Below, piece after piece: positions 1 to 64,000 of a DNA stretch of 64,000 nt (position 1 is the stretch's first letter; the number at the start of each line of letters is the position of its first letter). The notes beneath the pieces are model-generated. The model made no database searches. It had not been told where the DNA came from and was given only the letters and a program-made list of their open reading frames with translations. The position numbers and the translations under genes are program-made. This DNA comes from Acidobacteriota bacterium. Its GTDB lineage: Bacteria > Acidobacteriota > Blastocatellia > Pyrinomonadales > Pyrinomonadaceae. The stretch spans positions 1-64,000 of the forward strand of contig JAIVJV010000001.1 of assembly GCA_020199835.1 (NCBI GenBank). Reading direction: 5' to 3'.

Positions 1-107
1 CGAAAAAGCAGTAACAGAGCAACGCAGGCGCTGCGGCGTCGCGGTCGAAGTCTGTCCTACAGATCTCTTGACAGCGAACACCGCTTCATAGATGGGCTGA
101 AATTGGT

Positions 108-154
108 GAACGCCTTCGGCGTTTCAATCGGGAGAGCCGAACGCTGCGGCGTTC
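108..154. repeat. Two adjacent short hairpins upstream of kdsB
   Basis: Two near-identical inverted repeats sit side by side. At 108-124 GAACGCC pairs with GGCGTTT around a 3-base loop, with one G-T wobble. At 139-154 GAACGC pairs with GCGTTC. Both are followed by CAATC. They look like units of a REP-type intergenic repeat. The second is followed by a short T-run (ATTTTAA), so it could end a transcript entering from the left. Nothing else recognisable lies in bases 1-268. TTGACA occurs at 231-236, but no good -10 follows it. Confidence 0.5.
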
Positions 155-268
155 CAATCTCATTTTAAGACTGTCGGAGCAAACGCTAAAACGAAAGTCG
201 GGATGTGGCATTTGGAACACCGGAGTTACGTTGACAGTGTTTAGTGCCACAGGCTAATCTGTTGCCCC

Positions 269-1089
269 GTGAATCACACGGGCGACATTCCTCAAAACAA
301 CTCCCAACATAAGACAGTCGCCATCATTCCCGCGCGTTACGGTTCTACTCGTCTGCCCGGAAAAGCGTTGATCGAGATCGCGGGAAAGCCGATGGTCTGC
401 TGGGTTGCGGAACGCGCGCTCGCGGCGCGCAACGTCGATCGGGTGATCGTTGCGACCGACAGCGAACGGATCGTTGACGCGGTTCGCGCGCGCGGGATCG
501 AAGCGATGTTGACGAGCAGCGAACACGCGAGTGGCACGGATCGCGTCGCTGAAGTCGCGGCCGCGCTTCCCGACGCGGAAATCATTGTCAACGTGCAGGG
601 TGATGAGCCTATGATCTCGCCCCAGACGATCGAAAAAGCGGTGGAGGTGATGAGTGCGGAACTTCGCAAACCAAGCGGCGCGGGGATTGTCACGACGTGG
701 GAGCCGATCGAATCAGTCGCCGATTTGCTCGATCCGGATCTGGTGAAAGTCGTCGTTGACGCTGACGACAACGCGGTCTATTTCTCGCGTTCACCGATAC
801 CTTATCCGCGCGACGCAGTGAAGCGACACGGCTCGCCCGACATCGCCCTGGCAGAAGAGCCCGAGTTGTTGAAACTTTTTCGCAAGCACACCGGATTATA
901 TGTGTATCGACGCGAGGTGTTGCTCGAGTTCACGCGTTGGCCGCAAACGGAACTCGAACAGATCGAAGCCCTCGAACAATTGCGCGCACTCGCGCATGGC
1001 GTCAAGATAAAGGTGATCGAGGCGTGTAGTACGTCGATTGGAGTAGACACGTTGGTGGACCTGCAAAAAGTGGAAGCGGAGTTGAGCGC

Positions 1090-1093
<4 letters not shown>
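269..1093 (+). CDS. kdsB: 3-deoxy-manno-octulosonate cytidylyltransferase (CMP-Kdo synthetase)
   Basis: This enzyme activates Kdo with CTP to give CMP-Kdo, the donor for the inner core of lipopolysaccharide, in the cytoplasm. The protein has 274 residues. The nucleotide-binding signature PARYGSTRLPGK is at 21-32, VNVQGDEP at 107-114 and YFSRSPIPY at 171-179, all typical of KdsB. The start is GTG, which gives about 15 extra residues ahead of the conserved core, so the exact start is uncertain. Its stop overlaps the next start (ATGA at 1090-1093), which implies translational coupling. kdsA and kdsC follow in the same cluster. Confidence 0.96.
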
Positions 1094-3121
<2,028 letters not shown>

Positions 3122-4141
3122 TTGCAAAATAACGATCCACTCACAAATCAAACTCTCGACGAAAAATACTATCTCGAAGAACGTCTCGGCGAAGGCGGTA
3201 TGGGTACCGTCTATCGGGCGCGCCATCTATTGATGGACCGTCCGGTGGCGATCAAAGTGCTGCATCCGCGGTTTGTCGAAAACGAAGCGGCGCGTATGCG
3301 GTTTCAGCTCGAAGCGCGCGCAGCGGTGCGTTTGCATCACGTGAACGCTGTCTCGGTGACGGACTTCGGCCAGACTCCCGATGGTCTGGTTTACATCGTC
3401 ATGGAGTTGATCAGGGGTTACACGCTGCGCGAGATTCTCGGCAAAGAAGCCCCGCTCGAAACCGCGCGTGCGATTTCGATCATGCTGCAAGCATCGGCCG
3501 CGGTTGCCGCCGCGCACGAAGCAGGAATCATTCATCGCGATCTGAAGCCTTCGAACATTTTGGTGACGAAGAGTGCCGATGCGCCGGCGATGGTGAAAGT
3601 GCTCGACTTCGGAATCGCGAAACTAGCCGCCGACACGCTCGATGGTGAAGACGCAAGCGCGACGACGCTGCCGGGAACTCCGATCGGCACGCCGCGTTAC
3701 ATGTCTCCCGAACAACACGAAGGCCGCGAAATCACACCTGCAACGGACGTCTACAGTCTGGGAATAATTCTTTACGAGATGTTGACCGGCATGGCGCCGT
3801 TCACCGGAACTTCAGTGGTCGAGATCGCGATGAAACACGCGAACGATCCGCCACGTGCGCCGCGCGAGATCGTGGCGGCGATTCCTGAAGACGTTGAGCG
3901 CGTTGTGTTGCATGCGTTGGAGAAACAGCCCGAAGCGCGGCCGGCGAACGCCGCGGAAGTTCGCCAGGAACTACTCGAGACTGCGGAACGGCTTGGGCTG
4001 GAACATCAGGCGATCACGAGTGCGCCTAATATCAAAGCGCTGCGCGGTGCGGGGTTGGAATCGCCGTCGGGACGCCTGGTGGTGGACATCTCGAAGTTGA
4101 GAGAAACAAGGGCCACGGATAAGACGGATAAAAATGGATGA
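3122..4141 (+). CDS. Hanks-type serine/threonine protein kinase, soluble
   Basis: A eukaryotic-like kinase of 339 residues. The glycine loop GEGGMG is at 23-28, the catalytic Lys in VAIK at 42-45, HRDLKPSN at 138-145, DFG at 162-164, and GTPRYMSPEQ and DVYSLGIILYEML follow, so every catalytic element is present. No membrane segment is seen, so it should be cytosolic. The start is TTG immediately after the pyrG stop. The C-terminal residues ETRATDKTDKNG appear to be encoded by a common intergenic repeat-like string that has become coding. It sits inside the Kdo cluster, and its substrate is not evident. Confidence 0.93.
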   Translation: MQNNDPLTNQTLDEKYYLEERLGEGGMGTVYRARHLLMDRPVAIKVLHPRFVENEAARMRFQLEARAAVRLHHVNAVSVTDFGQTPDGLVYIVMELIRGYTLREILGKEAPLETARAISIMLQASAAVAAAHEAGIIHRDLKPSNILVTKSADAPAMVKVLDFGIAKLAADTLDGEDASATTLPGTPIGTPRYMSPEQHEGREITPATDVYSLGIILYEMLTGMAPFTGTSVVEIAMKHANDPPRAPREIVAAIPEDVERVVLHALEKQPEARPANAAEVRQELLETAERLGLEHQAITSAPNIKALRGAGLESPSGRLVVDISKLRETRATDKTDKNG

Positions 4142-4159
4142 CGTATACTCAGTGGTGTG

Positions 4160-4996
4160 ATGAGCAGCGTTAAAGCATTTAGTGTCGGGAAGGCTACGTT
4201 TGGCGACGGGCGGCTCACGGTTATTGCTGGGCCATGTGTCATCGAGACGCCCGAGCACACGATGATGATGGCGCGCGAGTGTCAGCAACGCGCGCAGGCG
4301 GCCGGTCTCGATTTTGTTTTCAAGTCGTCGTTTGATAAAGCGAACCGTTCTTCGATTCGCAGTTTTCGTGGACTCGGAATGGAACCGGGGTTGGAAACGC
4401 TGCAACGGATCAAGGAAGAGCTCGGCGTTCCGGTGTTGACGGACGTGCATGACGTTTCGCAGGTTGAGCCGGTGGCGCAGGTCGCGGACGTGCTGCAAAT
4501 CCCGGCTTTTCTTTGCCGGCAAACGGATCTGCTCGTGGCGGCTGCGAAGTCGGGCAGGGCAGTCAACGTTAAAAAGGGACAGTTTCTGGCGCCGCAGGAC
4601 GCGCGAAACATCGTCGATAAGGTTCGTGAAGTTGGTTGTGAAAAGCTGTTGTTGACGGAGCGCGGCGCGAGTTTTGGATACAACAATCTCGTCGTGGATA
4701 TGCGTTCGCTGCCGATTATGCGCGGCTTTGGCGTGCCGGTCGTCTTTGACGTGACGCATTCGCTGCAACTGCCCGGGGGGCTAGGACATGCAACCGGGGG
4801 TCAAGCGGAATACATCGAACCCCTCGCGCGCGCGGGTGTAGCTTGCGGAGTGGACGCCGTGTTCATGGAAGTTCACGATTGCCCGGAAAAAGCGCTGTCA
4901 GACGGCCCAAACGCCTTGCCGTTGGCTCGTCTCGAGGCGCTGCTGTTCATGATTCGCGACATCCACGAGCTGGTGCGAAACGCGACGCGAGATTAA
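4160..4996 (+). CDS. kdsA: 3-deoxy-8-phosphooctulonate synthase (Kdo-8-phosphate synthase)
   Basis: It condenses arabinose-5-phosphate with phosphoenolpyruvate to Kdo-8-phosphate, upstream of KdsC and KdsB in Kdo synthesis. It has 278 residues from ATG 4160; a GTG one codon earlier is also possible. IAGPCVIE at 23-30 and [12 protein letters not shown] at 54-65 are KdsA signatures. The C-terminal [10 protein letters not shown] and [20 protein letters not shown] are also characteristic. It follows the kinase gene after 18 bases. Confidence 0.97.
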
Positions 4997-5018
4997 TCCA
5001 CATAAGTTTCTCTTCATT

Positions 5019-7301
5019 ATGAAAACGTTTCTTTCGCTGATCTTTATGCTGTGCGTCTGCGCGCCCGCGGCTGCGCAAACTGCATCGGTCGTCTGGCAGG
5101 TTAACTCGTTTGACGTTGCCGCTAACGTGCAACAAGCGGAGCGCACGCTCAACGCCGTCGCTACGCTTAATGCGACGAACGTCGGCGGCAGTGCGGGCCG
5201 AACACTCACCGTGCGTTTGAACTCCAAAGCGAGCGTGAAGTCGGTGGCTGTGGCTGGAGCAGCAGCGACGTTTCGTCCAAGTACGGAGCCGCGCGGAGAC
5301 TTACAGAAGATCGAGATCTCCTTACCGGCTGCAGTTGCGCCCAATGGTTCGACGTCAGTGACGGTGACTTATGCGCTACCTGTTGAGAGCAACACCGGTC
5401 TCTCCGCGATCAGTCCGATCGGGACGCAGTTTCTGCCGCTCGCGTTTTGGTATCCCATGCCCAACACGCCTTACACCGTGCGGGGAGCAGACACCGCGCC
5501 GTTTCGTCTGTCGGTGAACTTGCCGAACGTGATCTCGTCCGGCGTTGAAAAGAATGCGTCCGGTGGATCGATCGCGTTCGAGCAGACGCTCCATAGCCAA
5601 CCGTTTTTTGTTCAGGGCGACTGGGACAAGGTTGAGGGCGCTGCGGACGGCAAAGGCGTCGTCGTGCTGATGGAAAAAGGCATGGGCGCGGAGGAGCGCA
5701 AGCGTGCGGAATCGTTGATCGCCTTCACGAGCGCTGCGCGTGCGTTCTATGCGGGAACGTTTGGACCGGCGCCCGATGTCCCCGTGCGTTTGGTGGCGGT
5801 GCGGCGTGGTGTTGGTTTCAGCGATGGCGGCACGGTATTGATTGATGCTGACACGTTGCGCTTGCCGAAGATCGATGGGGCGACTGCGCTTTCGGTGGCG
5901 GAGACTGTGGCGCGCTTGTGGATCAGTGGCCAGACGCCGGTACGTGGTGAGGGAAGTGGCGTCTTGCGCGATGGGCTCGTACGTTTTCTGGCGACGCAGT
6001 TTTTGGAGAAGCAGTTTGGGAAAGACGCGGTGCAGTCTGAGTTGTATCGCGAGCGCATCGCGTATGCGGCGGTGGCCCAACGCGATGGACCACTCGCGCG
6101 TGCGAGCCAGTTGGACAGTACTTATTTCGGATCGGTGCCGAACCGTGGCGCGATGTTCTGGCGGTTGGTGGATCGTAAGCTGGGCCACGCCGTGTTTGTA
6201 GAAGTCTTGAAGGGCGCGCTCCAGGCGGGGAAGACCGAGCAGGCGGGGTTGACGTTGGCTGGTTTCCGCCAGGCGCTGGTCGCGCGTGGTGGCGAAAGCT
6301 TGAAGAGCCTGGTGGACCAGCAGCTCGATCAGGTTATCGATACCGATCTGATGGTGGGTTTGCCGCAGCAGCGGCAAGCGGATTGGGTTTCGGCGTTGCG
6401 TAACCTCGGATCGATCGACGTCAACGTGACCGTCGCGGCGACGACCGATCGGGGTGAAGTCGTAACGGCGGAAGCGACAGTGCCGGCGAAAGGTTTTGGC
6501 GAAGCAGTGTTCAAGACGCCCGCGAAGATCGTGCGAGTGGAGGTCGATCCGGAGAAGTTTTATCCGCAGATGGATTACGGCAACGATATGATGCCGCGCG
6601 CCAAAGATTTGCCTGATGCTTTGAACGAAGCGACGTTGCAGTTGGGCGGGCAGGACTTCGTCAAAGCTGAAGCCACGGCGCGCGCAATGCTGAACTCGGC
6701 GCCACGTTTTCAGGAAGCGCGTATTTTGCTTGCGCGAGCGTTGCTCGGTCAGAACAAACTTGACGAGGCCGAGAAGCTGTTTCGTTCCGCGCTCGAGGAA
6801 GGGTTGCCGTTTACGTCGACGCTCGCGTGGGCCAACATCGGTCTGGGCGAGATTGCGATGAAACGAAATCAGGCGGCCGAAGCCGCGAAGCGTTTTAACG
6901 ACGCGGTGATTGCGAGTCGTGATTATCCGTCGTCGTTGGCAGCGCGGTTGGCCCGGATTCGCGCGGAAGCGGCGGCGAACAATGCGCCCGCTGTGGATCC
7001 GGCGGTGCAGGCGTTTGTGACGCAGCTTTCGCAGGCAGTAGTGAGTAACAAGAAAGCCGAGCTCGAGTCGAAGATTGTTTCCGGTGAGTTGGTGAAGTTC
7101 GTGAATGCCAGCATCGGCACGGAAGCGTGGGAAACGAAGGTGGTGCGCACCGAGCAACTGAACGCTGATTTGATTGCGGCTGACGTGCAGATTCGTTTGA
7201 ACAAGCTGGGTACAGTGGGATCGGGTACGGCGGTGCTGATGCTCGCGCGAACGCCGAGTGGTTTGAAGTTGTCGGGCATCGACTTGTTTGAGGTTCGTTA
7301 A
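5019..7301 (+). CDS. Exported TPR protein with a peptidase-like middle region, function unknown
   Basis: A 760-residue protein with a clear signal peptide (residues 1-19, ending AAAQ), so it is exported to the periplasm or beyond. An N-terminal beta-rich region is followed, at about 220-430, by a helical region whose layout resembles the catalytic domain of M1-like peptidases. I see no HExxH zinc motif, so catalysis is doubtful. TPR-like helical pairs occupy about 540-640. It lies between kdsA and kdsC, which suggests envelope biogenesis, but this is inference. Confidence 0.8.
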   Translation: MKTFLSLIFMLCVCAPAAAQTASVVWQVNSFDVAANVQQAERTLNAVATLNATNVGGSAGRTLTVRLNSKASVKSVAVAGAAATFRPSTEPRGDLQKIEISLPAAVAPNGSTSVTVTYALPVESNTGLSAISPIGTQFLPLAFWYPMPNTPYTVRGADTAPFRLSVNLPNVISSGVEKNASGGSIAFEQTLHSQPFFVQGDWDKVEGAADGKGVVVLMEKGMGAEERKRAESLIAFTSAARAFYAGTFGPAPDVPVRLVAVRRGVGFSDGGTVLIDADTLRLPKIDGATALSVAETVARLWISGQTPVRGEGSGVLRDGLVRFLATQFLEKQFGKDAVQSELYRERIAYAAVAQRDGPLARASQLDSTYFGSVPNRGAMFWRLVDRKLGHAVFVEVLKGALQAGKTEQAGLTLAGFRQALVARGGESLKSLVDQQLDQVIDTDLMVGLPQQRQADWVSALRNLGSIDVNVTVAATTDRGEVVTAEATVPAKGFGEAVFKTPAKIVRVEVDPEKFYPQMDYGNDMMPRAKDLPDALNEATLQLGGQDFVKAEATARAMLNSAPRFQEARILLARALLGQNKLDEAEKLFRSALEEGLPFTSTLAWANIGLGEIAMKRNQAAEAAKRFNDAVIASRDYPSSLAARLARIRAEAAANNAPAVDPAVQAFVTQLSQAVVSNKKAELESKIVSGELVKFVNASIGTEAWETKVVRTEQLNADLIAADVQIRLNKLGTVGSGTAVLMLARTPSGLKLSGIDLFEVR

Positions 7302-7304
7302 TCT

Positions 7305-7841
7305 GTGGCCACAAACGATTCCGAAGTGCAGTCACGTGCGGCGCGCATCAAGCTCTTTTTGATGGACTGCGACGGCGTGTTGACCAACGCGCGGATTTGG
7401 ATCCTTGAGAATAACGACGACCAGAAGATGTTTCACACCCGCGACGGACTCGGGCTTGAGCTACTTCATCGAGCGGGGCTGCAATCGGGAATCATCTCCG
7501 GCCGTGTGTCGTCTGCCGTAACAAGGCGCGCTGATCGTTTAGGGATGAGGTTTGTGCGTCAGGGTTGTGAAGACAAGGAGCAGGCGTTTGCCGAAATTGT
7601 AGCGGAAGCGGGAGTGACGAACGCGGAAGTCGCGTTCGCAGGCGATGATCTCAACGACATACCGTTGATGCTGCAATCAGGTCTCGCTATTGCGGTGGCG
7701 GACGCGGCGCGCGAAACACGCGAACACGCACACTACGTCACCACCGCACGTGGCGGCGACGGAGCGGTGCGAGAAGCAGTCGAGTTGATCCTCAAAGCGC
7801 AGGGACGTTGGGACGAAGTGCTGCGTCGTTACCTGCGCTGA
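7305..7841 (+). CDS. kdsC: 3-deoxy-manno-octulosonate-8-phosphate phosphatase
   Basis: A HAD-superfamily phosphatase that dephosphorylates Kdo-8-phosphate. It has 178 residues from a GTG start 3 bases after the preceding stop. The catalytic DCDGVLT is at 21-27 (Asp21 and Asp23) and the Mg-binding GDDLND at 113-118. The short cap-less architecture is that of the KdsC/YrbI family. With kdsA and kdsB this gives synthesis, dephosphorylation and activation of Kdo in one cluster; the arabinose-5-phosphate isomerase (kdsD) is not in the window. Confidence 0.95.
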   Translation: MATNDSEVQSRAARIKLFLMDCDGVLTNARIWILENNDDQKMFHTRDGLGLELLHRAGLQSGIISGRVSSAVTRRADRLGMRFVRQGCEDKEQAFAEIVAEAGVTNAEVAFAGDDLNDIPLMLQSGLAIAVADAARETREHAHYVTTARGGDGAVREAVELILKAQGRWDEVLRRYLR

Positions 7842-7865
7842 CGCCGTTCACTTGCGCTGGCGGTG

Positions 7866-7893
7866 TTCAACTCGCCGGACTTTGTGATATTAA
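7866..7893 (+). promoter_or_regulatory. Possible promoter of tRNA-Gly
   Basis: TTCAAC at 7866-7871 and TATTAA at 7888-7893 are separated by 16 bases and lie about 20 bases ahead of the tRNA. Both elements are imperfect matches to the housekeeping consensus. Confidence 0.35.
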
Positions 7894-7912
7894 TTTGTCC
7901 CCCATTACTTGA

Positions 7913-7987
7913 GCGGGTGTGGCGTAACGGTAGCGCATCGGCTTCCCAAGCCGAGGGTTGCGGGTTCGAATCCCGTCGCCCGCTCCA
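7913..7987 (+). tRNA. tRNA-Gly (anticodon CCC)
   Basis: A full cloverleaf can be drawn. Acceptor GCGGGTG pairs with CGCCCGC. The anticodon stem TCGGC/GCCGA encloses the loop TTCCCAA with anticodon CCC. The T-arm GCGGG-TTCGAAT-CCCGT is intact. The discriminator is T, and CCA is encoded at 7985-7987. Confidence 0.96.
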
Positions 7988-8053
7988 ATTCCTCTGGTAA
8001 ACTTCCACTTTTTGCAACGTAGCCGTGCGTCTCCACGTTGCGGCGAAGTTTGT

Positions 8054-8926
8054 ATGCAAAAGAGAACTATGAACAACACCGACCGCACTTCGCCACAACG
8101 CGAGTTACTGAACGACGAACGCAGGCAACTACTCGATCAACTCGACGAGTCGCTGGAGACACCACTAGTGGTGCTCGGCTTCATCTGGCTCGCGATGTTC
8201 GTGTACGAATTATTGTGGGGCGAAGGCGATCTCCTTAACGCGGCGAATACCGTCATCTGGATCGTTTTCATCGGCGACTTTGTGCTCAAATTTACGATCG
8301 CGCCGGATAAATCTGATTACCTTAAAGCAAACTGGCTAACGGTTATCGCACTCGCAGTCCCCGCGCTGCGCGTTTTCCGGATCTTTCGCGTGGTGCGCGT
8401 GCTCCGTGCGGCACGCGCCGCTCGTAGCTTGCGGCTCGTCCGCGTAGCCGGTTCTTTGAATCGCGGAATGCGTGCGCTCAAGAACGCTATGAGAAGGCGT
8501 GGCGCCGGTTACCTGATCGCGCTTACCGTCGTTGTCACGCTCATCGGAGCCGCCGGGATGTACGCCTTCGAGAACGAGCAGCCCAATTCGCCGCTACGCG
8601 ACTACGGGTCGGCGCTGTGGTGGACTGCGATGGTGATGACGACGATGGGCAGCGACTATTTTCCACGCACTGCGGAAGGACGTGTGCTCTGTGTGGCTTT
8701 AGCCGTCTTCGCTTTTGCTGTCTTCGGTTATGTAACGGCGATGCTCGCGACGTTCTTTATCGGGCGCGACGCTGCGAACGAGGAGGCTGAAGTTGCCGGA
8801 GCCGAACAGATCAATGTACTACGCGATGAGATCGCGGCGTTGCGCGCGGAGGTACGTGCATTAACATCGATGCTCAATGACAACGTAGGCCATGTGGGAT
8901 GGAAAAATTCTAACCTGACTGAATGA
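8054..8926 (+). CDS. Voltage-gated-like ion channel with atypical selectivity filter
   Basis: A six-helix tetrameric-channel-type subunit of about 290 residues. An S4-like helix carries regularly spaced arginines (VFRIFRVVRVLRAARAARS), and a pore helix and filter follow. The filter reads TTMGSDYFP where potassium channels have TVGYGD. A C-terminal coiled coil after the last helix (INVLRDEIAALRAEVRALTS) probably drives assembly. The start is uncertain: ATG 8054 or ATG 8069, neither with a good ribosome site. An open frame further upstream runs into the tRNA and is not coding. Ion selectivity cannot be told from the sequence. Confidence 0.85.
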   Translation: MQKRTMNNTDRTSPQRELLNDERRQLLDQLDESLETPLVVLGFIWLAMFVYELLWGEGDLLNAANTVIWIVFIGDFVLKFTIAPDKSDYLKANWLTVIALAVPALRVFRIFRVVRVLRAARAARSLRLVRVAGSLNRGMRALKNAMRRRGAGYLIALTVVVTLIGAAGMYAFENEQPNSPLRDYGSALWWTAMVMTTMGSDYFPRTAEGRVLCVALAVFAFAVFGYVTAMLATFFIGRDAANEEAEVAGAEQINVLRDEIAALRAEVRALTSMLNDNVGHVGWKNSNLTE

Positions 8927-8937
8927 GGATAAACACA

Positions 8938-10383
8938 GTGAGAAAAGTAGTCTGTTTGGCAATCGTAACCGTGACACTTCTTTGCGCTTATGATGCAAGA
9001 GCGCAGGTGAAAAAGATTGAAATGCACATCGGGGGCTATCTCTGCGGCAATTGAGTGTACAACATTCAGAAGGCCGTGAGCCGTCTCGATTACGCACCAA
9101 AACTGAAAGAGATTGAAGTAACGGACATTAAAAAGGGGTTAGGTGTGTTTACACCTAAACCGGACAAACCCGTGTCGTTCGCGGCCTTGAAGGAAACGTT
9201 GAAGAAGGCGGGTTATACGCTTGACGCAGCCCACCTAACGGTTGCGGGAGTGTTAGCAAAAGATGAGAAAGGATGGTCCATCGTTGTTCAACCTTCAGGA
9301 CAACACTTTGCGCTGCAAGGTCCTAACGTCGATCAAGTAGTAGCGGGTGCCAGTGCCGGCGCGAGTGTTGAGATCACAGGTGATTGGAAAACGATCGGAA
9401 CGGGCAAGAGCGCACATGAAGCGATCTCGCCGATGGTCAAGACTGCTGCGAGACAGCGTGGTTATCGTCAGGCGTCATTCGGTGTGTTCGCGACCGTGAG
9501 CTACTCCCAGCCGTCTGCTGAAGAAGCCGGAGATCCGCTGACAAATCATCATGCAAGACCGCTTGCTCCGATTCGAGTCACCTCACCGGGACTGACTGTT
9601 TACAAGGGAGGCGCTGTTACTCCGCGTCTTTATCTGATCAAGCAGCATCTGGGTGATTTGGAAGTGACTCGTCAGATGATGGACGTTAGCGTTTCCTACA
9701 CACCCTCGCCGCGACTTCAGTTGGAACTCGAAATCCCGTTTGCGCGCACTGCTTTCGACAACGACACTTCTTCCGGTTCCGGATTTGGTTTAGGGAACAT
9801 TACAGCCTGGGCCAAGTATCGCTTCTTCCGGACAGTCAAGACGTACGGAGACAGGCAAGCAGCGCTTCGCGTCGGACTTGAAATGCCCACGGGCAAAAAG
9901 TCTGCTCCCACCCAGGCACAACTCAATGTACCCGAGTTCGTGAGGCAGCAACTGACACCAATCAACGGCGGATTAGCTCCGCACGTTGATCTCGCGTTTT
10001 CTCAGGCGGGAGGTCGATTCATCTTCGGCGGGAATGCGGAGGTCATCGTTCGCGCTGAACGCGACGGCTTTCGCATGGGCCACGAGCAGCGTGTCAGTAC
10101 GGATCTCGAATACGTACTTCCCAGGGATGATCGCAAACCGGGTGGAGAGTTATTTCTGATCCTCGAAACAACGTTCATTCATCGCGGAACAGGTCGTGTC
10201 AACGGACAAGCAGTGGAGGGAAGTCGTTCTACAGAATTTTACCTGTCGCCGGGACTTCAATATGCATCAAAGCCTAGGTTCGTGATCGAAGGAAGTTATC
10301 AATTCCCCGTTGTCCGCAACACCGGCCCCATCGTGCTGCGGACCGACAGCAATATCCTGCTTGGCGTGAGGTACCTGTTCTAG
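8938..10383 (+). CDS. Candidate selenoprotein: exported HMA-domain protein fused to an outer-membrane beta-barrel, in-frame UGA at residue 39
   Basis: From GTG 8938 (GAGG ahead; ATG 8923 is an alternative) the frame encodes a signal peptide of about 23 residues ending DARAQ, then VKKIEMHIGGYLCGN. It meets TGA at 9052-9054 and continues in the same frame as VYNIQKAVSRLDY for 442 more codons. The text across the TGA reads as one heavy-metal-associated (HMA) domain, in which the TGA takes the place of the second Cys of the metal site (C36-x-x-U39). About residues 220-481 look like an outer-membrane beta-barrel ending in VRYLF. The whole frame is 481 residues with Sec. Alternatives are a nonsense mutation of TGC/TGT, a sequencing error, or a separately translated 442-residue protein from GTG 9055. 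The last is unlikely, because it would lack the signal peptide and half the HMA domain. It lies 11 bases after the channel gene and 1 base overlaps tlpA. Confidence 0.6.
9064..9090 (+). promoter_or_regulatory. Candidate bacterial SECIS hairpin after UGA 9052-9054
   Basis: The hairpin starts 10 bases after the UGA. AGA 9068-9070 pairs with TCT 9084-9086 and GGC 9072-9074 pairs with GCC 9080-9082. An A-G mismatch separates these two helices. The apical loop is CGTGA at 9075-9079. Three more pairs (9064-9066 with 9088-9090, one of them G-U) extend the stem past a C-C mismatch. The loop begins 20 bases after the UGA and has G as its second base. That agrees with the general bacterial SECIS rule of an apical loop about 16-37 bases downstream with G in the first two loop positions. 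The hairpin is short and could be chance. Confidence 0.4.
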
Positions 10384-10862
10384 TGCCAAAAATGAGGGGC
10401 GTCACGGTCACTTTGTTGCTCTTGCTAATCTCCGGATTCGCAACGGCGCAGACGACGCGAGCTCCGAACCTCGATCTGCGTGATATCAACGGCCGTGCAT
10501 TTCGGTTGTCTGATTACAGAGGTAAGGTTGTGCTGCTTAACTTCTGGGCCACATGGTGTCCACCGTGCCGCGCGGAGATTCCCGAACTTATCAAATGGCA
10601 AAGAACATACCGTCAAAGATTGCAGGTTATCGGTGTAACTTACCCACCACAAACGCTCACAGAAGTGCGCCGCTTCGTTTCAGAAGCAAAGGTGAATTAT
10701 CCGGTTGCGCTTGGAACGAAACAAATGACGTCGCGCTTTACCCAGAGCGAAGCACTACCGATCACGATTGTCATTGGTAAGGATGGACGAATTCGGGATA
10801 TTATCGAGGGCATCCTGTTACCGGAGGAGTTTGAGCAGAAGATCAGACCGCTGCTCAAATAA
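10383..10862 (+). CDS. TlpA/ResA-like periplasmic thiol-disulfide oxidoreductase
   Basis: A 159-residue protein with a signal peptide or membrane anchor at about 5-22 and a thioredoxin fold of the AhpC-TSA/Redoxin type. The redox motif WCPPC is at 58-62 within NFWATWCPPCRAEIPEL. The cis-Pro region LPITIVIGKDG lies near 122-132. It starts at a GTG that overlaps the stop of the HMA/beta-barrel gene by one base; ATG 10392 is an alternative. Proteins of this family reduce periplasmic disulfides, often in cytochrome maturation or for metal-binding CxxC sites. Here the neighbours are two HMA proteins, so keeping their metal-site thiols reduced is a reasonable guess. Confidence 0.9.
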   Translation: MPKMRGVTVTLLLLLISGFATAQTTRAPNLDLRDINGRAFRLSDYRGKVVLLNFWATWCPPCRAEIPELIKWQRTYRQRLQVIGVTYPPQTLTEVRRFVSEAKVNYPVALGTKQMTSRFTQSEALPITIVIGKDGRIRDIIEGILLPEEFEQKIRPLLK

Positions 10863-10914
10863 GTGTTATACCTCGCTGTTACTCAAAATCCGTTTTTCTT
10901 AGGAGAGCTTGAAA

Positions 10915-11220
10915 ATGAAAAGTAAACGAGTTGGTTTAGCTATCGCTGCGTTTCTGATGATCGCTTTGACGTCTGTGGGCGCATTGGCGGTTACCAAGAA
11001 AGCTACTATTCGCGTTGAAGGAATGAAGTGCGCGAAGTGCTCGGGTTCGGTGGAGAAGGCGTTGAAAGCCACGGCCGGCGTGGAGAAGGTTGACATTAAT
11101 TTAGAGAAAAAAGAAGCCGTAGTTGAATATGACGACGAGAAGGTTACGGAAGCCAAGCTTCGCGAAGTCATCAACGGCACTGGCTTCAAAGTAGTAGAAG
11201 AGAAGCCGGATTCGCAATAA
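10915..11220 (+). CDS. Exported single-domain HMA (copper-chaperone-like) protein
   Basis: A protein of 101 residues: signal peptide or anchor 1-25, then one HMA domain with the metal site GMKCAKC at 36-42. The beta-alpha-beta-beta-alpha-beta pattern continues to residue 95. ATG 10915 is preferred to an in-frame TTG at 10909, because AGGAG at 10901-10905 sits 9 bases before the ATG. It binds soft metal ions (Cu(I), Hg, Zn or similar), probably in the periplasm. This second HMA protein in the cassette keeps both Cys residues, in contrast to the upstream frame. Confidence 0.92.
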   Translation: MKSKRVGLAIAAFLMIALTSVGALAVTKKATIRVEGMKCAKCSGSVEKALKATAGVEKVDINLEKKEAVVEYDDEKVTEAKLREVINGTGFKVVEEKPDSQ

Positions 11221-11270
11221 GGACTAAGTCGCGCCGTCTGATGATCGGCGAAGATTCTGGACACGCCGAG

Positions 11271-11304
11271 CGCCGGGTACCTCGTTGGCTACGAGGACCC
11301 GGCG
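11271..11304. terminator. Strong intergenic hairpin between convergent genes
   Basis: CGCCGGGT-A-CCTCGT pairs with ACGAGG-ACCCGGCG around a TGGCT loop, giving 14 base pairs with a single bulged A. No T-run follows on either strand, so it is a hairpin-type stop or repeat rather than a canonical intrinsic terminator. It sits between the HMA gene (plus) and the PEP-CTERM gene (minus). Confidence 0.6.
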
Positions 11305-11357
11305 TACTCAGCCGCGCTACCGTAAGTTGGATTTCTACTTTTCGCGAAGGGCGATGC

Positions 11358-12032
11358 TTAGCGTATCGATCCCTTGCGTCGCGCCCAACCAGCAATCCCA
11401 AGTAGGCCCGTTCCTAAGAGCACCATCGTTGCGGGCTCTGGTATTTCGCCCGGGACTTGAGAGGCAGGGCCTATCCGCACCTGTCTCAGATCCTGTATGG
11501 CCACACCAGGACCGACGGTAACACTAAAAATTTGCTGACCACTGATTGCCGCTACGCCGAAGAAGTTCGAACCGTTGGCGAGCGAAAACTGCGTCTGCGT
11601 TATGTTGCCGTTAATTTCGAGCGTCGTGATCGTCACTGTGCCCGTGTTTCCCTGGACATTGTTCAGATTGAACGCGAGCGAGGTGAACGCCTGACCATTT
11701 CCGAGTGAAATGGTGAAGCCACCAGTTCCGATTGCCGCGCCATTCATGCCGGTAAATATGGCTTGACCATTTGCTTCCGCAACACTGAGTTGAGTTGCGG
11801 TCAAAGACGTTACATTGACTTGAGTGTCCGTCTGATTCGTGAACCCCGACACGGTAGTGCCGGTGGCGGCGCCGGGTGTCAGTACGTTCTCCTGCGTCAG
11901 ACCATTCGCGTTGGAAAAGCTGCTGAAAGCACCGAAGTTTGTGAATGTGAAAGTGTCAGCGCGAGCTGAGGTGGAAATGAGTGTTATCAGCAGAGCTACT
12001 GACAACCCTACAAACAGTTTTCTAGTGGACAT
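11358..12032 (-). CDS. PEP-CTERM sorting domain protein
   Basis: A 224-residue exported protein: signal peptide 1-25 ending SARA, a Thr/Ser/Asn/Gly-rich beta-type body, and a C-terminal sorting signal. The signal consists of PEPATMVLLGTG, a short hydrophobic helix, and the basic tail WARRKGSIR. Such signals are processed by exosortase, which is not in this window. The body family is not recognised; secretion into the extracellular matrix is the usual fate. The ribosome site AGGGA lies 6-7 bases before the ATG. Confidence 0.93.
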   Translation of the reverse strand: MSTRKLFVGLSVALLITLISTSARADTFTFTNFGAFSSFSNANGLTQENVLTPGAATGTTVSGFTNQTDTQVNVTSLTATQLSVAEANGQAIFTGMNGAAIGTGGFTISLGNGQAFTSLAFNLNNVQGNTGTVTITTLEINGNITQTQFSLANGSNFFGVAAISGQQIFSVTVGPGVAIQDLRQVRIGPASQVPGEIPEPATMVLLGTGLLGIAGWARRKGSIR

Positions 12033-12280
12033 AACAATTCCCTGGATCGAGCTTATTTAATTGCTTGTAGGAGAGTGTCCGGCGTTGCAAGGGGCCCAGG
12101 ACGTATCACGATGTTCGGGTGTGCCGTGATCAGGTTTAACAACCCCCGTCGCACCCTGGACTCGATTTTGCAGGCTTAGTTTAGGGAGCGTGCGTAGAAC
12201 CGTCGGTACGTTATCGAACATTAGTTGTGCTAAGGATGTGTTTTTCGTCCCTGGCCTCCCGGGTTTCGCGCTTTCTGCCA
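12033..12280. other. Intergenic region between divergent genes
   Basis: The stretch separates the PEP-CTERM gene from the LEA-like gene. I find no gene in it. No convincing promoter for the minus-strand gene was seen. Confidence 0.5.
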
Positions 12281-12296
12281 TGGCACCACGTTTGCG
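12281..12296 (+). promoter_or_regulatory. Sigma-54-type (-24/-12) promoter
   Basis: TGGCACCACGTTTGCG matches the RpoN consensus TGGCAC-N5-TTGC with exact spacing: GG at 12282-12283 and GC at 12294-12295. Transcription would begin near 12307 and the ATG is at 12354, preceded by AGGAGG at 12341-12346. A near-identical element precedes the paralogous gene at 31635. Confidence 0.7.
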
Positions 12297-12353
12297 CGGG
12301 GGAATGTTCTGGTAGAAAAATCGTTTGGTTTCATTGCATGAGGAGGTTCTAAG

Positions 12354-13079
12354 ATGCGCAAGGATTTGTTAGCGGCATTTTGTACGCTGTGTTTGTTTGC
12401 AACGGCTGATGCGGCTGCCGCTCAGGAAAATAAAAAACCTGAGAACAAAGACAAAAATGCAGCGGAAAAAACCGCTGATAAAGCGAAAGAAGCGGGTCAG
12501 GAGGTCACTGAGAAAGCCGGCGACGTTAAGGACAAGACGGTAAAGGGCGCTAAGAAGGCGGGTGAAAAGACAAAAGACGTCGCGGGAGACGCCGCTGATA
12601 AAGCGGGAGACGTAAAGGACGCGACCGTAAAGGGCGCCAAGAAGGCGGGCGAGAAGACAAAAGACGTCGCGGGGGACGCTGCTGACAAAGCCGGCGACGT
12701 CAAGGACACGACCGTAAAGGGTGCCAAGAAGGCGGGCGAGAAGACAAAAGACGTCGCGGGAGACGCTGCTGATAAAGCGGAAGACGTCACGGACAAGACC
12801 GTCGACACCACCAAGAAGGGCGTGAACGCAGTTGGTGACGCGGCGGGAGACGTAAAGGACAAGACGGTTGACACGACGAAGAAGGCTGTAAATGCAGCCG
12901 GGGACAAAGCCGAAGACGTAGGGGACACCACGGCTAAGGGCGTCAAGGTAGCCACAGAGGGAGCTAAAAAGATAGGTAGCGAGGCTGCGGACAAGGCCGG
13001 TGACGTCAAGGACAAAGGCGTGGAGGGCGCGAAGAAATCGGGCAACTGGTTAACCCGCGCGTTTAAGAAGATCTTCTAG
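12354..13079 (+). CDS. Exported LEA-like hydrophilic repeat protein
   Basis: A 241-residue protein with a signal peptide (1-23). The rest is almost wholly Lys/Ala/Asp/Glu/Gly/Thr in amphipathic helical repeats, resembling group 3 LEA (late embryogenesis abundant) and Asp-Lys-Ala stress proteins. Three consecutive 29-residue units starting GDVKD occupy residues 56-142, and looser units follow. Such proteins usually protect membranes or proteins during drying, salt or cold stress; that role is inferred. AGGAGG precedes the ATG. The sigma-54-type promoter at 12281 suggests conditional expression. A lipoprotein paralog lies at 31635-32189. Confidence 0.85.
   Translation: MRKDLLAAFCTLCLFATADAAAAQENKKPENKDKNAAEKTADKAKEAGQEVTEKAGDVKDKTVKGAKKAGEKTKDVAGDAADKAGDVKDATVKGAKKAGEKTKDVAGDAADKAGDVKDTTVKGAKKAGEKTKDVAGDAADKAEDVTDKTVDTTKKGVNAVGDAAGDVKDKTVDTTKKAVNAAGDKAEDVGDTTAKGVKVATEGAKKIGSEAADKAGDVKDKGVEGAKKSGNWLTRAFKKIF
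12519..12779 (+). repeat. Three tandem 87-bp coding repeats
   Basis: Three in-frame copies of an 87-base unit encode 29 residues each (GDVKDxTVKGAKKAG and onward). They are nearly identical at DNA level, so the array could expand or contract by slippage. Confidence 0.85.
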
Positions 13080-13163
13080 GTGCGGCTGGTTGGTGCCTTT
13101 AGAACGAAGCGGGCGCTCGTGTTCTACGATTGACGCGTTCTGTAGTGAGGCTGTGCCTGACTC

Positions 13164-13198
13164 AGCGGGATGTGCTCGAACGGTTTGCACATCCCGCT
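13164..13198. terminator. Hairpin terminator between convergent genes
   Basis: AGCGGGATGTGC pairs perfectly with GCACATCCCGCT around an 11-base loop (12 base pairs). It lies between the LEA-like gene (plus) and the antiporter gene (minus). The T-run is poor on both sides, but stem strength and position argue for termination. Confidence 0.6.
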
Positions 13199-13247
13199 TG
13201 CGTTCCTTGCTATGGCGTTACTCTGACCTCAACTCACGCGCTTTTCT

Positions 13248-15245
13248 TCAAACAGCCTCGGGCACACCGTTGATTTCTCCAATCGCCTGATCAATTTGCT
13301 CTTCGCCACCAAGTAACACCAGCACGTCTTCAGCCTGAATTCGAGTTTCAGGTCCGGGATTGATCTCCGTATGACCGTCGCGAGTAATTGCGATAATCGT
13401 CACACCCGTCTTCTTCCTTAATTTTAATTCCCCTATAGTCTTCCCAACCGCCGTTGAATCGGGTTCGACGGACAGCGTTTCGGTGGCGGCGGATTTAAGC
13501 GCGTCGGAGATCTCACCGATGTCCACGACCGGCAGCGATGGCATGCGCAGAAGGTTATAGCCTTCGTTCCTGATCGCTGCGATCTGACGTTGAATAACGT
13601 GACGGCCGATGCCGAACTCTCTGAGCACGCGTGAGAAGATCTCGATGCTGGTCTCAAACTCTTCGGGGATTACTTCATCGGCCCCGAGTTCCCGCAGTTC
13701 TGTTATTTCCGCCATGTAGCGTGTGCGAACGATGATATGAATATCAGGATTCATCTGACGGGCGAGAAAAACCGTGTGGCGTGTTGCTACGGGATCTGAG
13801 ATTGCCAGCACGATGATCCGGGCCTGTTCCAGCCCGATATGATGCAGGACTTCCTTGCGCGTCGCGTCGCCGTAGACAATCCGCTCTCCCCGTTCGTTCG
13901 CTTCGCGAACTGCTTCGGCATTCAATTCCATTACCAGGTACGGAACGCCCGTTCGGCGAAGCACTCTGGCCAGATTCCGGCCGTTCAAACCATAGCCGAT
14001 GATGATGACATGTCCCCGAAGGTCGGGCTCCTGCGCGTTAAATCCAGTCACCGATGGTTCAAGTAATGAGCCACGTGCGAATACAGATTGCAGAGCGTAG
14101 CCGATGCGTGGAGCTGCCTTGATGAGAAAGGGCGCCGCGATCATTGAAAGAATCGAAGCGGCCAGGAACCGTTGATAATCCGGTTCGGAAAGCAGTCCTT
14201 CCGGCAAACCCGCTTTGGTGAGAATGAAAGAGAACTCACCGATTTGCGCGAGCCCCAAAGCAGTGGTCGTTGAGACGCGCAATGAATAACCGAGTAAACG
14301 CATTACCGCGAGCACGAGCAGAGCCTTGCCCACCGTCAGTGCACCAACCCATGCCAACACAATCAAGACATCCGCCCACAGGGCGCTCAATGAGAGGAGC
14401 ATGCCGATGGACATAAAAAAGAGGCTGTTGAAGACGTCGCGGAAAGGAAGGATGTCCGCCACGATCTGATGACTGTACTCAGATTCCGAAAGCACTATGC
14501 CGGCGATGAAAGCGCCGAGCGCGAGTGACAATCCGGCCTGTAACGTTAACCAGGAGGTGCCGAGACTCATGAGAACGACCGAGATGATAAACACTTCCGG
14601 GCTGCGCAAACGGACAATGTGGTAAAGCAAGTAAGGCACTATGGTTCGCGTGGCGAAGACGATAACTCCAATGACGGCAACAGCAATGCCCAGCGTGAGA
14701 GCAATTTTTCCAGCCGAACCTTCGCGTCCACTCAGAATAGGAACCATCAGCATCATTGGCACGATGCTGAGGTCCTGAAAGAGCAGTATGCCAACGCAGG
14801 CCCTTCCGTGCGGCGCATCGATCTCGGCCCGATCGATATAGCTTTTGAGTACGATTGCCGTGCTGGAGAGTGCGAACAGAAAACCGAAGAAGACCGCTTC
14901 ATTGAGTGGACGACCGAGGAGATACGCCAACCCAGTGACCAAAAGAGTGGTCAGAATAACCTGCAAGCCTCCGCCGATCAGCACCAATCTCCCCATCTCG
15001 AGCATGCGACGTAAGGAAAATTCCAGGCCGATAGTGAATAGCAACAGTGCTACACCTATTTCAGCAAGCACCTCAATGGCGTGGACATCCTTGATTAGTC
15101 CGAGTGAGTGAGGTCCGATCAGAACCCCTGTAATCATGAACCCGACTATGGTGGGCAAGCGCAGCCGGTGAAAGATGAATGCTATCGGGACAGAGGCAAG
15201 CAATAGCACGAGTAAGTCCTGTAGCAATGGAGGAGAATGTGGCAT
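13248..15245 (-). CDS. CPA2-family cation/proton antiporter with RCK domains (KefB/YbaL-like)
   Basis: A 665-residue membrane protein. Residues 1-385 hold about 12-13 helices of the Na/H exchanger fold, including QDLSIVPMM of the CPA2 family. A TrkA-N (RCK) nucleotide-binding domain begins at RGHVIIIGYGLNGRN near 410, and a TrkA-C domain follows (GKTIGELKLRKKTGVTIIAI). It would exchange K or Na ions for protons under nucleotide/ligand control at the inner membrane. It starts 2 bases after the stop of another CPA2 gene, so the two form one operon. Confidence 0.92.
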   Translation of the reverse strand: MPHSPPLLQDLLVLLLASVPIAFIFHRLRLPTIVGFMITGVLIGPHSLGLIKDVHAIEVLAEIGVALLLFTIGLEFSLRRMLEMGRLVLIGGGLQVILTTLLVTGLAYLLGRPLNEAVFFGFLFALSSTAIVLKSYIDRAEIDAPHGRACVGILLFQDLSIVPMMLMVPILSGREGSAGKIALTLGIAVAVIGVIVFATRTIVPYLLYHIVRLRSPEVFIISVVLMSLGTSWLTLQAGLSLALGAFIAGIVLSESEYSHQIVADILPFRDVFNSLFFMSIGMLLSLSALWADVLIVLAWVGALTVGKALLVLAVMRLLGYSLRVSTTTALGLAQIGEFSFILTKAGLPEGLLSEPDYQRFLAASILSMIAAPFLIKAAPRIGYALQSVFARGSLLEPSVTGFNAQEPDLRGHVIIIGYGLNGRNLARVLRRTGVPYLVMELNAEAVREANERGERIVYGDATRKEVLHHIGLEQARIIVLAISDPVATRHTVFLARQMNPDIHIIVRTRYMAEITELRELGADEVIPEEFETSIEIFSRVLREFGIGRHVIQRQIAAIRNEGYNLLRMPSLPVVDIGEISDALKSAATETLSVEPDSTAVGKTIGELKLRKKTGVTIIAITRDGHTEINPGPETRIQAEDVLVLLGGEEQIDQAIGEINGVPEAV

Positions 15246-15247
15246 AG

Positions 15248-17068
15248 CTAAGCTAAGACCTCATCGCGCTCTTTCAGGTGCGCAATCTGTTCAGCACGCA
15301 CGCGGTCCAATCCCTCACGTAATCCCGACTCAATGATCTGCGCTACCTGCGCCGAACCGTGCATGCTGGGGATAAGAACGAAATCCGCGCCGCGCTCATA
15401 AAGGTCGAGCGCTTTCTGCGGACTATCCGCGGTTACGATCGCTCGGGCATGGGGACAGAGCTGTCGAATCTTCTTTAGCAACCGCGCGTTGTCAGTGCCC
15501 TTTAGAATTTGATCGGGAATCGTCGAAACCACCAGTTCCGCCTCGTGGATGTTTGCATGGTGTAGCGTTTCCATGTGAGCTACATCGCCATAGATACATT
15601 CAACGCCACGCCGCTTCAGCTCGGAATAGACAACCGGATTGAAGTCAATCACCAGAATGTCGTCGAGTAAAGAGTGGCGACCGTTTTCGGAGCTGCTGAG
15701 TTCAAACTCATGAATTATGGAACTTGCCTCGCGGAAGAATCCGAGGAAGACAATCGGCTTAGGTGCGGTTACCGGAGACTCGCCGGCGCCTGGTCTCGCG
15801 AGATCCTTCAGACGCAAGGTCGAAAGCATTCGGCTCAAAATCCGGGAGATCTGGTGGTTGTAGCTAATCATGTAAGTGGACGTGGTTGAGGTGATCACAA
15901 AGACAAATATGATCAGGGACACGGTTTGACTGTTAATGTGTCCGAACGCCAAACCCAAAGAAGCTACCACCAGCGAGAACTCACTAATCTGCGAGAGATT
16001 GATAGCCGGTACAAGGCTCACGCGGTGACCGTAGCGCATCAAGTAGAGCACGGGAAAGATTGAGACGAAGCGGCTTGCAATCAGGAATACAGATGTGACG
16101 GCAGCCAGGCCCAGAATGGAAGCCGTAGGCATGGGGATTCTCATGCCCAGGGCGACGAAGAACAATGTGACAAAGAAATCCCGGATGCTGATGACTTTGG
16201 CAATGACATCGAGACTATACGGAAACGTCGAAAGCGCCACACCTGCTATCAGAGCTCCCATCTCTCGCGATAGTCCGGAATAGCTTGCGGCCGCACAGAC
16301 GAGGAAGCACCAGGCAAGCGCCATCAGCAAAACCAGTTCAGGAATCTTTGCCACGGACCGGAATAGATACGGAAGCAGATAACGGCTGATCAACAGACTC
16401 GCAGCAACCAGCACGATCCCTTTTCCGAACGAGGCAGCAAGGGGCGTGAACCGCGGGTTGCGCAGGTTGGGTTGCAGCGCGAGCACAATGATGGCCCAGA
16501 TATCCTGGAACACCAGAATCCCAAGTGTGATGCGACCGGGTAGCGTGTCCAACTCAAACTTGTCATATAGCAGTTTGACTACGATCATCGTGCTACTGAT
16601 CGCCGCCGCAACCGCCATATAGAAAAGCCCAAATTCGCCGCCAACGGCATTTACATCTCCAATGCGAAAGCCCAGCAATAGAAAAAAGGGAATGCCGAGA
16701 GCGACGCACAACAGAAACTGAGTAACCCCTGTCGCTATGACAGGCTTGCCCGAAGCGCGAAGCTTCTTCAGGTCCATCTCCAGACCAATGATAAACAGCA
16801 GAAGGACTAAGCCGATTTCAGAAATGACTTCGATTGTTGCGTGATCGGTGATGAGCCTGAATCCGATTTCAGGACCGATTAAGACGCCGGCCAACAAGTA
16901 AGCGAGAAGAGCGGGTTGTTTCAGCTTGTTGGCTACGAAGGCGAGGATCGCGGCGACTATGACGCACAACCCTATATTGTTTAGCAGATTTCCAGGTCCA
17001 TGCCCGGCGGAGGGCTCCGCCGCCAGCAACAGAAAGTCAATGGACAGAGAGAAGTCAAGCGTTTCCAC
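15248..17068 (-). CDS. CPA2-family cation/proton antiporter with a C-terminal nucleotide-binding-like domain
   Basis: A 606-residue protein and the first gene of the antiporter pair. Its membrane domain covers about residues 30-420 (LLAYLLAGVLIGPEIGF and LGILVFQDIWAIIVLAL are typical). The C-terminal domain resembles TrkA-N, but its glycine loop is changed: PIVFLGFFREASSI in place of GxGxxG. Ligand binding may therefore differ or be lost. There is no TrkA-C domain. The partner downstream has intact RCK domains, so the two could work as a pair or as independent exchangers. Confidence 0.88.
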   Translation of the reverse strand: METLDFSLSIDFLLLAAEPSAGHGPGNLLNNIGLCVIVAAILAFVANKLKQPALLAYLLAGVLIGPEIGFRLITDHATIEVISEIGLVLLLFIIGLEMDLKKLRASGKPVIATGVTQFLLCVALGIPFFLLLGFRIGDVNAVGGEFGLFYMAVAAAISSTMIVVKLLYDKFELDTLPGRITLGILVFQDIWAIIVLALQPNLRNPRFTPLAASFGKGIVLVAASLLISRYLLPYLFRSVAKIPELVLLMALAWCFLVCAAASYSGLSREMGALIAGVALSTFPYSLDVIAKVISIRDFFVTLFFVALGMRIPMPTASILGLAAVTSVFLIASRFVSIFPVLYLMRYGHRVSLVPAINLSQISEFSLVVASLGLAFGHINSQTVSLIIFVFVITSTTSTYMISYNHQISRILSRMLSTLRLKDLARPGAGESPVTAPKPIVFLGFFREASSIIHEFELSSSENGRHSLLDDILVIDFNPVVYSELKRRGVECIYGDVAHMETLHHANIHEAELVVSTIPDQILKGTDNARLLKKIRQLCPHARAIVTADSPQKALDLYERGADFVLIPSMHGSAQVAQIIESGLREGLDRVRAEQIAHLKERDEVLA

Positions 17069-17132
17069 CTAGCATCTACTCCTTATGTAGTGCGTTGAAC
17101 GGTGCGATTAATATACCGATTTTGATCGAGGA

Positions 17133-17528
17133 CTAAGAGTTCGCAGGCGGCGCGCGCCCGGAGAGGTGTGATTCGAAAGAAAGTGCAACAATAACGGCAG
17201 GTCCGTAGGCACTTGAGAGGAGAACCTGCTGAACAGTTAGCTCGCGGCTGGTTTGGGAAGGTGCGTTCCCGTAATCGACCACTTGTCGTTTGCCAGGCTT
17301 CTGCACCCGCGCCGGTACGTCTAATGGACCATACTTGTAAAGCGAAGGATCATACGACGCGGTCGCGAAAAGCTGAGGGTTCGTCGCCTCGCACTCCGCG
17401 AACGTCGAGACCGGGAATGGCCTCAACCGTAAACCCTCTCCAACGGAAAAGCACAAACAGGCGATGACGCCGACCAGGACGGCCGTGCGCATGAAACGAG
17501 ACGTGGTCCGGCGTTTAGCGCTGATCAT
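17133..17528 (-). CDS. Hypothetical protein with one N-terminal membrane segment
   Basis: A 131-residue protein with a hydrophobic segment at about 14-28 (signal anchor or signal peptide) and no recognised domain. ATG 17528 is used; ATG 17492 would also keep the hydrophobic segment. Codon use and position between minus-strand genes make it plausibly real, but support is limited. Confidence 0.5.
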   Translation of the reverse strand: MISAKRRTTSRFMRTAVLVGVIACLCFSVGEGLRLRPFPVSTFAECEATNPQLFATASYDPSLYKYGPLDVPARVQKPGKRQVVDYGNAPSQTSRELTVQQVLLSSAYGPAVIVALSFESHLSGRAPPANS

Positions 17529-17575
17529 CGACCGCGATAATAATTACTTCCTCTGTCTCGCTGCAAATGGCTCCG

Positions 17576-20320
17576 TCAAGGAGAAAGTCCATGGCCGGAG
17601 CGGATCCCGTTGACGCAATCGTGCATCAACTCGAGCGGAGCGCCGAACCGGTCTTCCGACCTGATCGTGTACTGATATTGTCGCCATAACACACGGCACC
17701 ACGGAGTCTCCCAACGCGGAAAGCGCTCGTCCCAGAAATCGGTTCCATGCCATGCAGGGAAGCGTTTCTCGAGGTTGATTGAGAGGCGGCGGCCATTAGG
17801 CACGTCGTAGCTGCAGTGTATGTCCACAAACGGATTGGACGGTTGATAAACGCCCTGTCCAATAGTGATCTCCGCTGCGACACAAGCGGTGATGAACTGG
17901 TGGAAAGTCCCGAATCGCTCCTCGCTGCCTACCTGGCAGATGAACACGTTAACCCGGTCATCGCAGAGAATCTCCCGGTCAGCCCATCGTTGACCTCGAC
18001 CTCTGAGCAGCATACAGTCGTCCTTCGCGCTAAAGAGCCCTATGTATCCGTTGTCGCGGCGGCCGAACCACCACACGCCGCCCCGCTCGGCGTTCACACC
18101 CAGCGGGTCGGTCCATACTGCGCCGGTGTGCAGGTTCATGCGGATCGAACGGTCCTCATCCTCCGGGTCGGGCCGAACCTCCTGGGCCTCGTGGAAGAGA
18201 GGTACCGGAAACCAGGCGTGGCTCCGGTGGCCGTACTTGAAGTTGGTATAGCTAAGCAGCGTCGAATCGTGAATGCAGATCAGGGCGTCGTCCCTTTGCA
18301 CTACGCGCGGCTGCGCAGCGTTGCCGCCCCACCACGATGGTCCATCTTCGTCCTTCTCCGACGACTCCGCGGCGGGATAGGTGCTCCAGACGGTGACATA
18401 GGGGCCGAGCGTCGCCTGCCAGATCTGCGCCTGACGGCCGACCTGACCAAACCGGAACTTCTGCACGGACGACAAGGTGGCGCCATGCTCCCGCCAGACG
18501 CAGAGGTTCGCAGTTGTGAGACAGGACCCGAGCGATTCGACGTCGAGTAGCTTCGCGCCTAAAATCAGAGCCGCGTCCGGCAGCGAGAACAGTCCAGGCA
18601 TCTTGGAGAACGGAGAGATTTTCTGCATCCTCCAATCCACCGCGAGATCGCGAGAGCCAACGATGGTCTGCGGCGCACCAAACCCGCCGCGGGCCCACCA
18701 GTCCAAAATGTTACGCTGGCCTGTGAACCCGATGCCGTGCTCCTGTTCGCCCTCCTCAAACTCGATCGACACTCGGCTGCGCTCGAAGCGCCCGACGCGC
18801 GGAGGGTTTGCGTAGCCGAAGATCGCCGTCGGTATGCAGTAGCGTTTTGATGTCGCGAGCGAGTGCGCTCCTGCGCAGTCGGCGACGTTCCAGATGCTGA
18901 GGCCGGGCGCAGCGCGTCGAGTCTGATCGAGCGGGTTGGCGAGTTTCCAGGGCTCGACCCTTTGTGCGATGTACATCACGGCCTCGCCGTCTTGGAGGCC
19001 GAGCTCCTCAACGCACTTTTCAGCGGCCATAGTCACGTCGCGGAGATCTTTGTTCCAGCGCTCGAGTACATTCTGGAGACGCCAGGTCTCCAGTATCTCT
19101 TCCGCCGCCTGGTCCACCTCCCACTTCCCAAACAGGATCTGGAGTGTGTCGCATACCGAAGCACCCCAGCCGGTGTACTTGTGCGAGGGATAAGCTCGCC
19201 CGGCGGTTCCCACACCCTGGCCGTGACCGGCGAACCGAGCGAGCTCCAGGAGGACGATGTCGAGCACCATCGCGGCCTTGGTCGCGATGGCTGAGTTGTC
19301 GCAGAACTCAATCAGATTGAGGAGGGCTACGATGTCCCAATCGAAGTAGACCGGGGAGGTCCACTCCGACAAGCCGAACATCAGCCGGTGGTCCAGCCAG
19401 CGCACCAGGCGCGGATAGGCGCGCGCCATTCTGTCGCCGGCGGACATGGCCCAGGCGATATTGAGGGGCTGCTGCTCCCACGGGCCAGGGGCGGTTGCGC
19501 ACCCGCCCGGTGTCCTTGCTTTCACCAACGGCTCGAATGTGTAGCTGATCAGGAGCTGACCAGCGAGGTATTCGGCCGTGGCGAACAGCAGCTGATGGTT
19601 TTCGGACCAGTAACATTCGGAGTGCGTCGGATCGGGGTGGCGTGCGGGTTCGTCTCCGAAATACTTGAAGCGGAGGAGCTGGGTCACCGCCTCCTGCTGT
19701 AGCTCGCAGGGGATCAGCGGCTTGACGCCCCCCGGCTGGGTTGGATCGCTCAAAGTTGCGTTCCCGTAGAGAAACAACAGCCGCAGTAGTCCGTTCACCG
19801 CAAAGTCGGCGCCTTCTGCCCATTGTTCAACATCGTTTGGATCATCGGTATTGAAGTGCAGCCACTCGGCCAGCAATTTGTCTCGATCGGGTGATTGCTC
19901 AGGGTGTGCGTAGTGGGCCAGCAAGCGGAAGATTGACATCGCGGAGGGTTGGCGCATCGGCCTCGCGCCATTACCACCTGTGATGCTGGTCCAGTCCTTG
20001 GGGTCGCGAATCGCCGCCAACTGGTAGGCACGCGCACGCTCGGCGACTTCGCCGGGCAATCCTCCGCAACCCGGATCATCGCGCATGAAGTAATAGAGCT
20101 TCGGGCAGGAGGGACCGGCTTGAAGCGGGATTCCGGGGTGTTCCGCCGGCGGAGTGTCGTCGCTACGAAGTGGAGGGTCGTGGGCCTCGGTCGGTTCGCC
20201 AGGTGGAGGAAAGTTTTCGTGGAGCCACGGCGCTAAGATGTCCACCGCTTCGTCGGGCACGGATGCGGCATCTGCAAGGTTGAGCCACGTTGCAGGTGTT
20301 TCTTCGGGTCTTTCTTTCAT
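17576..20320 (-). CDS. Large protein of unknown function (914 residues)
   Basis: I do not recognise the family. There is no signal peptide or membrane segment. The N-terminal ~500 residues look helical, with aromatic-rich stretches such as CYWSENHQLLFATAEYL. The C-terminal ~350 residues look beta-rich and tryptophan-rich. A helical barrel followed by a beta-sandwich is the layout of several polysaccharide lyases and glycoside hydrolases, so a carbohydrate-active enzyme is possible. The gene appears more GC-rich than its neighbours, which hints at acquisition. The start (ATG 20320) is followed by a long acidic, proline-rich segment. Confidence 0.75.
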   Translation of the reverse strand: MKERPEETPATWLNLADAASVPDEAVDILAPWLHENFPPPGEPTEAHDPPLRSDDTPPAEHPGIPLQAGPSCPKLYYFMRDDPGCGGLPGEVAERARAYQLAAIRDPKDWTSITGGNGARPMRQPSAMSIFRLLAHYAHPEQSPDRDKLLAEWLHFNTDDPNDVEQWAEGADFAVNGLLRLLFLYGNATLSDPTQPGGVKPLIPCELQQEAVTQLLRFKYFGDEPARHPDPTHSECYWSENHQLLFATAEYLAGQLLISYTFEPLVKARTPGGCATAPGPWEQQPLNIAWAMSAGDRMARAYPRLVRWLDHRLMFGLSEWTSPVYFDWDIVALLNLIEFCDNSAIATKAAMVLDIVLLELARFAGHGQGVGTAGRAYPSHKYTGWGASVCDTLQILFGKWEVDQAAEEILETWRLQNVLERWNKDLRDVTMAAEKCVEELGLQDGEAVMYIAQRVEPWKLANPLDQTRRAAPGLSIWNVADCAGAHSLATSKRYCIPTAIFGYANPPRVGRFERSRVSIEFEEGEQEHGIGFTGQRNILDWWARGGFGAPQTIVGSRDLAVDWRMQKISPFSKMPGLFSLPDAALILGAKLLDVESLGSCLTTANLCVWREHGATLSSVQKFRFGQVGRQAQIWQATLGPYVTVWSTYPAAESSEKDEDGPSWWGGNAAQPRVVQRDDALICIHDSTLLSYTNFKYGHRSHAWFPVPLFHEAQEVRPDPEDEDRSIRMNLHTGAVWTDPLGVNAERGGVWWFGRRDNGYIGLFSAKDDCMLLRGRGQRWADREILCDDRVNVFICQVGSEERFGTFHQFITACVAAEITIGQGVYQPSNPFVDIHCSYDVPNGRRLSINLEKRFPAWHGTDFWDERFPRWETPWCRVLWRQYQYTIRSEDRFGAPLELMHDCVNGIRSGHGLSP

Positions 20321-20437
20321 GACAAGCCTCTCGAGTGTCTCTGCCGTCAGGTGGGAGTTCGTATTCGTCAGTTAAGGATATCCCCTTGACTTAATGGTTT
20401 GAAGTCGCAAAATGTGTCGGTTGTCCACACAAGGCCT

Positions 20438-21517
20438 ATGAGACGCTTATCACTACTACTCCCGCTGCTGCTGACCTTTTCGCTCACCTGTCTCGCGCAG
20501 GACGGCGTCGCCAATAAAGTCGATGAATACATTCGCGCCGAGATGCTGGCGCAGCAGATACCGGGCGTGTCGCTGGCGGTAATCAAAAATGGCGAGATCG
20601 TGCTGGCCCGTGGCTACGGTATGGCGAATGTCGAACACCAGGCGCCGGTGAAGCCGGAGACGATCTTTCAGTCAGGTTCGATGGGCAAACAGTTCACTGC
20701 GACCGCGGTGATGATGCTCGTGGAAGAAGGCAAACTCAGTCTCGAGGACAAGATCACTAAGTTCTTCCCTGACGCTCCGGAGACGTGGCGAAACATTACC
20801 GTCCGGCATCTGCTCACGCACACGAGCGGCATGACTGACTATCCGCGGGATTTCGATCTGCGTCGCGATTACACCGAAGACGAGTTGTATCAACGCATCA
20901 AGCCCATTCCACTCGCGTTTCAACCCGGCGAGAAGTGGAGTTACAGCAACCTTGCGTACGTGATGCTCGGCGTGTTGATTCACAAAGTCAGCGGCAAGTT
21001 CTACGGCGACTTTTTGCAGGAGCGCGTGTTTCAGCCGTTGGGCATGACGACGGCACGCGTGATCAGTGAAGCCGACATCGTGCCGAATCGTGCCGCAGGT
21101 TATCGACTCGCGAATGGACAACTGAAGAATCAGAATTGGGTGTCACCGTCGTTGAATACGACTGCGGACGGCGCGCTGTATCTCACGGTTTACGATATGG
21201 CGAAGTGGGACGCGGCACTTTACACGGAGAAGTTACTGAAGCGATCGAGTTTGGAAGAGATGTGGACGCCGGTGAAGTTGAACGATGGCAAGACACATCC
21301 TTACGGTTTTGGTTGGGCCCTGGGCTCGGTGGGCGGGCACCGCATGATCGAACACGGCGGCGCGTGGCAGGGATTCAAGGCGCATATCTCGCGTTATCCT
21401 GACGACAAGTTAACGGTGGTTGTCTTTGCCAACCAGGCGCGCGCGAATCCGGCAAAACTCGCCCACCGAGTCGCGGGGTTATTCAATCCGGAGTTAATGC
21501 CGGGGCCACCAAAATAA
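20438..21517 (+). CDS. Serine hydrolase, beta-lactamase (class C/PBP4*) family, exported
   Basis: A protein of 359 residues from ATG 20438, which places a signal peptide ([14 protein letters not shown], then CLAQ) at the N-terminus. A TTG 39 bases upstream would spoil the signal. Catalytic motifs of the family are present: SxxK in SGSMGKQF, the tyrosine motif YSN in [13 protein letters not shown], and HGG in EHGGAWQGF replacing KTG. It probably hydrolyses peptides or esters in the periplasm; resistance to beta-lactams cannot be inferred. Confidence 0.92.
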
Positions 21518-21586
21518 CTTCTTAAGACAAAGCGGAGCGCTTGCGTTATGATTGGCGCTCCTCGTGAAAGGCGAGACTCACTGATT

Positions 21587-23233
21587 ATGGTGTCCTCAAC
21601 TCGCCAGGCAATAGCCGGCATTCTCGTCATCTTCGGCGTGGCGCTGTTTGCGCGCGCGCAGACGCAGACCGCGCCTGTAAAAGAACCGTCCTCCACCGTC
21701 AGTGGCCGGATTACGATCAAAGACAAACCCGTACCGGGAATCGCCGTCGGTTTGAGTTTGAACGACTCGACACGCCAGCAGCCCGTGACGCATCGTGCGG
21801 TCACTGACGTCAACGGAGAATACCGCATCACGAAGGTCCCTGCGGGAAACTATTACATGGCCGTAAGTGCGCCCGGGTTCGTTCTACCGGACGCCACTGG
21901 CATTCAGCGCAGTCTGATTATCGGCAAAGGCGAGGCTATTGAGCACGTCGACTTCGCGCTCACGCGCGGAGGTGTAGTTACGGGGAAGGTCTTTGATGCG
22001 GACGGCCGGCCGCTGATCGAACAGGAAGTGGCGCTGTTTTCCGAGGGGGCGGGCGATCGTGGTCGTAGTCGATACCCGTACTTGAACGGCAACACTGATG
22101 ACCGCGGCGTTTACCGCATCTTCGGCATACCAACCGGTAAGTATAAAGTCGCTGCCGGCAGCGGTGATGATGACTCGTTCGGCGCTCGATACCGCCCGGC
22201 TTCTTACAGGCGTACCTACCATCCGAACGTTGCCGACCAGGCGCGGGCCACCGTCATCGAAGTCCGCGAAGGAAGTGAAGCCACGAACATCGACATCGTC
22301 CTCGGTCGCACAGTAACCACCTACACCGCGAGCGGTCGAATCGTCGACGAAGCGGGCCAGCCGGTAGCGAACGTTCCTTATGCAATTACGCACTTTGCCA
22401 GTTCGAGCAGCACGCATTCGATGAGCACCGGAGCAGTCTCGAACGCGCGTGGAGAGTTTAAGTTCGACAAGCTCACGCCAGGCCAGTACGCGGCGATGAT
22501 ACGGTCGGAGGAGAACTCTGAAATGCGCGCCGACCACGTGCCGTTTGAGATTACCGACTCGGATGTCACCGGGCTGGTCCTCATTACGAAAAAAGCAAGC
22601 AGTGTTTCCGGTGTCGTAATTCTGGAGGGAAACGAAGACAAAGTCATACGCGACCAGCTAATTAAGACGGGTATGGGCGTCAGCGTGGCGGGCTCCGGTT
22701 CTCAGCGGGGAGGATGGGGCCACTCGACCCGTCCCGCCCCGGATGGAAGCTTTCGCATCGGCGGCCTCGCGGCAGGTACTGCGACTTTTTACATCTCGTC
22801 CTCTTCACGGTTCCGCATTCTGCGCGTGGAGCGCGATGGTGTCATTCAGCCCCGTGGTATTGAAATCAAAGAACGCGAGAACGTAACCGGCATTCGTATT
22901 ATCGCCGCGTATGCGAACGCCTCGATTCGTGGAACGATCGAAGTTCAAAACGGCACGTTGCCGCCGAATGCGCAATTCTCCGTCTGGATCCAGAAACTGG
23001 GTGAAGAACCAGGCACGATCGCCTCTGCCTCGAGTGCGTCAATCCAAGTCGATGCTCGCGGACAGTTTGTGGTCGACGGATTGATGCCCGGTACTTACGA
23101 ATTACACGCCGGTGTGTACATACCGGGGACGCGCGGCTCGACGCCTACGAAAAAACAGGAGGTAGCCGTTGCAGCCGGAGTCACAAACGTAACTTTCACT
23201 CTCGATCTCAGCTCCTTGCCCAAGAGACCATAG
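21587..23233 (+). CDS. Exported carboxypeptidase-regulatory-like (CnaB-type) repeat protein
   Basis: A protein of 548 residues from ATG 21587, chosen because it begins the signal peptide (ending ARAQ); ATG 21548 would add 13 residues. Repeated beta-sandwich units are recognisable from SGRITIKDKPVPGIAVGLSL, VTGKVFDADGRPL and ASGRIVDEAGQPV, each with the G(R/K)V..G.P pattern of carboxypeptidase-D regulatory domains. Such proteins are abundant in acidobacteria and are thought to act at the cell surface, but no enzymatic domain is attached. Its stop abuts the GTG start of a paralog. Confidence 0.85.
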   Translation: MVSSTRQAIAGILVIFGVALFARAQTQTAPVKEPSSTVSGRITIKDKPVPGIAVGLSLNDSTRQQPVTHRAVTDVNGEYRITKVPAGNYYMAVSAPGFVLPDATGIQRSLIIGKGEAIEHVDFALTRGGVVTGKVFDADGRPLIEQEVALFSEGAGDRGRSRYPYLNGNTDDRGVYRIFGIPTGKYKVAAGSGDDDSFGARYRPASYRRTYHPNVADQARATVIEVREGSEATNIDIVLGRTVTTYTASGRIVDEAGQPVANVPYAITHFASSSSTHSMSTGAVSNARGEFKFDKLTPGQYAAMIRSEENSEMRADHVPFEITDSDVTGLVLITKKASSVSGVVILEGNEDKVIRDQLIKTGMGVSVAGSGSQRGGWGHSTRPAPDGSFRIGGLAAGTATFYISSSSRFRILRVERDGVIQPRGIEIKERENVTGIRIIAAYANASIRGTIEVQNGTLPPNAQFSVWIQKLGEEPGTIASASSASIQVDARGQFVVDGLMPGTYELHAGVYIPGTRGSTPTKKQEVAVAAGVTNVTFTLDLSSLPKRP

Positions 23234-24988
23234 GTGTTTACCTCGCGCGCAATTCCAATCACGTTGACGCTGCTGCTTGCGGCGCTATCAGCCGTCGCGC
23301 AGACGCAGCAACCCAACCCGCAACCTGAATCTACCGACGCGACTGTCACCGGCTCGATCACGGGTAGAGTCGTCGATGAGAGCGGCCAGCCGTTGCCTAA
23401 TGCGATGGTCATGGTTCGCGCTGCCGGCTCGTCGCGGCCGGAGCAAGCTGTCGCCACGGATCGCGACGGCGCATTTCGCGTCAGCGGTCTGGAGGCGATC
23501 CCCTACACGATCTTTGCCTCGATGGCCGCGTACACACTTCCGTTCCGTGATCCCAACAGCACCGTCAGACCGGTTACGACTTACCGAATCGGCGATACAG
23601 TAACGTTGACTCTGATCAGGGGAGGCGTTGTCACCGGATCTGTAGTCAACGCCAACGGCGAGGCTGTGGTCGGCGTGAATGTGCGAGTGCAGATGATTCG
23701 CGATATCAATGGCAGACTGCTGCGCACCGGTTACCGGCGGGAAAAATCCACCGATGATCGTGGGGTCTACCGCATCTACGGCTTGCCGACGGGCACCTAC
23801 GTAGTCATGGCGGGTGGCAGTCCTCTCTACTCACACGGAAATTTCAATCCTTTTGATCGCGACGCGCCTACTTATGCTCCCTCGGCTACACGCGATAACG
23901 CGGCGGAGATAAGTATTCGCACCGGGGAAGAGACTGGCGGCGTTGATATTCGTTATCGCGGTGAACCGGCGCGCGTTGTCAGCGGACGCGTGAATCTGCC
24001 GCAAAACAGCGTTGCGGGAACCCAGGTCTCTATAACGACAGCGGACGAGACAAGCATTCCATGGAGCAGCACCGTTTATGAACAACCGGGGACTAGCACG
24101 TTCATGTTCACCGGAGTTCCGGACGGAGACTACTACGTGTACGCGCAGTCGCATCTGCGGAACGAGGGGCCGACATACTCGGACGCTAAACGAATAAACG
24201 TAAGAGGCGCTGACGTCACGGGCATCGAGTTGTCTACCAGACCGTTGGGTTCGGTTGCTGGTCGTATCGTGCTGGAAGAATCAAAAGCTCCGGAATGCGC
24301 TGGAAAGACTGCGCCCGTTTTCAACGAGCTGTCGGTGGCGGCGTGGCACAAAGAGGACGAAGCAGCGAAACAGGTACCGCAGTTTTTCTGGTCTTTAGGC
24401 GGACCGGTCTCTCCGGATAAGGAAGGCAATTTTAAATTGCTAAATCTCGCGGCGGGCGAATATCACTTCATTCCACGCGGCGTGTCGCGTTACTGGTATG
24501 TGCAGTCGGTCCTGTTGACGCCGAATGCAAAAACGACGAAGCCGATCGATACCACTCGCGTATGGACCAGTGTGAAACCCGGCGATCGTCTTTCGGGATT
24601 GACAATCACGCTGGCACAGGGAGCGGCGGGTTTGCGTGGTCAGCTCACGCTGGGAGAAGGCGAGATGGTTCCGGCGAAACTGTGGGTTTATCTTGTTCCG
24701 TTGGAACGCGAACGAGCTGACGACGTGTTGCGGTTCTTCGGTTCCGCCGTGTCTCCGGAGAAAAGGTTTACTTTCGGTAACGTCGCGCCCGGCCGCTACT
24801 GGCTCGTCACTCGCGCCGAAACCGAAGACGGCGCTGCGCCATTGACGAAATTACGTTTGCCTCATGAAACCCAGATCCGCGGACGGCTGCGACGCGAAGC
24901 AGAAGCAGCGAAAACAGAGATCGAGTTGAAACCCTGCCAGACTGTGGCCGATTACACTCTGGCGTTGAAATCGGCAAACCCCAACTAA
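23234..24988 (+). CDS. Exported carboxypeptidase-regulatory-like repeat protein, paralog of the preceding gene
   Basis: A 584-residue protein with a signal peptide (ending AVAQ) and beta-sandwich units such as ITGRVVDESGQPLPNAMVMV and VVTGSVVNANGEAVVGVNV. It is colinear with the upstream gene and shares DDRGVYRI(F/Y)G(I/L)PTG, so it arose by tandem duplication. The start is GTG directly after the upstream TAG, which implies coupled translation. Function unknown; surface or periplasmic location is likely. Confidence 0.85.
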   Translation: MFTSRAIPITLTLLLAALSAVAQTQQPNPQPESTDATVTGSITGRVVDESGQPLPNAMVMVRAAGSSRPEQAVATDRDGAFRVSGLEAIPYTIFASMAAYTLPFRDPNSTVRPVTTYRIGDTVTLTLIRGGVVTGSVVNANGEAVVGVNVRVQMIRDINGRLLRTGYRREKSTDDRGVYRIYGLPTGTYVVMAGGSPLYSHGNFNPFDRDAPTYAPSATRDNAAEISIRTGEETGGVDIRYRGEPARVVSGRVNLPQNSVAGTQVSITTADETSIPWSSTVYEQPGTSTFMFTGVPDGDYYVYAQSHLRNEGPTYSDAKRINVRGADVTGIELSTRPLGSVAGRIVLEESKAPECAGKTAPVFNELSVAAWHKEDEAAKQVPQFFWSLGGPVSPDKEGNFKLLNLAAGEYHFIPRGVSRYWYVQSVLLTPNAKTTKPIDTTRVWTSVKPGDRLSGLTITLAQGAAGLRGQLTLGEGEMVPAKLWVYLVPLERERADDVLRFFGSAVSPEKRFTFGNVAPGRYWLVTRAETEDGAAPLTKLRLPHETQIRGRLRREAEAAKTEIELKPCQTVADYTLALKSANPN

Positions 24989-25018
24989 AAAAAGAGGGTG
25001 GCGAGCGTCCGCCACCCT
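24986..25018 (-). terminator. Intrinsic terminator of the S74-domain gene
   Basis: On the minus strand AGGGTGGCG pairs with CGCCACCCT around GACGCT and is followed by CTTTTTTT. This is a classic rho-independent terminator 30 bases beyond the minus-strand stop. It overlaps the stop of the plus-strand gene, for which it is a hairpin without a T-run. Confidence 0.88.
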
Positions 25019-25047
25019 GCAAACCTTCAATCTAATTCCAGCTCCAG

Positions 25048-26850
25048 CTATTTGCGCCGGCGTGAAGAGGTGCGAGTCTTCGCACGCAAACGACCGACCT
25101 CCTGCTTGAGTTCTTCGATCTGTTGCTGCTGTTCCTTGATGGCGTTCAACATGGTCCAGATGATCGGATCGTTGTTAACCATCAGGTATCCGGTCGAGGT
25201 TGACGTCACTGCTTCCGGAATGACTTTCTGCACTGCCTGCGCGGAAAATCCGATGTGGTCGCCGTTCGGTGTGACACCCACGGCATTGTTATCGCGATAC
25301 TGATAACGCAGCGGTTGCAACTGCATCACCGCTTTCAAACCGCTGTTGAAATTGCCCTTGATGTTTTTCAATCTTTCATCCGAGAACGACAACCACGAGC
25401 CACCGCCGGTTTTACTGGCGTCGCCGTTCACCGACAAACGCTGATCCGGCGCAGTGGTGTTGATGCCGACCCGACCGCTCGTCGTCACCATCATCGGAAC
25501 CACGCCGAAATCCGCCGTTGCGTCACCAAGAGAGGCATCGTTCGCGTAGCCGAAGTAAAGATTGTTGTCGCTTCCCGTCGCGACCGCCCATGTATCGTTC
25601 GTCGTGCTGCGTCGCAGGTGCAGTCCGCCGATGAACGTATCTTCGATCTGTTTGATATCGACGCGCGCCCTCGGACTGGCTGTGCCGAAACCGACGTTGC
25701 CGTTGGCCGAGATATCTATCGAGCTCGTTGGTGCGCCTGGACGGATGCGAAGCGAGAGTCGCGAACCACCAGTCACGTCGCGAATAAAGAAGTTTGCTTC
25801 GTTAGCGCCGATGTCCCACGTTTGCGCAGTGAAGCCACCCGTGTTGTTTTGTTCGAGGCGAATCGCCGGCGTGTCGCTGGTGTTTGCGTGCATATCGAGC
25901 ACCGGAGTCGCGGTTCTGAAACCCACCTTGCCGTTGCTCGCAACTCTGACTGAATTAGCAGGCGCACCGGCATTGACGGCGAGGACGATGGTGCCTGTCT
26001 CACCCGCTCCGGTACTGCCCTGGTCTACGAAGCCGAGAAAACTCGAGCCGCCGCTTGGCTGGTCGTTGGCTCTGATCTGCCAATTGTTGGTGGCAAACCC
26101 TGCCGAACTGCTGGTGTCGTCAAACTGAATGCGTACGTTGTTTTCTTTAAGCCTGATGGTGTCAGTACCAAAGCTCTCCGTGCTCACACAATCAAACCCG
26201 GCGCAGATGCTGCCCTGGACAACCAGATCGTCAGGGATAACTTGAACGAAAACCATGAAGCGCGGGTGGTGCCGCGAAATTTTGACGTTCGTGCGGCCAG
26301 TTGATTGAACCGGCGCAACAGGCGCTGCCCGTCGTTCTGGTTGGTCCAACGCGGCTCGACTTTGTCGCGCACCTTCGCTACCTCCCGCGACGATGACAAC
26401 GCCGTTCACGACCGTAAAACCGCCAGCCTGAACCGCCGCCTGTGCCGGCAGTGCGCCGCGCTTGCGCAACTCGCGTTGCACTTCATCGGCGTTTCCTTTT
26501 GCGCGGGCTGCCTTGAGTTTTTCCTTAACGTCCGCGGCAATGATCGGAGTCAGACGCAACTCGTAGGTGTACTGACCGTCGGGAAGTCTTTCGCCCCTTG
26601 CGTCAGTCAACCGAAATTCCGGCGCATTGCCGGACGCAAATTCTTTCGTAAAAACCTGCCCATCGGGCGACGAAACGGTCAAGGTCACAGCCGCATGTGG
26701 ACCAGCGACGTCCCACCTGACACTTGAGCCCATTCCGGTGATGGATGCAAATTGGTTACGGTCGTCGGTTGATTGGGCAAACGCCGTACTTCCTGAAACG
26801 AGAACGAACAAGAAACAGATTATTGAGGGTAGATGTCTTAGATTCTTCAT
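25048..26850 (-). CDS. Exported surface protein with C-terminal S74 intramolecular chaperone domain
   Basis: A protein of 600 residues from ATG 26850 (GGAAGG upstream). The signal peptide ends TAFAQ. The central region (about 210-470) has repeats like VGFGTASPRARVDI and VGINTTAPDQRLSVNG, typical of trimeric tail-fibre-like beta-structures. The C-terminus holds a peptidase S74 domain starting at SDERLKNI (Ser490), with GFSAQAVQKVIPEAV and a terminal coiled coil. S74 domains assist trimerisation and cleave themselves off at this Ser. There are no phage genes around, so this is probably a cell-surface fibre. Confidence 0.88.
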   Translation of the reverse strand: MKNLRHLPSIICFLFVLVSGSTAFAQSTDDRNQFASITGMGSSVRWDVAGPHAAVTLTVSSPDGQVFTKEFASGNAPEFRLTDARGERLPDGQYTYELRLTPIIAADVKEKLKAARAKGNADEVQRELRKRGALPAQAAVQAGGFTVVNGVVIVAGGSEGARQSRAALDQPERRAAPVAPVQSTGRTNVKISRHHPRFMVFVQVIPDDLVVQGSICAGFDCVSTESFGTDTIRLKENNVRIQFDDTSSSAGFATNNWQIRANDQPSGGSSFLGFVDQGSTGAGETGTIVLAVNAGAPANSVRVASNGKVGFRTATPVLDMHANTSDTPAIRLEQNNTGGFTAQTWDIGANEANFFIRDVTGGSRLSLRIRPGAPTSSIDISANGNVGFGTASPRARVDIKQIEDTFIGGLHLRRSTTNDTWAVATGSDNNLYFGYANDASLGDATADFGVVPMMVTTSGRVGINTTAPDQRLSVNGDASKTGGGSWLSFSDERLKNIKGNFNSGLKAVMQLQPLRYQYRDNNAVGVTPNGDHIGFSAQAVQKVIPEAVTSTSTGYLMVNNDPIIWTMLNAIKEQQQQIEELKQEVGRLRAKTRTSSRRRK

Positions 26851-26976
26851 TGTGAAGCCTTCCTTAATCGGCAAAAAGCAACGCCGACAGAGCTGAGTGG
26901 GTAAAGGATCATCCCTGAAGTTTTACGGGGACAGAGAGGAGCCTTAAGAGAGCGAGGTAAGTCGAGAAACTACTTT

Positions 26977-27005
26977 CCTATAAACAACCGCAGCCCGCGT
27001 GTCAA
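26977..27005 (-). promoter_or_regulatory. Sigma-70-type promoter for the S74-domain gene
   Basis: On the minus strand TTGACA (27000-27005) and TATAGG (26977-26982) are separated by exactly 17 bases. The start would be near 26970, giving a leader of about 120 bases. Confidence 0.7.
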
Positions 27006-27083
27006 GAATTTCTTTTCTAAAGGTTGAATAGCGAACGTAACTGGCGCATACTCACCGGAACTTGTGATTAGCGGAGGCGGGCC

Positions 27084-27782
27084 ATGAAGCTACTCTTCGT
27101 TTTTCCGATTCTTTTCGGTCTCCTGATTCCTTACCAGGGTGCGAACTCGAACGGTGAGAGTTCACCTCTTACGGTCGTCAACTTCAAATGGTCGAAGACG
27201 CGGCGCACGGTCGAAACGCCGCCGAACGAAGGAACCACGCCCGCGCGCGCGATGATTCCGCAAAATAGAAACTTCGCTCGCAATGCACGCATCAACGATC
27301 CGCAAGGCGTCAGAGATCCAAACGCCGACACGCTCGATGGACGAAGTGCGGCAATGGAAAAGAGCGTGCAGGAATCGCGAACCGTCAAGCCAAAGGCGAC
27401 CGACGGCTATACGTATCGCCTCAAGGTCCAGAACCCCGGCAAGAAGGTAGTGGAGATCGTATTTTGGGAGTACCAGTTTCACGATCCGGCGGATCCCTCC
27501 CTGGTTGCACGCCGGCAGTTTCTCTGCGGCGTGAACATCGCCGGCGACAAGAGCAAGGAACTGGAAGCCTTTAGTCTTTCCGGTCCGAGCGACGTCGTAA
27601 ACGTCAGCACGCTGGCGAATAAATCGGAGAATCCGTTCAAGGAACAGGTTTTGATCAATCGCGTGGAATACGCTGACGGCTCGATCTGGCAACGAAAGGG
27701 CTGGAGCCTCGCGGAAGTTAAGGCGAGTTACGATCGTGTGTTGCGCGAACCGTGGGTGCCGGGGATGTGCAAGGGACTTTAA
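27084..27782 (+). CDS. Exported hypothetical protein
   Basis: A 232-residue protein with a signal peptide (about 1-19), GGAGG before the ATG, and no domain that I recognise. The middle (YRLKVQNPGKKVVEIVFWEYQF) looks like a beta-sandwich, possibly Ig-like. The C-terminus contains DGSIWQRKGW. It is followed after 7 bases by the signalling gene, so they may be co-transcribed. Confidence 0.75.
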   Translation: MKLLFVFPILFGLLIPYQGANSNGESSPLTVVNFKWSKTRRTVETPPNEGTTPARAMIPQNRNFARNARINDPQGVRDPNADTLDGRSAAMEKSVQESRTVKPKATDGYTYRLKVQNPGKKVVEIVFWEYQFHDPADPSLVARRQFLCGVNIAGDKSKELEAFSLSGPSDVVNVSTLANKSENPFKEQVLINRVEYADGSIWQRKGWSLAEVKASYDRVLREPWVPGMCKGL

Positions 27783-27789
27783 CGAACCG

Positions 27790-29550
27790 ATGGAAGCGGG
27801 CCACAACTCGAAACCAAAACTCCTCATCATCGACGACGAAAAGCAGATCAGGGAACTACTGGTAGATCTGCTCGGCGGCGTTTACGACTGTAGCGACGCC
27901 GGCTCAGCCGAAGAAGCCCTCACAGCGCTGTCAAAGCAAACCTTTGATCTCGTTATCAGCGACATCGACATGGGCGGGATGAGCGGTCTTGAACTCGTGC
28001 CGCGAGTCCATACGCTTTCTCCGGACACGGTCGTCGTGATGCTTAGCGGTAACCAGGACCTCGAGTTTGCGATCCGCGCTTTGCGCGCCGGCGCGTTCGA
28101 CTACATTACCAAACCCATCGATCTGCGACACGTCGAAGCGTCCGTCGAGCGCGCGTTACAGCACAGCCAGTTATTGAAGGAGAAGCGTCGTTACAAGGAG
28201 CAGATCGAGGAGCTGTTGCAACAACGTACCGCGCAAGTCGATCGGCTTGCTTACTACGACACCGTGACGCAACTTCCGAATCGCGCGCTGTTTGAAGATC
28301 GCCTGACGCAAGCTGTTGCAGTTGCCAAAGCGTCGGGCCAGTTACTCGGCGTGCTCTTCATTTCACTCGATCAGTTTAAGAAAGTGAACGACTCGCTTGG
28401 TCACGGTCCGGGTGACAGTCTGCTGCGCGAGTTTGCGGAACGCTTGAAGAGTTGTATCAGCAGAACAGACACAGTGGCGCGTTTCGGCAGCGACGAATTT
28501 GCCCTCCTGAGAATGGGGATTGGCGGCACCACAGACGTGATCGAAACTATCGGTTCGCTGTTTCAGGTGTTGCGGTTTTCGTTCGATTTGCCGGGCCACG
28601 AGTTGTATGCGACGGCGAGCGTCGGCGTGAGTCTGTTTCCGTTTGACGGCGAAGATTCGCAAACGCTTTTGAAGAATGCGGGCGCGGCGCTTTATCGAGC
28701 GAAGAAATCGGGCGGCGCGAATTACCAGTTCTTCACCGCGGACATGCACGAACTGGCCGCAGGCCGGCTGGCGCTCGAGACGAACCTGCGCCGGGCGATT
28801 CAGAACGAAGAGTTTTTGATTCATTACCAGCCGCGCGTGTCGGTGGATTCGCTAGCGATCACGGGCGTCGAAGCGCTGGTGCGCTGGCAGCATCCGCAGT
28901 TTGGATTGGTTTCTCCCTCGGAGTTTATTCCACTCGCCGAAGACACTGGTTTGATCGTGCCGATCGGCGAATGGGTGCTGCGCAAAGCCTGTGAACAAAA
29001 CCGGCGCTGGCAGGAGCAGGGATTCGCGCCGATTCGCATTGCGGTGAACATCTCCGCCAGACAGTTTCACGATCAGGATCTGTCGCAGACGGTGATTCGC
29101 ATACTTCACGAGTCAGGACTGGCGCCGCATTATCTGGACCTGGAATTGACCGAAAGCTCCATCATGCAGAACGTCGAGTTTGCCGCCGAGGTCCTCACGC
29201 GTTGGAAGAACATGGGGATCAACATTTCCATCGACGACTTCGGCACCGGCTTTTCTTCACTCGCTTCACTGAAGCGTCTGCCCATCGACGCCTTGAAGAT
29301 CGATCAGTCGTTCGTGCGCGATGCCACGACCGATCAGGACGATGCCGCCATCGTCATGGCGATCACTACACTCGCTCACAATTTGCGTTTGAAAGTGGTT
29401 GCGGAAGGCGTGGAGACAGAAGAACAGCTACGTTTCTTACGACTGCTGCGCTGCGACGAGATACAGGGGTTCCTTTTCAGTAAACCCCTGCCCGCCGATA
29501 TGCTCGTTTCGTTATTCGATTCGGTTCCGAAGGACACCAGAGTCAGCTAA
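27790..29550 (+). CDS. Response regulator with GGDEF and EAL domains (cyclic-di-GMP signalling)
   Basis: A protein of 586 residues from ATG 27790. The receiver domain (about 8-125) has Asp58 in VISDIDMGG and Lys108. A short coiled coil links it to a GGDEF domain whose signature is GSDEF (233-237) instead of GGDEF, so cyclase activity is doubtful. The EAL domain (about 330-580) keeps EALVRW (361-366), the ELTES motif, DDFGTGFSS (482 on) and the C-terminal EGVETEEQ, so phosphodiesterase activity is likely. It probably lowers cyclic-di-GMP in response to a histidine kinase not adjacent to it. Confidence 0.93.
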   Translation: MEAGHNSKPKLLIIDDEKQIRELLVDLLGGVYDCSDAGSAEEALTALSKQTFDLVISDIDMGGMSGLELVPRVHTLSPDTVVVMLSGNQDLEFAIRALRAGAFDYITKPIDLRHVEASVERALQHSQLLKEKRRYKEQIEELLQQRTAQVDRLAYYDTVTQLPNRALFEDRLTQAVAVAKASGQLLGVLFISLDQFKKVNDSLGHGPGDSLLREFAERLKSCISRTDTVARFGSDEFALLRMGIGGTTDVIETIGSLFQVLRFSFDLPGHELYATASVGVSLFPFDGEDSQTLLKNAGAALYRAKKSGGANYQFFTADMHELAAGRLALETNLRRAIQNEEFLIHYQPRVSVDSLAITGVEALVRWQHPQFGLVSPSEFIPLAEDTGLIVPIGEWVLRKACEQNRRWQEQGFAPIRIAVNISARQFHDQDLSQTVIRILHESGLAPHYLDLELTESSIMQNVEFAAEVLTRWKNMGINISIDDFGTGFSSLASLKRLPIDALKIDQSFVRDATTDQDDAAIVMAITTLAHNLRLKVVAEGVETEEQLRFLRLLRCDEIQGFLFSKPLPADMLVSLFDSVPKDTRVS

Positions 29551-29581
29551 GAAGCCACCGAGTAAGTTCACGCGAGTAACT

Positions 29582-31336
29582 TCACGCGTGGAACTCGAAA
29601 CGTGCGACGTCTGACTCGCCGAGGATTACTGTGTCGCCCGCGTTAAGCGGCATTTCAGTCACGCGCGTTGACTTGGGATCGTTGACGAACGTTCCGTTGC
29701 GCGAATTCTGATCTTCGATCACGACGCGGCCGTTCTTGACGCCGATCCACAAGTGACGTTTCGAAATCCGCGGATCGCCGATGACGATCTGTGCCGAGCC
29801 ACCGTCGCGGCCGATGTATTCGCCGTCCTGCCGCACCTGAAACTTCTGTCCGGAAAGCGGACCGGAAACAAACTGGATCGATCCGTAGTTCTTCGGGAAT
29901 GAATCGCCGTCAGCTGTGATCGCCACTGTCCGCGACAGGTCAACAGTCATGCCCTGATCGCCGGCGCCCATCGGCATCGGCCTCGGTGCTGGAGGTGGCG
30001 GCGCGGGCGTCGGTTTGTGATTTCCCGCGTGTGCGGAATGAGCGACGGCCGGCGATGGTGAAGGTGTTGGCGTGGGCGCATGATGTCCTCTGCCGCTTCC
30101 GGTCGCTCCCGATGAACCAGCCGCAGCTTTGCGACGACGGCGCATCATCATGACCACAGCCGCAATAATAAGGATCAGCAGCAGTCCGATGAAGAGCACG
30201 CCAAGAATTACGCCAACGAGCCACAGCGGAAAGCTGGATTTTTCTTTTCCTTCGGCCTTCGCCTGCTGGCTGCTCTGAATCAGACGATCGACTTCCGAGT
30301 GTTGCGGGAACAGTCTCTTTACTTCTTCAAACTTCGGAATCGCCGACGAGTAATACTGCCCCCAATAAAGTTCGAGGCCTTCGCGGAAGGCCTTGTCAGT
30401 CGGGCCTTGGTCGTTGCTGGAGCCCGCACTCTTCACGTACTCCATCACCGTATTTGACGGAACGATGAACGCGAAGCCCGATACCTCCTGGCCGTTAACC
30501 GTGTCGCCGCGGAACGTCAACAGTCCCACGACTTCGTTAGCGTCGTTCAAGACTGGACCACCGGAGTTGCCGTGTGTTGCAGGCGTACTCGTCTGCAATA
30601 TGGGCGCTCCACTGGTCGCCTGTTTCCTCGCTGAAATCTTGCCGTCATTAATCGTCGCTTCGAGGGCCGAGCGGCTGCTGAGCAGTCCGGAGTTGAAGGT
30701 ATCGGCAGCGCCCGGATAACCGATAACGGTTACGTGGTCCTGAAGCTGGACTTTATCCGAGTCAGCGAGTTTAAGAACCGGAGCGTTCTTGACCTCGATC
30801 TTGATAACCGCTACGTCTTTGCCCTGGTCGTTACCTTCGCCGGTCGGCGCGCCGTACGATTTGATCTCGAACGGAAATGCACTGCCGTCGGGAATGATCA
30901 CGTGATGAAACAGATTGAAGCTCTGCAACTGGCTGTGTTGATCGATGAACTGAGTGTTCAGGCTGCGCGGGTCTTTGCCGTACTGCTGCGCGATCTGGTG
31001 GACCAGTTGAACGAACAGCATCTCCTTGGCTTTTTGTTCACCATCCTTAGTCGTGGAGACGACATGAGCGTTGGTGGCGATGTAGCCGTTCGGACTGATG
31101 AAAAAGCCCGAGCCGAGAGAGATAGCGGAAACGTTATAGACCTGCCCCGTGTAACCGGGTGGTTGAAACAGAATCTGACCGGCGGCGCCGTCAACGATAC
31201 GAACTACGGCGGGCTTGCTGAGCATTGCGAGGCGTTCGCCGTCTGACACCGCGCGCACCACGAAACGGGATTGCGTCGGAAGCAGAGCAGCGGTAATAAA
31301 AAGAGCGCCTAGAGCAACAAAAAGCAGTCTGCGCAT
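29582..31336 (-). CDS. Membrane-anchored trypsin-like serine protease with FHA domain
   Basis: A protein of 584 residues from ATG 31336. An N-terminal signal peptide or anchor is followed by a trypsin/HtrA-like protease with the catalytic triad His91 (TNAHVV), Asp174 (GKDVAVIKI) and Ser258 (THGNSGGPVL). A membrane helix lies near 375-400. A proline/glycine/alanine-rich linker leads to a C-terminal FHA domain (GEYIGRD, RISKRHLWI, DQNSRNGTFVND), which binds phosphothreonine. The topology predicts an external protease and a cytosolic phosphopeptide reader, which fits control by Ser/Thr kinases. There is no PDZ domain. Confidence 0.9.
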   Translation of the reverse strand: MRRLLFVALGALFITAALLPTQSRFVVRAVSDGERLAMLSKPAVVRIVDGAAGQILFQPPGYTGQVYNVSAISLGSGFFISPNGYIATNAHVVSTTKDGEQKAKEMLFVQLVHQIAQQYGKDPRSLNTQFIDQHSQLQSFNLFHHVIIPDGSAFPFEIKSYGAPTGEGNDQGKDVAVIKIEVKNAPVLKLADSDKVQLQDHVTVIGYPGAADTFNSGLLSSRSALEATINDGKISARKQATSGAPILQTSTPATHGNSGGPVLNDANEVVGLLTFRGDTVNGQEVSGFAFIVPSNTVMEYVKSAGSSNDQGPTDKAFREGLELYWGQYYSSAIPKFEEVKRLFPQHSEVDRLIQSSQQAKAEGKEKSSFPLWLVGVILGVLFIGLLLILIIAAVVMMMRRRRKAAAGSSGATGSGRGHHAPTPTPSPSPAVAHSAHAGNHKPTPAPPPPAPRPMPMGAGDQGMTVDLSRTVAITADGDSFPKNYGSIQFVSGPLSGQKFQVRQDGEYIGRDGGSAQIVIGDPRISKRHLWIGVKNGRVVIEDQNSRNGTFVNDPKSTRVTEMPLNAGDTVILGESDVARFEFHA

Positions 31337-31576
31337 ACAAAAAACTCCTCGACTATGATTAGTGGTCAATGAAGTCGGTCTCAAATAGAAGCCCTGAACG
31401 GAAAGTTCATTGGCGGCTTGTGTGTAGTGTGCTTCTAAAGTAATTCCCAGCGAAAGTCAATCGAAAATCAAGCGATCGCGGGTTTTCGACGCGTGCCGTA
31501 TCGTAACTGAACGGGGAAATCCCGGCGGGCGTCTTACTTTGCACTTGAGTATCGACTTCGGCCCTCAGTAGCTATC

Positions 31577-31592
31577 TGGCACGTCGGTTGCG
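31577..31592 (+). promoter_or_regulatory. Sigma-54-type (-24/-12) promoter
   Basis: TGGCACGTCGGTTGCG is a full match to TGGCACG-N4-TTGC: GG at 31578-31579 and GC at 31590-31591. The expected start is near 31603 and the GTG start at 31635 is preceded by AGGAGGAG at 31619-31626. Confidence 0.75.
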
Positions 31593-31634
31593 ACATGCGT
31601 ACACAGCTTTACCCAGTTAGGAGGAGAGAAAAGC

Positions 31635-32189
31635 GTGAGTAAAATCAGTTTGGTATTGATGATAGTAATGCTTGCGGCACTCGCGGCCGGCTGCACCCAG
31701 CAAGACGCAGCAAACGCCAACGCTAATGCCCAAGCCACTGCCGCAGCCAGTCCGACGACGACCGCCGGCCCGGACAATTCGGAGATCACGACGAGCGTAG
31801 ATGCGAGCGGCGTGCGAACGGAAACCAGAACCTTCAGGAACAATCCGCGAATTTCAAAAGTCACGGTAACGACTCGCGACGGACAGCGCACTGTGAGAGC
31901 GACATCCCCGAGCGGCGAAGAGCGCGTCGTAAGCACAACTGAGAACGTGCTTGAAGCCACTGGTGAGACCCTCGCAAATGCGGCGGGCTTCGTTGCGGAC
32001 AAAGCTGAGGACGTCATAGGCGAAGCCGGTGACAAGGCCGAAGACGCCAAGGACAAAACCGTGAGCGCCAGTAAGAAGGTTGGCGAAAAGACAGTCGAAG
32101 GGGCAAAGACTGTAGGCGACAAGACCGTCGAAGGCGCCAAAGCCGCCGGCAGTGCAACCAAGAAAGCAGTTAAAAAAGTAATTCCATAA
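31635..32189 (+). CDS. LEA-like repeat lipoprotein
   Basis: A 184-residue protein. A lipoprotein signal with the lipobox LAAGC (Cys near residue 20) anchors it in a membrane. An Ala/Asn-rich linker and a short beta-rich part follow (ITTSVDASGVRTETRTF). From about residue 115 come Lys/Ala/Asp/Glu repeats such as DKAEDVIGEAGDKAEDAKDKTV and GEKTVEGAKTVGDKTVEGAK. These match the repeats of the exported protein at 12354. GTG start with a strong ribosome site. The shared repeat and promoter type suggest one stress regulon. Confidence 0.83.
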   Translation: MSKISLVLMIVMLAALAAGCTQQDAANANANAQATAAASPTTTAGPDNSEITTSVDASGVRTETRTFRNNPRISKVTVTTRDGQRTVRATSPSGEERVVSTTENVLEATGETLANAAGFVADKAEDVIGEAGDKAEDAKDKTVSASKKVGEKTVEGAKTVGDKTVEGAKAAGSATKKAVKKVIP

Positions 32190-32235
32190 CACTGTCGTAT
32201 CAGTAACTGGCTTACGAAAGGGGCCGGAACTCCCG

Positions 32236-32282
32236 AACAGCCACGGACGAACGTCATTGAGACGGATCGATCCGTGGCTGTT
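32236..32282 (+). terminator. Large intergenic hairpin after the LEA-like lipoprotein gene
   Basis: AACAGCCACGGA (32236-32247) pairs perfectly with TCCGTGGCTGTT (32271-32282). The loop overlaps a second palindrome, ACGGATCGATCCGT at 32262-32275, so two alternative folds compete. It probably ends the upstream transcript. Confidence 0.55.
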
Positions 32283-32287
32283 ATACT
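32257..32287 (+). promoter_or_regulatory. Possible promoter for the small CPCC protein
   Basis: TTGAGA (32257-32262) and TATACT (32282-32287) are separated by 19 bases, with GGAGGAG before the ATG at 32316. The spacing is long and it overlaps the hairpin. Confidence 0.35.
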
Positions 32288-32315
32288 ATTTGCCTTGCGA
32301 AGGAGGAGTTAGCCA

Positions 32316-32612
32316 ATGGCAGACAATTCACGCTTTACTATTATTTGTCCGTGTTGCGAGGCGACTCTGACGATTGACGCACAAACCGGCGCGATGATTT
32401 CCCACGAAGAGAAAGCCAAACCACTCGCCTCGTTTGACGAGATGGTGAAGGGACTCGACAAACAGAAACAGGTGCGCGAACAGATCTTTACCCAGGAACT
32501 CAGCTCGATGAAGGATCGCGATCGCATCCTGCAAGAGAAGTTTCAGGAAGCAATGAAGAGGGCTGACAAAGATAAGGACAAGCCCTATCGCAACCCACTC
32601 GATATCGATTAG
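32316..32612 (+). CDS. Small cytosolic protein with CPCC motif
   Basis: A 98-residue protein. It begins with a short beta segment carrying CPCC (residues 11-14), like half of a zinc ribbon. A long charged helix or coiled coil follows (KQKQVREQIFTQELSSMKDRDRILQEKFQEAMKR would span about 50-82). GGAGGAG precedes the ATG. The family is unknown to me; metal binding through dimerisation is conceivable. The M16 protease pair follows 21 bases later. Confidence 0.8.
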   Translation: MADNSRFTIICPCCEATLTIDAQTGAMISHEEKAKPLASFDEMVKGLDKQKQVREQIFTQELSSMKDRDRILQEKFQEAMKRADKDKDKPYRNPLDID

Positions 32613-32633
32613 CCAACACACTGGAGACACTAG

Positions 32634-33995
32634 ATGGTTCGTATCCCGTCCCGCTTAATCCTCGGTCTCTTTCTGCTTACAGCTCTTCAACTGAACGGCT
32701 TCGCGCAAACGCGAATGCCGCAGCTCAAGTTCACCGACCGCACGCTGCCGAACGGCATGCGCGTATTGAGCGCGCCGGATCAATCGAGCCCGACCGTGGC
32801 GATCCAGGTGTGGTACCACGTCGGCTCCAAAGACGATCCAAACCAGCGCAGTGGGTTCGCGCATCTTTTCGAACACATCATGTTCAAGAGCACGAAGAAC
32901 ATGAAGTCCGAGATGATGGACCGACTCACCGAGGACGTCGGCGGCTTCAACAACGCGTTCACGTCTGACGATGTGACGGTCTATTTCGAAGTCGTGCCGT
33001 CGAATTATCTCGAGACTCTCATCTGGGCGGAGGCCGATCGTCTTTCCGGTTTGAACGTTGACGATGCGAACTTCAAATCCGAGCGCGACGTCGTCAAGGA
33101 AGAGTACCGGCAAGGTGTGCTTGCGCCGCCTTACGGGAAGTTCTTCTATCTCCTGCAACAGAAATCGTTCGTGGAACATCCGTACAAACGGCCGACGATC
33201 GGCAGTATCGAGGATCTCGACGCGGCGTCACTCGAGAATGTGCAGGCGTTTCACGCGACTTATTACCGGCCGGACAACGCGACGCTTGTCGTCGTGGGTG
33301 ACTTCGATCCGAAGCAGCTCGACGCGTGGGTCGACAAGTACTTCGCGCCAATTCCGAAACCGAACAAACCATTGCCGCGCGTGAATACGAAAGAGCCCGC
33401 GCGCCAGAAGGAAATGCGCTTGACCGAGCGCGGCAGTAACGATCTTCCAGCCGTTGGATTGACTTACATCGCGCCGCGCCAGGGCGACCCCGACGCGGAC
33501 GCGTTGCGCGTTGCCGACGCGATTCTTTCGGCGGGAGAGTCGTCGCGGCTCTACAACTCGCTGGTTTACACGCAACAACTCGCGGTCGAAGCTGATTCGA
33601 ATTTTGAGGCCCGTGAAGATGTGAGCTTGTTTGTTTTGCTAGCGGTGTTGTCGGAAGGAAAGAAAGTCGAAGACGCGGAGAAGTCATTGTTAACCGAGAT
33701 CAAGAAACTTCAGGATGCGCCGGTTGCGGCAGCCGAACTCGAAAAAGCAAAGAATCAGATCATCACTGACCAGTTGCGGCAGCGTGAGACGAGCAACGGC
33801 AAAGCCCTCGCGCTTGGCGAAGCAGCAGTGTTGTTGGGCGATCCTGCGCGAGTGAACACCGACCTGGCACGTTTGCAAGCGGTTACTGCCGCGGACGTGC
33901 AACGCGTGATGAAAAAGTATTTCGGTGATGAGAACCGATTGGTGTTGTACTACCTGCCCGAAGCCGCCAAGCCCGCGGCGGAGGTGAGAAAATGA
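32634..33995 (+). CDS. M16-family zinc metalloprotease, active subunit
   Basis: A 453-residue protein with a signal peptide (ending GFAQ), so it is periplasmic. The inverted zinc motif HLFEH is at 77-81, and the downstream glutamate lies in the helix around ERDVVKEEYR. The two M16 domain halves are both present. Its stop overlaps the next start (ATGA at 33992). The next gene is the non-catalytic partner, so the pair should form a heterodimer like mitochondrial processing peptidase and degrade or process peptides. Confidence 0.94.
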   Translation: MVRIPSRLILGLFLLTALQLNGFAQTRMPQLKFTDRTLPNGMRVLSAPDQSSPTVAIQVWYHVGSKDDPNQRSGFAHLFEHIMFKSTKNMKSEMMDRLTEDVGGFNNAFTSDDVTVYFEVVPSNYLETLIWAEADRLSGLNVDDANFKSERDVVKEEYRQGVLAPPYGKFFYLLQQKSFVEHPYKRPTIGSIEDLDAASLENVQAFHATYYRPDNATLVVVGDFDPKQLDAWVDKYFAPIPKPNKPLPRVNTKEPARQKEMRLTERGSNDLPAVGLTYIAPRQGDPDADALRVADAILSAGESSRLYNSLVYTQQLAVEADSNFEAREDVSLFVLLAVLSEGKKVEDAEKSLLTEIKKLQDAPVAAAELEKAKNQIITDQLRQRETSNGKALALGEAAVLLGDPARVNTDLARLQAVTAADVQRVMKKYFGDENRLVLYYLPEAAKPAAEVRK

Positions 33996-35455
33996 AAACG
34001 CGAATACTCACCAGCTTACTCGTTCTATTGCTCGTTTCGGTTGGCGTAAGCGCGCAAACACCGCAAGCGACACCTCCGCCACCGGCGCAGCCGCGTTCAG
34101 TTACGTTTCCGCAACCCGTCGAGCAGACACTGCCCAACGGATTGCGCGTGATCGTTGTCGAGCGCAGGGAGTCGCCACTCGTTTCCGCACAACTGCTCAT
34201 CAAAAACGGTGGAGAGATCGATCCACAAGAGCTCGCCGGTCTCGCGGACATGACCGCGAACCTGCTGACGAAGGGAACGCAGAGTCGCGATGCGACGAAG
34301 ATCGCGCAGGAGATTGAGCGCCTCGGCGGTTCGCTCGAATCCGGCGCGCGTTGGGATTCATCGTTTGCGACTGTCGGCGTGATGGCCTCGAAGATTCCGC
34401 AGGCGATGGAGATTCTTGCTGACGTGGTTCGGCGTCCGACGTTCAAGAGCGAAGAAGTCGAACGGCTGCGGCAACAGTATCTCGACAACCTGACGCTGGC
34501 GCTCGGCGAGCCCGGTTCGATCGCGCGATTCGTCGCCGCGCGCGTCGTGTTTGGCGATACGGCGTACGGTCATCCGATCTCGGGCACGACAGAATCGCTG
34601 ACGCGCATCACCGGCGCGGACATCACGAAGATGCACAGCCGTTATTACCGTCCCGACAACGCGATTCTCGTGATCGGCGGAGGCATCCACGGCAAAGACG
34701 CACTCGCGCTCGCGACGAAGTACTTCGGCGATTGGCAAAAACCAACTGATCCGTTGCCAACTGCCAGCACTGCGGCGAACACGGCTGCACCGAAGACTGG
34801 CCGCATCGTCGTGATCGACAAACCCGACGCCGGACAAGCCGCGGTTTATCTCGCGCGCACCGGCATCAATCGCCGCGATCCCGATTACTTCCGCGGCATC
34901 GTCGCTAATTCAGTTTTGAGTGGTTATTCGGGTCGACTGAATCAGGAGATCCGCATCAAGCGCGGCTTGAGTTACGGCGCTGGTAGTCAGTTGGACACGC
35001 GTCGCGACGTTGGTCCATTCGTTGCTTCCGCTCAGACGAAGAACGAATCGGGCGCGCAAGTGGCGGATCTATTGCTCGGCGAGATCGCTCGTCTATCGAG
35101 TGCGCCGCCGGCTGAACTGGAATTGACGCCGCGCAAAGCCGTACTCATCGGAACGTTTTCGCGCAACCTGGAAACTGCGGGTGGACTCGTCGGCCAGATC
35201 GCGTCGCTGGCGCTGCACGGTTTGGGACTGGACGAGATCAATCGCTACATAAATAATGTGCAGGCGATCGGCACGACAGACGTCCAGAAGTTTGCCGGCA
35301 CGCGGCTGGACGCGAAGACCAGCAACATCGTCATCGTCGGCAACGCCAAGTTGTTTCTCCCTGAATTGCAAAAGAAGTATCCCAACGTGGAAGTAATTCC
35401 CGTGGCGGAGTTGGATTTGAACACCGCTCTCCTCAGAAAGAAGCAGCAGCAATGA
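33992..35455 (+). CDS. M16-family protease partner subunit, zinc motif missing
   Basis: A 487-residue protein with a signal peptide (ending VSAQ). At the place of HxxEH it reads LADMTANLLTKGT, so zinc cannot bind. The C-terminal Arg/Tyr region (KRGLSYGAGS) that grips substrate is retained. This division into a catalytic and an R/Y-motif subunit is usual for bacterial M16 pairs. It is coupled by ATGA overlaps to both neighbours. Confidence 0.93.
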   Translation: MKTRILTSLLVLLLVSVGVSAQTPQATPPPPAQPRSVTFPQPVEQTLPNGLRVIVVERRESPLVSAQLLIKNGGEIDPQELAGLADMTANLLTKGTQSRDATKIAQEIERLGGSLESGARWDSSFATVGVMASKIPQAMEILADVVRRPTFKSEEVERLRQQYLDNLTLALGEPGSIARFVAARVVFGDTAYGHPISGTTESLTRITGADITKMHSRYYRPDNAILVIGGGIHGKDALALATKYFGDWQKPTDPLPTASTAANTAAPKTGRIVVIDKPDAGQAAVYLARTGINRRDPDYFRGIVANSVLSGYSGRLNQEIRIKRGLSYGAGSQLDTRRDVGPFVASAQTKNESGAQVADLLLGEIARLSSAPPAELELTPRKAVLIGTFSRNLETAGGLVGQIASLALHGLGLDEINRYINNVQAIGTTDVQKFAGTRLDAKTSNIVIVGNAKLFLPELQKKYPNVEVIPVAELDLNTALLRKKQQQ

Positions 35456-36063
35456 TCCGTATTATCTGTGTCCTCCTGTTTCTCGCTAGCGTGTCGTACG
35501 GACAAACAACAGTCCCATTCGACGGCGTCGACGCACGCTCCAACCCTGCCGAGTTCGCGAAACAACTCGGCAGCACAGATCCAAACCTGCGCCGCCGCAG
35601 CGCCGAAGCACTCGCGCGTCTCGCCGCCACCGATCAACGCAAACTCGTCCAAGGCTATCAACTCCAGGAATCCAACAAAGAAGTCCGTCTCGCCCTCGAC
35701 TGGGCGCTCTATCGCATGGGCCGCGAAGAAGCTTTATATCGCATCGTTAAAGACCTCGACTCCGACCGGCAGGATCAGGCAACCGGATATCTCTCAGAAC
35801 TCGACAGTCCCGATCTGCTCTACCCGTTTCTGAAAAAAACAAACAACCCACCACGCGTAACCGCCGGTCTGCTGAAAACTCTCGCGCGTCTCGGCGACAC
35901 TCAGTCGCTCGACTTAATCAAACCGTTTCGTGAATCGCATCAGCCTTACGTTGCGGAAGCGGCCGAGAGTGCGCACGACGAAATCGAAAAGCGTCTCGGC
36001 GAGCCGGCGGCTGCTACACGCGCGCGCCCGCGGACCGTCGAGAAGGCTGCGGACAAACCCTAG
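35452..36063 (+). CDS. Exported HEAT-repeat-like protein
   Basis: A 203-residue protein with a signal peptide (ending SYGQ). About five helical hairpins resembling HEAT repeats follow (DPNLRRRSAEALARLA, EVRLALDWALYRMG). It overlaps the M16 partner by 4 bases and directly abuts the UbiD-family gene. Likely a binding scaffold in the periplasm; its partner is unknown. Confidence 0.8.
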   Translation: MIRIICVLLFLASVSYGQTTVPFDGVDARSNPAEFAKQLGSTDPNLRRRSAEALARLAATDQRKLVQGYQLQESNKEVRLALDWALYRMGREEALYRIVKDLDSDRQDQATGYLSELDSPDLLYPFLKKTNNPPRVTAGLLKTLARLGDTQSLDLIKPFRESHQPYVAEAAESAHDEIEKRLGEPAAATRARPRTVEKAADKP

Positions 36064-37824
36064 ATGCATCCGAGCCTGCGCACATTTCTAGATCGCTTAA
36101 CCAGAGAAAACGAAATAATCACCATCAAAAGCGAGGTTGATCCCTACCTCGAACTCGCCGAGATCCATCGGCGCGTCATCGAACAGGGCGGCCCGGCGTT
36201 GTTGTTTGACCGCGTGAAAGGCAGCCCGTATCCGGTGGTGACGAACATGTTCGGCACTGAGCGTCGCATCGATCTCGCGTTTGGACCAAAGCCGGAAGCG
36301 TTCGTGCGCGAGGCGGTGCAAATTGCAGAGTCGCTGCTGCCGCCCAAACCTGCCGAACTTTGGAAACGCCGTTCAGTCGCGGTTGATTTGTTGAAACTCG
36401 GAACACGGAACACAAACCGCGCGCCAGTCAAACAAGTCGTCGACAAACCCGCGCGTCTCGATCAGTTGCCGGTGCTCACGACGTGGCAGGAAGACGGTGG
36501 ACCATTCATCACGCTGCCACTCGTCTACACGGAAAACCCGCTCACGGGAAAACACAATCTCGGCATCTATCGGATGCAGATCTACGACGCACGTTCGGCT
36601 GGATTGCATTGGCAGATTCAAAAGGGCGGCGGTTTTCATTATCACGAGGCGGAAAAGTTGAATCAGGCGTTGCCGGTGACAGTGTTTCTCGGTGGTCCAC
36701 CGGCGTTGATCCTCGCGGCGATCGCGCCGCTGCCGGAAGACGTACCTGAGCTTGTGCTCGCCTCGTTGCTCGCCGGTGAAAAACTGAAGATGACGCCGAA
36801 TCCGATCGCTGGCGCACATCGACTCGCCGCCGAAGCGGAGTTTGTGCTTGTGGGTCACGCGCCGCCTCACGAACGAAGACCGGAAGGACCGTTCGGAGAT
36901 CACTACGGCTACTACTCACTGCGTCACGATTATCCCGTTTTTCATTGCGACGCGGTGGTCCACCGGCGTGACGCGATTTATCCAGCAACCGTCGTCGGCA
37001 AGCCGCGGCAGGAAGATTTCTTCATCGGTGATTACTTGCAGAAGCTTTTGTCGCCGTTATTTCCGCTCGTGATGCCGTCAGTGCGCGATCTTTGGACTTA
37101 TGGAGAGACGGGATTTCATTCGTTGTGCGCGGCGGTCGTGCGTGAGCGATATGGTCGCGAGGCGTTGGTTTCAGGTTTCCGTATTCTCGGCGAAGGACAG
37201 CTCTCGTTAACGAAGTTTCTGTTACTCACCGACACGCCGCGGGATTTGAAAGATTTCCCGCGGTTGTTGGAGCATGTGCTCGAACGTTTTCGGCCGGAGA
37301 CGGATCTGTTTGTGTTCTCGAACGTGTCGATGGATACGCTCGATTACACGAGTGGGAAGGTTAACGAAGGCAGTAAGGCGATCATGCTCGGGTTGGGTGA
37401 TGCGATTCGCACGTTACCGCGTGAATTTAGAGGGCACTTGCCGGGTTATGTTTCACGCACGGAGGTTTTTTGTGGTGGGTGTTTGGTAGTCGAAGGAGCT
37501 TCTTTTGCGGAGGACGAAACATTAGCGGCTCGCGTCGCTAAGGACGATGCGTTTAGCGAGTGGCCGTTGGTCGTTTTACATGACAAGGCAAATACTGCCA
37601 AATCTATTGCGGACTTTCTCTGGGCGACGTGGACGCGCTTCGAACCCGCGGCTGATATCTACGCGTCGCAAACAACTGTGCAGCGGCATCATCTTGTCTA
37701 CAAAGCCCCGATCGTGATCGACGCGCGCATGAAGCCGGGTTTTCCGGATGAACTTATTGTGCGGCCGGATATCGCGGCGCTGGTTGATCGTCGCTGGCGC
37801 GAATATTTTCCAAAGGAATTTTGA
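36064..37824 (+). CDS. UbiD-family decarboxylase
   Basis: A 586-residue protein of the UbiD family, which uses prenylated FMN to decarboxylate aromatic or unsaturated acids. Family features include the N-terminal RTFLDRLTRENE, the central EAEFVLVGHAPPHERRPEGPFGDHYGYYS with the conserved Glu/Arg/Asp network, and QEDFFIGDYLQKLL. The substrate could be a quinone precursor or another aromatic acid; no other quinone gene or ubiX is near. The start directly follows the previous stop. Its 3' end overlaps the opposing kinase gene by 71 bases. Confidence 0.92.
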   Translation: MHPSLRTFLDRLTRENEIITIKSEVDPYLELAEIHRRVIEQGGPALLFDRVKGSPYPVVTNMFGTERRIDLAFGPKPEAFVREAVQIAESLLPPKPAELWKRRSVAVDLLKLGTRNTNRAPVKQVVDKPARLDQLPVLTTWQEDGGPFITLPLVYTENPLTGKHNLGIYRMQIYDARSAGLHWQIQKGGGFHYHEAEKLNQALPVTVFLGGPPALILAAIAPLPEDVPELVLASLLAGEKLKMTPNPIAGAHRLAAEAEFVLVGHAPPHERRPEGPFGDHYGYYSLRHDYPVFHCDAVVHRRDAIYPATVVGKPRQEDFFIGDYLQKLLSPLFPLVMPSVRDLWTYGETGFHSLCAAVVRERYGREALVSGFRILGEGQLSLTKFLLLTDTPRDLKDFPRLLEHVLERFRPETDLFVFSNVSMDTLDYTSGKVNEGSKAIMLGLGDAIRTLPREFRGHLPGYVSRTEVFCGGCLVVEGASFAEDETLAARVAKDDAFSEWPLVVLHDKANTAKSIADFLWATWTRFEPAADIYASQTTVQRHHLVYKAPIVIDARMKPGFPDELIVRPDIAALVDRRWREYFPKEF

Positions 37825-39220
37825 TCGTAAACACCGCGCCGCCGTCTACTGCGTTCGCCGCCATCAAGGTTCCACCATGTTCGCTGATGATTCGGTGCGT
37901 CAGCGCCAGGCCGACGCCGTGGCCCTTCGGTTTGGTGGTGAAGAAAGGAATGAATATCTTTTGCAGTTGATCCGCTTTAATCCCCGTTCCAGTGTCTCTC
38001 ACTTCGATCACCGCCGAAGACACCTCTTCTGTTGTTCGCACTAAGACCTGCCGTTGAGTATTGTCGCCGGGGATTGCTTCAGCAGCGTTGCGGATTATGT
38101 TTTGCAAAGCCAACCGCAGCATCCTTTCGTCTGCGCGGACAATTAATTTGCTTTTTGAGTCAGTAACGAGATTAACCTTGAGTTCCTCGAAGAGGGAGGC
38201 CAGGTCGGTCTTACATTCCAAAACCAAATGCTGAAGATCTATTTCTTCCAACTGCAACGGCTGTGGCCGCGCGAAGTTCAAAAACGCCGTCACCATCGTC
38301 GCCAGGCCACGCACCTCATTCAACAGCGACGCCGCCGCCACCTGCGCTTTGTCATTCAACTCGAGACTCTGCAATAACTGCGCGTAACCCTGTAGCGTTG
38401 CAATCGCATTTTTGAACTCGTGCGCAAGACCCGCGGACATCTCGCCGAGGCTTTCCAGGTTGTTCTTCAACGCGACCTGTTCGCGCAGTTCCGTGACTTC
38501 CGTGATGTCCGTCAACAAACACAACGCCCCGCGTGGCCCACGATCCGGTGGCAATTCGATCGGCGCGATCGTGGCGCCGAGTCGTCGCAGTTCGCCTTCC
38601 GGCGTGCGCGCTTCGATTTCCGACCGGCGATAGATCGTTCCTCTTTGCAAACAGTCGCCGACCATTTGCGACAGCTCAACGTGATTCGCGAGCAGTGTTT
38701 CGTACGACTCGCCGAGGGCGCGGCCGTCGACACCGAGCAATGTTCGTCCTGGTGTGTTGATGACCATCGACGAACCACCGGAATCGAACGCGATGAGTCC
38801 CGACGGTAAACTCGCGACAATGCGCTCGCTAAACTTCTCGGCGGAACTCGCGCGTTCGCGTGCCTCCGCGCTGAGTTGTTCGAGCTCCTTGCGTTGTTCC
38901 TGCAATTGCGCGACGACCGACTGAAACGTTTCCAGCACAAACTCGGCTTCGTCGTGCGATTTGAGTAGTTCGTTCGCAGCGGACGCACGTTCCGCTTCGC
39001 CGACGAGTTGAATATAAGGACGTAACAACCAGCGCAGCAGAAACAGAATGCAAAGCATGCTGCCGATCAGTATCGCAATGAACGACGCGAGGAGAATCGG
39101 GCCACGCGCCACCGGCGTCTCCGGCGTGAGTGCGTAAAGGAGGATCGCAAACAGCGCCGCCAGCACGAACAGGCCGGTGAGCATCGTCAAGCCGGATTGG
39201 AAGCGGCTGCGGTATTTCAT
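37754..39220 (-). CDS. Sensor histidine kinase, NtrB-like
   Basis: A 488-residue protein: two membrane helices (about 11-31 and 41-66), a HAMP-like or linker coiled coil, and a PAS domain (about 130-240). HisKA has its phospho-acceptor His267 in LAHEFKNAIATL, the HExxN variety common in NtrB-type kinases. The ATPase domain follows with LQNIIRNAAEAI and the G boxes DTGTGI and GHGVGLAL. No response regulator is adjacent. NtrB-type kinases commonly pair with sigma-54 activators, which may relate to the promoters at 12281 and 31577; that link is speculative. Confidence 0.93.
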   Translation of the reverse strand: MKYRSRFQSGLTMLTGLFVLAALFAILLYALTPETPVARGPILLASFIAILIGSMLCILFLLRWLLRPYIQLVGEAERASAANELLKSHDEAEFVLETFQSVVAQLQEQRKELEQLSAEARERASSAEKFSERIVASLPSGLIAFDSGGSSMVINTPGRTLLGVDGRALGESYETLLANHVELSQMVGDCLQRGTIYRRSEIEARTPEGELRRLGATIAPIELPPDRGPRGALCLLTDITEVTELREQVALKNNLESLGEMSAGLAHEFKNAIATLQGYAQLLQSLELNDKAQVAAASLLNEVRGLATMVTAFLNFARPQPLQLEEIDLQHLVLECKTDLASLFEELKVNLVTDSKSKLIVRADERMLRLALQNIIRNAAEAIPGDNTQRQVLVRTTEEVSSAVIEVRDTGTGIKADQLQKIFIPFFTTKPKGHGVGLALTHRIISEHGGTLMAANAVDGGAVFTIKIPLENIRASDDQPAPRYPAAQ

Positions 39221-39230
39221 CCTTTATCGA

Positions 39231-40100
39231 TTACCGGAACTGTCCTGCGTACCACTCAACTAACTGCGTCCCAAACAACAGCGACGCAATTGAGCCGAGC
39301 CCGAGAAAGATCCCAAACGGCAAGAGCATCTGCATGTTTCCGTCACGCTGGCGCGCCATGAGTGCGACACCAACGATCGACCCCGTCAACACGCCAACGA
39401 AGATCGTAAGAATCGTCAGCCGCCAACCGACATACGCACCGACCATGAACATCATCTTCACGTCGCCGAGGCCCATCGCTTCAATGCCGCGCAACTTCTC
39501 CCACGTCCAACCCATTAGCCACAACGATCCACCGCCGATCAACGCGCCGATTACGGCGCCGGCAAGTGAAGTGACCCAGACGGGCATGCCGGCAAACATG
39601 CCTTGCGACAACCATGGCAGATCGTCGAAATGCAGCGTACCCGTCAGATAGGGAATGGCGATGCGGGCGACGACCGCGAACACCATGCCCGGATAAGTAA
39701 TCACGTTTGGCAGGATCATGTGTTCGGCGTCGATGAAGATCAGTGCGAGCACGGCGGAAACAAAGATCAGATCGAACGGCAACGCCGCGCTTGGACCAAC
39801 GTGCCAGGCAACCGCGACAAACATCGCCGCGGTCAGCAGTTCGACTGCCGGATAGCGAAACGAAATACGTTCTTTACAACCGCGACACTTGGCGCCGAGC
39901 AACATCCAACTGACGACCGGAATGTTGTCGTAGAACGCGATCACCGCACCGCACGAAGGACAACGCGAGTTAGGAAACACGATTGACTCTTCGAGCGGGA
40001 CGCGATGAATGACGACGTTTAGGAAGCTGCCGATGATGGCGCCAAAAACTGCGGCAAGAATGTATCCGAAGGCTGGGGGAACTAGACTAAGGTCTGGCAT
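39231..40100 (-). CDS. Prepilin peptidase (type IV leader peptidase and N-methyltransferase)
   Basis: A 289-residue inner-membrane enzyme that cleaves and N-methylates type IV pilins and pseudopilins. GSFLNVVIHR opens the protein, and the cytosolic zinc-binding CPSCG and CRGC pairs mark the methylase domain. The two catalytic aspartates lie in FIDAEHMILPN and GLGDVKMM. About eight membrane helices. It overlaps the glycosyltransferase gene by 14 bases. No pilin genes are in the window. Confidence 0.95.
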   Translation of the reverse strand: MPDLSLVPPAFGYILAAVFGAIIGSFLNVVIHRVPLEESIVFPNSRCPSCGAVIAFYDNIPVVSWMLLGAKCRGCKERISFRYPAVELLTAAMFVAVAWHVGPSAALPFDLIFVSAVLALIFIDAEHMILPNVITYPGMVFAVVARIAIPYLTGTLHFDDLPWLSQGMFAGMPVWVTSLAGAVIGALIGGGSLWLMGWTWEKLRGIEAMGLGDVKMMFMVGAYVGWRLTILTIFVGVLTGSIVGVALMARQRDGNMQMLLPFGIFLGLGSIASLLFGTQLVEWYAGQFR

Positions 40101-40869
40101 TGTTCGTTTCGTTTTTATTCGTGGTCTGTTTTTCCCAAAGCAGCAGGTGTTTCAGAAATGAATGATGCGCTGCGAAGCTCGCGATCGTAAAACCGGCAAA
40201 CCCGTCGCGAAAGCCGCCCTTGAGTATAAAGCTGCGAATGAAGGCGGCCGGCCCGGCAGAAGCCACGCCGAAGACCGACGTGCGCCGTCCTTCTTCAAAC
40301 ATTTGCTGCGCTGCGAGTGGCGCATACCGCTCGCCAATGATGCGGTGATGATGCGCGGCGTTTGGCGATGTGTAGTGGAGCAGGTCGCCGGCGAGTTGGC
40401 CCACGCGTGCGTTCGCGTCCATGCTGACCGACTCGTGAATGTGACGCTGTTTCCAGCGCCCTTTGCTGCGGTTGAACAAGCGCAACTGTTTATCAGGATA
40501 CCAGCCGCCGCCGCGAATCCAGCGTTGTTGATAGAACGTGCGGCGTGAGATCAGATAACCGTCCGCTGGCTCGGCCTCGTTTTTGAGTGCCCGGATCGAC
40601 TCGCGTAGTGGATCGGAAACACGTTCATCCGCGTCGAGACTGAAGATCCAGTCATGTTGCGCTTGTTCAACGGCCAACTGTTTCTGCGCGGCAAACCCCG
40701 GCCACGCATTAACCATCACACGCGCGCCGCACGACCCGGCGATCTCACGCGTTTTGTCGGCGGAGTTTGAATCGACGATGACGATCTCGTCGGCCCACGC
40801 CACTGATTCGCACGCGGCTTTTATGTTTGATTCTTCGTTGAACGTGATGATGGTGGCGCTGATCTTCAT
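40087..40869 (-). CDS. Family 2 glycosyltransferase (WaaE/KdtX-like)
   Basis: A protein of 260 residues from ATG 40869 (MKISATIITFNEE); an ATG 15 bases upstream is less likely. A GT-A fold with IVDSNSADKT and the metal-binding motif in FSLDADER. The sequence WYPDKQLRLFNRSKGRW and HIHE resembles the LPS core beta-1,4-glucosyltransferase family WaaE/KdtX. It probably adds a sugar to the lipopolysaccharide core at the inner membrane, consistent with the Kdo genes elsewhere in the window. Confidence 0.9.
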   Translation of the reverse strand: MKISATIITFNEESNIKAACESVAWADEIVIVDSNSADKTREIAGSCGARVMVNAWPGFAAQKQLAVEQAQHDWIFSLDADERVSDPLRESIRALKNEAEPADGYLISRRTFYQQRWIRGGGWYPDKQLRLFNRSKGRWKQRHIHESVSMDANARVGQLAGDLLHYTSPNAAHHHRIIGERYAPLAAQQMFEEGRRTSVFGVASAGPAAFIRSFILKGGFRDGFAGFTIASFAAHHSFLKHLLLWEKQTTNKNETNNARP

Positions 40870-40878
40870 CCGATCCAG

Positions 40879-40942
40879 CCACAAAGAAGCACAAAACGCA
40901 CAAAAAGCACAAGAGACTTGTGTCTCCTGTGCTTCTTTGTGG
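40879..40942. terminator. Long inverted repeat between TolC-family and glycosyltransferase genes
   Basis: CCACAAAGAAGCACA (40879-40893) pairs perfectly with TGTGCTTCTTTGTGG (40928-40942). Inside lies a second hairpin, GAGAC-TTGT-GTCTC at 40912-40925, and an extra copy of AGCACA offers an alternative pairing. It lies just past the TolC-family stop on the minus strand and probably acts as a terminator. It may also be a member of a dispersed genomic repeat. Confidence 0.6.
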
Positions 40943-40957
40943 TGTTTCGAAAGTCCT

Positions 40958-42967
40958 TTACGGGACTAAAGGTGCGTCGACGATGACGTTGTTGGCGCGA
41001 AGCGTCGTGGACGTAGCGCGTTGCAGATCCGCAATCGCCTTGTTGTAGTCCGTCTCGGCGCGGAGCTCTGAGGCACGCGCGTTCGCGAGCGCGTTTTCAC
41101 GTTGGAACAGAAGGAACGTCGTCGAACGTCCAACCTGATACAAACGCTGCTCACCTTCGAGCTGTAACTCCGCATTTGTACGTGCTTCGCGAGCAGACAA
41201 CACACGCTGACGAGCTGATTCAACCGCTTGCGCGGAGTTGCGCACGTCGACCTCGATGATCTGCTCCTGCGAACGCGTGGAAGCCTGGAGTTGCTCCTTC
41301 TGAATGCGAGCGCCGGCCAGGTTTGCTTCCGCGGTCTTGTTCTTAAACGGTATCGCGATCGCCACGCCAACCGTGACGTTGCGCGTCTCGCCCGTGAACA
41401 AATTGCGTAAGGTTCGCGGGTAACCGCCGATCAGCGTTGTGTTTGGTCCACCCTGCGCATTAACGAGTGGTGTAACCGCGACCGGCAGACCCTGCGCCGC
41501 TTGAATGGCCTGGATCTGGTTCAACAGAAACGCGGACGCGTTCGTTTCGAAGTTCGTGCCGATTAGCGGCACTTGCGTTCCCGGCGGCAACACGCCGGCA
41601 ACACTTGTACCCGCAAGACCCGTGAGCGCCACCGTGCCGACAAGGTCAACCTGCGGCTTCGTCTGGTTCCTGAAGAATGAGATGTCGATATCGTTGATAT
41701 CGCCTTGCAGCCGCAACCGTCGCAGCTCCGGCCGGTTCTCGCGCGCAGCTTTCAGCGCATCGGGAAGATTCACGGGCGTCGTGTCAAACTTCGGCGCATC
41801 AGTCGGTGTGACTTGCGCTGACCAGTCAGGACTATTCGGATCCTTGAAGATCAAAGCCTTGAGATTATTCTCCGCGATCGCGACGTTCTGCACCGCTGTC
41901 AGCAGCGAAGTCTCGCGATTCGCGAGCTCCGTTTGCACTTCAGCTCGCTCGAGTGGCGCCTTGGCGCCGGCGGCGATTTGCGCTTCGACGTTGCGCAAGC
42001 TCTCGCGCGAGAGGTTCAGGTTTGCCAACTGGTTCTGCTGATCGCGCAGCGCGAAGACGAGTTCCCAGTACGCCTGTTGCACGCGCGTGATCACGTCGAT
42101 CGTGCGCTGGCGGAAATCGGCGTCGGTCTGGTCCAAACGCTTACGCTGAATGCGAATCTGCCGTCGATTGTTATCAATCGAACGATCCCGCAGCAGCGGC
42201 TGTGTAAACGTCAACGACAGGTTCGACGAGTAGAACGGGTTCAGCAAGCTGAAGCTGTTGCTGGTGTTCGTGTAATTGTTGTCGAACTGGAGGAAGTAGT
42301 TTCCACCACCGCGGCCAAACTGTTTCAGGACACCTGGATTCCAACTGTATGTTGTCGTGCTCGTCGTTCCGCCATTGGCGGCGCCACCGAGTGAGCTCTG
42401 CTGCGGCGAAATCCGTTTGTCATACTGCGGCGTGATCGAGAAGACCGGATCGAAGATTCCTTCGAGTGCTCGCAACTGAGTCTCCGCGAAACGAACGTCG
42501 TCACGCGCGACCTCGATATCGTTGTTGTTCTCGAGCGCGCGTTTGATCGCGTCGTTCAGCGATAGCGGTATTGTCTCCGTGCCGACACCGAGGCGAGTCA
42601 TGCTTGGAATCGGCGGCAACGGCCGCGCCTGGAACTGCGGAATATTCGGCTCGCGGATCGGTTCCTGTGTGGTGCCACCCGGCACGGTTCCCGCAGGTTG
42701 CTGCGGAATTGGCGTCGCACTCGGCACTGGAGTAGTTCCGGGCGCGGTCGTCGGACTCGTTCGCACCGGACCTGGAGGCGCAGTGGGATTCTGCGGCACT
42801 GGATTTCCCGGGATTGGTGTCTGCCCTGGCGGCCGCGTCGGGTCACCCTGCGGCGGAGTCGGTCGCGGCGTCGATTGCGGCGTTTGCGCGACTGCGGCAG
42901 TGGTACCGGCAAACACCACGCTGGCGAGAACCACAGTTCTAACTAAAGTACGAGACAGAGTTAACAT
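40958..42967 (-). CDS. TolC-family outer-membrane efflux protein
   Basis: A 669-residue protein: signal peptide (ending AVAQ), then an unusually long proline/threonine-rich segment (about 28-115), then the two-fold outer-membrane efflux protein repeat with long coiled-coil helices (LDQTDADFRQRTIDVITRVQ, and ARIQKEQLQASTRSQEQIIE). It would form the trimeric exit duct of a type I secretion or RND/ABC efflux system. No membrane-fusion or pump genes are adjacent. The Pro-rich N-terminal extension is atypical and may reach the periplasmic wall. Confidence 0.9.
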   Translation of the reverse strand: MLTLSRTLVRTVVLASVVFAGTTAAVAQTPQSTPRPTPPQGDPTRPPGQTPIPGNPVPQNPTAPPGPVRTSPTTAPGTTPVPSATPIPQQPAGTVPGGTTQEPIREPNIPQFQARPLPPIPSMTRLGVGTETIPLSLNDAIKRALENNNDIEVARDDVRFAETQLRALEGIFDPVFSITPQYDKRISPQQSSLGGAANGGTTSTTTYSWNPGVLKQFGRGGGNYFLQFDNNYTNTSNSFSLLNPFYSSNLSLTFTQPLLRDRSIDNNRRQIRIQRKRLDQTDADFRQRTIDVITRVQQAYWELVFALRDQQNQLANLNLSRESLRNVEAQIAAGAKAPLERAEVQTELANRETSLLTAVQNVAIAENNLKALIFKDPNSPDWSAQVTPTDAPKFDTTPVNLPDALKAARENRPELRRLRLQGDINDIDISFFRNQTKPQVDLVGTVALTGLAGTSVAGVLPPGTQVPLIGTNFETNASAFLLNQIQAIQAAQGLPVAVTPLVNAQGGPNTTLIGGYPRTLRNLFTGETRNVTVGVAIAIPFKNKTAEANLAGARIQKEQLQASTRSQEQIIEVDVRNSAQAVESARQRVLSAREARTNAELQLEGEQRLYQVGRSTTFLLFQRENALANARASELRAETDYNKAIADLQRATSTTLRANNVIVDAPLVP

Positions 42968-43242
42968 CAGACGAAAAGCTCCTTAACGTAATTGCTTCCA
43001 ATTCCCACTGCGTGTGGAGAAGAAAGAGCGAAACATTCTGGCAAATGAAGGTCCGCGCAGCAAGACTTTACTACGTTACCAGTAATAGGGCAGTTTCATA
43101 AAATGTCCCGCGTATTTTGACGGATTTGAAAGCTCGCTTGACACTATGAATACCGACAGGCGAGACTTTGTCCCACAATCGCAACAGATCTAATCCCAAA
43201 AACGGCACACGTGTGCGACTCAACGGCAGGAGGATTTCGAGA

Positions 43243-44250
43243 ATGGCAGTAAAGGTTGGTATCAACGGGTTCGGACGCATCGGAAGAAATATCTTTCGCA
43301 CGGCACTCGGCGATCCGGACATCGATTTCGTAGCGGTGAACGATCTCACCGACACCCGAACGCTGGCGCATCTGCTGAAGTATGATTCAGTACTCGGCAA
43401 CCTGGACCATGAGATCACTGCGACGGAAAACGGAATCAAGGTAGGAAACGAAGAGTTTCGCGTGTTCCAGCAAAGAGATCCTGCTGCTATCGATTGGGAA
43501 TCTGTGGGCGCCCAAGTCGTGGTCGAATCAACCGGCTTGTTCACTAAGGCCGAAGACGCGCGCAAGCATCTGCGCGGCACCGTGAAGAAGGTGATCATCT
43601 CCGCGCCCGCGAAGAACGAGGATATCACGATCGTTTTGGGCGTTAATGAAGAGAACTACGACCCGGCGTCGCATCACGTGATTTCGAATGCATCGTGCAC
43701 GACTAACTGTCTCGCGCCAGTGGCGAAAGTGGTGCACGAGAAGTTTGGTATTCGTTCAGCGCAGATGACCACCATTCACTCATACACGAACGATCAGCAA
43801 CTGCTCGATCTGCCGCATAAGGATCTGCGACGCGCGCGTGCCGCGGCGTTGTCGATGATTCCGACTTCCACGGGCGCGGCGAAAGCAGTAGCGCTCGTGT
43901 TGCCGGAGTTGAAAGGGAAGTTTGACGGGATCTCGGTGCGCGTGCCGACGCCGAACGTTTCGCTTGTCGACGTGGTGATGGATCTCGAAACGGAAACGAC
44001 GGCGGAAGACGTGAATCGCGCGTTTAAGGATGCGGCGAACGAAGAGTTGCGCGGCATTCTTGATTTCTGCGAGGAGCCTCTGGTTTCGAGTGACTTCAAG
44101 CGCAATTCAAATTCGTCGATCGTCGATGCGGAGTACACGAAGGTGATCGGCGGCCGGATGTTGAAAGTGCTTTCGTGGTACGACAACGAGTGGGGTTATT
44201 CGTGCCGCGTGCGCGATCTGATCAAGTACATCGCGGGGAAAGGCCTGTGA
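43243..44250 (+). CDS. gapA: Glyceraldehyde-3-phosphate dehydrogenase, type I
   Basis: A 335-residue protein that oxidises glyceraldehyde-3-phosphate to 1,3-bisphosphoglycerate with NAD(P). ATG 43243 is set by GGAGG about 10 bases before it and by the conserved N-terminus [14 protein letters not shown]; a longer frame upstream is not coding. The catalytic Cys lies in [12 protein letters not shown] and the C-terminal signature [12 protein letters not shown] is present. First gene of a gap-pgk-tpi cluster. TTGACA at 43138-43143 is a possible -35 element, but no good -10 follows. Confidence 0.97.
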
Positions 44251-45452
44251 AGCTTTCCGTTAAAGATCTTCAGCTTCAGAGCCAGCGCGTTTTCATCCGA
44301 GTCGATTTCAACGTTCCTATTAAGGATGGGAAAGTTGGTGACGACTCGCGTATCAAGGCCTCACTGCCGACGATTCAATACGCGATCGAGCACGGCGCGC
44401 GTGTGATTCTCGCGTCGCACCTGGGACGCCCGAAAGGTCAACGTGTAGACAAGTACAGTCTGCGTCCGGTGGTTGAACATCTTTCGCAGTTGATGGGTAA
44501 GCAGATTGCGTTTGTCGAGGACTGTGTTGGTGCGCCGGCTGAGAAGGCAGTTGCGGCGTTGGCTGATGGCGACGTGTTGTTGCTCCAGAATCTTCGTTTT
44601 CGTCCTGAAGAAGAGAAGAACGACGATGGGTTTTCGCAGCAGTTAGCGTCGCTCTGCGATGTTTACGTGAATGACGCGTTTGGCACCGCGCATCGCGCGC
44701 ATGCTTCGACGGTTGGGATTACGCGACACGTGTCGAAAGCCGCGGCTGGGTTTCTGATGGAGAAGGAACTCGAGTATCTCGGCCGGGTTATTACTGATCC
44801 GGAACATCCATTTGTGGCGATACTCGGCGGCGCGAAAGTTTCGGACAAGATTCCCGTGATCAACGCGCTGATCGATCGAGGGGTCGATAAACTTTTGATT
44901 GGCGGCGCGATGGCTTACACCTTTTTGAAAGCGGAAGGTTTTACGGTTGGCAAGTCGCTGGTTGAAGACTCGATGCTGCAAACGGCGTTGGAGATCAAGA
45001 AGCGCGCGGAAGAGAAGGGGATTCAGTTTTTGGTGCCGACGGACCACCAGGTGGTTGATAGTTACGAGCCGGTTAAAGGAGAGAAGATCGTAACGAAGAC
45101 GATACCAATCGAGTTTACGAACATCGGTTTGGTGGGTATGGACGTCGGCGTCGAGACGGTCGGGCATTTTGCGTCAGCGCTAGCGGACGCGCGCACGATC
45201 ATCTGGAATGGTCCAATGGGGGTGTTTGAAGAGCCGCCGTTTGATGAAGGCACTGTCGGCGTCGCAAAGGCCGTGGCGGAGGCGGCGGATCGCGGCGCGA
45301 CCGTAATCGTTGGTGGCGGTGACTCTGTTTCCGCGGTGTCGCGCGCGGGAGTTGCCGATCGCATTACGCACATTTCAACCGGCGGCGGCGCAACGTTGGA
45401 ATTTTTGTCCGGGGATGAGCTGCCCGGTGTAGCCGCCTTATCCGATAAATAG
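44247..45452 (+). CDS. pgk: Phosphoglycerate kinase
   Basis: A protein of 401 residues, making ATP from 1,3-bisphosphoglycerate. The start is GTG 44247, which overlaps the gapA stop (GTGA) and gives the standard N-terminus before [12 protein letters not shown]. Other signatures are [22 protein letters not shown] and the C-terminal nucleotide loop GGGDSVSAV. The overlap implies translational coupling with gapA. Confidence 0.97.
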
Positions 45453-45505
45453 GTTTTGAAATCGGTTCTTTTATCCCTGTTCCTTCTTACTTACGCTAGC
45501 GAACC

Positions 45506-46264
45506 ATGCGCAAACCTGTAATCGCCGGAAACTGGAAAATGTATAAAACGCTCAGCGACTCGGTTGACACCGCGCTGGCGTTGAAACCACTCGTCGCAAA
45601 CGCAAACCACTGCGAAGTCATAATCGCGCCTGTTTTTACCGCGCTCAAAACCGTCTGCGACCGGCTCGAAGGCTCGAACATCAAGGTCGCAGCTCAGGAC
45701 TGTTCGACTGAAAAAGAAGAAGGCGCACACACGGGCGAGGTCGCCGCGTTTATGTTGCGCGACGTCGGGGTTCGGTATGTGATTGTTGGCCACTCCGAGC
45801 GGCGACAGTTCTACGCCGAGACGGACGAGCAGGTAAATCGCAAGGTGCAGGCGGGCCTGGCGGCGGGCTTGAGTGTGATCATGTGCGTGGGGGAAACGCT
45901 TGCGCAACGCGAAGAGGGTAGCGCGCAAGACGTTGTTTCGCGACAGTTAATCGGCGGGCTCGGCGGGTTGACAGCCTCAGATCTCGACCGTATCATCGTC
46001 GCCTACGAGCCCGTTTGGGCCATCGGTACTGGACGCACAGCGACGCCGGAGCAAGCGCAGGAAATGCATGCGTTTATCCGGCGCGTTTTCGCGGATAGGC
46101 ACTCTCAAGACGCCGCCGATGCGCTGCGGATTCTGTACGGTGGCTCGGTCAAGCCGGACAATATCGTGGGTTTGATGGCACAAGCGGATATCGATGGCGC
46201 GTTGGTTGGCGGCGCGAGTTTGAAAGCGGATAGTTTCGCGCAGATCGTGAACTATCGGGTTTGA
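45506..46264 (+). CDS. tpiA: Triosephosphate isomerase
   Basis: A 252-residue TIM-barrel enzyme interconverting dihydroxyacetone phosphate and glyceraldehyde-3-phosphate. AGNWKMYKT, the catalytic His in VGHSERR, the catalytic Glu in [11 protein letters not shown] and the phosphate loop YGGSVKPDN are all present. It is the third glycolytic gene in a row, 53 bases after pgk. Confidence 0.97.
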
Positions 46265-46280
46265 GATTTGGTTTAGTGAG

Positions 46281-46343
46281 TTCTTGGGTTCGAGTGCATT
46301 CTCGAGTTCGAGTGCGTTCTCGGGTTCGAGTGGTTCTCGGGTT
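46281..46343 (+). repeat. Short tandem repeat, about 18-bp unit
   Basis: About three and a half copies of a unit close to GTTCGAGTGCGTTCTCGG lie between tpiA and secG. The copies differ at a few positions and the third lacks one base. Confidence 0.75.
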
Positions 46344-46432
46344 TAAGATTTGGATTTCAAATGTTTTGAAATGTTCTTTCCCCTACGACGTTTGAGCTCT
46401 CGACTCGTGGAATCCTAACGGAGCGTTTTGAT

Positions 46433-46810
46433 TTGTTAACTTACATTCTCTACGGCCTATTCGTTCTCGCGTGCTTGATCCTGATCGTGGTGATCCTACT
46501 GCAACCAGGCAAAGCAGACGCGGGCGCGCTCTTTTCAAACACGCTTTCGAGCACGGCATTCGGCCCGCGCGGCACCGCGAGTTTGCTGGCGAAGATCACG
46601 ATCGGCGCCGCGGCGTCATTTATGCTGATCGCGTTGATGCTGGGCTTGCCGGTGTTCACCGGCTCGCGTTCGGTGTTGCAATCAACGCCGGCCGCGCCAG
46701 TAGCGAGTCCGAGCCCAACGCCAGCTCCGGCGCAACAAGCGCCACCGCAAGAAGCGTCACCTGCAACACCACCGGCGACACCCGCAGCTTCACCTGCGGC
46801 AACTCAGTGA
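46433..46810 (+). CDS. secG: Preprotein translocase subunit SecG
   Basis: A 125-residue protein from TTG 46433. Two membrane helices (about 3-22 and 52-73) flank the conserved LLQPGKADAGALF and FGPRGTASLLAKIT, diagnostic for SecG of the SecYEG channel. The C-terminal ~45 residues are a Pro/Ala/Ser/Gln-rich extension, longer than in many SecG proteins. The position after tpiA is the common bacterial arrangement. Confidence 0.94.
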   Translation: MLTYILYGLFVLACLILIVVILLQPGKADAGALFSNTLSSTAFGPRGTASLLAKITIGAAASFMLIALMLGLPVFTGSRSVLQSTPAAPVASPSPTPAPAQQAPPQEASPATPPATPAASPAATQ

Positions 46811-46939
46811 TGTGAGGTTTGAATCCGCGGGTTGCGGTTTAATCCGCGGCTTAGAAGTCTTGATAGCAGTAATCGCACGAGCAGTAGCTAACGTTGGTTC
46901 TGCATCTAACGCTGCTCGTTCGTTTGAAAACATTCCGGC

Positions 46940-46945
46940 TATAAT
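46940..46945 (+). promoter_or_regulatory. -10 element of tRNA-Leu
   Basis: A perfect TATAAT lies 31 bases before the tRNA. The -35 region at the usual distance is weak. Confidence 0.5.
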
Positions 46946-46976
46946 GGCCGCAGCCTTCCAAGGCGCTTCACTTCAT

Positions 46977-47061
46977 GCCGAAGTGGCGGAACTGGCAGAC
47001 GCGCACGTTTGAGGGGCGTGTGAGGCAACTCGTGGGGGTTCGAGTCCCCCCTTCGGCACCA
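46977..47061 (+). tRNA. tRNA-Leu (anticodon GAG)
   Basis: An 85-base class II tRNA. Acceptor GCCGAAG pairs with CTTCGGC. The anticodon stem CACGT/GCGTG encloses TTGAGGG, giving anticodon GAG. There is a long variable arm, and the T-arm is GGGGG-TTCGAGT-CCCCC. Discriminator A and CCA are encoded. It marks the left edge of the AT-richer accessory island, and tRNA genes are frequent integration sites. Confidence 0.96.
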
Positions 47062-47539
47062 AGTCCTTTATTTTCAACAACGTACAGGCATTACGTGCAT
47101 TATGTGCAGCGTACAAATCCCTTATTCACAATGTTTATGTTTTGGTTGGTGCCGCATGTCGGAATCGAATGGTTGCCGCCTTACGGAGGTAGTTTCCATT
47201 GTCCGAATTGTCGGGACCGGTCCTCGGCTACTGAAACGTGAGTTGGCAGCGGAAGCAGAGGCGACCCGCTCCAGATTTCCTACACCATCTGTGGCTTCGG
47301 CAGATTGGGAACATTGGCTCCGTAATAAACTCCCACTCATATCGACTACCTGCATTGTCGAAGCTAGCTAAGTTTATTCGCAGGTAGACCATAGAGAATT
47401 GAGTCAACGTGTACCCCAACTCGATCCCAGTCTGCACAGGTGGTAGCAGATCTGCTGCTGAACTTAGTGTCCTTCACGACTCACGAACCACTGCAACGTC
47501 GGCCTGTCTCGATTTATTCCGAGTGATTGTGCCTCTCAT
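47062..47539. other. Gene-free stretch at the island edge
   Basis: I find no convincing gene here. On the minus strand the 3' end of a tRNA-like sequence can be read near 47147-47180 (TTCGATTCC, then GCGGCACCA), but no full cloverleaf folds. The stretch could be debris from integration events beside tRNA-Leu. Confidence 0.4.
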
Positions 47540-47568
47540 GAGACAGAAGACCTACCCGTCTATATAAT
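47540..47568 (+). promoter_or_regulatory. Promoter of the SIR2 gene pair
   Basis: GAGACA (47540-47545) and a perfect TATAAT (47563-47568) are exactly 17 bases apart. Transcription would start near 47575. The first ATG of the downstream frame (47567) lies inside the -10 box, so translation more likely starts at ATG 47579, on a nearly leaderless messenger. Confidence 0.6.
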
Positions 47569-47578
47569 GTGTCCCCGG

Positions 47579-48466
47579 ATGGTTCTACCTAGCACCCCCG
47601 AAAGTGAGGCGGCAAAGAAGCTTCTACTCACACCGAATGCCTGTGTGGCGTTTCTCGGAAGTGCAGTGAGCAATCCGCCAGCGGGAACCTGGAAAGATCT
47701 CGTTCGAGAAATCGCGAGCACATCCGGCGTGACTTTTGACGATGGCATTCCTGCAGCCAGATATCCCGATTTGATTGATGATTGCATTGCGAAAGATGAA
47801 GCTGGCTGCAATCAGGTACTGCGACGAATACTCCCAGAACACTCCAGCTCATCGCGAACAGCACTACACTATATTCATAGCTTCAATTTGAAAGCCGTGG
47901 TTACGACCAATTTCGATCCCTATATCCGTTTTCAAGGGAGCGCCGAAAAATACACGCACGTACACATTTATCCTGATCTGCCTCTTTCGAGTGGACTTTC
48001 CAATGGAATATTCTATATCCACGGCTACTTTGGCGCGGATGACGTGAACGCAAATATTTGTAGACTCGTATTGGGTCGTCGCTCGTTCGAGCAGGCTTAC
48101 CGCGATTCGCTTCTCCCTGGGTTTTTGTTGAATCTGTTTGTCTACGAGGACATCATCTTTGTCGGGTTTAACCCAACGGAACATTACGTAAGTCAGCTTC
48201 TAGAGCAAGCGATGCGAATGCGAGCAGAAGTCGGCAGCAACAAGCGAAGATATATCTTAGTCCGCGCTCCGTCTGGAACTGCAAGTGATCGCGCGTGGGA
48301 TGAGAATTGGGTTGAACAAATCAAGTCGTTAGGCATCGAGCCCGTTTACTACGACTCGTCGCTACCGGATTACAATGGACTTGAAGAATTATTAAATACT
48401 TGGCTGGTTCAGAGTAACCTGAAAAGCCGTCCAGCGCCCTTGACGCCGTCATTTGGTATGAACTGA
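47579..48466 (+). CDS. SIR2-like NAD-binding protein, probable defence effector
   Basis: A protein of 295 residues from ATG 47579. Counting from an ATG four codons earlier, SIR2-like motifs are FLGSAVSNP at 29-37 (nucleotide loop), TTNFD at 113-117 with the catalytic-type Asn115, YIHG with His152, and FVGFNPTE at 198-205. The zinc ribbon of true deacetylases is absent. Bacterial SIR2-like proteins of this kind deplete NAD on phage infection (Thoeris ThsA, DSR, Avs5), so an NADase effector is the likely role. No sensor domain is fused. The next gene starts 12 bases later and may supply it. Confidence 0.82.
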   Translation: MVLPSTPESEAAKKLLLTPNACVAFLGSAVSNPPAGTWKDLVREIASTSGVTFDDGIPAARYPDLIDDCIAKDEAGCNQVLRRILPEHSSSSRTALHYIHSFNLKAVVTTNFDPYIRFQGSAEKYTHVHIYPDLPLSSGLSNGIFYIHGYFGADDVNANICRLVLGRRSFEQAYRDSLLPGFLLNLFVYEDIIFVGFNPTEHYVSQLLEQAMRMRAEVGSNKRRYILVRAPSGTASDRAWDENWVEQIKSLGIEPVYYDSSLPDYNGLEELLNTWLVQSNLKSRPAPLTPSFGMN

Positions 48467-48478
48467 TTACACGTCGAT

Positions 48479-51358
48479 ATGTCCGAAAAGCCGTTCAGTG
48501 CCCTTTTGGCAGAATGTGACTCGTTAATGACCGGGCCGGTCACTGACGCTACGGTGGATCGCTTCGTTGCCTTGATTGAAGATCCCACCTTGTATAAATA
48601 CGCCTTTCAAACCCTGCAGAACCCCGCTTGGATAGAACCACTTAACCAACGAGGATTCTTTCTTCGCCCACCGGAGCCGACGGTCGACAACGAAAAGTCC
48701 ACGATCAGTTTTCCCACGTGGCCTGAGATTCAGTTTTTGGTGCGGATGGCTCAAGTTGCACCAAGTGACGTGCTTACGGTGTTGTTGACAGTACGCACAA
48801 CAGCTAACGTGTCCGTTCATTACGACATTGCGCGTGCAGCGCTTGCAATGCCGCCTCCGCTCGCATCTGAAGTCGCGAATAAAGAGACCGTATGGCTCGA
48901 TGAACAGAATCGAACGGTACTGGGGTTTCATGCATTCGCCACACTAGGCAAGCTCATATCGCACTTGGCGAAAGGTGGCGAGAAGGAGTCCTCTCTCAAT
49001 TTAGCCCGCAGTCTCCTGCGAATACTACCTGATCCGCGTGCGGCGGATAACGCGGCGTCCAGTCCCTTCACCCTGTCACGAGAGCCAATCACACTCATCG
49101 AGTACTTCGACTATGAGCTTGTTCTGAGGGAGACGGTCCAAGATTTGGTAGCTGTGGGTGGTCTCGATAGTCTCGTCCTTCTAAGTGATTTATTGGAGCA
49201 AGCGATTACTCTTTCGACGGACTATGGAGACGAAAACCGAAACGAAGATTATTCATACATTTGGCGCCCGTCGCTTGAGGCCGGCCAGGACAGGGGGCTT
49301 AAAGATGCATTGGTATCAGCGACAAAGAAAGCGGTCGAGACACTCGCAGAAGAAAATCCCGATAATGTTGGCACTATAGTAAACATTCTCGAACAGCGAC
49401 GGTGGAACATCTTTCGGCGACTGAGCCTTTGGTTAATGGGAAAGTACCCGGAACGGGCGACAGCACTAATCAAACAACACCTAACGGACGAAAGACTTTT
49501 GGACTCAGGTGCTGAATGGGAAGCTTTGGCGGCGACCCACTTTGGTGAACTACTTCGTGAAGAGCAGAATCTTTACCTCAATTGGATTGAAAAGGGCCCA
49601 TTGCGGACCTTCTCAGACCTTGCAGATCATCGGAGATTCTTTGGTGAAGATACCACTGAAGGAGACTACCAGCGATACGTTCGCACTTGGAAACGCGATC
49701 GGCTGAAGATTATTGAATTGGCATTACCTGGGGAATGGACGACAAAGTATCAAGCGCTCGTCGATGAGTTAGGAGAACCAGAAGTCTCTGTAGCTACACC
49801 ATATTTAGCAGAGGATGTTGAAACTGGGCGAAGCCCGAAAACGATAGAAGAGCTGCGATCAATCGGGATCCCTGAGCTCGTAAGCTACTTGCGAAACTGG
49901 AAACCTGAAACGGGATCGGAATCGCAATTTGCATTGGCAAGCTCGCTGGCTGCCGCGGTTCAGTCGGAGCCGCAACGATTTGCAACAAACGCTTCACAGT
50001 TTGCCGAATTAGATCCTGCGTACCTGAAAAGCATTATCTCGGGAATCCGCCAGGGTATTGAAGCCGGCTGGACTGTGGCTTGGGAACCTTTGATTCGTCT
50101 TTGCCACGATTTCATCGTTGGTCGGACTCAGGCAGATAAAGCTCGATATGACTCCTCTCTAAAACGAGAGACTCTGTCGCTCTTTACGAAGGGCCTCAAC
50201 AATCAACCAGCCGAAATCCCATTTTCGTTGAGAGAACTCACTTGGGAAACGCTTCAGGTGCTCACGTCTGATCCCGATCCCACAGTGGAATACGAAGCAA
50301 AGTACGGGGACGGCTTAGATCCTGCAACCTTGTCGATTAATTCGGTGCGCGGCGAAGCCATGCACCGAGTGATTCAATACGGACTCTGGGTTCGCCGTGC
50401 CCTTCAGGAAGGTGAAGGTAAGGGGGCCATCAACCGTGGGTTTCAGGACATGCCGGAATTACAGAAAGTGCTGGACGACCATCTGGATATTCAAAAAGAT
50501 CCGTCGGTCGCGATCAGAGCAGTGTATGGTCAATGGCTTCCCTGGCTCATTTTTCTGGATAAAGAGTGGACCATCGGAAAACTCGCTCAGATTTTTCCGA
50601 AAGACGAGTCGTTAGCAAAATACGGCGTCGTAGCTTGGTTTACCTACATCATTTTTTGTCAACCTTACGATGAAGCATTTGACGTTCTTCAAGAAGAGTA
50701 TGCGGTTGCTATTGAAAGGCTGGGTCGAGAATCTATTAAGAAGCCTTCGTATGGAGATCCAAGTCAAAGTCTTGCCAGCCATGTCATGGCGCTGTATTGG
50801 AGGGGCAAGCTGGATTTCGGCGACTCAGGGCTCTTACAGAAGTTTTTCGAGCGGGCACCGACTCAGTTAGCAAGTTATGCAATGTGGTTCGTCGGTAATA
50901 GTCTAAAAAATTCCAAACACGAAGTTGCTGCATCGATCCGCGACCGTTTGCAGAGTCTCTGGGAATGGAGAGTTACCATTGGTCAGGCAGGCGAGCTTTC
51001 GACCTTCGGCCTTTGGTTTACGTCGAACAAGTTTGAGAAAAATTGGGCTATTCAACAACTGTACGAAGCATTAAGGACTACTGGCGAGATTGAGGATGAG
51101 AGTGAGGTAGTTCAACAGCTCGCGACGCAAAGTTTTGCGAATCCCATTCTGCCTATTGAATGTCTTAAGCTCTTGGCCAGCACGGCGAGAGATTATTGGC
51201 GAGTTTTCGATTATCAAGACAGCGCTAAGAAGATTATCGCTGACGCATTGAAAAGTGGTGACTTCACCGCGCAGAGGTTAGCTGAGGATGTGGTTGAGCG
51301 TCTGATGGCACAGGGCCATCTGACATTCAGAGATTTGTTGCGATCTCCGGTTTCGTGA
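48479..51358 (+). CDS. Large helical protein paired with the SIR2 protein, probable sensor
   Basis: A 959-residue protein, almost entirely predicted helix, with no membrane segment and no ATPase motif. The N-terminal portion contains LQNPAWIEPLNQRGFF followed by a proline-rich turn, then long alpha-solenoid-like repeats. I cannot name a family. Its position 12 bases after the SIR2 gene, on the same transcript, suggests a functional pair. DSR-type defence proteins carry a SIR2 domain followed by a long helical sensor in one chain, and here the two could be separate polypeptides. This is inference from layout. Confidence 0.8.
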   Translation: MSEKPFSALLAECDSLMTGPVTDATVDRFVALIEDPTLYKYAFQTLQNPAWIEPLNQRGFFLRPPEPTVDNEKSTISFPTWPEIQFLVRMAQVAPSDVLTVLLTVRTTANVSVHYDIARAALAMPPPLASEVANKETVWLDEQNRTVLGFHAFATLGKLISHLAKGGEKESSLNLARSLLRILPDPRAADNAASSPFTLSREPITLIEYFDYELVLRETVQDLVAVGGLDSLVLLSDLLEQAITLSTDYGDENRNEDYSYIWRPSLEAGQDRGLKDALVSATKKAVETLAEENPDNVGTIVNILEQRRWNIFRRLSLWLMGKYPERATALIKQHLTDERLLDSGAEWEALAATHFGELLREEQNLYLNWIEKGPLRTFSDLADHRRFFGEDTTEGDYQRYVRTWKRDRLKIIELALPGEWTTKYQALVDELGEPEVSVATPYLAEDVETGRSPKTIEELRSIGIPELVSYLRNWKPETGSESQFALASSLAAAVQSEPQRFATNASQFAELDPAYLKSIISGIRQGIEAGWTVAWEPLIRLCHDFIVGRTQADKARYDSSLKRETLSLFTKGLNNQPAEIPFSLRELTWETLQVLTSDPDPTVEYEAKYGDGLDPATLSINSVRGEAMHRVIQYGLWVRRALQEGEGKGAINRGFQDMPELQKVLDDHLDIQKDPSVAIRAVYGQWLPWLIFLDKEWTIGKLAQIFPKDESLAKYGVVAWFTYIIFCQPYDEAFDVLQEEYAVAIERLGRESIKKPSYGDPSQSLASHVMALYWRGKLDFGDSGLLQKFFERAPTQLASYAMWFVGNSLKNSKHEVAASIRDRLQSLWEWRVTIGQAGELSTFGLWFTSNKFEKNWAIQQLYEALRTTGEIEDESEVVQQLATQSFANPILPIECLKLLASTARDYWRVFDYQDSAKKIIADALKSGDFTAQRLAEDVVERLMAQGHLTFRDLLRSPVS

Positions 51359-51862
51359 AAGAGAGTTATTTAGTGGGGGATTGCACGAGACACAATTACG
51401 ATGCGGCCTTCGGCACTCATTCGTGATCAAGACCAGCCGGGCCAATAGAGAAGTCTTTGCTGAGAAACCTACAAGCAACAGAAGCAGTGCCGCTGGTCAT
51501 GCCAGTTTTGAGGGCCTCGGTGGTTGAGGGTTAAGAAACTGAATGATCTCTTTCAATAATGTCTGGTTCCAAGCTATACAACGTCGTGCTCGGCGCTCTA
51601 ACTCGAATTTGCTTTGGCTTCTCGCGACAATTTCCTGTCAGTTCGGAACGCTGTCATGGCTTTTTCAGCGAAAAGGACTCCCTTAATCAGTACTAAATCT
51701 TTATTCAACTAAGCAGGCTTGAAAGGACCTATTACACGAGTGCAGCGCAAAAGCTAACATCGAAGGATGTGGTAGAAAGGATAGCTATGATTTTCGAGGA
51801 CTCAGTCCACGCAACATCTAGCGTAATCGCAGACTCTTCGACGTGAGGCTTGTTGTCAGTTC
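51359..51862. other. Gene-free stretch between two defence modules
   Basis: About 500 bases between the ends of convergent genes. I see no gene, repeat array or strong hairpin. It may hold decayed sequence from earlier insertions. Confidence 0.4.
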
Positions 51863-52966
51863 TTACACTTTGACAAGATCAAGTCTTTCAATCAAGTCGT
51901 TCATGATTGGCGGCTCGACTTGGATCCGATTGAATGATTCATTGTAGAAGCGCTGCTCAAGCTGCAGTAATGCCGTCGGAAACTTTCCCGCAAAGCGCGG
52001 GTGAGGGTAAAAGACTGGACCAACGCAGACATGAAACCCTACCCTCAAAAATGCCAAGACACCAGCGAGCGTAGGAGCCTTGTCACTCTTATTTGTAAGA
52101 ACGCCGTCTGGCATAAATCCTGTTTCCACCAATCGGCGATTCTCATCGTACCGATCGTAACTGCTTCCGAATAGCGCAATATCAAAATCCTCAAAATCAC
52201 TACAAATACCTGAAGCCTGTATCGCGAGTAGCACAGGTGTTTCCGAATTACGGACCTGCCTGCGTTTCCTTCTTACGGCCAGACGAATTCTCTCCTTGGA
52301 GTTGTCAATCAAACTCACAGGCGCTTCCCATCCAAGGCGTTCGCTCTGTGTTGTTGTCGGAAACAGATGCAGATGGACCATACCTGTTGGCAGTTCAACA
52401 CTGATTTCCCGGTCCGGTTCATCGTCCTGAGGTGGAGCAACATCCAACATTCGCGATACTGTACGCTCAAAATTCTTTCTCGAGTCTGCTGGTCCAATCT
52501 TCGGCAATTCGTAGACACACACGCGCCAGCCCTGAGGGGCCTTAGATTCAATGAAATCAAGCAACGGGATTCGGTTCTTCAATTCCACACCTACGGCTCC
52601 GTCAAAGATCGGAGCTTTAGCCTCAACAGTAATCGCTACGTCGGGGAATTGTGCAATAAAGTCTGGCCTTCGACCGTCGGAATTACTAGCTTCGATAACG
52701 ATACTGCCTCCCATTTCCTGAAGAATACGAGCTACCATCAATTCAAAGAAAGCGCTCTGCCATCTTTCTCGCAGGTCATGAACGAACTTATCCTGATTGG
52801 ATAGTGGCAAGTGAGAAATGTGCTGATTTAGAAAGCGACGGCAGGCTCTCGCTCGTGGAACAGTCGACCGCGCAAGCCATTCCAAAGTATGTTCTCCTCT
52901 GCTGGCATATGTGTCGTCAGGAAGAGCCGGCTCAGGAAACCAAGTTGAATCGAACTGCACTTTCAT
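51863..52966 (-). CDS. PD-(D/E)xK nuclease-like protein, probable effector
   Basis: A protein of 367 residues from ATG 52966; an upstream ATG would overlap the next gene and add a poor N-terminus. The nuclease signature is clear: Glu75 in FFELMVARIL, Asp102 in RRPDFIAQF and Glu115-x-Lys117 in VTVEAKA-type order (read ITVEAKA). This is the spacing of PD-(D/E)xK endonucleases. The C-terminal half is unrecognised. It lies 37 bases after the NACHT-HEAT gene, on the same strand, so the pair is probably one operon with this as the DNA-cleaving arm. Confidence 0.8.
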   Translation of the reverse strand: MKVQFDSTWFPEPALPDDTYASRGEHTLEWLARSTVPRARACRRFLNQHISHLPLSNQDKFVHDLRERWQSAFFELMVARILQEMGGSIVIEASNSDGRRPDFIAQFPDVAITVEAKAPIFDGAVGVELKNRIPLLDFIESKAPQGWRVCVYELPKIGPADSRKNFERTVSRMLDVAPPQDDEPDREISVELPTGMVHLHLFPTTTQSERLGWEAPVSLIDNSKERIRLAVRRKRRQVRNSETPVLLAIQASGICSDFEDFDIALFGSSYDRYDENRRLVETGFMPDGVLTNKSDKAPTLAGVLAFLRVGFHVCVGPVFYPHPRFAGKFPTALLQLEQRFYNESFNRIQVEPPIMNDLIERLDLVKV

Positions 52967-53003
52967 GAATATTAATCTTCTGCTTTGGGTACTACTTCTG
53001 CCA

Positions 53004-56000
53004 TTACTGAAACCAAATGGTTCCGCGCGTATCCCAACGTTTTTTTTCCTCCTCCTCACGTTTTCGGTACTGTTCACGCAATCTCTCACTGATGGCCTTA
53101 GTCACAGAAGTCACGAAAACGGTGGCCAAAGGGTCTTGCGGCGCAAAGTGGCGCAATTCGTGTACTGTAGATATGTCCCCTTGTTCCTTTAAACAAAGGT
53201 ATGACGACAGTCGTGCCATTGCGGCCCCTGATCCAAAGCGACTAATGTGTGTTCCTAATCGGTGATGTTTGAGTTGCATGGTCTTCGCTGCGTCGGCAGC
53301 TTGGCGAACCAGAAGTTCGCTCGCGTACCGAGCAGACTCAATATGCATATCACCGAACTCTAAAAACCCGAGCATAGATATCGCACACGATCTGGTCCAT
53401 TCGTCCGAAGTTGGATCATAAAGCTCACCGAATAATTCCTGACAGAGAGCTGTGCTCGTTTGTTTCAATGAGTTTGCAGTAAGTTCGCGCGTTAGCAAGT
53501 AGCGGTCGCATAGCAGCCGTTTTATAGTTTGTTTTAGTGTTGGTAATTCTACATCTTTGGCAATAAACAGTTTGGGAATGAGGTGGGCTAAAGTCTGACG
53601 TGCTCCGATTCCGAGATATCCAATGTCGTATGCCTTATTGACCTGATGAAGCATAACGTTTGGCTCGTGCGCCACCAATCCTTCGATCAGATGACTCTGA
53701 TTGTCATAACGTCTCGACTCGTCACTAGACCAGTCTTCAAACTGCTCCATGATCGCACGTTGAGCTTTCGGAACCTCCCAATATGCGCCAAGTGCACGTA
53801 GATAGGTGGATCGGAACTCGCGATGACTTGTGAAAACAGAGTCAATTAAGACATCGACGATTTGATGGGATCGGAAACGCGCGAGTGCATCAATGTACTG
53901 CGGGGCATGGTTGTCCTCTACTGCGCGCTCTATATCGGCGATTGCTTCGCGAGCGTCAAGTCGGCCCAACGTTTCTGCCGCCTGAGCCTTAACCGAGAGA
54001 TCGTTGTCTTCACGAAGCAGCTTGATTAGGGTCGGTATAACCGATTTATCTTGGCTGGAACCCAGGAGTTTGGCAGCATATCTCCGCAACGATGTTTCAG
54101 CCGTCCCGAGAACAATTTTTTCAAAGACAGCCCGATGTTCCTCAGCATTAAGTCGAGCCAATGTTTCTAGACAAATCAGTCTACTATTAATCCCCACGGA
54201 ATCATCTTGCGCCATAATAACGAGTTCTGTTTTGTGAAGAGCACCGCTTTGAATAAGCGGACAGAGCGCCTCCTCCGCAAAGTCTTCAGATCCCGAATCT
54301 GAGGATCGCAAATAGTCGAGCACCGCTTCGCCGCCACGTCTGGATCCACACGTACCAAGAGCGCGTGCTGCTTGTCCGGTTTCGTACCACACATCTGGGC
54401 CATCAGCGACCGGATGATGCATTCGATCCAAAAGAGCTGCTTCGGCCCGCGGATCAGCCGCTACCCAGAGAAGTTCACACACTTCCGCTGCTACAATCGT
54501 TCTTGCTTCTTGCAGAAATTGACTGGCGGCCGTAACAAATGTGGACGCCTGACACTTTACCACTGCCAAAAGATCTGAAACCCCTTCGCGACTCTGTTCC
54601 ACCGGATATTCATCGAATCGCGCAACCATAGGCAGAAGATTATCAACAACCAATTGGGCTAAGTCAGTACCCTTATTAAGTAGTTCGGACGTGATCTCTG
54701 ACATTAGTTCTATATGTTCAGGTAACCACGCCCTTCCAAACACTTGAGAGCTCAACCAGACATTGCCACCACGAGTCGGTGCCATAAGTTCTGAAGCGAG
54801 ATTCTCCAAAATGATCCTTTGAGCAGGCGCAATCTCAAGTGACTCAGCCGCCAGGATCGCGTGAGCTCGATGTAGTTCACCCTCACCCAACAATCCTTCC
54901 TGAATAAGCCGAACCGCGATCGGTTCTGCTTTCGCTTTATCTGTTTCCATCAAGGCTGCGAGAAGCTGCCGTGGTGTCCAATACCTTTTGATTCTAGTTC
55001 CGTTGGCGTCGACCTTAGGCCGCAGAGCCTCACATAGGGGTTCGAAAGCCTTTGGCGTAGGCACTTCCTTTAGATAATAGGCGGCCGCGTTAACGACTTG
55101 TTCGTCTGGGTGGCCAAGCCCCCGAATGGCATAACGCACTTGGTTTTTGTCTCGTAGGTGTGCAGCTGTCAGGAGAGCATTTGTCACTAGACTAGAACTG
55201 CTGTTCGCATCGTCCTCAAGGCAATGCGCTAGAGCTTTCGACACTTGCTCATCAAAAAAACCTATCCCACGTAAAGCATAGAGATGGCGACTGCGAATCT
55301 CTGCCAAACGCGAAGAGTCCTTTATAACCCCCACCAATCTTGAAACTGCTTGCCGTCCTAAACGGCCGAATGCGGTAGCTGCCGCTTCGCGTACGCTCTC
55401 TTCAGAGTCTTCCAAGAGACTCATCAGATCTGCTTGCGATTGCGAATCTTGATGCATTCCCACCAACGCTGCTGCCAATTGTCGAGCCACGGGGTTAGGA
55501 TCGTGTAAATGTCGACGTACGATGGCCAAGGATTCCGGCGCAGTTCTAAAGCCCTGAATGGCCTCTCTGTAAAAGTAAATCCGATCAAATCCTTCACGCT
55601 TCACAATCTCAAAAATGACGCCAATGACAGATGGGCTCAGCAGTGGGAAAAGAGACTTGCTCGTAAAGTGGAAGTCTTCCACGAGGATCTCAACTACCTG
55701 TTGCAGAACAGTACTCCTGGGAGTTTCATCAACAAGGCGATTTATCCAAGCCAGGAGAGCGTCGAGCGTTGTTAAGGAAAATCGTGCCTCCTTGGCCCAA
55801 CTAACAACTAGTTCTCGCAGGTTTTCCGTAGTCTTGTCAGCGGCTATACGGGCTAGTTCATGCGACAAAAAATATGGACCCGCTCCTGGAGGGCGAAATC
55901 CGATCATCTTTCGGGAGACCTCACTTGATTCGGTTAGAATCCCTGCCGATAGTAAAGCCTCGTGAGGTGTACGTCGTGCAGAACCTTTATCGTCGAATTC

Positions 56001-57443
56001 TGGCAAAGCCTCTTTTACAACGCGAGCTTCGAGCTGAAAGTCACGGGAGTGGTGCTGCCAACAAAGAGCAGCGAACTTCACCAGCAACTCAAACAACTTA
56101 TCCCCATCCAGTGGACAATCGGATGCCGCGTTCCGAAGTGACGCGCGAATTCTCTTTGCCAGCAATTCGCTCCATGTAAGACTTTGGTGAGGTGAAATTT
56201 CACCTAAGGCATGTAGGTTTGCGTAATGATCAAAGGTGCCAGGATGCTTAAGCAAATCTCGCATCGTCGCAACATGTCGGTCGATACGCTCACCGTATGT
56301 CCCAGCAGTCAGGAGCTCAGTGGCTCCAATCTTGCGTAGGGCATCATTTAGCTCGTCGTGTGTAAAATCATCAACATGGATCGTTATGGATGACCGATTA
56401 CTACGGCGCTGAAGTTCTTCCAAGTCCTCGTATTGAGGGAGTAAGCGATGACGACCAAGGATGTTCCATGCGAAGTCGCGGCACGAGATAATAATCTTGA
56501 CTTGCTCTAAAGGAGTATCAGTTAACGAGTCATGCAGCATGGACAGTTGGCGCACGATTTCGTCTGGATCAGCTTCATCAACCGCGTCTAATAAGATCGC
56601 GAAGCCTGGAACATTAGTCGCACCTTTAGTCCATGGTCTTATGATATCGGGCCATGACAAAGGAGGATTTCCCAAAGACAGTTCCTGGGCCAGCGTATCG
56701 CAGGCGTATTTCAACGAGAAAAAGCGTCCTCTAAGCAATAGCGTAACCCAGTCAATTTCGATCAGATGTCGGGACTCCAACGCCAGTAAAATAGACTTCC
56801 CGGTTTCTGTCGGTCCTAACACCAAGCAGTAACGGGCGGGAGATGCAAGAAAACCATCTAACCTTTCCATCAACAGTTCGCGGACAATGGTTGGTCGATT
56901 GTCAATAAGCTCGTTCGCTAATCGATGCGTGACAGTGTGAGCCGCGTGAGAAACCTGCCGTAGATCAATGTCAATAGCTTGTGCCCTTCTTAAGGTTCCG
57001 ATTATCCGATCAGCTTCCGCGGTGATTTGAGCCTTAACCTCACTTTGTAGGACCTCCTGCCTATCAGCATGGACGCGTAATCCGTCAGGTGATTTGAATA
57101 ATTGGTCGAGGATTTCAATTAGGAAATCTTCAATTACGCGAAGGGCAGTGTCTTGCGTTTGATCGCTATCATAAAACTCCGTGCTCTCGATGAATTGTGG
57201 TACTGCGGCAGCGAGGTCCTGCGTTGCCCCTTCTTTCAAGTCTGTCAAGACTTCGACGAAACCGTCGGTCTTGGACCATTTGATTAGTGCTTCGCGAACT
57301 TCGATTTCCTCATGATGCTTTTGAGTATTTGTAGCCGCCGTCTGAACGAGCGGCTCCTTCAGCAGTCTCTTCAAGCCCGACTTCCCGAGCTCAGTCAACT
57401 GTCTTCCAATGCTTTTAGCGATTGCAGCTGCGAGTAAACCCAT
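53004..57443 (-). CDS. NACHT/STAND-like NTPase with a long HEAT-repeat array
   Basis: A 1479-residue protein. Residues 1-190 are helical and of unknown fold. The NTPase core has Walker A GPTETGKS (210-217) and Walker B FAILLDAVDEAD (281-292), whose DxxDE-type end is typical of STAND/NACHT proteins. A winged-helix-like region follows, and from about 650 to 1440 come HEAT repeats (SVREAAATAFGRLGRQAV, SVKAQAAETLGRLDAREA and many others). STAND ATPases with repeat sensors recognise phage proteins in Avs-type immunity. Here no nuclease is fused at the N-terminus, but one is encoded immediately downstream. Confidence 0.87.
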   Translation of the reverse strand: MGLLAAAIAKSIGRQLTELGKSGLKRLLKEPLVQTAATNTQKHHEEIEVREALIKWSKTDGFVEVLTDLKEGATQDLAAAVPQFIESTEFYDSDQTQDTALRVIEDFLIEILDQLFKSPDGLRVHADRQEVLQSEVKAQITAEADRIIGTLRRAQAIDIDLRQVSHAAHTVTHRLANELIDNRPTIVRELLMERLDGFLASPARYCLVLGPTETGKSILLALESRHLIEIDWVTLLLRGRFFSLKYACDTLAQELSLGNPPLSWPDIIRPWTKGATNVPGFAILLDAVDEADPDEIVRQLSMLHDSLTDTPLEQVKIIISCRDFAWNILGRHRLLPQYEDLEELQRRSNRSSITIHVDDFTHDELNDALRKIGATELLTAGTYGERIDRHVATMRDLLKHPGTFDHYANLHALGEISPHQSLTWSELLAKRIRASLRNAASDCPLDGDKLFELLVKFAALCWQHHSRDFQLEARVVKEALPEFDDKGSARRTPHEALLSAGILTESSEVSRKMIGFRPPGAGPYFLSHELARIAADKTTENLRELVVSWAKEARFSLTTLDALLAWINRLVDETPRSTVLQQVVEILVEDFHFTSKSLFPLLSPSVIGVIFEIVKREGFDRIYFYREAIQGFRTAPESLAIVRRHLHDPNPVARQLAAALVGMHQDSQSQADLMSLLEDSEESVREAAATAFGRLGRQAVSRLVGVIKDSSRLAEIRSRHLYALRGIGFFDEQVSKALAHCLEDDANSSSSLVTNALLTAAHLRDKNQVRYAIRGLGHPDEQVVNAAAYYLKEVPTPKAFEPLCEALRPKVDANGTRIKRYWTPRQLLAALMETDKAKAEPIAVRLIQEGLLGEGELHRAHAILAAESLEIAPAQRIILENLASELMAPTRGGNVWLSSQVFGRAWLPEHIELMSEITSELLNKGTDLAQLVVDNLLPMVARFDEYPVEQSREGVSDLLAVVKCQASTFVTAASQFLQEARTIVAAEVCELLWVAADPRAEAALLDRMHHPVADGPDVWYETGQAARALGTCGSRRGGEAVLDYLRSSDSGSEDFAEEALCPLIQSGALHKTELVIMAQDDSVGINSRLICLETLARLNAEEHRAVFEKIVLGTAETSLRRYAAKLLGSSQDKSVIPTLIKLLREDNDLSVKAQAAETLGRLDAREAIADIERAVEDNHAPQYIDALARFRSHQIVDVLIDSVFTSHREFRSTYLRALGAYWEVPKAQRAIMEQFEDWSSDESRRYDNQSHLIEGLVAHEPNVMLHQVNKAYDIGYLGIGARQTLAHLIPKLFIAKDVELPTLKQTIKRLLCDRYLLTRELTANSLKQTSTALCQELFGELYDPTSDEWTRSCAISMLGFLEFGDMHIESARYASELLVRQAADAAKTMQLKHHRLGTHISRFGSGAAMARLSSYLCLKEQGDISTVHELRHFAPQDPLATVFVTSVTKAISERLREQYRKREEEEKKRWDTRGTIWFQ

Positions 57444-57644
57444 TGGTAGGAATTCTTAGTACGAATATTCTTCAGTCTACCAAAATAGAAGTGTATCAAC
57501 GAATCTGGGATGTTCATTCTTGTGCAATTGGCGCCCGAGACTTCGCGGCTACCCCACCGTGTGGTTCAGAACGTTGAGACTGGTTAACTCTCGCTTTTAG
57601 AGCGCTCCAGCCGTACTATTCTTTGTGGGGAGGTGAGCATTTAA

Positions 57645-60600
57645 TTGAAAAATGTGAGGAATCTGCTATCCGTCTCTTCTGAACTCTCACCTAATGAACA
57701 TATCAGCAAAAAGACTGGCGACGAGATCGAAGCCTATCTCGCCGGGCGTGGAAAGACACGAATTCACGAAGGTGCCCGTAATCTCTCACTGAACATCTCC
57801 GACGACTACGGTAATCGTTTTCTAGTCGAGTTGATTCAGAACGCCCACGATGCTCACCCGATGGATCGCTCTGACGGGGAGATTTCGATTGTCCTAGCCC
57901 CTGACGAAGGACCATTTGGCTGTCTATATGTAGCAAACCGAGGCGAGGGCTTCGAGGGCAAGAACTTCGAATCAATCACAAACATCGCTCTTAGCAGTAA
58001 ACCCGTAAATGAAAGCATCGGTAATAAAGGACTAGGCTTCCGCAGCGTATTGCAAATCTGTCAGTGGCCTGAGATTTATTCGGTATTGAGGAAGAGCAAT
58101 CAGTCCGGCACTTTTAACGGCTACTGTTTCAGATTCGTAACCCTTAATGATCTCGACGCAATCCTGGAGCGTCTGGGTAAATCACATCTCGCTGCGGAAA
58201 TATGGGAGAACATGCCCAGTTGGTTTTTGCCGGTTGTTGCGACGAGTCGTCCAGGTCTGGTGGACCGCTTCGCTCAAAGCCGTTTTGCCACTGTCGTGCG
58301 CATGCCGTTGCAATCCAATGAAGCACATGCAGCAGTAGTTGAGCAGATACGTTGGCTTATCAATCTGGAGACGCCGTTGCATCTATTCCTCAACCGAGTC
58401 GCCCGTATCACGATAGAACTCGAACCCGATGTACAACATGTCCTAGAGCGCAGAGAGTTGGACGAGTGGTCATACTTGCGCGGAATTGAAATCCAGCGGT
58501 TAGGCATCGGCTCGGATGAATTTCTCATCACGAGCATGGATGTCCCGACTGAAGCTTTTCGAACTGCGCTCAATGAGAGCTTGGAAAAGAAGCAAATACC
58601 CATGAGCTGGGCTGATTGGAAAGGAACGGCCCGCGTCAATATTGCGATAAGACTCAATCGGCCTGTTGAAAAGGGATTGCTTTACTGCTTCTTGCCTTTG
58701 GGTGAGGAGGGCCGATCACCTTTTTCGGGATACATCAATGCCAACTTCTATACAAAGATCGATCGAAGAAACGTGGACTTAAATATCAGCCTTCATCGGC
58801 TATTCGTTTTGTCAGCTGCTACCTTATGCCGACATACAATAGACTTTTTAATTGACAAGAATTGGCCTGAGTCGCCTGGAGCCGTAGTTGACTTGCTATG
58901 CTGGAGAGGTACTAATGTCAACGATATAAAATGTGCTTTTGGTAAGGGCGACCGAGAAATTGTCGAACGACAAATACTACCGACCTGGTCACACAACGGA
59001 GTAGTGAAATGGAAAGCTGCTTCTGAGACGTATATTTGGAACGCCCCAGTCAATTCTTGTCTTTCTCCGGAATCAATCTCGTTAGCCACAGGAGATGCAG
59101 TTCTCTTACCATCTTTATTGGCCAAGCAGCGAGAATCCCTCACTGAATTTTTTCGCCTCTTAAACGAGCCCTTCAAACCGTCATCTGAAACAATTGCAAA
59201 CTGGATTGAGAAAGTTGCCAAACAATTGGTTGCATCCAAAGTGTCTGCAGAAGTTTGGGCGAAACTGTACGATGAAGTTGCTGAGCATTTGCGTTCAGAG
59301 CCATCAGTCCTTTTTGGGAAACAATTCTTATTGAGCGCCTCGGGCGATTTGATAGCGAGCTCACCCAATAGTGAGGGTAGCGGTAGGAGGCGAACCCCTG
59401 ATATTTACTTCCCACCTGCACTCATGAGAGACGTCGGAGAGGATCAGGAGAGTTCCGATGGCCCAGCGCTCCCGCTTGAGAAGCTGCCCGCTTCTCTTAA
59501 GCAAGGATTCGCATTTCTTAGCGCGGAGATACCATGGACTGATACAAATGGCTATCGACCGGGTCGTACTTTCTTTCTTGAGGCTAAACTCGTTCGTGAA
59601 TACGACACACGAGAGGTTCTGCGCACGCTCGCCACAATTACGCGAAGTACTCGCGCAGACAGTACGAAACAGTTGGCTTTGGAATGGTCATTTCGTCTTT
59701 GGTTAACGGGTCGAGCCATATCAGAAAAGGAAACTCGCAGTGCGCGTTTTGCATTGCCTACAAGAGGTGGTTGGAAACTCGCAGAAAAGACTTTGATTGG
59801 AGTAGGATGGCCCACCGCAAACGGCAGACTCCTGGAAAAGCTATTGAGACAAGTTGGTGATAGCTCCGAAGAGTTCACCGAAGCTAGGGAATGCCTCTTG
59901 CCAAGTTACAAAGACTGGCCAGTGCAGTTCGGCACCGAGGATGATTGGATGCGTTTCCTGCTTGCGACAGGATCTTTGGACTGCTTACGACCCGTTTGTC
60001 GAGAAGAGAATAAGATTCAAAAGGACTCGATAGGACATTCCATTGATAATGTCATCGTTCATTCTGTCGATCTCGACGATGAGAGCAAAGCGATTTGGGC
60101 ACGAGATCTAGCTTTATTCTCAGCCCTCAAGAATCCCAACACAAATTATCGGGCTGAATTGCGAACGTGGAGATTTCCTGGCCAAGGAGCATCGCTTAGC
60201 TTCACCGACAAGGCTTTACGGCGCGACTACGCATTCCAGATCTTGAAAGCGATTCCACACTTACAAAAAGAGCACAAATCGTTCCGAGTATTCCGGCCAC
60301 TCCATTCTCAAAGCAATGAGGTGCGTTGGCCCACTCCTCTTAAATCATTTCTTACTCAGGCATGGTGGCTGCCTGTCCAACGTGGCGGCAATGAAATACG
60401 CTTTGTGAGTGTCAGTAACGCTTGGCTATCCTCGGAAGACTTTGACCCGAGGCCTCCACGTTTTGTTGATTTGGTCTCGCCTTCAGTAGTTCGTGGCTCG
60501 GAGGATGGGTTAGCTTGGTTGCGCGCCAGCGGAGGTTTGGGAGTGCTCGACAACCCGAGCGATGCAGGGCGAGCGTTACGCGTGTTCGCGCAGGCCGCAA

Positions 60601-63065
60601 AAGATAAGCTGGACCAAGACACTGATGTGCGTAGATTTTCCGAGTTGTTTTCTACTACGTGGAACACAGCACTTCAACAAGAGACAAAAATAAATATTGA
60701 TTGGATTCCCATCCGTATTGGCGATTCTATCGAGGCGCTGTCGGTGGCCCAAACTGACAATGCCCACAATGTGGCTGTTGCATACTTCGTTGACCAAGAC
60801 GATAACGCGAAGAAGCAATTATTGAGTGAGCTTGAAGAACCACTCTTTGATTTTGACGTTAAAGATGTCGAACGTTCCTGGATTGTGCTTGATAAACTAT
60901 CTCAAGGACGCTTCCGCCGAATGTCTCAAGTGCCATTGGAGGTGCATGTGGACGGTTGCCGTTTCGAATCCAATACAAAAACGCCGTTCCTACGCGATGT
61001 TTTTGGTGGATGGATCACGGATTTCCTTATTTGTGCAGCGGAATATAAAGGCGGCGCATTCTTTCATAGCACTCAGAAAACCTTGACGAAGCTGAAACAC
61101 GCAGCCGAGAACCTGAGGGTGGTGGTCGCGCAAAAAGCGCAAATCAGCATGAACGGAAAAATCAGCAATCTGCCGATAGCTGTCCGAGGAGGTGTAGTTC
61201 TTCGGGAAGGATCAACAACTGTTTTGATTCTCGAGGCCGTCGCAGGAACAGCTACCTTGGACATACTTGCTGGAACTGCCACTCAACTAGCAATGGCCTT
61301 GAATCAAAAAGCATTAGCAACCGCTTTCGAGGCGGCGTTACTAAGGTTGGCGAAGTTACAGCTCGACAAAACAGTAGGAGCGGATGATGACGATTTAGCC
61401 GAAGCGCTCGGAATCGAGGTTGAACATGTGCAGCAAACTAGGCGCTACACTCAACTGGATTTTTCGTCGCACATATATTTTGCCCAACCCCTGGCCGCTT
61501 ATTTGGATTTAAGTCCTGCTGTTGACATGTTAGTGCAATTGGATGCCCAAGAGGATCTCAGTGAAGAAGTCGTTCTCCAAGCATTGAAGCCCGTGTCCCT
61601 TGCTCTCAATATGGAGGAACGACAACTTCTTGCACAACTTGGTACCGTGTCAGATATCACAGGCCTGAAACAAGTATTCAGTTTAGATCTGGTCAGATTA
61701 AATGAAGCCTTAGGAGGTTTCGACGGTAGGTTCAAACGCATCAACAATGAGGAATTGCATCGCATGCAATTTCGTGCTCACCTCACAAGACATAACACCA
61801 GAATTGTCGCTCGAATGAGACCGGCATTCATTGATCACTTTGATCAGTTGGGGGATCTTTCCCGCTACGTTCAACTCCGCAGTAAAGCCGAAACAATTGA
61901 GCCGGATGCTGACTGGTTTGAACGATACGATGAACTCCCAGAAGAGATAATGGAGCAGCGCATCGAAATATGGCTGCTCTCACAAGGCGTGTCAACCGCC
62001 GGTACAACACCCGAGTTGCCCGATTTGACTGAATGCAGGGAGAAGAACGGCCGAGCATTAAGGAACTTTGCTCAAAAATATGGTTCGGCCGTATCAGCAT
62101 GGGTGAGATCTACACAGGATGCTGTTACAGATTTGGTTAGGCGCCTTTGGTTCGATCCTGAAAAGCCAAAGCTCGAACTGATTCAAATTGGGCAAGGGAA
62201 TGGTTGGCTCGAATTTCGTTTGCTCGATGATGACCAAATAGCTGCTTGGCTTCACCAATCAGGACATTGGCCGGCGGGAAAACCTGTTACCACAGATCTG
62301 CCGGCTTGGGGCATTTCGGAAGATACTGTTACGCAAGCTCAAACAGACACAAAACGCGATAGAGAAGCGCGACGGCAGGAACGAAACGAAATTGTTTTTG
62401 CGGGACAGAAGGCTTCAGCGCTCGTGCAAGACTATCAAACGCTTTTGGAGATCGTGAGAGATCAGCTTACGAATGCAGCGAATTTTCTCGACATCGATGC
62501 AAGTATTCGATCGTTAGCCGACTTACCAGTCCTATTACGAGGCAGCAGCAGTTCTGGCAGCGGCTATGGTTTCGGATCAGGTTCGCAAAAATCAACCGAA
62601 TCGATGATGTCCGATGAACAGAAAAGCGCGATCGGTTTTATTGGAGAGCAATGGGCATTTGGGTGGATCAAGGCTTTTCACAAGCAACGGCACAACTTGG
62701 AAATTGATGAAAATTGTTGGGTGTCTTCCAATCGGAATGTCATTTGCGGAGGTTCAGCCGGCCGTGACGATCACGGCTATGACTTTGAAGTGCGATTGAC
62801 TTCCACTACGTACTATTACGAAGTGAAGGCGAGCACCGGCAATCCGCAATTCTTCGAAATGGGGCCCACCGAGATCGCAACAGCCCAGCGGTACAAAGCA
62901 GACCGGGACAATAAATATCGAATTCTTTATATAGCTTATGCTAACGACCCAAAACGGGTCGCTGCGACACTTCTCCCAAATCCGTTTTCGAAAGAAGGAA
63001 ACAAAAAGATTAGAGTCATCGGAAAAGGAAGCGTCAAATATGAGTTTTCACCGACCGTCAAGTAG
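57645..63065 (+). CDS. Very large HATPase protein with C-terminal NO VEIN (DUF3883) domain
   Basis: An 1806-residue protein from TTG 57645, fixed by GGAGGTGA 9 bases before it. The N-terminus is a GHKL/Hsp90-like ATPase similar to sacsin and plant NO VEIN: FLVELIQNAHDA (59-70) is the N box, VANRGEGF (96-103) the ADP box and IGNKGLGFRS (125-134) the lid loop. A long middle part (about 250-1640) is unrecognised. Residues 1657-1806 form the NO VEIN C-terminal/DUF3883 domain with a PD-(D/E)xK-like set, Asp1713 and Glu1726-x-Lys1728 (YYEVKAS). An ATP-driven conformational switch controlling a nuclease is a reasonable model. The gene is divergent from the NACHT operon. Confidence 0.88.
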   Translation: MKNVRNLLSVSSELSPNEHISKKTGDEIEAYLAGRGKTRIHEGARNLSLNISDDYGNRFLVELIQNAHDAHPMDRSDGEISIVLAPDEGPFGCLYVANRGEGFEGKNFESITNIALSSKPVNESIGNKGLGFRSVLQICQWPEIYSVLRKSNQSGTFNGYCFRFVTLNDLDAILERLGKSHLAAEIWENMPSWFLPVVATSRPGLVDRFAQSRFATVVRMPLQSNEAHAAVVEQIRWLINLETPLHLFLNRVARITIELEPDVQHVLERRELDEWSYLRGIEIQRLGIGSDEFLITSMDVPTEAFRTALNESLEKKQIPMSWADWKGTARVNIAIRLNRPVEKGLLYCFLPLGEEGRSPFSGYINANFYTKIDRRNVDLNISLHRLFVLSAATLCRHTIDFLIDKNWPESPGAVVDLLCWRGTNVNDIKCAFGKGDREIVERQILPTWSHNGVVKWKAASETYIWNAPVNSCLSPESISLATGDAVLLPSLLAKQRESLTEFFRLLNEPFKPSSETIANWIEKVAKQLVASKVSAEVWAKLYDEVAEHLRSEPSVLFGKQFLLSASGDLIASSPNSEGSGRRRTPDIYFPPALMRDVGEDQESSDGPALPLEKLPASLKQGFAFLSAEIPWTDTNGYRPGRTFFLEAKLVREYDTREVLRTLATITRSTRADSTKQLALEWSFRLWLTGRAISEKETRSARFALPTRGGWKLAEKTLIGVGWPTANGRLLEKLLRQVGDSSEEFTEARECLLPSYKDWPVQFGTEDDWMRFLLATGSLDCLRPVCREENKIQKDSIGHSIDNVIVHSVDLDDESKAIWARDLALFSALKNPNTNYRAELRTWRFPGQGASLSFTDKALRRDYAFQILKAIPHLQKEHKSFRVFRPLHSQSNEVRWPTPLKSFLTQAWWLPVQRGGNEIRFVSVSNAWLSSEDFDPRPPRFVDLVSPSVVRGSEDGLAWLRASGGLGVLDNPSDAGRALRVFAQAAKDKLDQDTDVRRFSELFSTTWNTALQQETKINIDWIPIRIGDSIEALSVAQTDNAHNVAVAYFVDQDDNAKKQLLSELEEPLFDFDVKDVERSWIVLDKLSQGRFRRMSQVPLEVHVDGCRFESNTKTPFLRDVFGGWITDFLICAAEYKGGAFFHSTQKTLTKLKHAAENLRVVVAQKAQISMNGKISNLPIAVRGGVVLREGSTTVLILEAVAGTATLDILAGTATQLAMALNQKALATAFEAALLRLAKLQLDKTVGADDDDLAEALGIEVEHVQQTRRYTQLDFSSHIYFAQPLAAYLDLSPAVDMLVQLDAQEDLSEEVVLQALKPVSLALNMEERQLLAQLGTVSDITGLKQVFSLDLVRLNEALGGFDGRFKRINNEELHRMQFRAHLTRHNTRIVARMRPAFIDHFDQLGDLSRYVQLRSKAETIEPDADWFERYDELPEEIMEQRIEIWLLSQGVSTAGTTPELPDLTECREKNGRALRNFAQKYGSAVSAWVRSTQDAVTDLVRRLWFDPEKPKLELIQIGQGNGWLEFRLLDDDQIAAWLHQSGHWPAGKPVTTDLPAWGISEDTVTQAQTDTKRDREARRQERNEIVFAGQKASALVQDYQTLLEIVRDQLTNAANFLDIDASIRSLADLPVLLRGSSSSGSGYGFGSGSQKSTESMMSDEQKSAIGFIGEQWAFGWIKAFHKQRHNLEIDENCWVSSNRNVICGGSAGRDDHGYDFEVRLTSTTYYYEVKASTGNPQFFEMGPTEIATAQRYKADRDNKYRILYIAYANDPKRVAATLLPNPFSKEGNKKIRVIGKGSVKYEFSPTVK

Positions 63066-63249
63066 CATTATTCTTCAAGCGGATAAAAGGCTGACCTTCA
63101 GGTCTCTGCTCGTTGGATTCGCGCGAAACTTAGATCAAGTAGCTTACATCCTTCGTGCTATTTCTGGACTTACAGGGATACCGAATAAACTCGATTTCAC
63201 CAACTCCGCCGGGGCTTAATCGAATTGAGACTGTTACTGTAGAGTATTA

Positions 63250-63495
63250 TTGAAGGAAGTTGGCAACGAGTGTATAAGTTATACTTATGTATTAAAATCA
63301 CGAGAGTATCGACCTAGACTCCGCATTGAAGCCTTCAACCCTTCAGTTGTCCGCAGTTCAATTCAGTTACGGAACTCACACCGTATTACGGATCTCAATC
63401 TTACGGTTGAACCAGGCGAAATATTAATGCTGATGGGTCGAAATGGGTCTGGAAAGTCAACGATCTTAAAGCTCATTGCAGGTTTGATTCTGTAA
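63250..63495 (+). pseudogene. ABC transporter ATPase fragment, cut by an IS element
   Basis: Only the first part of an ABC ATPase is left, with ITDLNLTVEPGEI and Walker A GRNGSGKST followed by ILKLIAGLI. The signature motif and Walker B are missing. The frame ends in TAA formed by the first bases of the IS end at about 63491. The true start may be later than TTG 63250. The remainder may lie beyond the IS outside the window. Confidence 0.8.
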
Positions 63496-63562
63496 GTACC
63501 CCTCAAAAACGATCCGTTGAAAAATAGAGGTTTCCGGGCGAGTATGACGCCAGGAGGCCTTG

Positions 63563-63829
63563 ATGCGGAAGAGCAAATTCAGCGAGAACCAAATCATTAC
63601 GATCTTGAAAGCGGTGGAAGCAGGACGGACCGTCAGAGACGTTTGTCGGGAGCACGAGATCAGCGAAGCCACCTATTATCAGTGGAAGTCGAAGTACGGT
63701 GGTATGGAAGCCGCGGATATTCGCCGCTTGCGTGAGCTGGAAGAAGAAAACCGGCGTTTAAAGGCCATGTATGCCGAGCTGTCTTTAGAACATCGGATCT
63801 TGAAAGAGGTGCTCACAAAAAAGCTCTAA
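63563..63829 (+). CDS. IS3-family transposase OrfA
   Basis: An 88-residue protein with a helix-turn-helix (FSENQIITILKAVEAG, then VCREHEISEATYYQWK) and a leucine-zipper-like coiled coil (LRELEEENRRLKAMYAEL). It resembles the IS407-type branch of IS3. AGGAGG lies 5 bases before the ATG. The slippery heptamer A AAA AAG at 63817-63823, 4 bases before its stop, should give an OrfAB fusion by -1 frameshifting. Confidence 0.92.
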   Translation: MRKSKFSENQIITILKAVEAGRTVRDVCREHEISEATYYQWKSKYGGMEAADIRRLRELEEENRRLKAMYAELSLEHRILKEVLTKKL

Positions 63830-64000
63830 AGCCGGCGGTCAAAAGGAAGTTGATTGTCGGCATCCGTGAACAATTCAAAGTCAGCGAGCGCCTGGCCTGC
63901 CGCGTAATGGCACTGGGCCGTTCGATTTATCGCTACCAGCCGCAGCCGAATCGTGATGGCGAAGTGATCGAGTTGCTGCTGGAGTTGGCCCATGGCCGAC
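63829..64000 (+). CDS. IS3-family transposase OrfB, N-terminal part, truncated by the window
   Basis: In the -1 frame relative to orfA the sequence reads on without a stop from the A6G site through KPAVKRKLIVGIREQFKVS and ERLACRVMALGRSIYRYQ to the window end. This is the usual N-terminus of an IS3 OrfB before its DDE integrase core. It has no start codon of its own nearby, which fits translation only as an OrfAB frameshift product. Confidence 0.88.

Follow-up and report, generated by a model that had tools for sequence, protein, structure and literature searches.

Does a TGA in the middle of a conserved gene end it, mark it as damaged or encode selenocysteine (Sec)? The locus described here raises this question at a metal-binding site, within a 64,000-nucleotide stretch of DNA from an Acidobacteriota bacterium of the family Pyrinomonadaceae, the whole of which is referred to below as the window. 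A sequence-only reading had inferred at this place a Sec-containing, metal-binding outer-membrane protein; the present analysis supports that reading, with metal binding and outer-membrane location standing as predictions.

Reading frame and predicted architecture

The frame is interrupted once between its GTG start and its TAG stop, by the TGA at residue 39 (Table 1). The true start may instead be the in-frame ATG at 8923 (8923–8926, ATGA), which overlaps the stop of the preceding ion-channel gene. As had been claimed from the letters alone, a putative signal peptide and the beginning of an HMA domain end at the TGA and the same frame stays open beyond it, with the TGA as the second member of the HMA metal pair (C36-G-N-U39). 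The read-through protein, with position 39 written as C, matched the Pfam HMA family (PF00403) over residues 31–94 with 25.2 bits, barely over the gathering cut-off of 24.8. When only the part after the TGA was scanned against Pfam, Phenol_MetA_deg was matched and HMA was not. The barrel scored 32.8 bits against Phenol_MetA_deg (PF13557, cut-off 22), and the small beta domain (residues 95–170) matched no Pfam family at E up to 1.

Table 1. Features of the locus and what each assignment is based on, in window coordinates
Feature	Coordinates	Strand	Basis or detail
Candidate fused selenoprotein gene	8938..10383	+	GTG start, stop TAG 10381-10383, 481 residues with U39
Predicted signal peptide, residues ~1-22	8938..9003	+	by eye; helix in model
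Predicted HMA (ferredoxin-like metal-binding) domain, residues 23-94, TGA inside	9004..9219	+	PF00403; model; Foldseek
Cys36 codon TGC, first ligand position of C-x-x-U	9043..9045	+	Cys codon in 19/19
In-frame TGA, putatively read as selenocysteine 39, second ligand position	9052..9054	+	19/20 close copies
Putative SECIS hairpin AGAAGGC-CGTGA-GCCGTCT, loop 9075-9079	9068..9086	+	frozen synonymous sites; kept pairs; published rule
Small beta domain, residues 95-170	9220..9447	+	model; no Pfam family
Linker, disordered and fast-evolving, residues 171-222	9448..9603	+	pLDDT, pN/pS
Predicted outer-membrane beta-barrel, residues 224-480	9607..10377	+	Phenol_MetA_deg / COG4313 / FapF fold
TlpA/ResA-like thiol-disulfide protein	10383..10862	+	start overlaps selenoprotein stop by one base
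MerP/CopZ-like HMA protein, ordinary CAKC site	10909..11220	+	TTG 10909 or ATG 10915 start

A full-length AlphaFold2 model, built with 11 aligned homologs, had a mean pLDDT of 72.6 and a pTM of 0.51. Its low-confidence stretch (residues 168–221) corresponds to the linker, where pLDDT is mostly below 50, and the modelled barrel contains 13 strand segments. FapF and COG4313 barrels have 12 strands. These two channels share the barrel fold in Foldseek (FapF, 5o65, E 1.1e-11; COG4313 channel, 4rl8, E 5.0e-10), with only the barrel part aligning and an identity of 12–15%; titles and abstracts describe FapF as exporting an amyloid polypeptide. Modelled alone, the N-domain reached a pLDDT of 83.7 and a pTM of 0.77. 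Its Foldseek matches in the PDB include the HMA domains of CopA, ZiaA, ATP7B and MerP along with unrelated folds, none of them passing E 0.001. The models thus predict a secreted product made of a periplasmic HMA domain, a beta domain, a linker and an outer-membrane channel, in which both metal binding and outer-membrane location are predictions.

The in-frame TGA among close copies

A search of the phylum matched the protein in 35 of 396 genomes, and a search of the class with an alignment of the N-domain gave matches in 26 of 162 genomes. Close copies were taken as matches with E below 1e-50 (n = 20, in 19 genomes, the window's own included). TGA is found at the same codon in 19 of these 20, from 18 genomes, each with exactly one TGA, and the remaining copy (genome G259) has TGC; the site is therefore occupied by TGA or by Cys, in line with the original proposal. 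One of the 19 TGA copies (L087) is without the usual N-terminus, and another (L079) is cut off by the end of its contig. In a wider contig collection, 96 stretches matched one of two short peptide patterns, ten of which (L051–L060) encode a relative, all with record titles naming Pyrinomonadaceae or Acidobacteria; they belong to genomes already among the 20 close copies and were left out of that count.

Judged on these alignments, the conservation of the TGA is beyond what chance would give, and its presence in 19 of 20 close copies, with TGC in the other, argues that it is neither an error nor the mark of a pseudogene. A nonsense change in a broken gene, or a sequencing error, would have nothing in its favour beyond the stop codon itself, and we give it practically no chance. 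The 19 TGA copies are spread over 18 genomes, the hairpin downstream of the codon is frozen (see below), and pN/pS, for regions with bounds set by eye, is 0.17 in the mature part before the TGA, 0.40 in the rest of the HMA domain together with the beta domain and 0.29 in the barrel, the higher value of 0.85 belonging to the linker. These observations refute a broken or misread gene as far as sequence can.

The TGA could also be a true stop, which would leave a 38-residue secreted peptide followed by a barrel restarted at GTG 9055 or within the linker. A GTG immediately 3' of the TGA in 14 of 19 copies and start codons in the linker of 16 of 19, a few of them with a Shine-Dalgarno-like stretch, would fit such an arrangement. 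It would, however, truncate the HMA domain after its first strand and yield a restarted protein without a signal peptide. Furthermore, the GTG is replaced by GTC or ATC in five of the 19 copies, a linker start is absent in three and none is conserved, TAA or TAG never takes the place of the TGA (0/19), and the Cys homolog continues straight through the site. Termination with restart was rejected, and we regard it as highly improbable.

Equally improbable is that UGA is read in some other way, by general recoding, Trp insertion or leaky read-through, for which we found no supporting point. Among the 18 close genes with a visible stop, 14 end in TGA, three in TAG and one in TAA, hence these genomes do not use UGA as a general sense codon, and general recoding was rejected. 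Cys is the exchange partner at the site, and tRNA-Sec genes with the anticodon TCA are present. The identity of the gene product as a selenoprotein is, from the comparative sequence evidence, strongly supported.

The hairpin and the selenocysteine machinery

The candidate SECIS hairpin consists of six pairs and one A.G mismatch, closed by a 5-base loop with G in second position. The loop lies 20 bases after the UGA, as the sequence-only reading had stated; the onset, which it placed at 10 bases, is at 13, or at 11 in a 36-nt fold in which extra pairs form. The published bSECIS rule calls for a loop of 3–9 nt, a stem of 4–16 bp, a G in the first two loop positions, a distance of 16–37 nt from the UGA and an MFE of at most -7.5 (PMC13188914). 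Applied by hand, this rule fits the conserved hairpin (loop of 5 nt, six pairs and one mismatch, G second, 20 nt, MFE -9.7 over 44 nt). Part of the -9.7 is owed to a separate upstream pairing and the 36-nt hairpin reaches only -6.3, against the -7.5 of the rule. Folding energy was also not unusual relative to shuffled sequences (z -0.68) and gave nothing as proof of a SECIS element; the case for the hairpin is a comparative one, drawn from the aligned copies.

Codon constraint was measured on 19 aligned genes with 345 scored columns. Leaving out the Sec column, the amino acid is invariant and encodable by more than one codon at 96 columns, and a single codon is used in all 19 genes at only three of them, codons +5, +6 and +10 after the TGA. 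Codons +5 to +10 are nearly frozen synonymously. The mean synonymous codon difference is 0.547 overall and 0.122 in the segment of codons +4 to +10, compared with 0.383 in the lowest segment clear of +1 to +12, and none of 2000 shuffles had any segment as low as 0.122.

The hairpin itself was compared in 21 sequences, comprising the 19 TGA copies, the Cys homolog and a distant UxxU relative (L032). All six pairs are possible, and the second loop base is G, in each of the 21. Changes in the pairs are confined to L032, which keeps the hairpin with one double change (A-T to G-C), one G-C replaced by G-T and the A.G mismatch repaired to C-G. As most pairs are invariant in the other 20 sequences, the full pairing is best read as mostly plain conservation, with covariation resting on this one distant sequence. 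Taken with the conservation of the codon, the hairpin makes it very likely, in our assessment, that the UGA would be decoded as Sec by SelB, directed by this element.

Of the Sec genes expected in the host, selA (547 bits), selD (356 bits, itself containing an in-frame TGA, within SCSGU) and tRNA-Sec (four different genes, anticodon TCA) were recovered, and selB was not found by family search in the window's 83%-complete assembly. Among the 18 genomes with the TGA form, selB scored over the cut-off in 14 and not over it in four (the window's own, G000, and G484, G438 and G501), tRNA-Sec was seen in 17 (not in G490), and each genome shows at least one of the two. Throughout the class, selB was over the cut-off in 132 of 162 genomes and tRNA-Sec was present in 145 of 162, hence co-occurrence of the gene with the Sec machinery was not counted as proof.

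With the assembly 83% complete, a gap is the likeliest reason for the missing selB. Comparison of the 18-kb selB region of a sister genome (G197) with the window's assembly at the DNA level gave five short matches, none of them over selB, and a gene comparison of one candidate region revealed no clear counterpart of the sister's region in that assembly. A glycosyltransferase-like gene of 374 aa two places from the sister's selB, which we take to be BshA, had 15 matches in the window's assembly, the best-scoring of them 33% identical. These look like paralogs only, and the sister's selB region seems to be absent from the assembly. We conclude that selB is probably missing through an assembly gap; a true loss in the window's organism is conceivable.

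The four tRNA-Sec genes of the window's genome are located at C15:157847, C6:98652, C6:100783 and C11:35942, and those on C6 and C11 are close to repeated sets of genes, sigma-factor genes among them, that resemble one another. A single tRNA-Sec gene is seen in most of the 145 class genomes that have any.

Relatives, gene neighbourhood and putative function

Separate HMA proteins in the phylum carry UxxU in L036, L037, L039, L042, L043, L082 and L083, as does the shorter protein L032. One relative has CxxU (L084), two have UxxC (L035, L050), and CxxC was observed in L027, L030, L033, the second gene of L035, L038, L041 and L080. Several of the separate HMA proteins match well beyond the HMA domain in the phylum search. 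A second type of hairpin, CGCC-TGGA[AT]-GGCG, was detected in all eight stand-alone UxxU/CxxU relatives examined (L036, L037, L039, L042, L043, L082, L083 and L084, L032 not being among them); its start is 30 bases on, counted from the first base of the second codon. Neighbouring genes were scanned in three relatives: L037 and L035 each adjoin a MerR gene as well as a PF13557 barrel, and L043 adjoins a redoxin. At the L035 locus (genome G377), a UxxC and a CxxC HMA gene lie close to each other, together with the MerR and barrel genes.

The Cys homolog in G259 (L024/L156) keeps the hairpin sequence, which may be a remnant from an earlier Sec codon; part of the likeness is explained by shared amino acids. 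This copy may have been caught shortly after a change from Sec to Cys. Trees (a first without L032, and a second of a reduced set of 22 rows that includes it) were too poorly resolved to give the direction of Cys/Sec change. HMA, barrel and TlpA are three neighbouring, separate genes in G259, and the barrel is 49% identical to that of the window, with no Pfam match at E up to 0.01. Given that the HMA and barrel genes are separate neighbours there, the gene in the window appears to be a fusion of the two.

The next gene in the window had been named as a thiol-redox TlpA protein, correctly: its product is TlpA/ResA-like (Table 1). In 16 of 17 testable fused loci, the window's included, a TlpA-like gene lies downstream, its start no more than 137 bases from the stop. 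Loci were testable where at least 238 bases are left after the stop (L144 and L154 end too soon), and L151 is the sole testable locus without TlpA. The MerP-like HMA gene comes next in the window, and two further loci have the same order. In four of 11 loci (L051, L055, L058, L059), a conserved Cys-rich protein of 166–196 aa is encoded upstream of the selenoprotein gene, and the two copies scanned (L058, L059) had no Pfam match at E up to 0.01. Further downstream in the window, positions 12354–13079 encode a repetitive Lys/Ala-rich protein with AADKAGDVKD-type repeats and, by eye, a signal-peptide-like start.

From these domains and neighbours, we infer that soft-metal binding by a Cys-Sec pair beside an outer-membrane channel is the likeliest function. 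A single secreted selenoprotein would use Sec as the second metal ligand of its HMA domain, with the beta domain and the flexible linker tethering this site to the outer-membrane channel. Cys36 and Sec39 would grip a soft metal or metalloid ion, e.g. Cu(I), Hg(II) or Ag(I), at the channel mouth. The TlpA-like product of the next gene would keep Cys36 and Sec39 reduced, and in loci that have a MerP-like protein, this would exchange the ion with the Cys36/Sec39 site. We consider this explanation as a whole to be probable.

The same selenoprotein might instead carry no metal, with Cys36 and Sec39 forming a redox pair that exchanges with TlpA. The redoxin gene that follows 16 of 17 testable fused loci would suit this role, as would the many CxxU and UxxC selenoproteins that belong to thiol-redox families in the table of a 2026 review (PMC13188914). 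The site, however, is an HMA metal loop, relatives score for CopZ/MerP-like models (though below the cut-off), and two relatives adjoin MerR genes. In our judgement UxxU would also be an unusual redox pair, with one redoxin family of this type in the review's table (PMC13188914). We regard a purely redox role as unlikely, and continue with metal binding as the preferred function.

Sec in proteins of this kind has precedents. MerP-like Sec proteins had been mentioned in the sequence-only reading as suggested from metagenomes, correctly: "Mercuric transport protein MerP" is listed with two selenoproteins in the GOS paper (PMC2398784), and NCBIfam contains NF041115 (UxxU_metal_bind) and NF045683 (MerT_CopZ_Se). 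The 2026 review covers NF041115 (metal-binding, UxxU), a mercuric transport protein with Sec and a selenoprotein barrel of the outer membrane (MtrB/PioB), and its main text does not name PF13557 or PF00403 (PMC13188914); the same kinds of selenoprotein appear in a 2022 review (PMC9312934).

NF041115, earlier named "putative mercuric reductase", resembles the window's protein in having an HMA-like domain with Sec at the Cys positions of the metal site. It is a 74-position model with UxxU and two Sec in the table of the 2026 review, whereas the window's protein has CxxU, a second domain and a barrel, and scores 14.6 bits against a curated cut-off of 95. MerP (TIGR02052) and CopZ share with the window's protein the HMA fold and two metal residues spaced by two; the window's protein differs in carrying Sec as the second of these residues and in its two extra domains, and its score against TIGR02052 is 17.7 bits (curated cut-off 92.55). 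NF045683 is, by its title, a selenoprotein in which a CopZ-like part is fused to a transport part, as in the window's protein. The fusion partner differs, however, being MerT-like, an inner-membrane protein, in NF045683 and an outer-membrane barrel in the window; no match to this model was found at E up to 1 (curated cut-off 375 bits). The GSU2204 family (NF041027, MtrB/PioB) is likewise an outer-membrane barrel selenoprotein in the review's table, but represents another barrel family, to which the window's protein has no match at E up to 1. For an ortholog (L022), a scan of NCBIfam at E up to 0.001 gave no match.

Sec in HMA domains is therefore already known (NF041115, NF045683); the window's family misses both models and is fused to an outer-membrane channel. 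A literature search, with many journals outside its coverage, brought up no description that we recognised of a fusion between a Sec-containing HMA domain and an outer-membrane barrel. Most Sec sites of known function serve in redox reactions or in the coordination of catalytic metals, according to the 2026 review (PMC13188914) and the Sargasso Sea paper. Here, Sec probably serves as a ligand in metal transport, and homologs show natural exchanges of Cys and Sec at both ligand positions. This set of homologs offers a ready comparison of what selenium adds to soft-metal binding, and the fusion to a channel suggests that metal is handled at the outer membrane.

A broader and more tentative proposal, to which we give slightly less than even chances, is that an HMA family of the Acidobacteriota swaps Cys and Sec at both ligand positions (CC, CU, UC, UU) and that one of its branches fused the Sec site to an outer-membrane channel. 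The product would be a selenium-tipped metal gate, kept reduced by the TlpA of its operon. A standard list of open reading frames splits the gene at the TGA, as seen in this window, hence genes of this kind probably go unseen or carry wrong names in databases.
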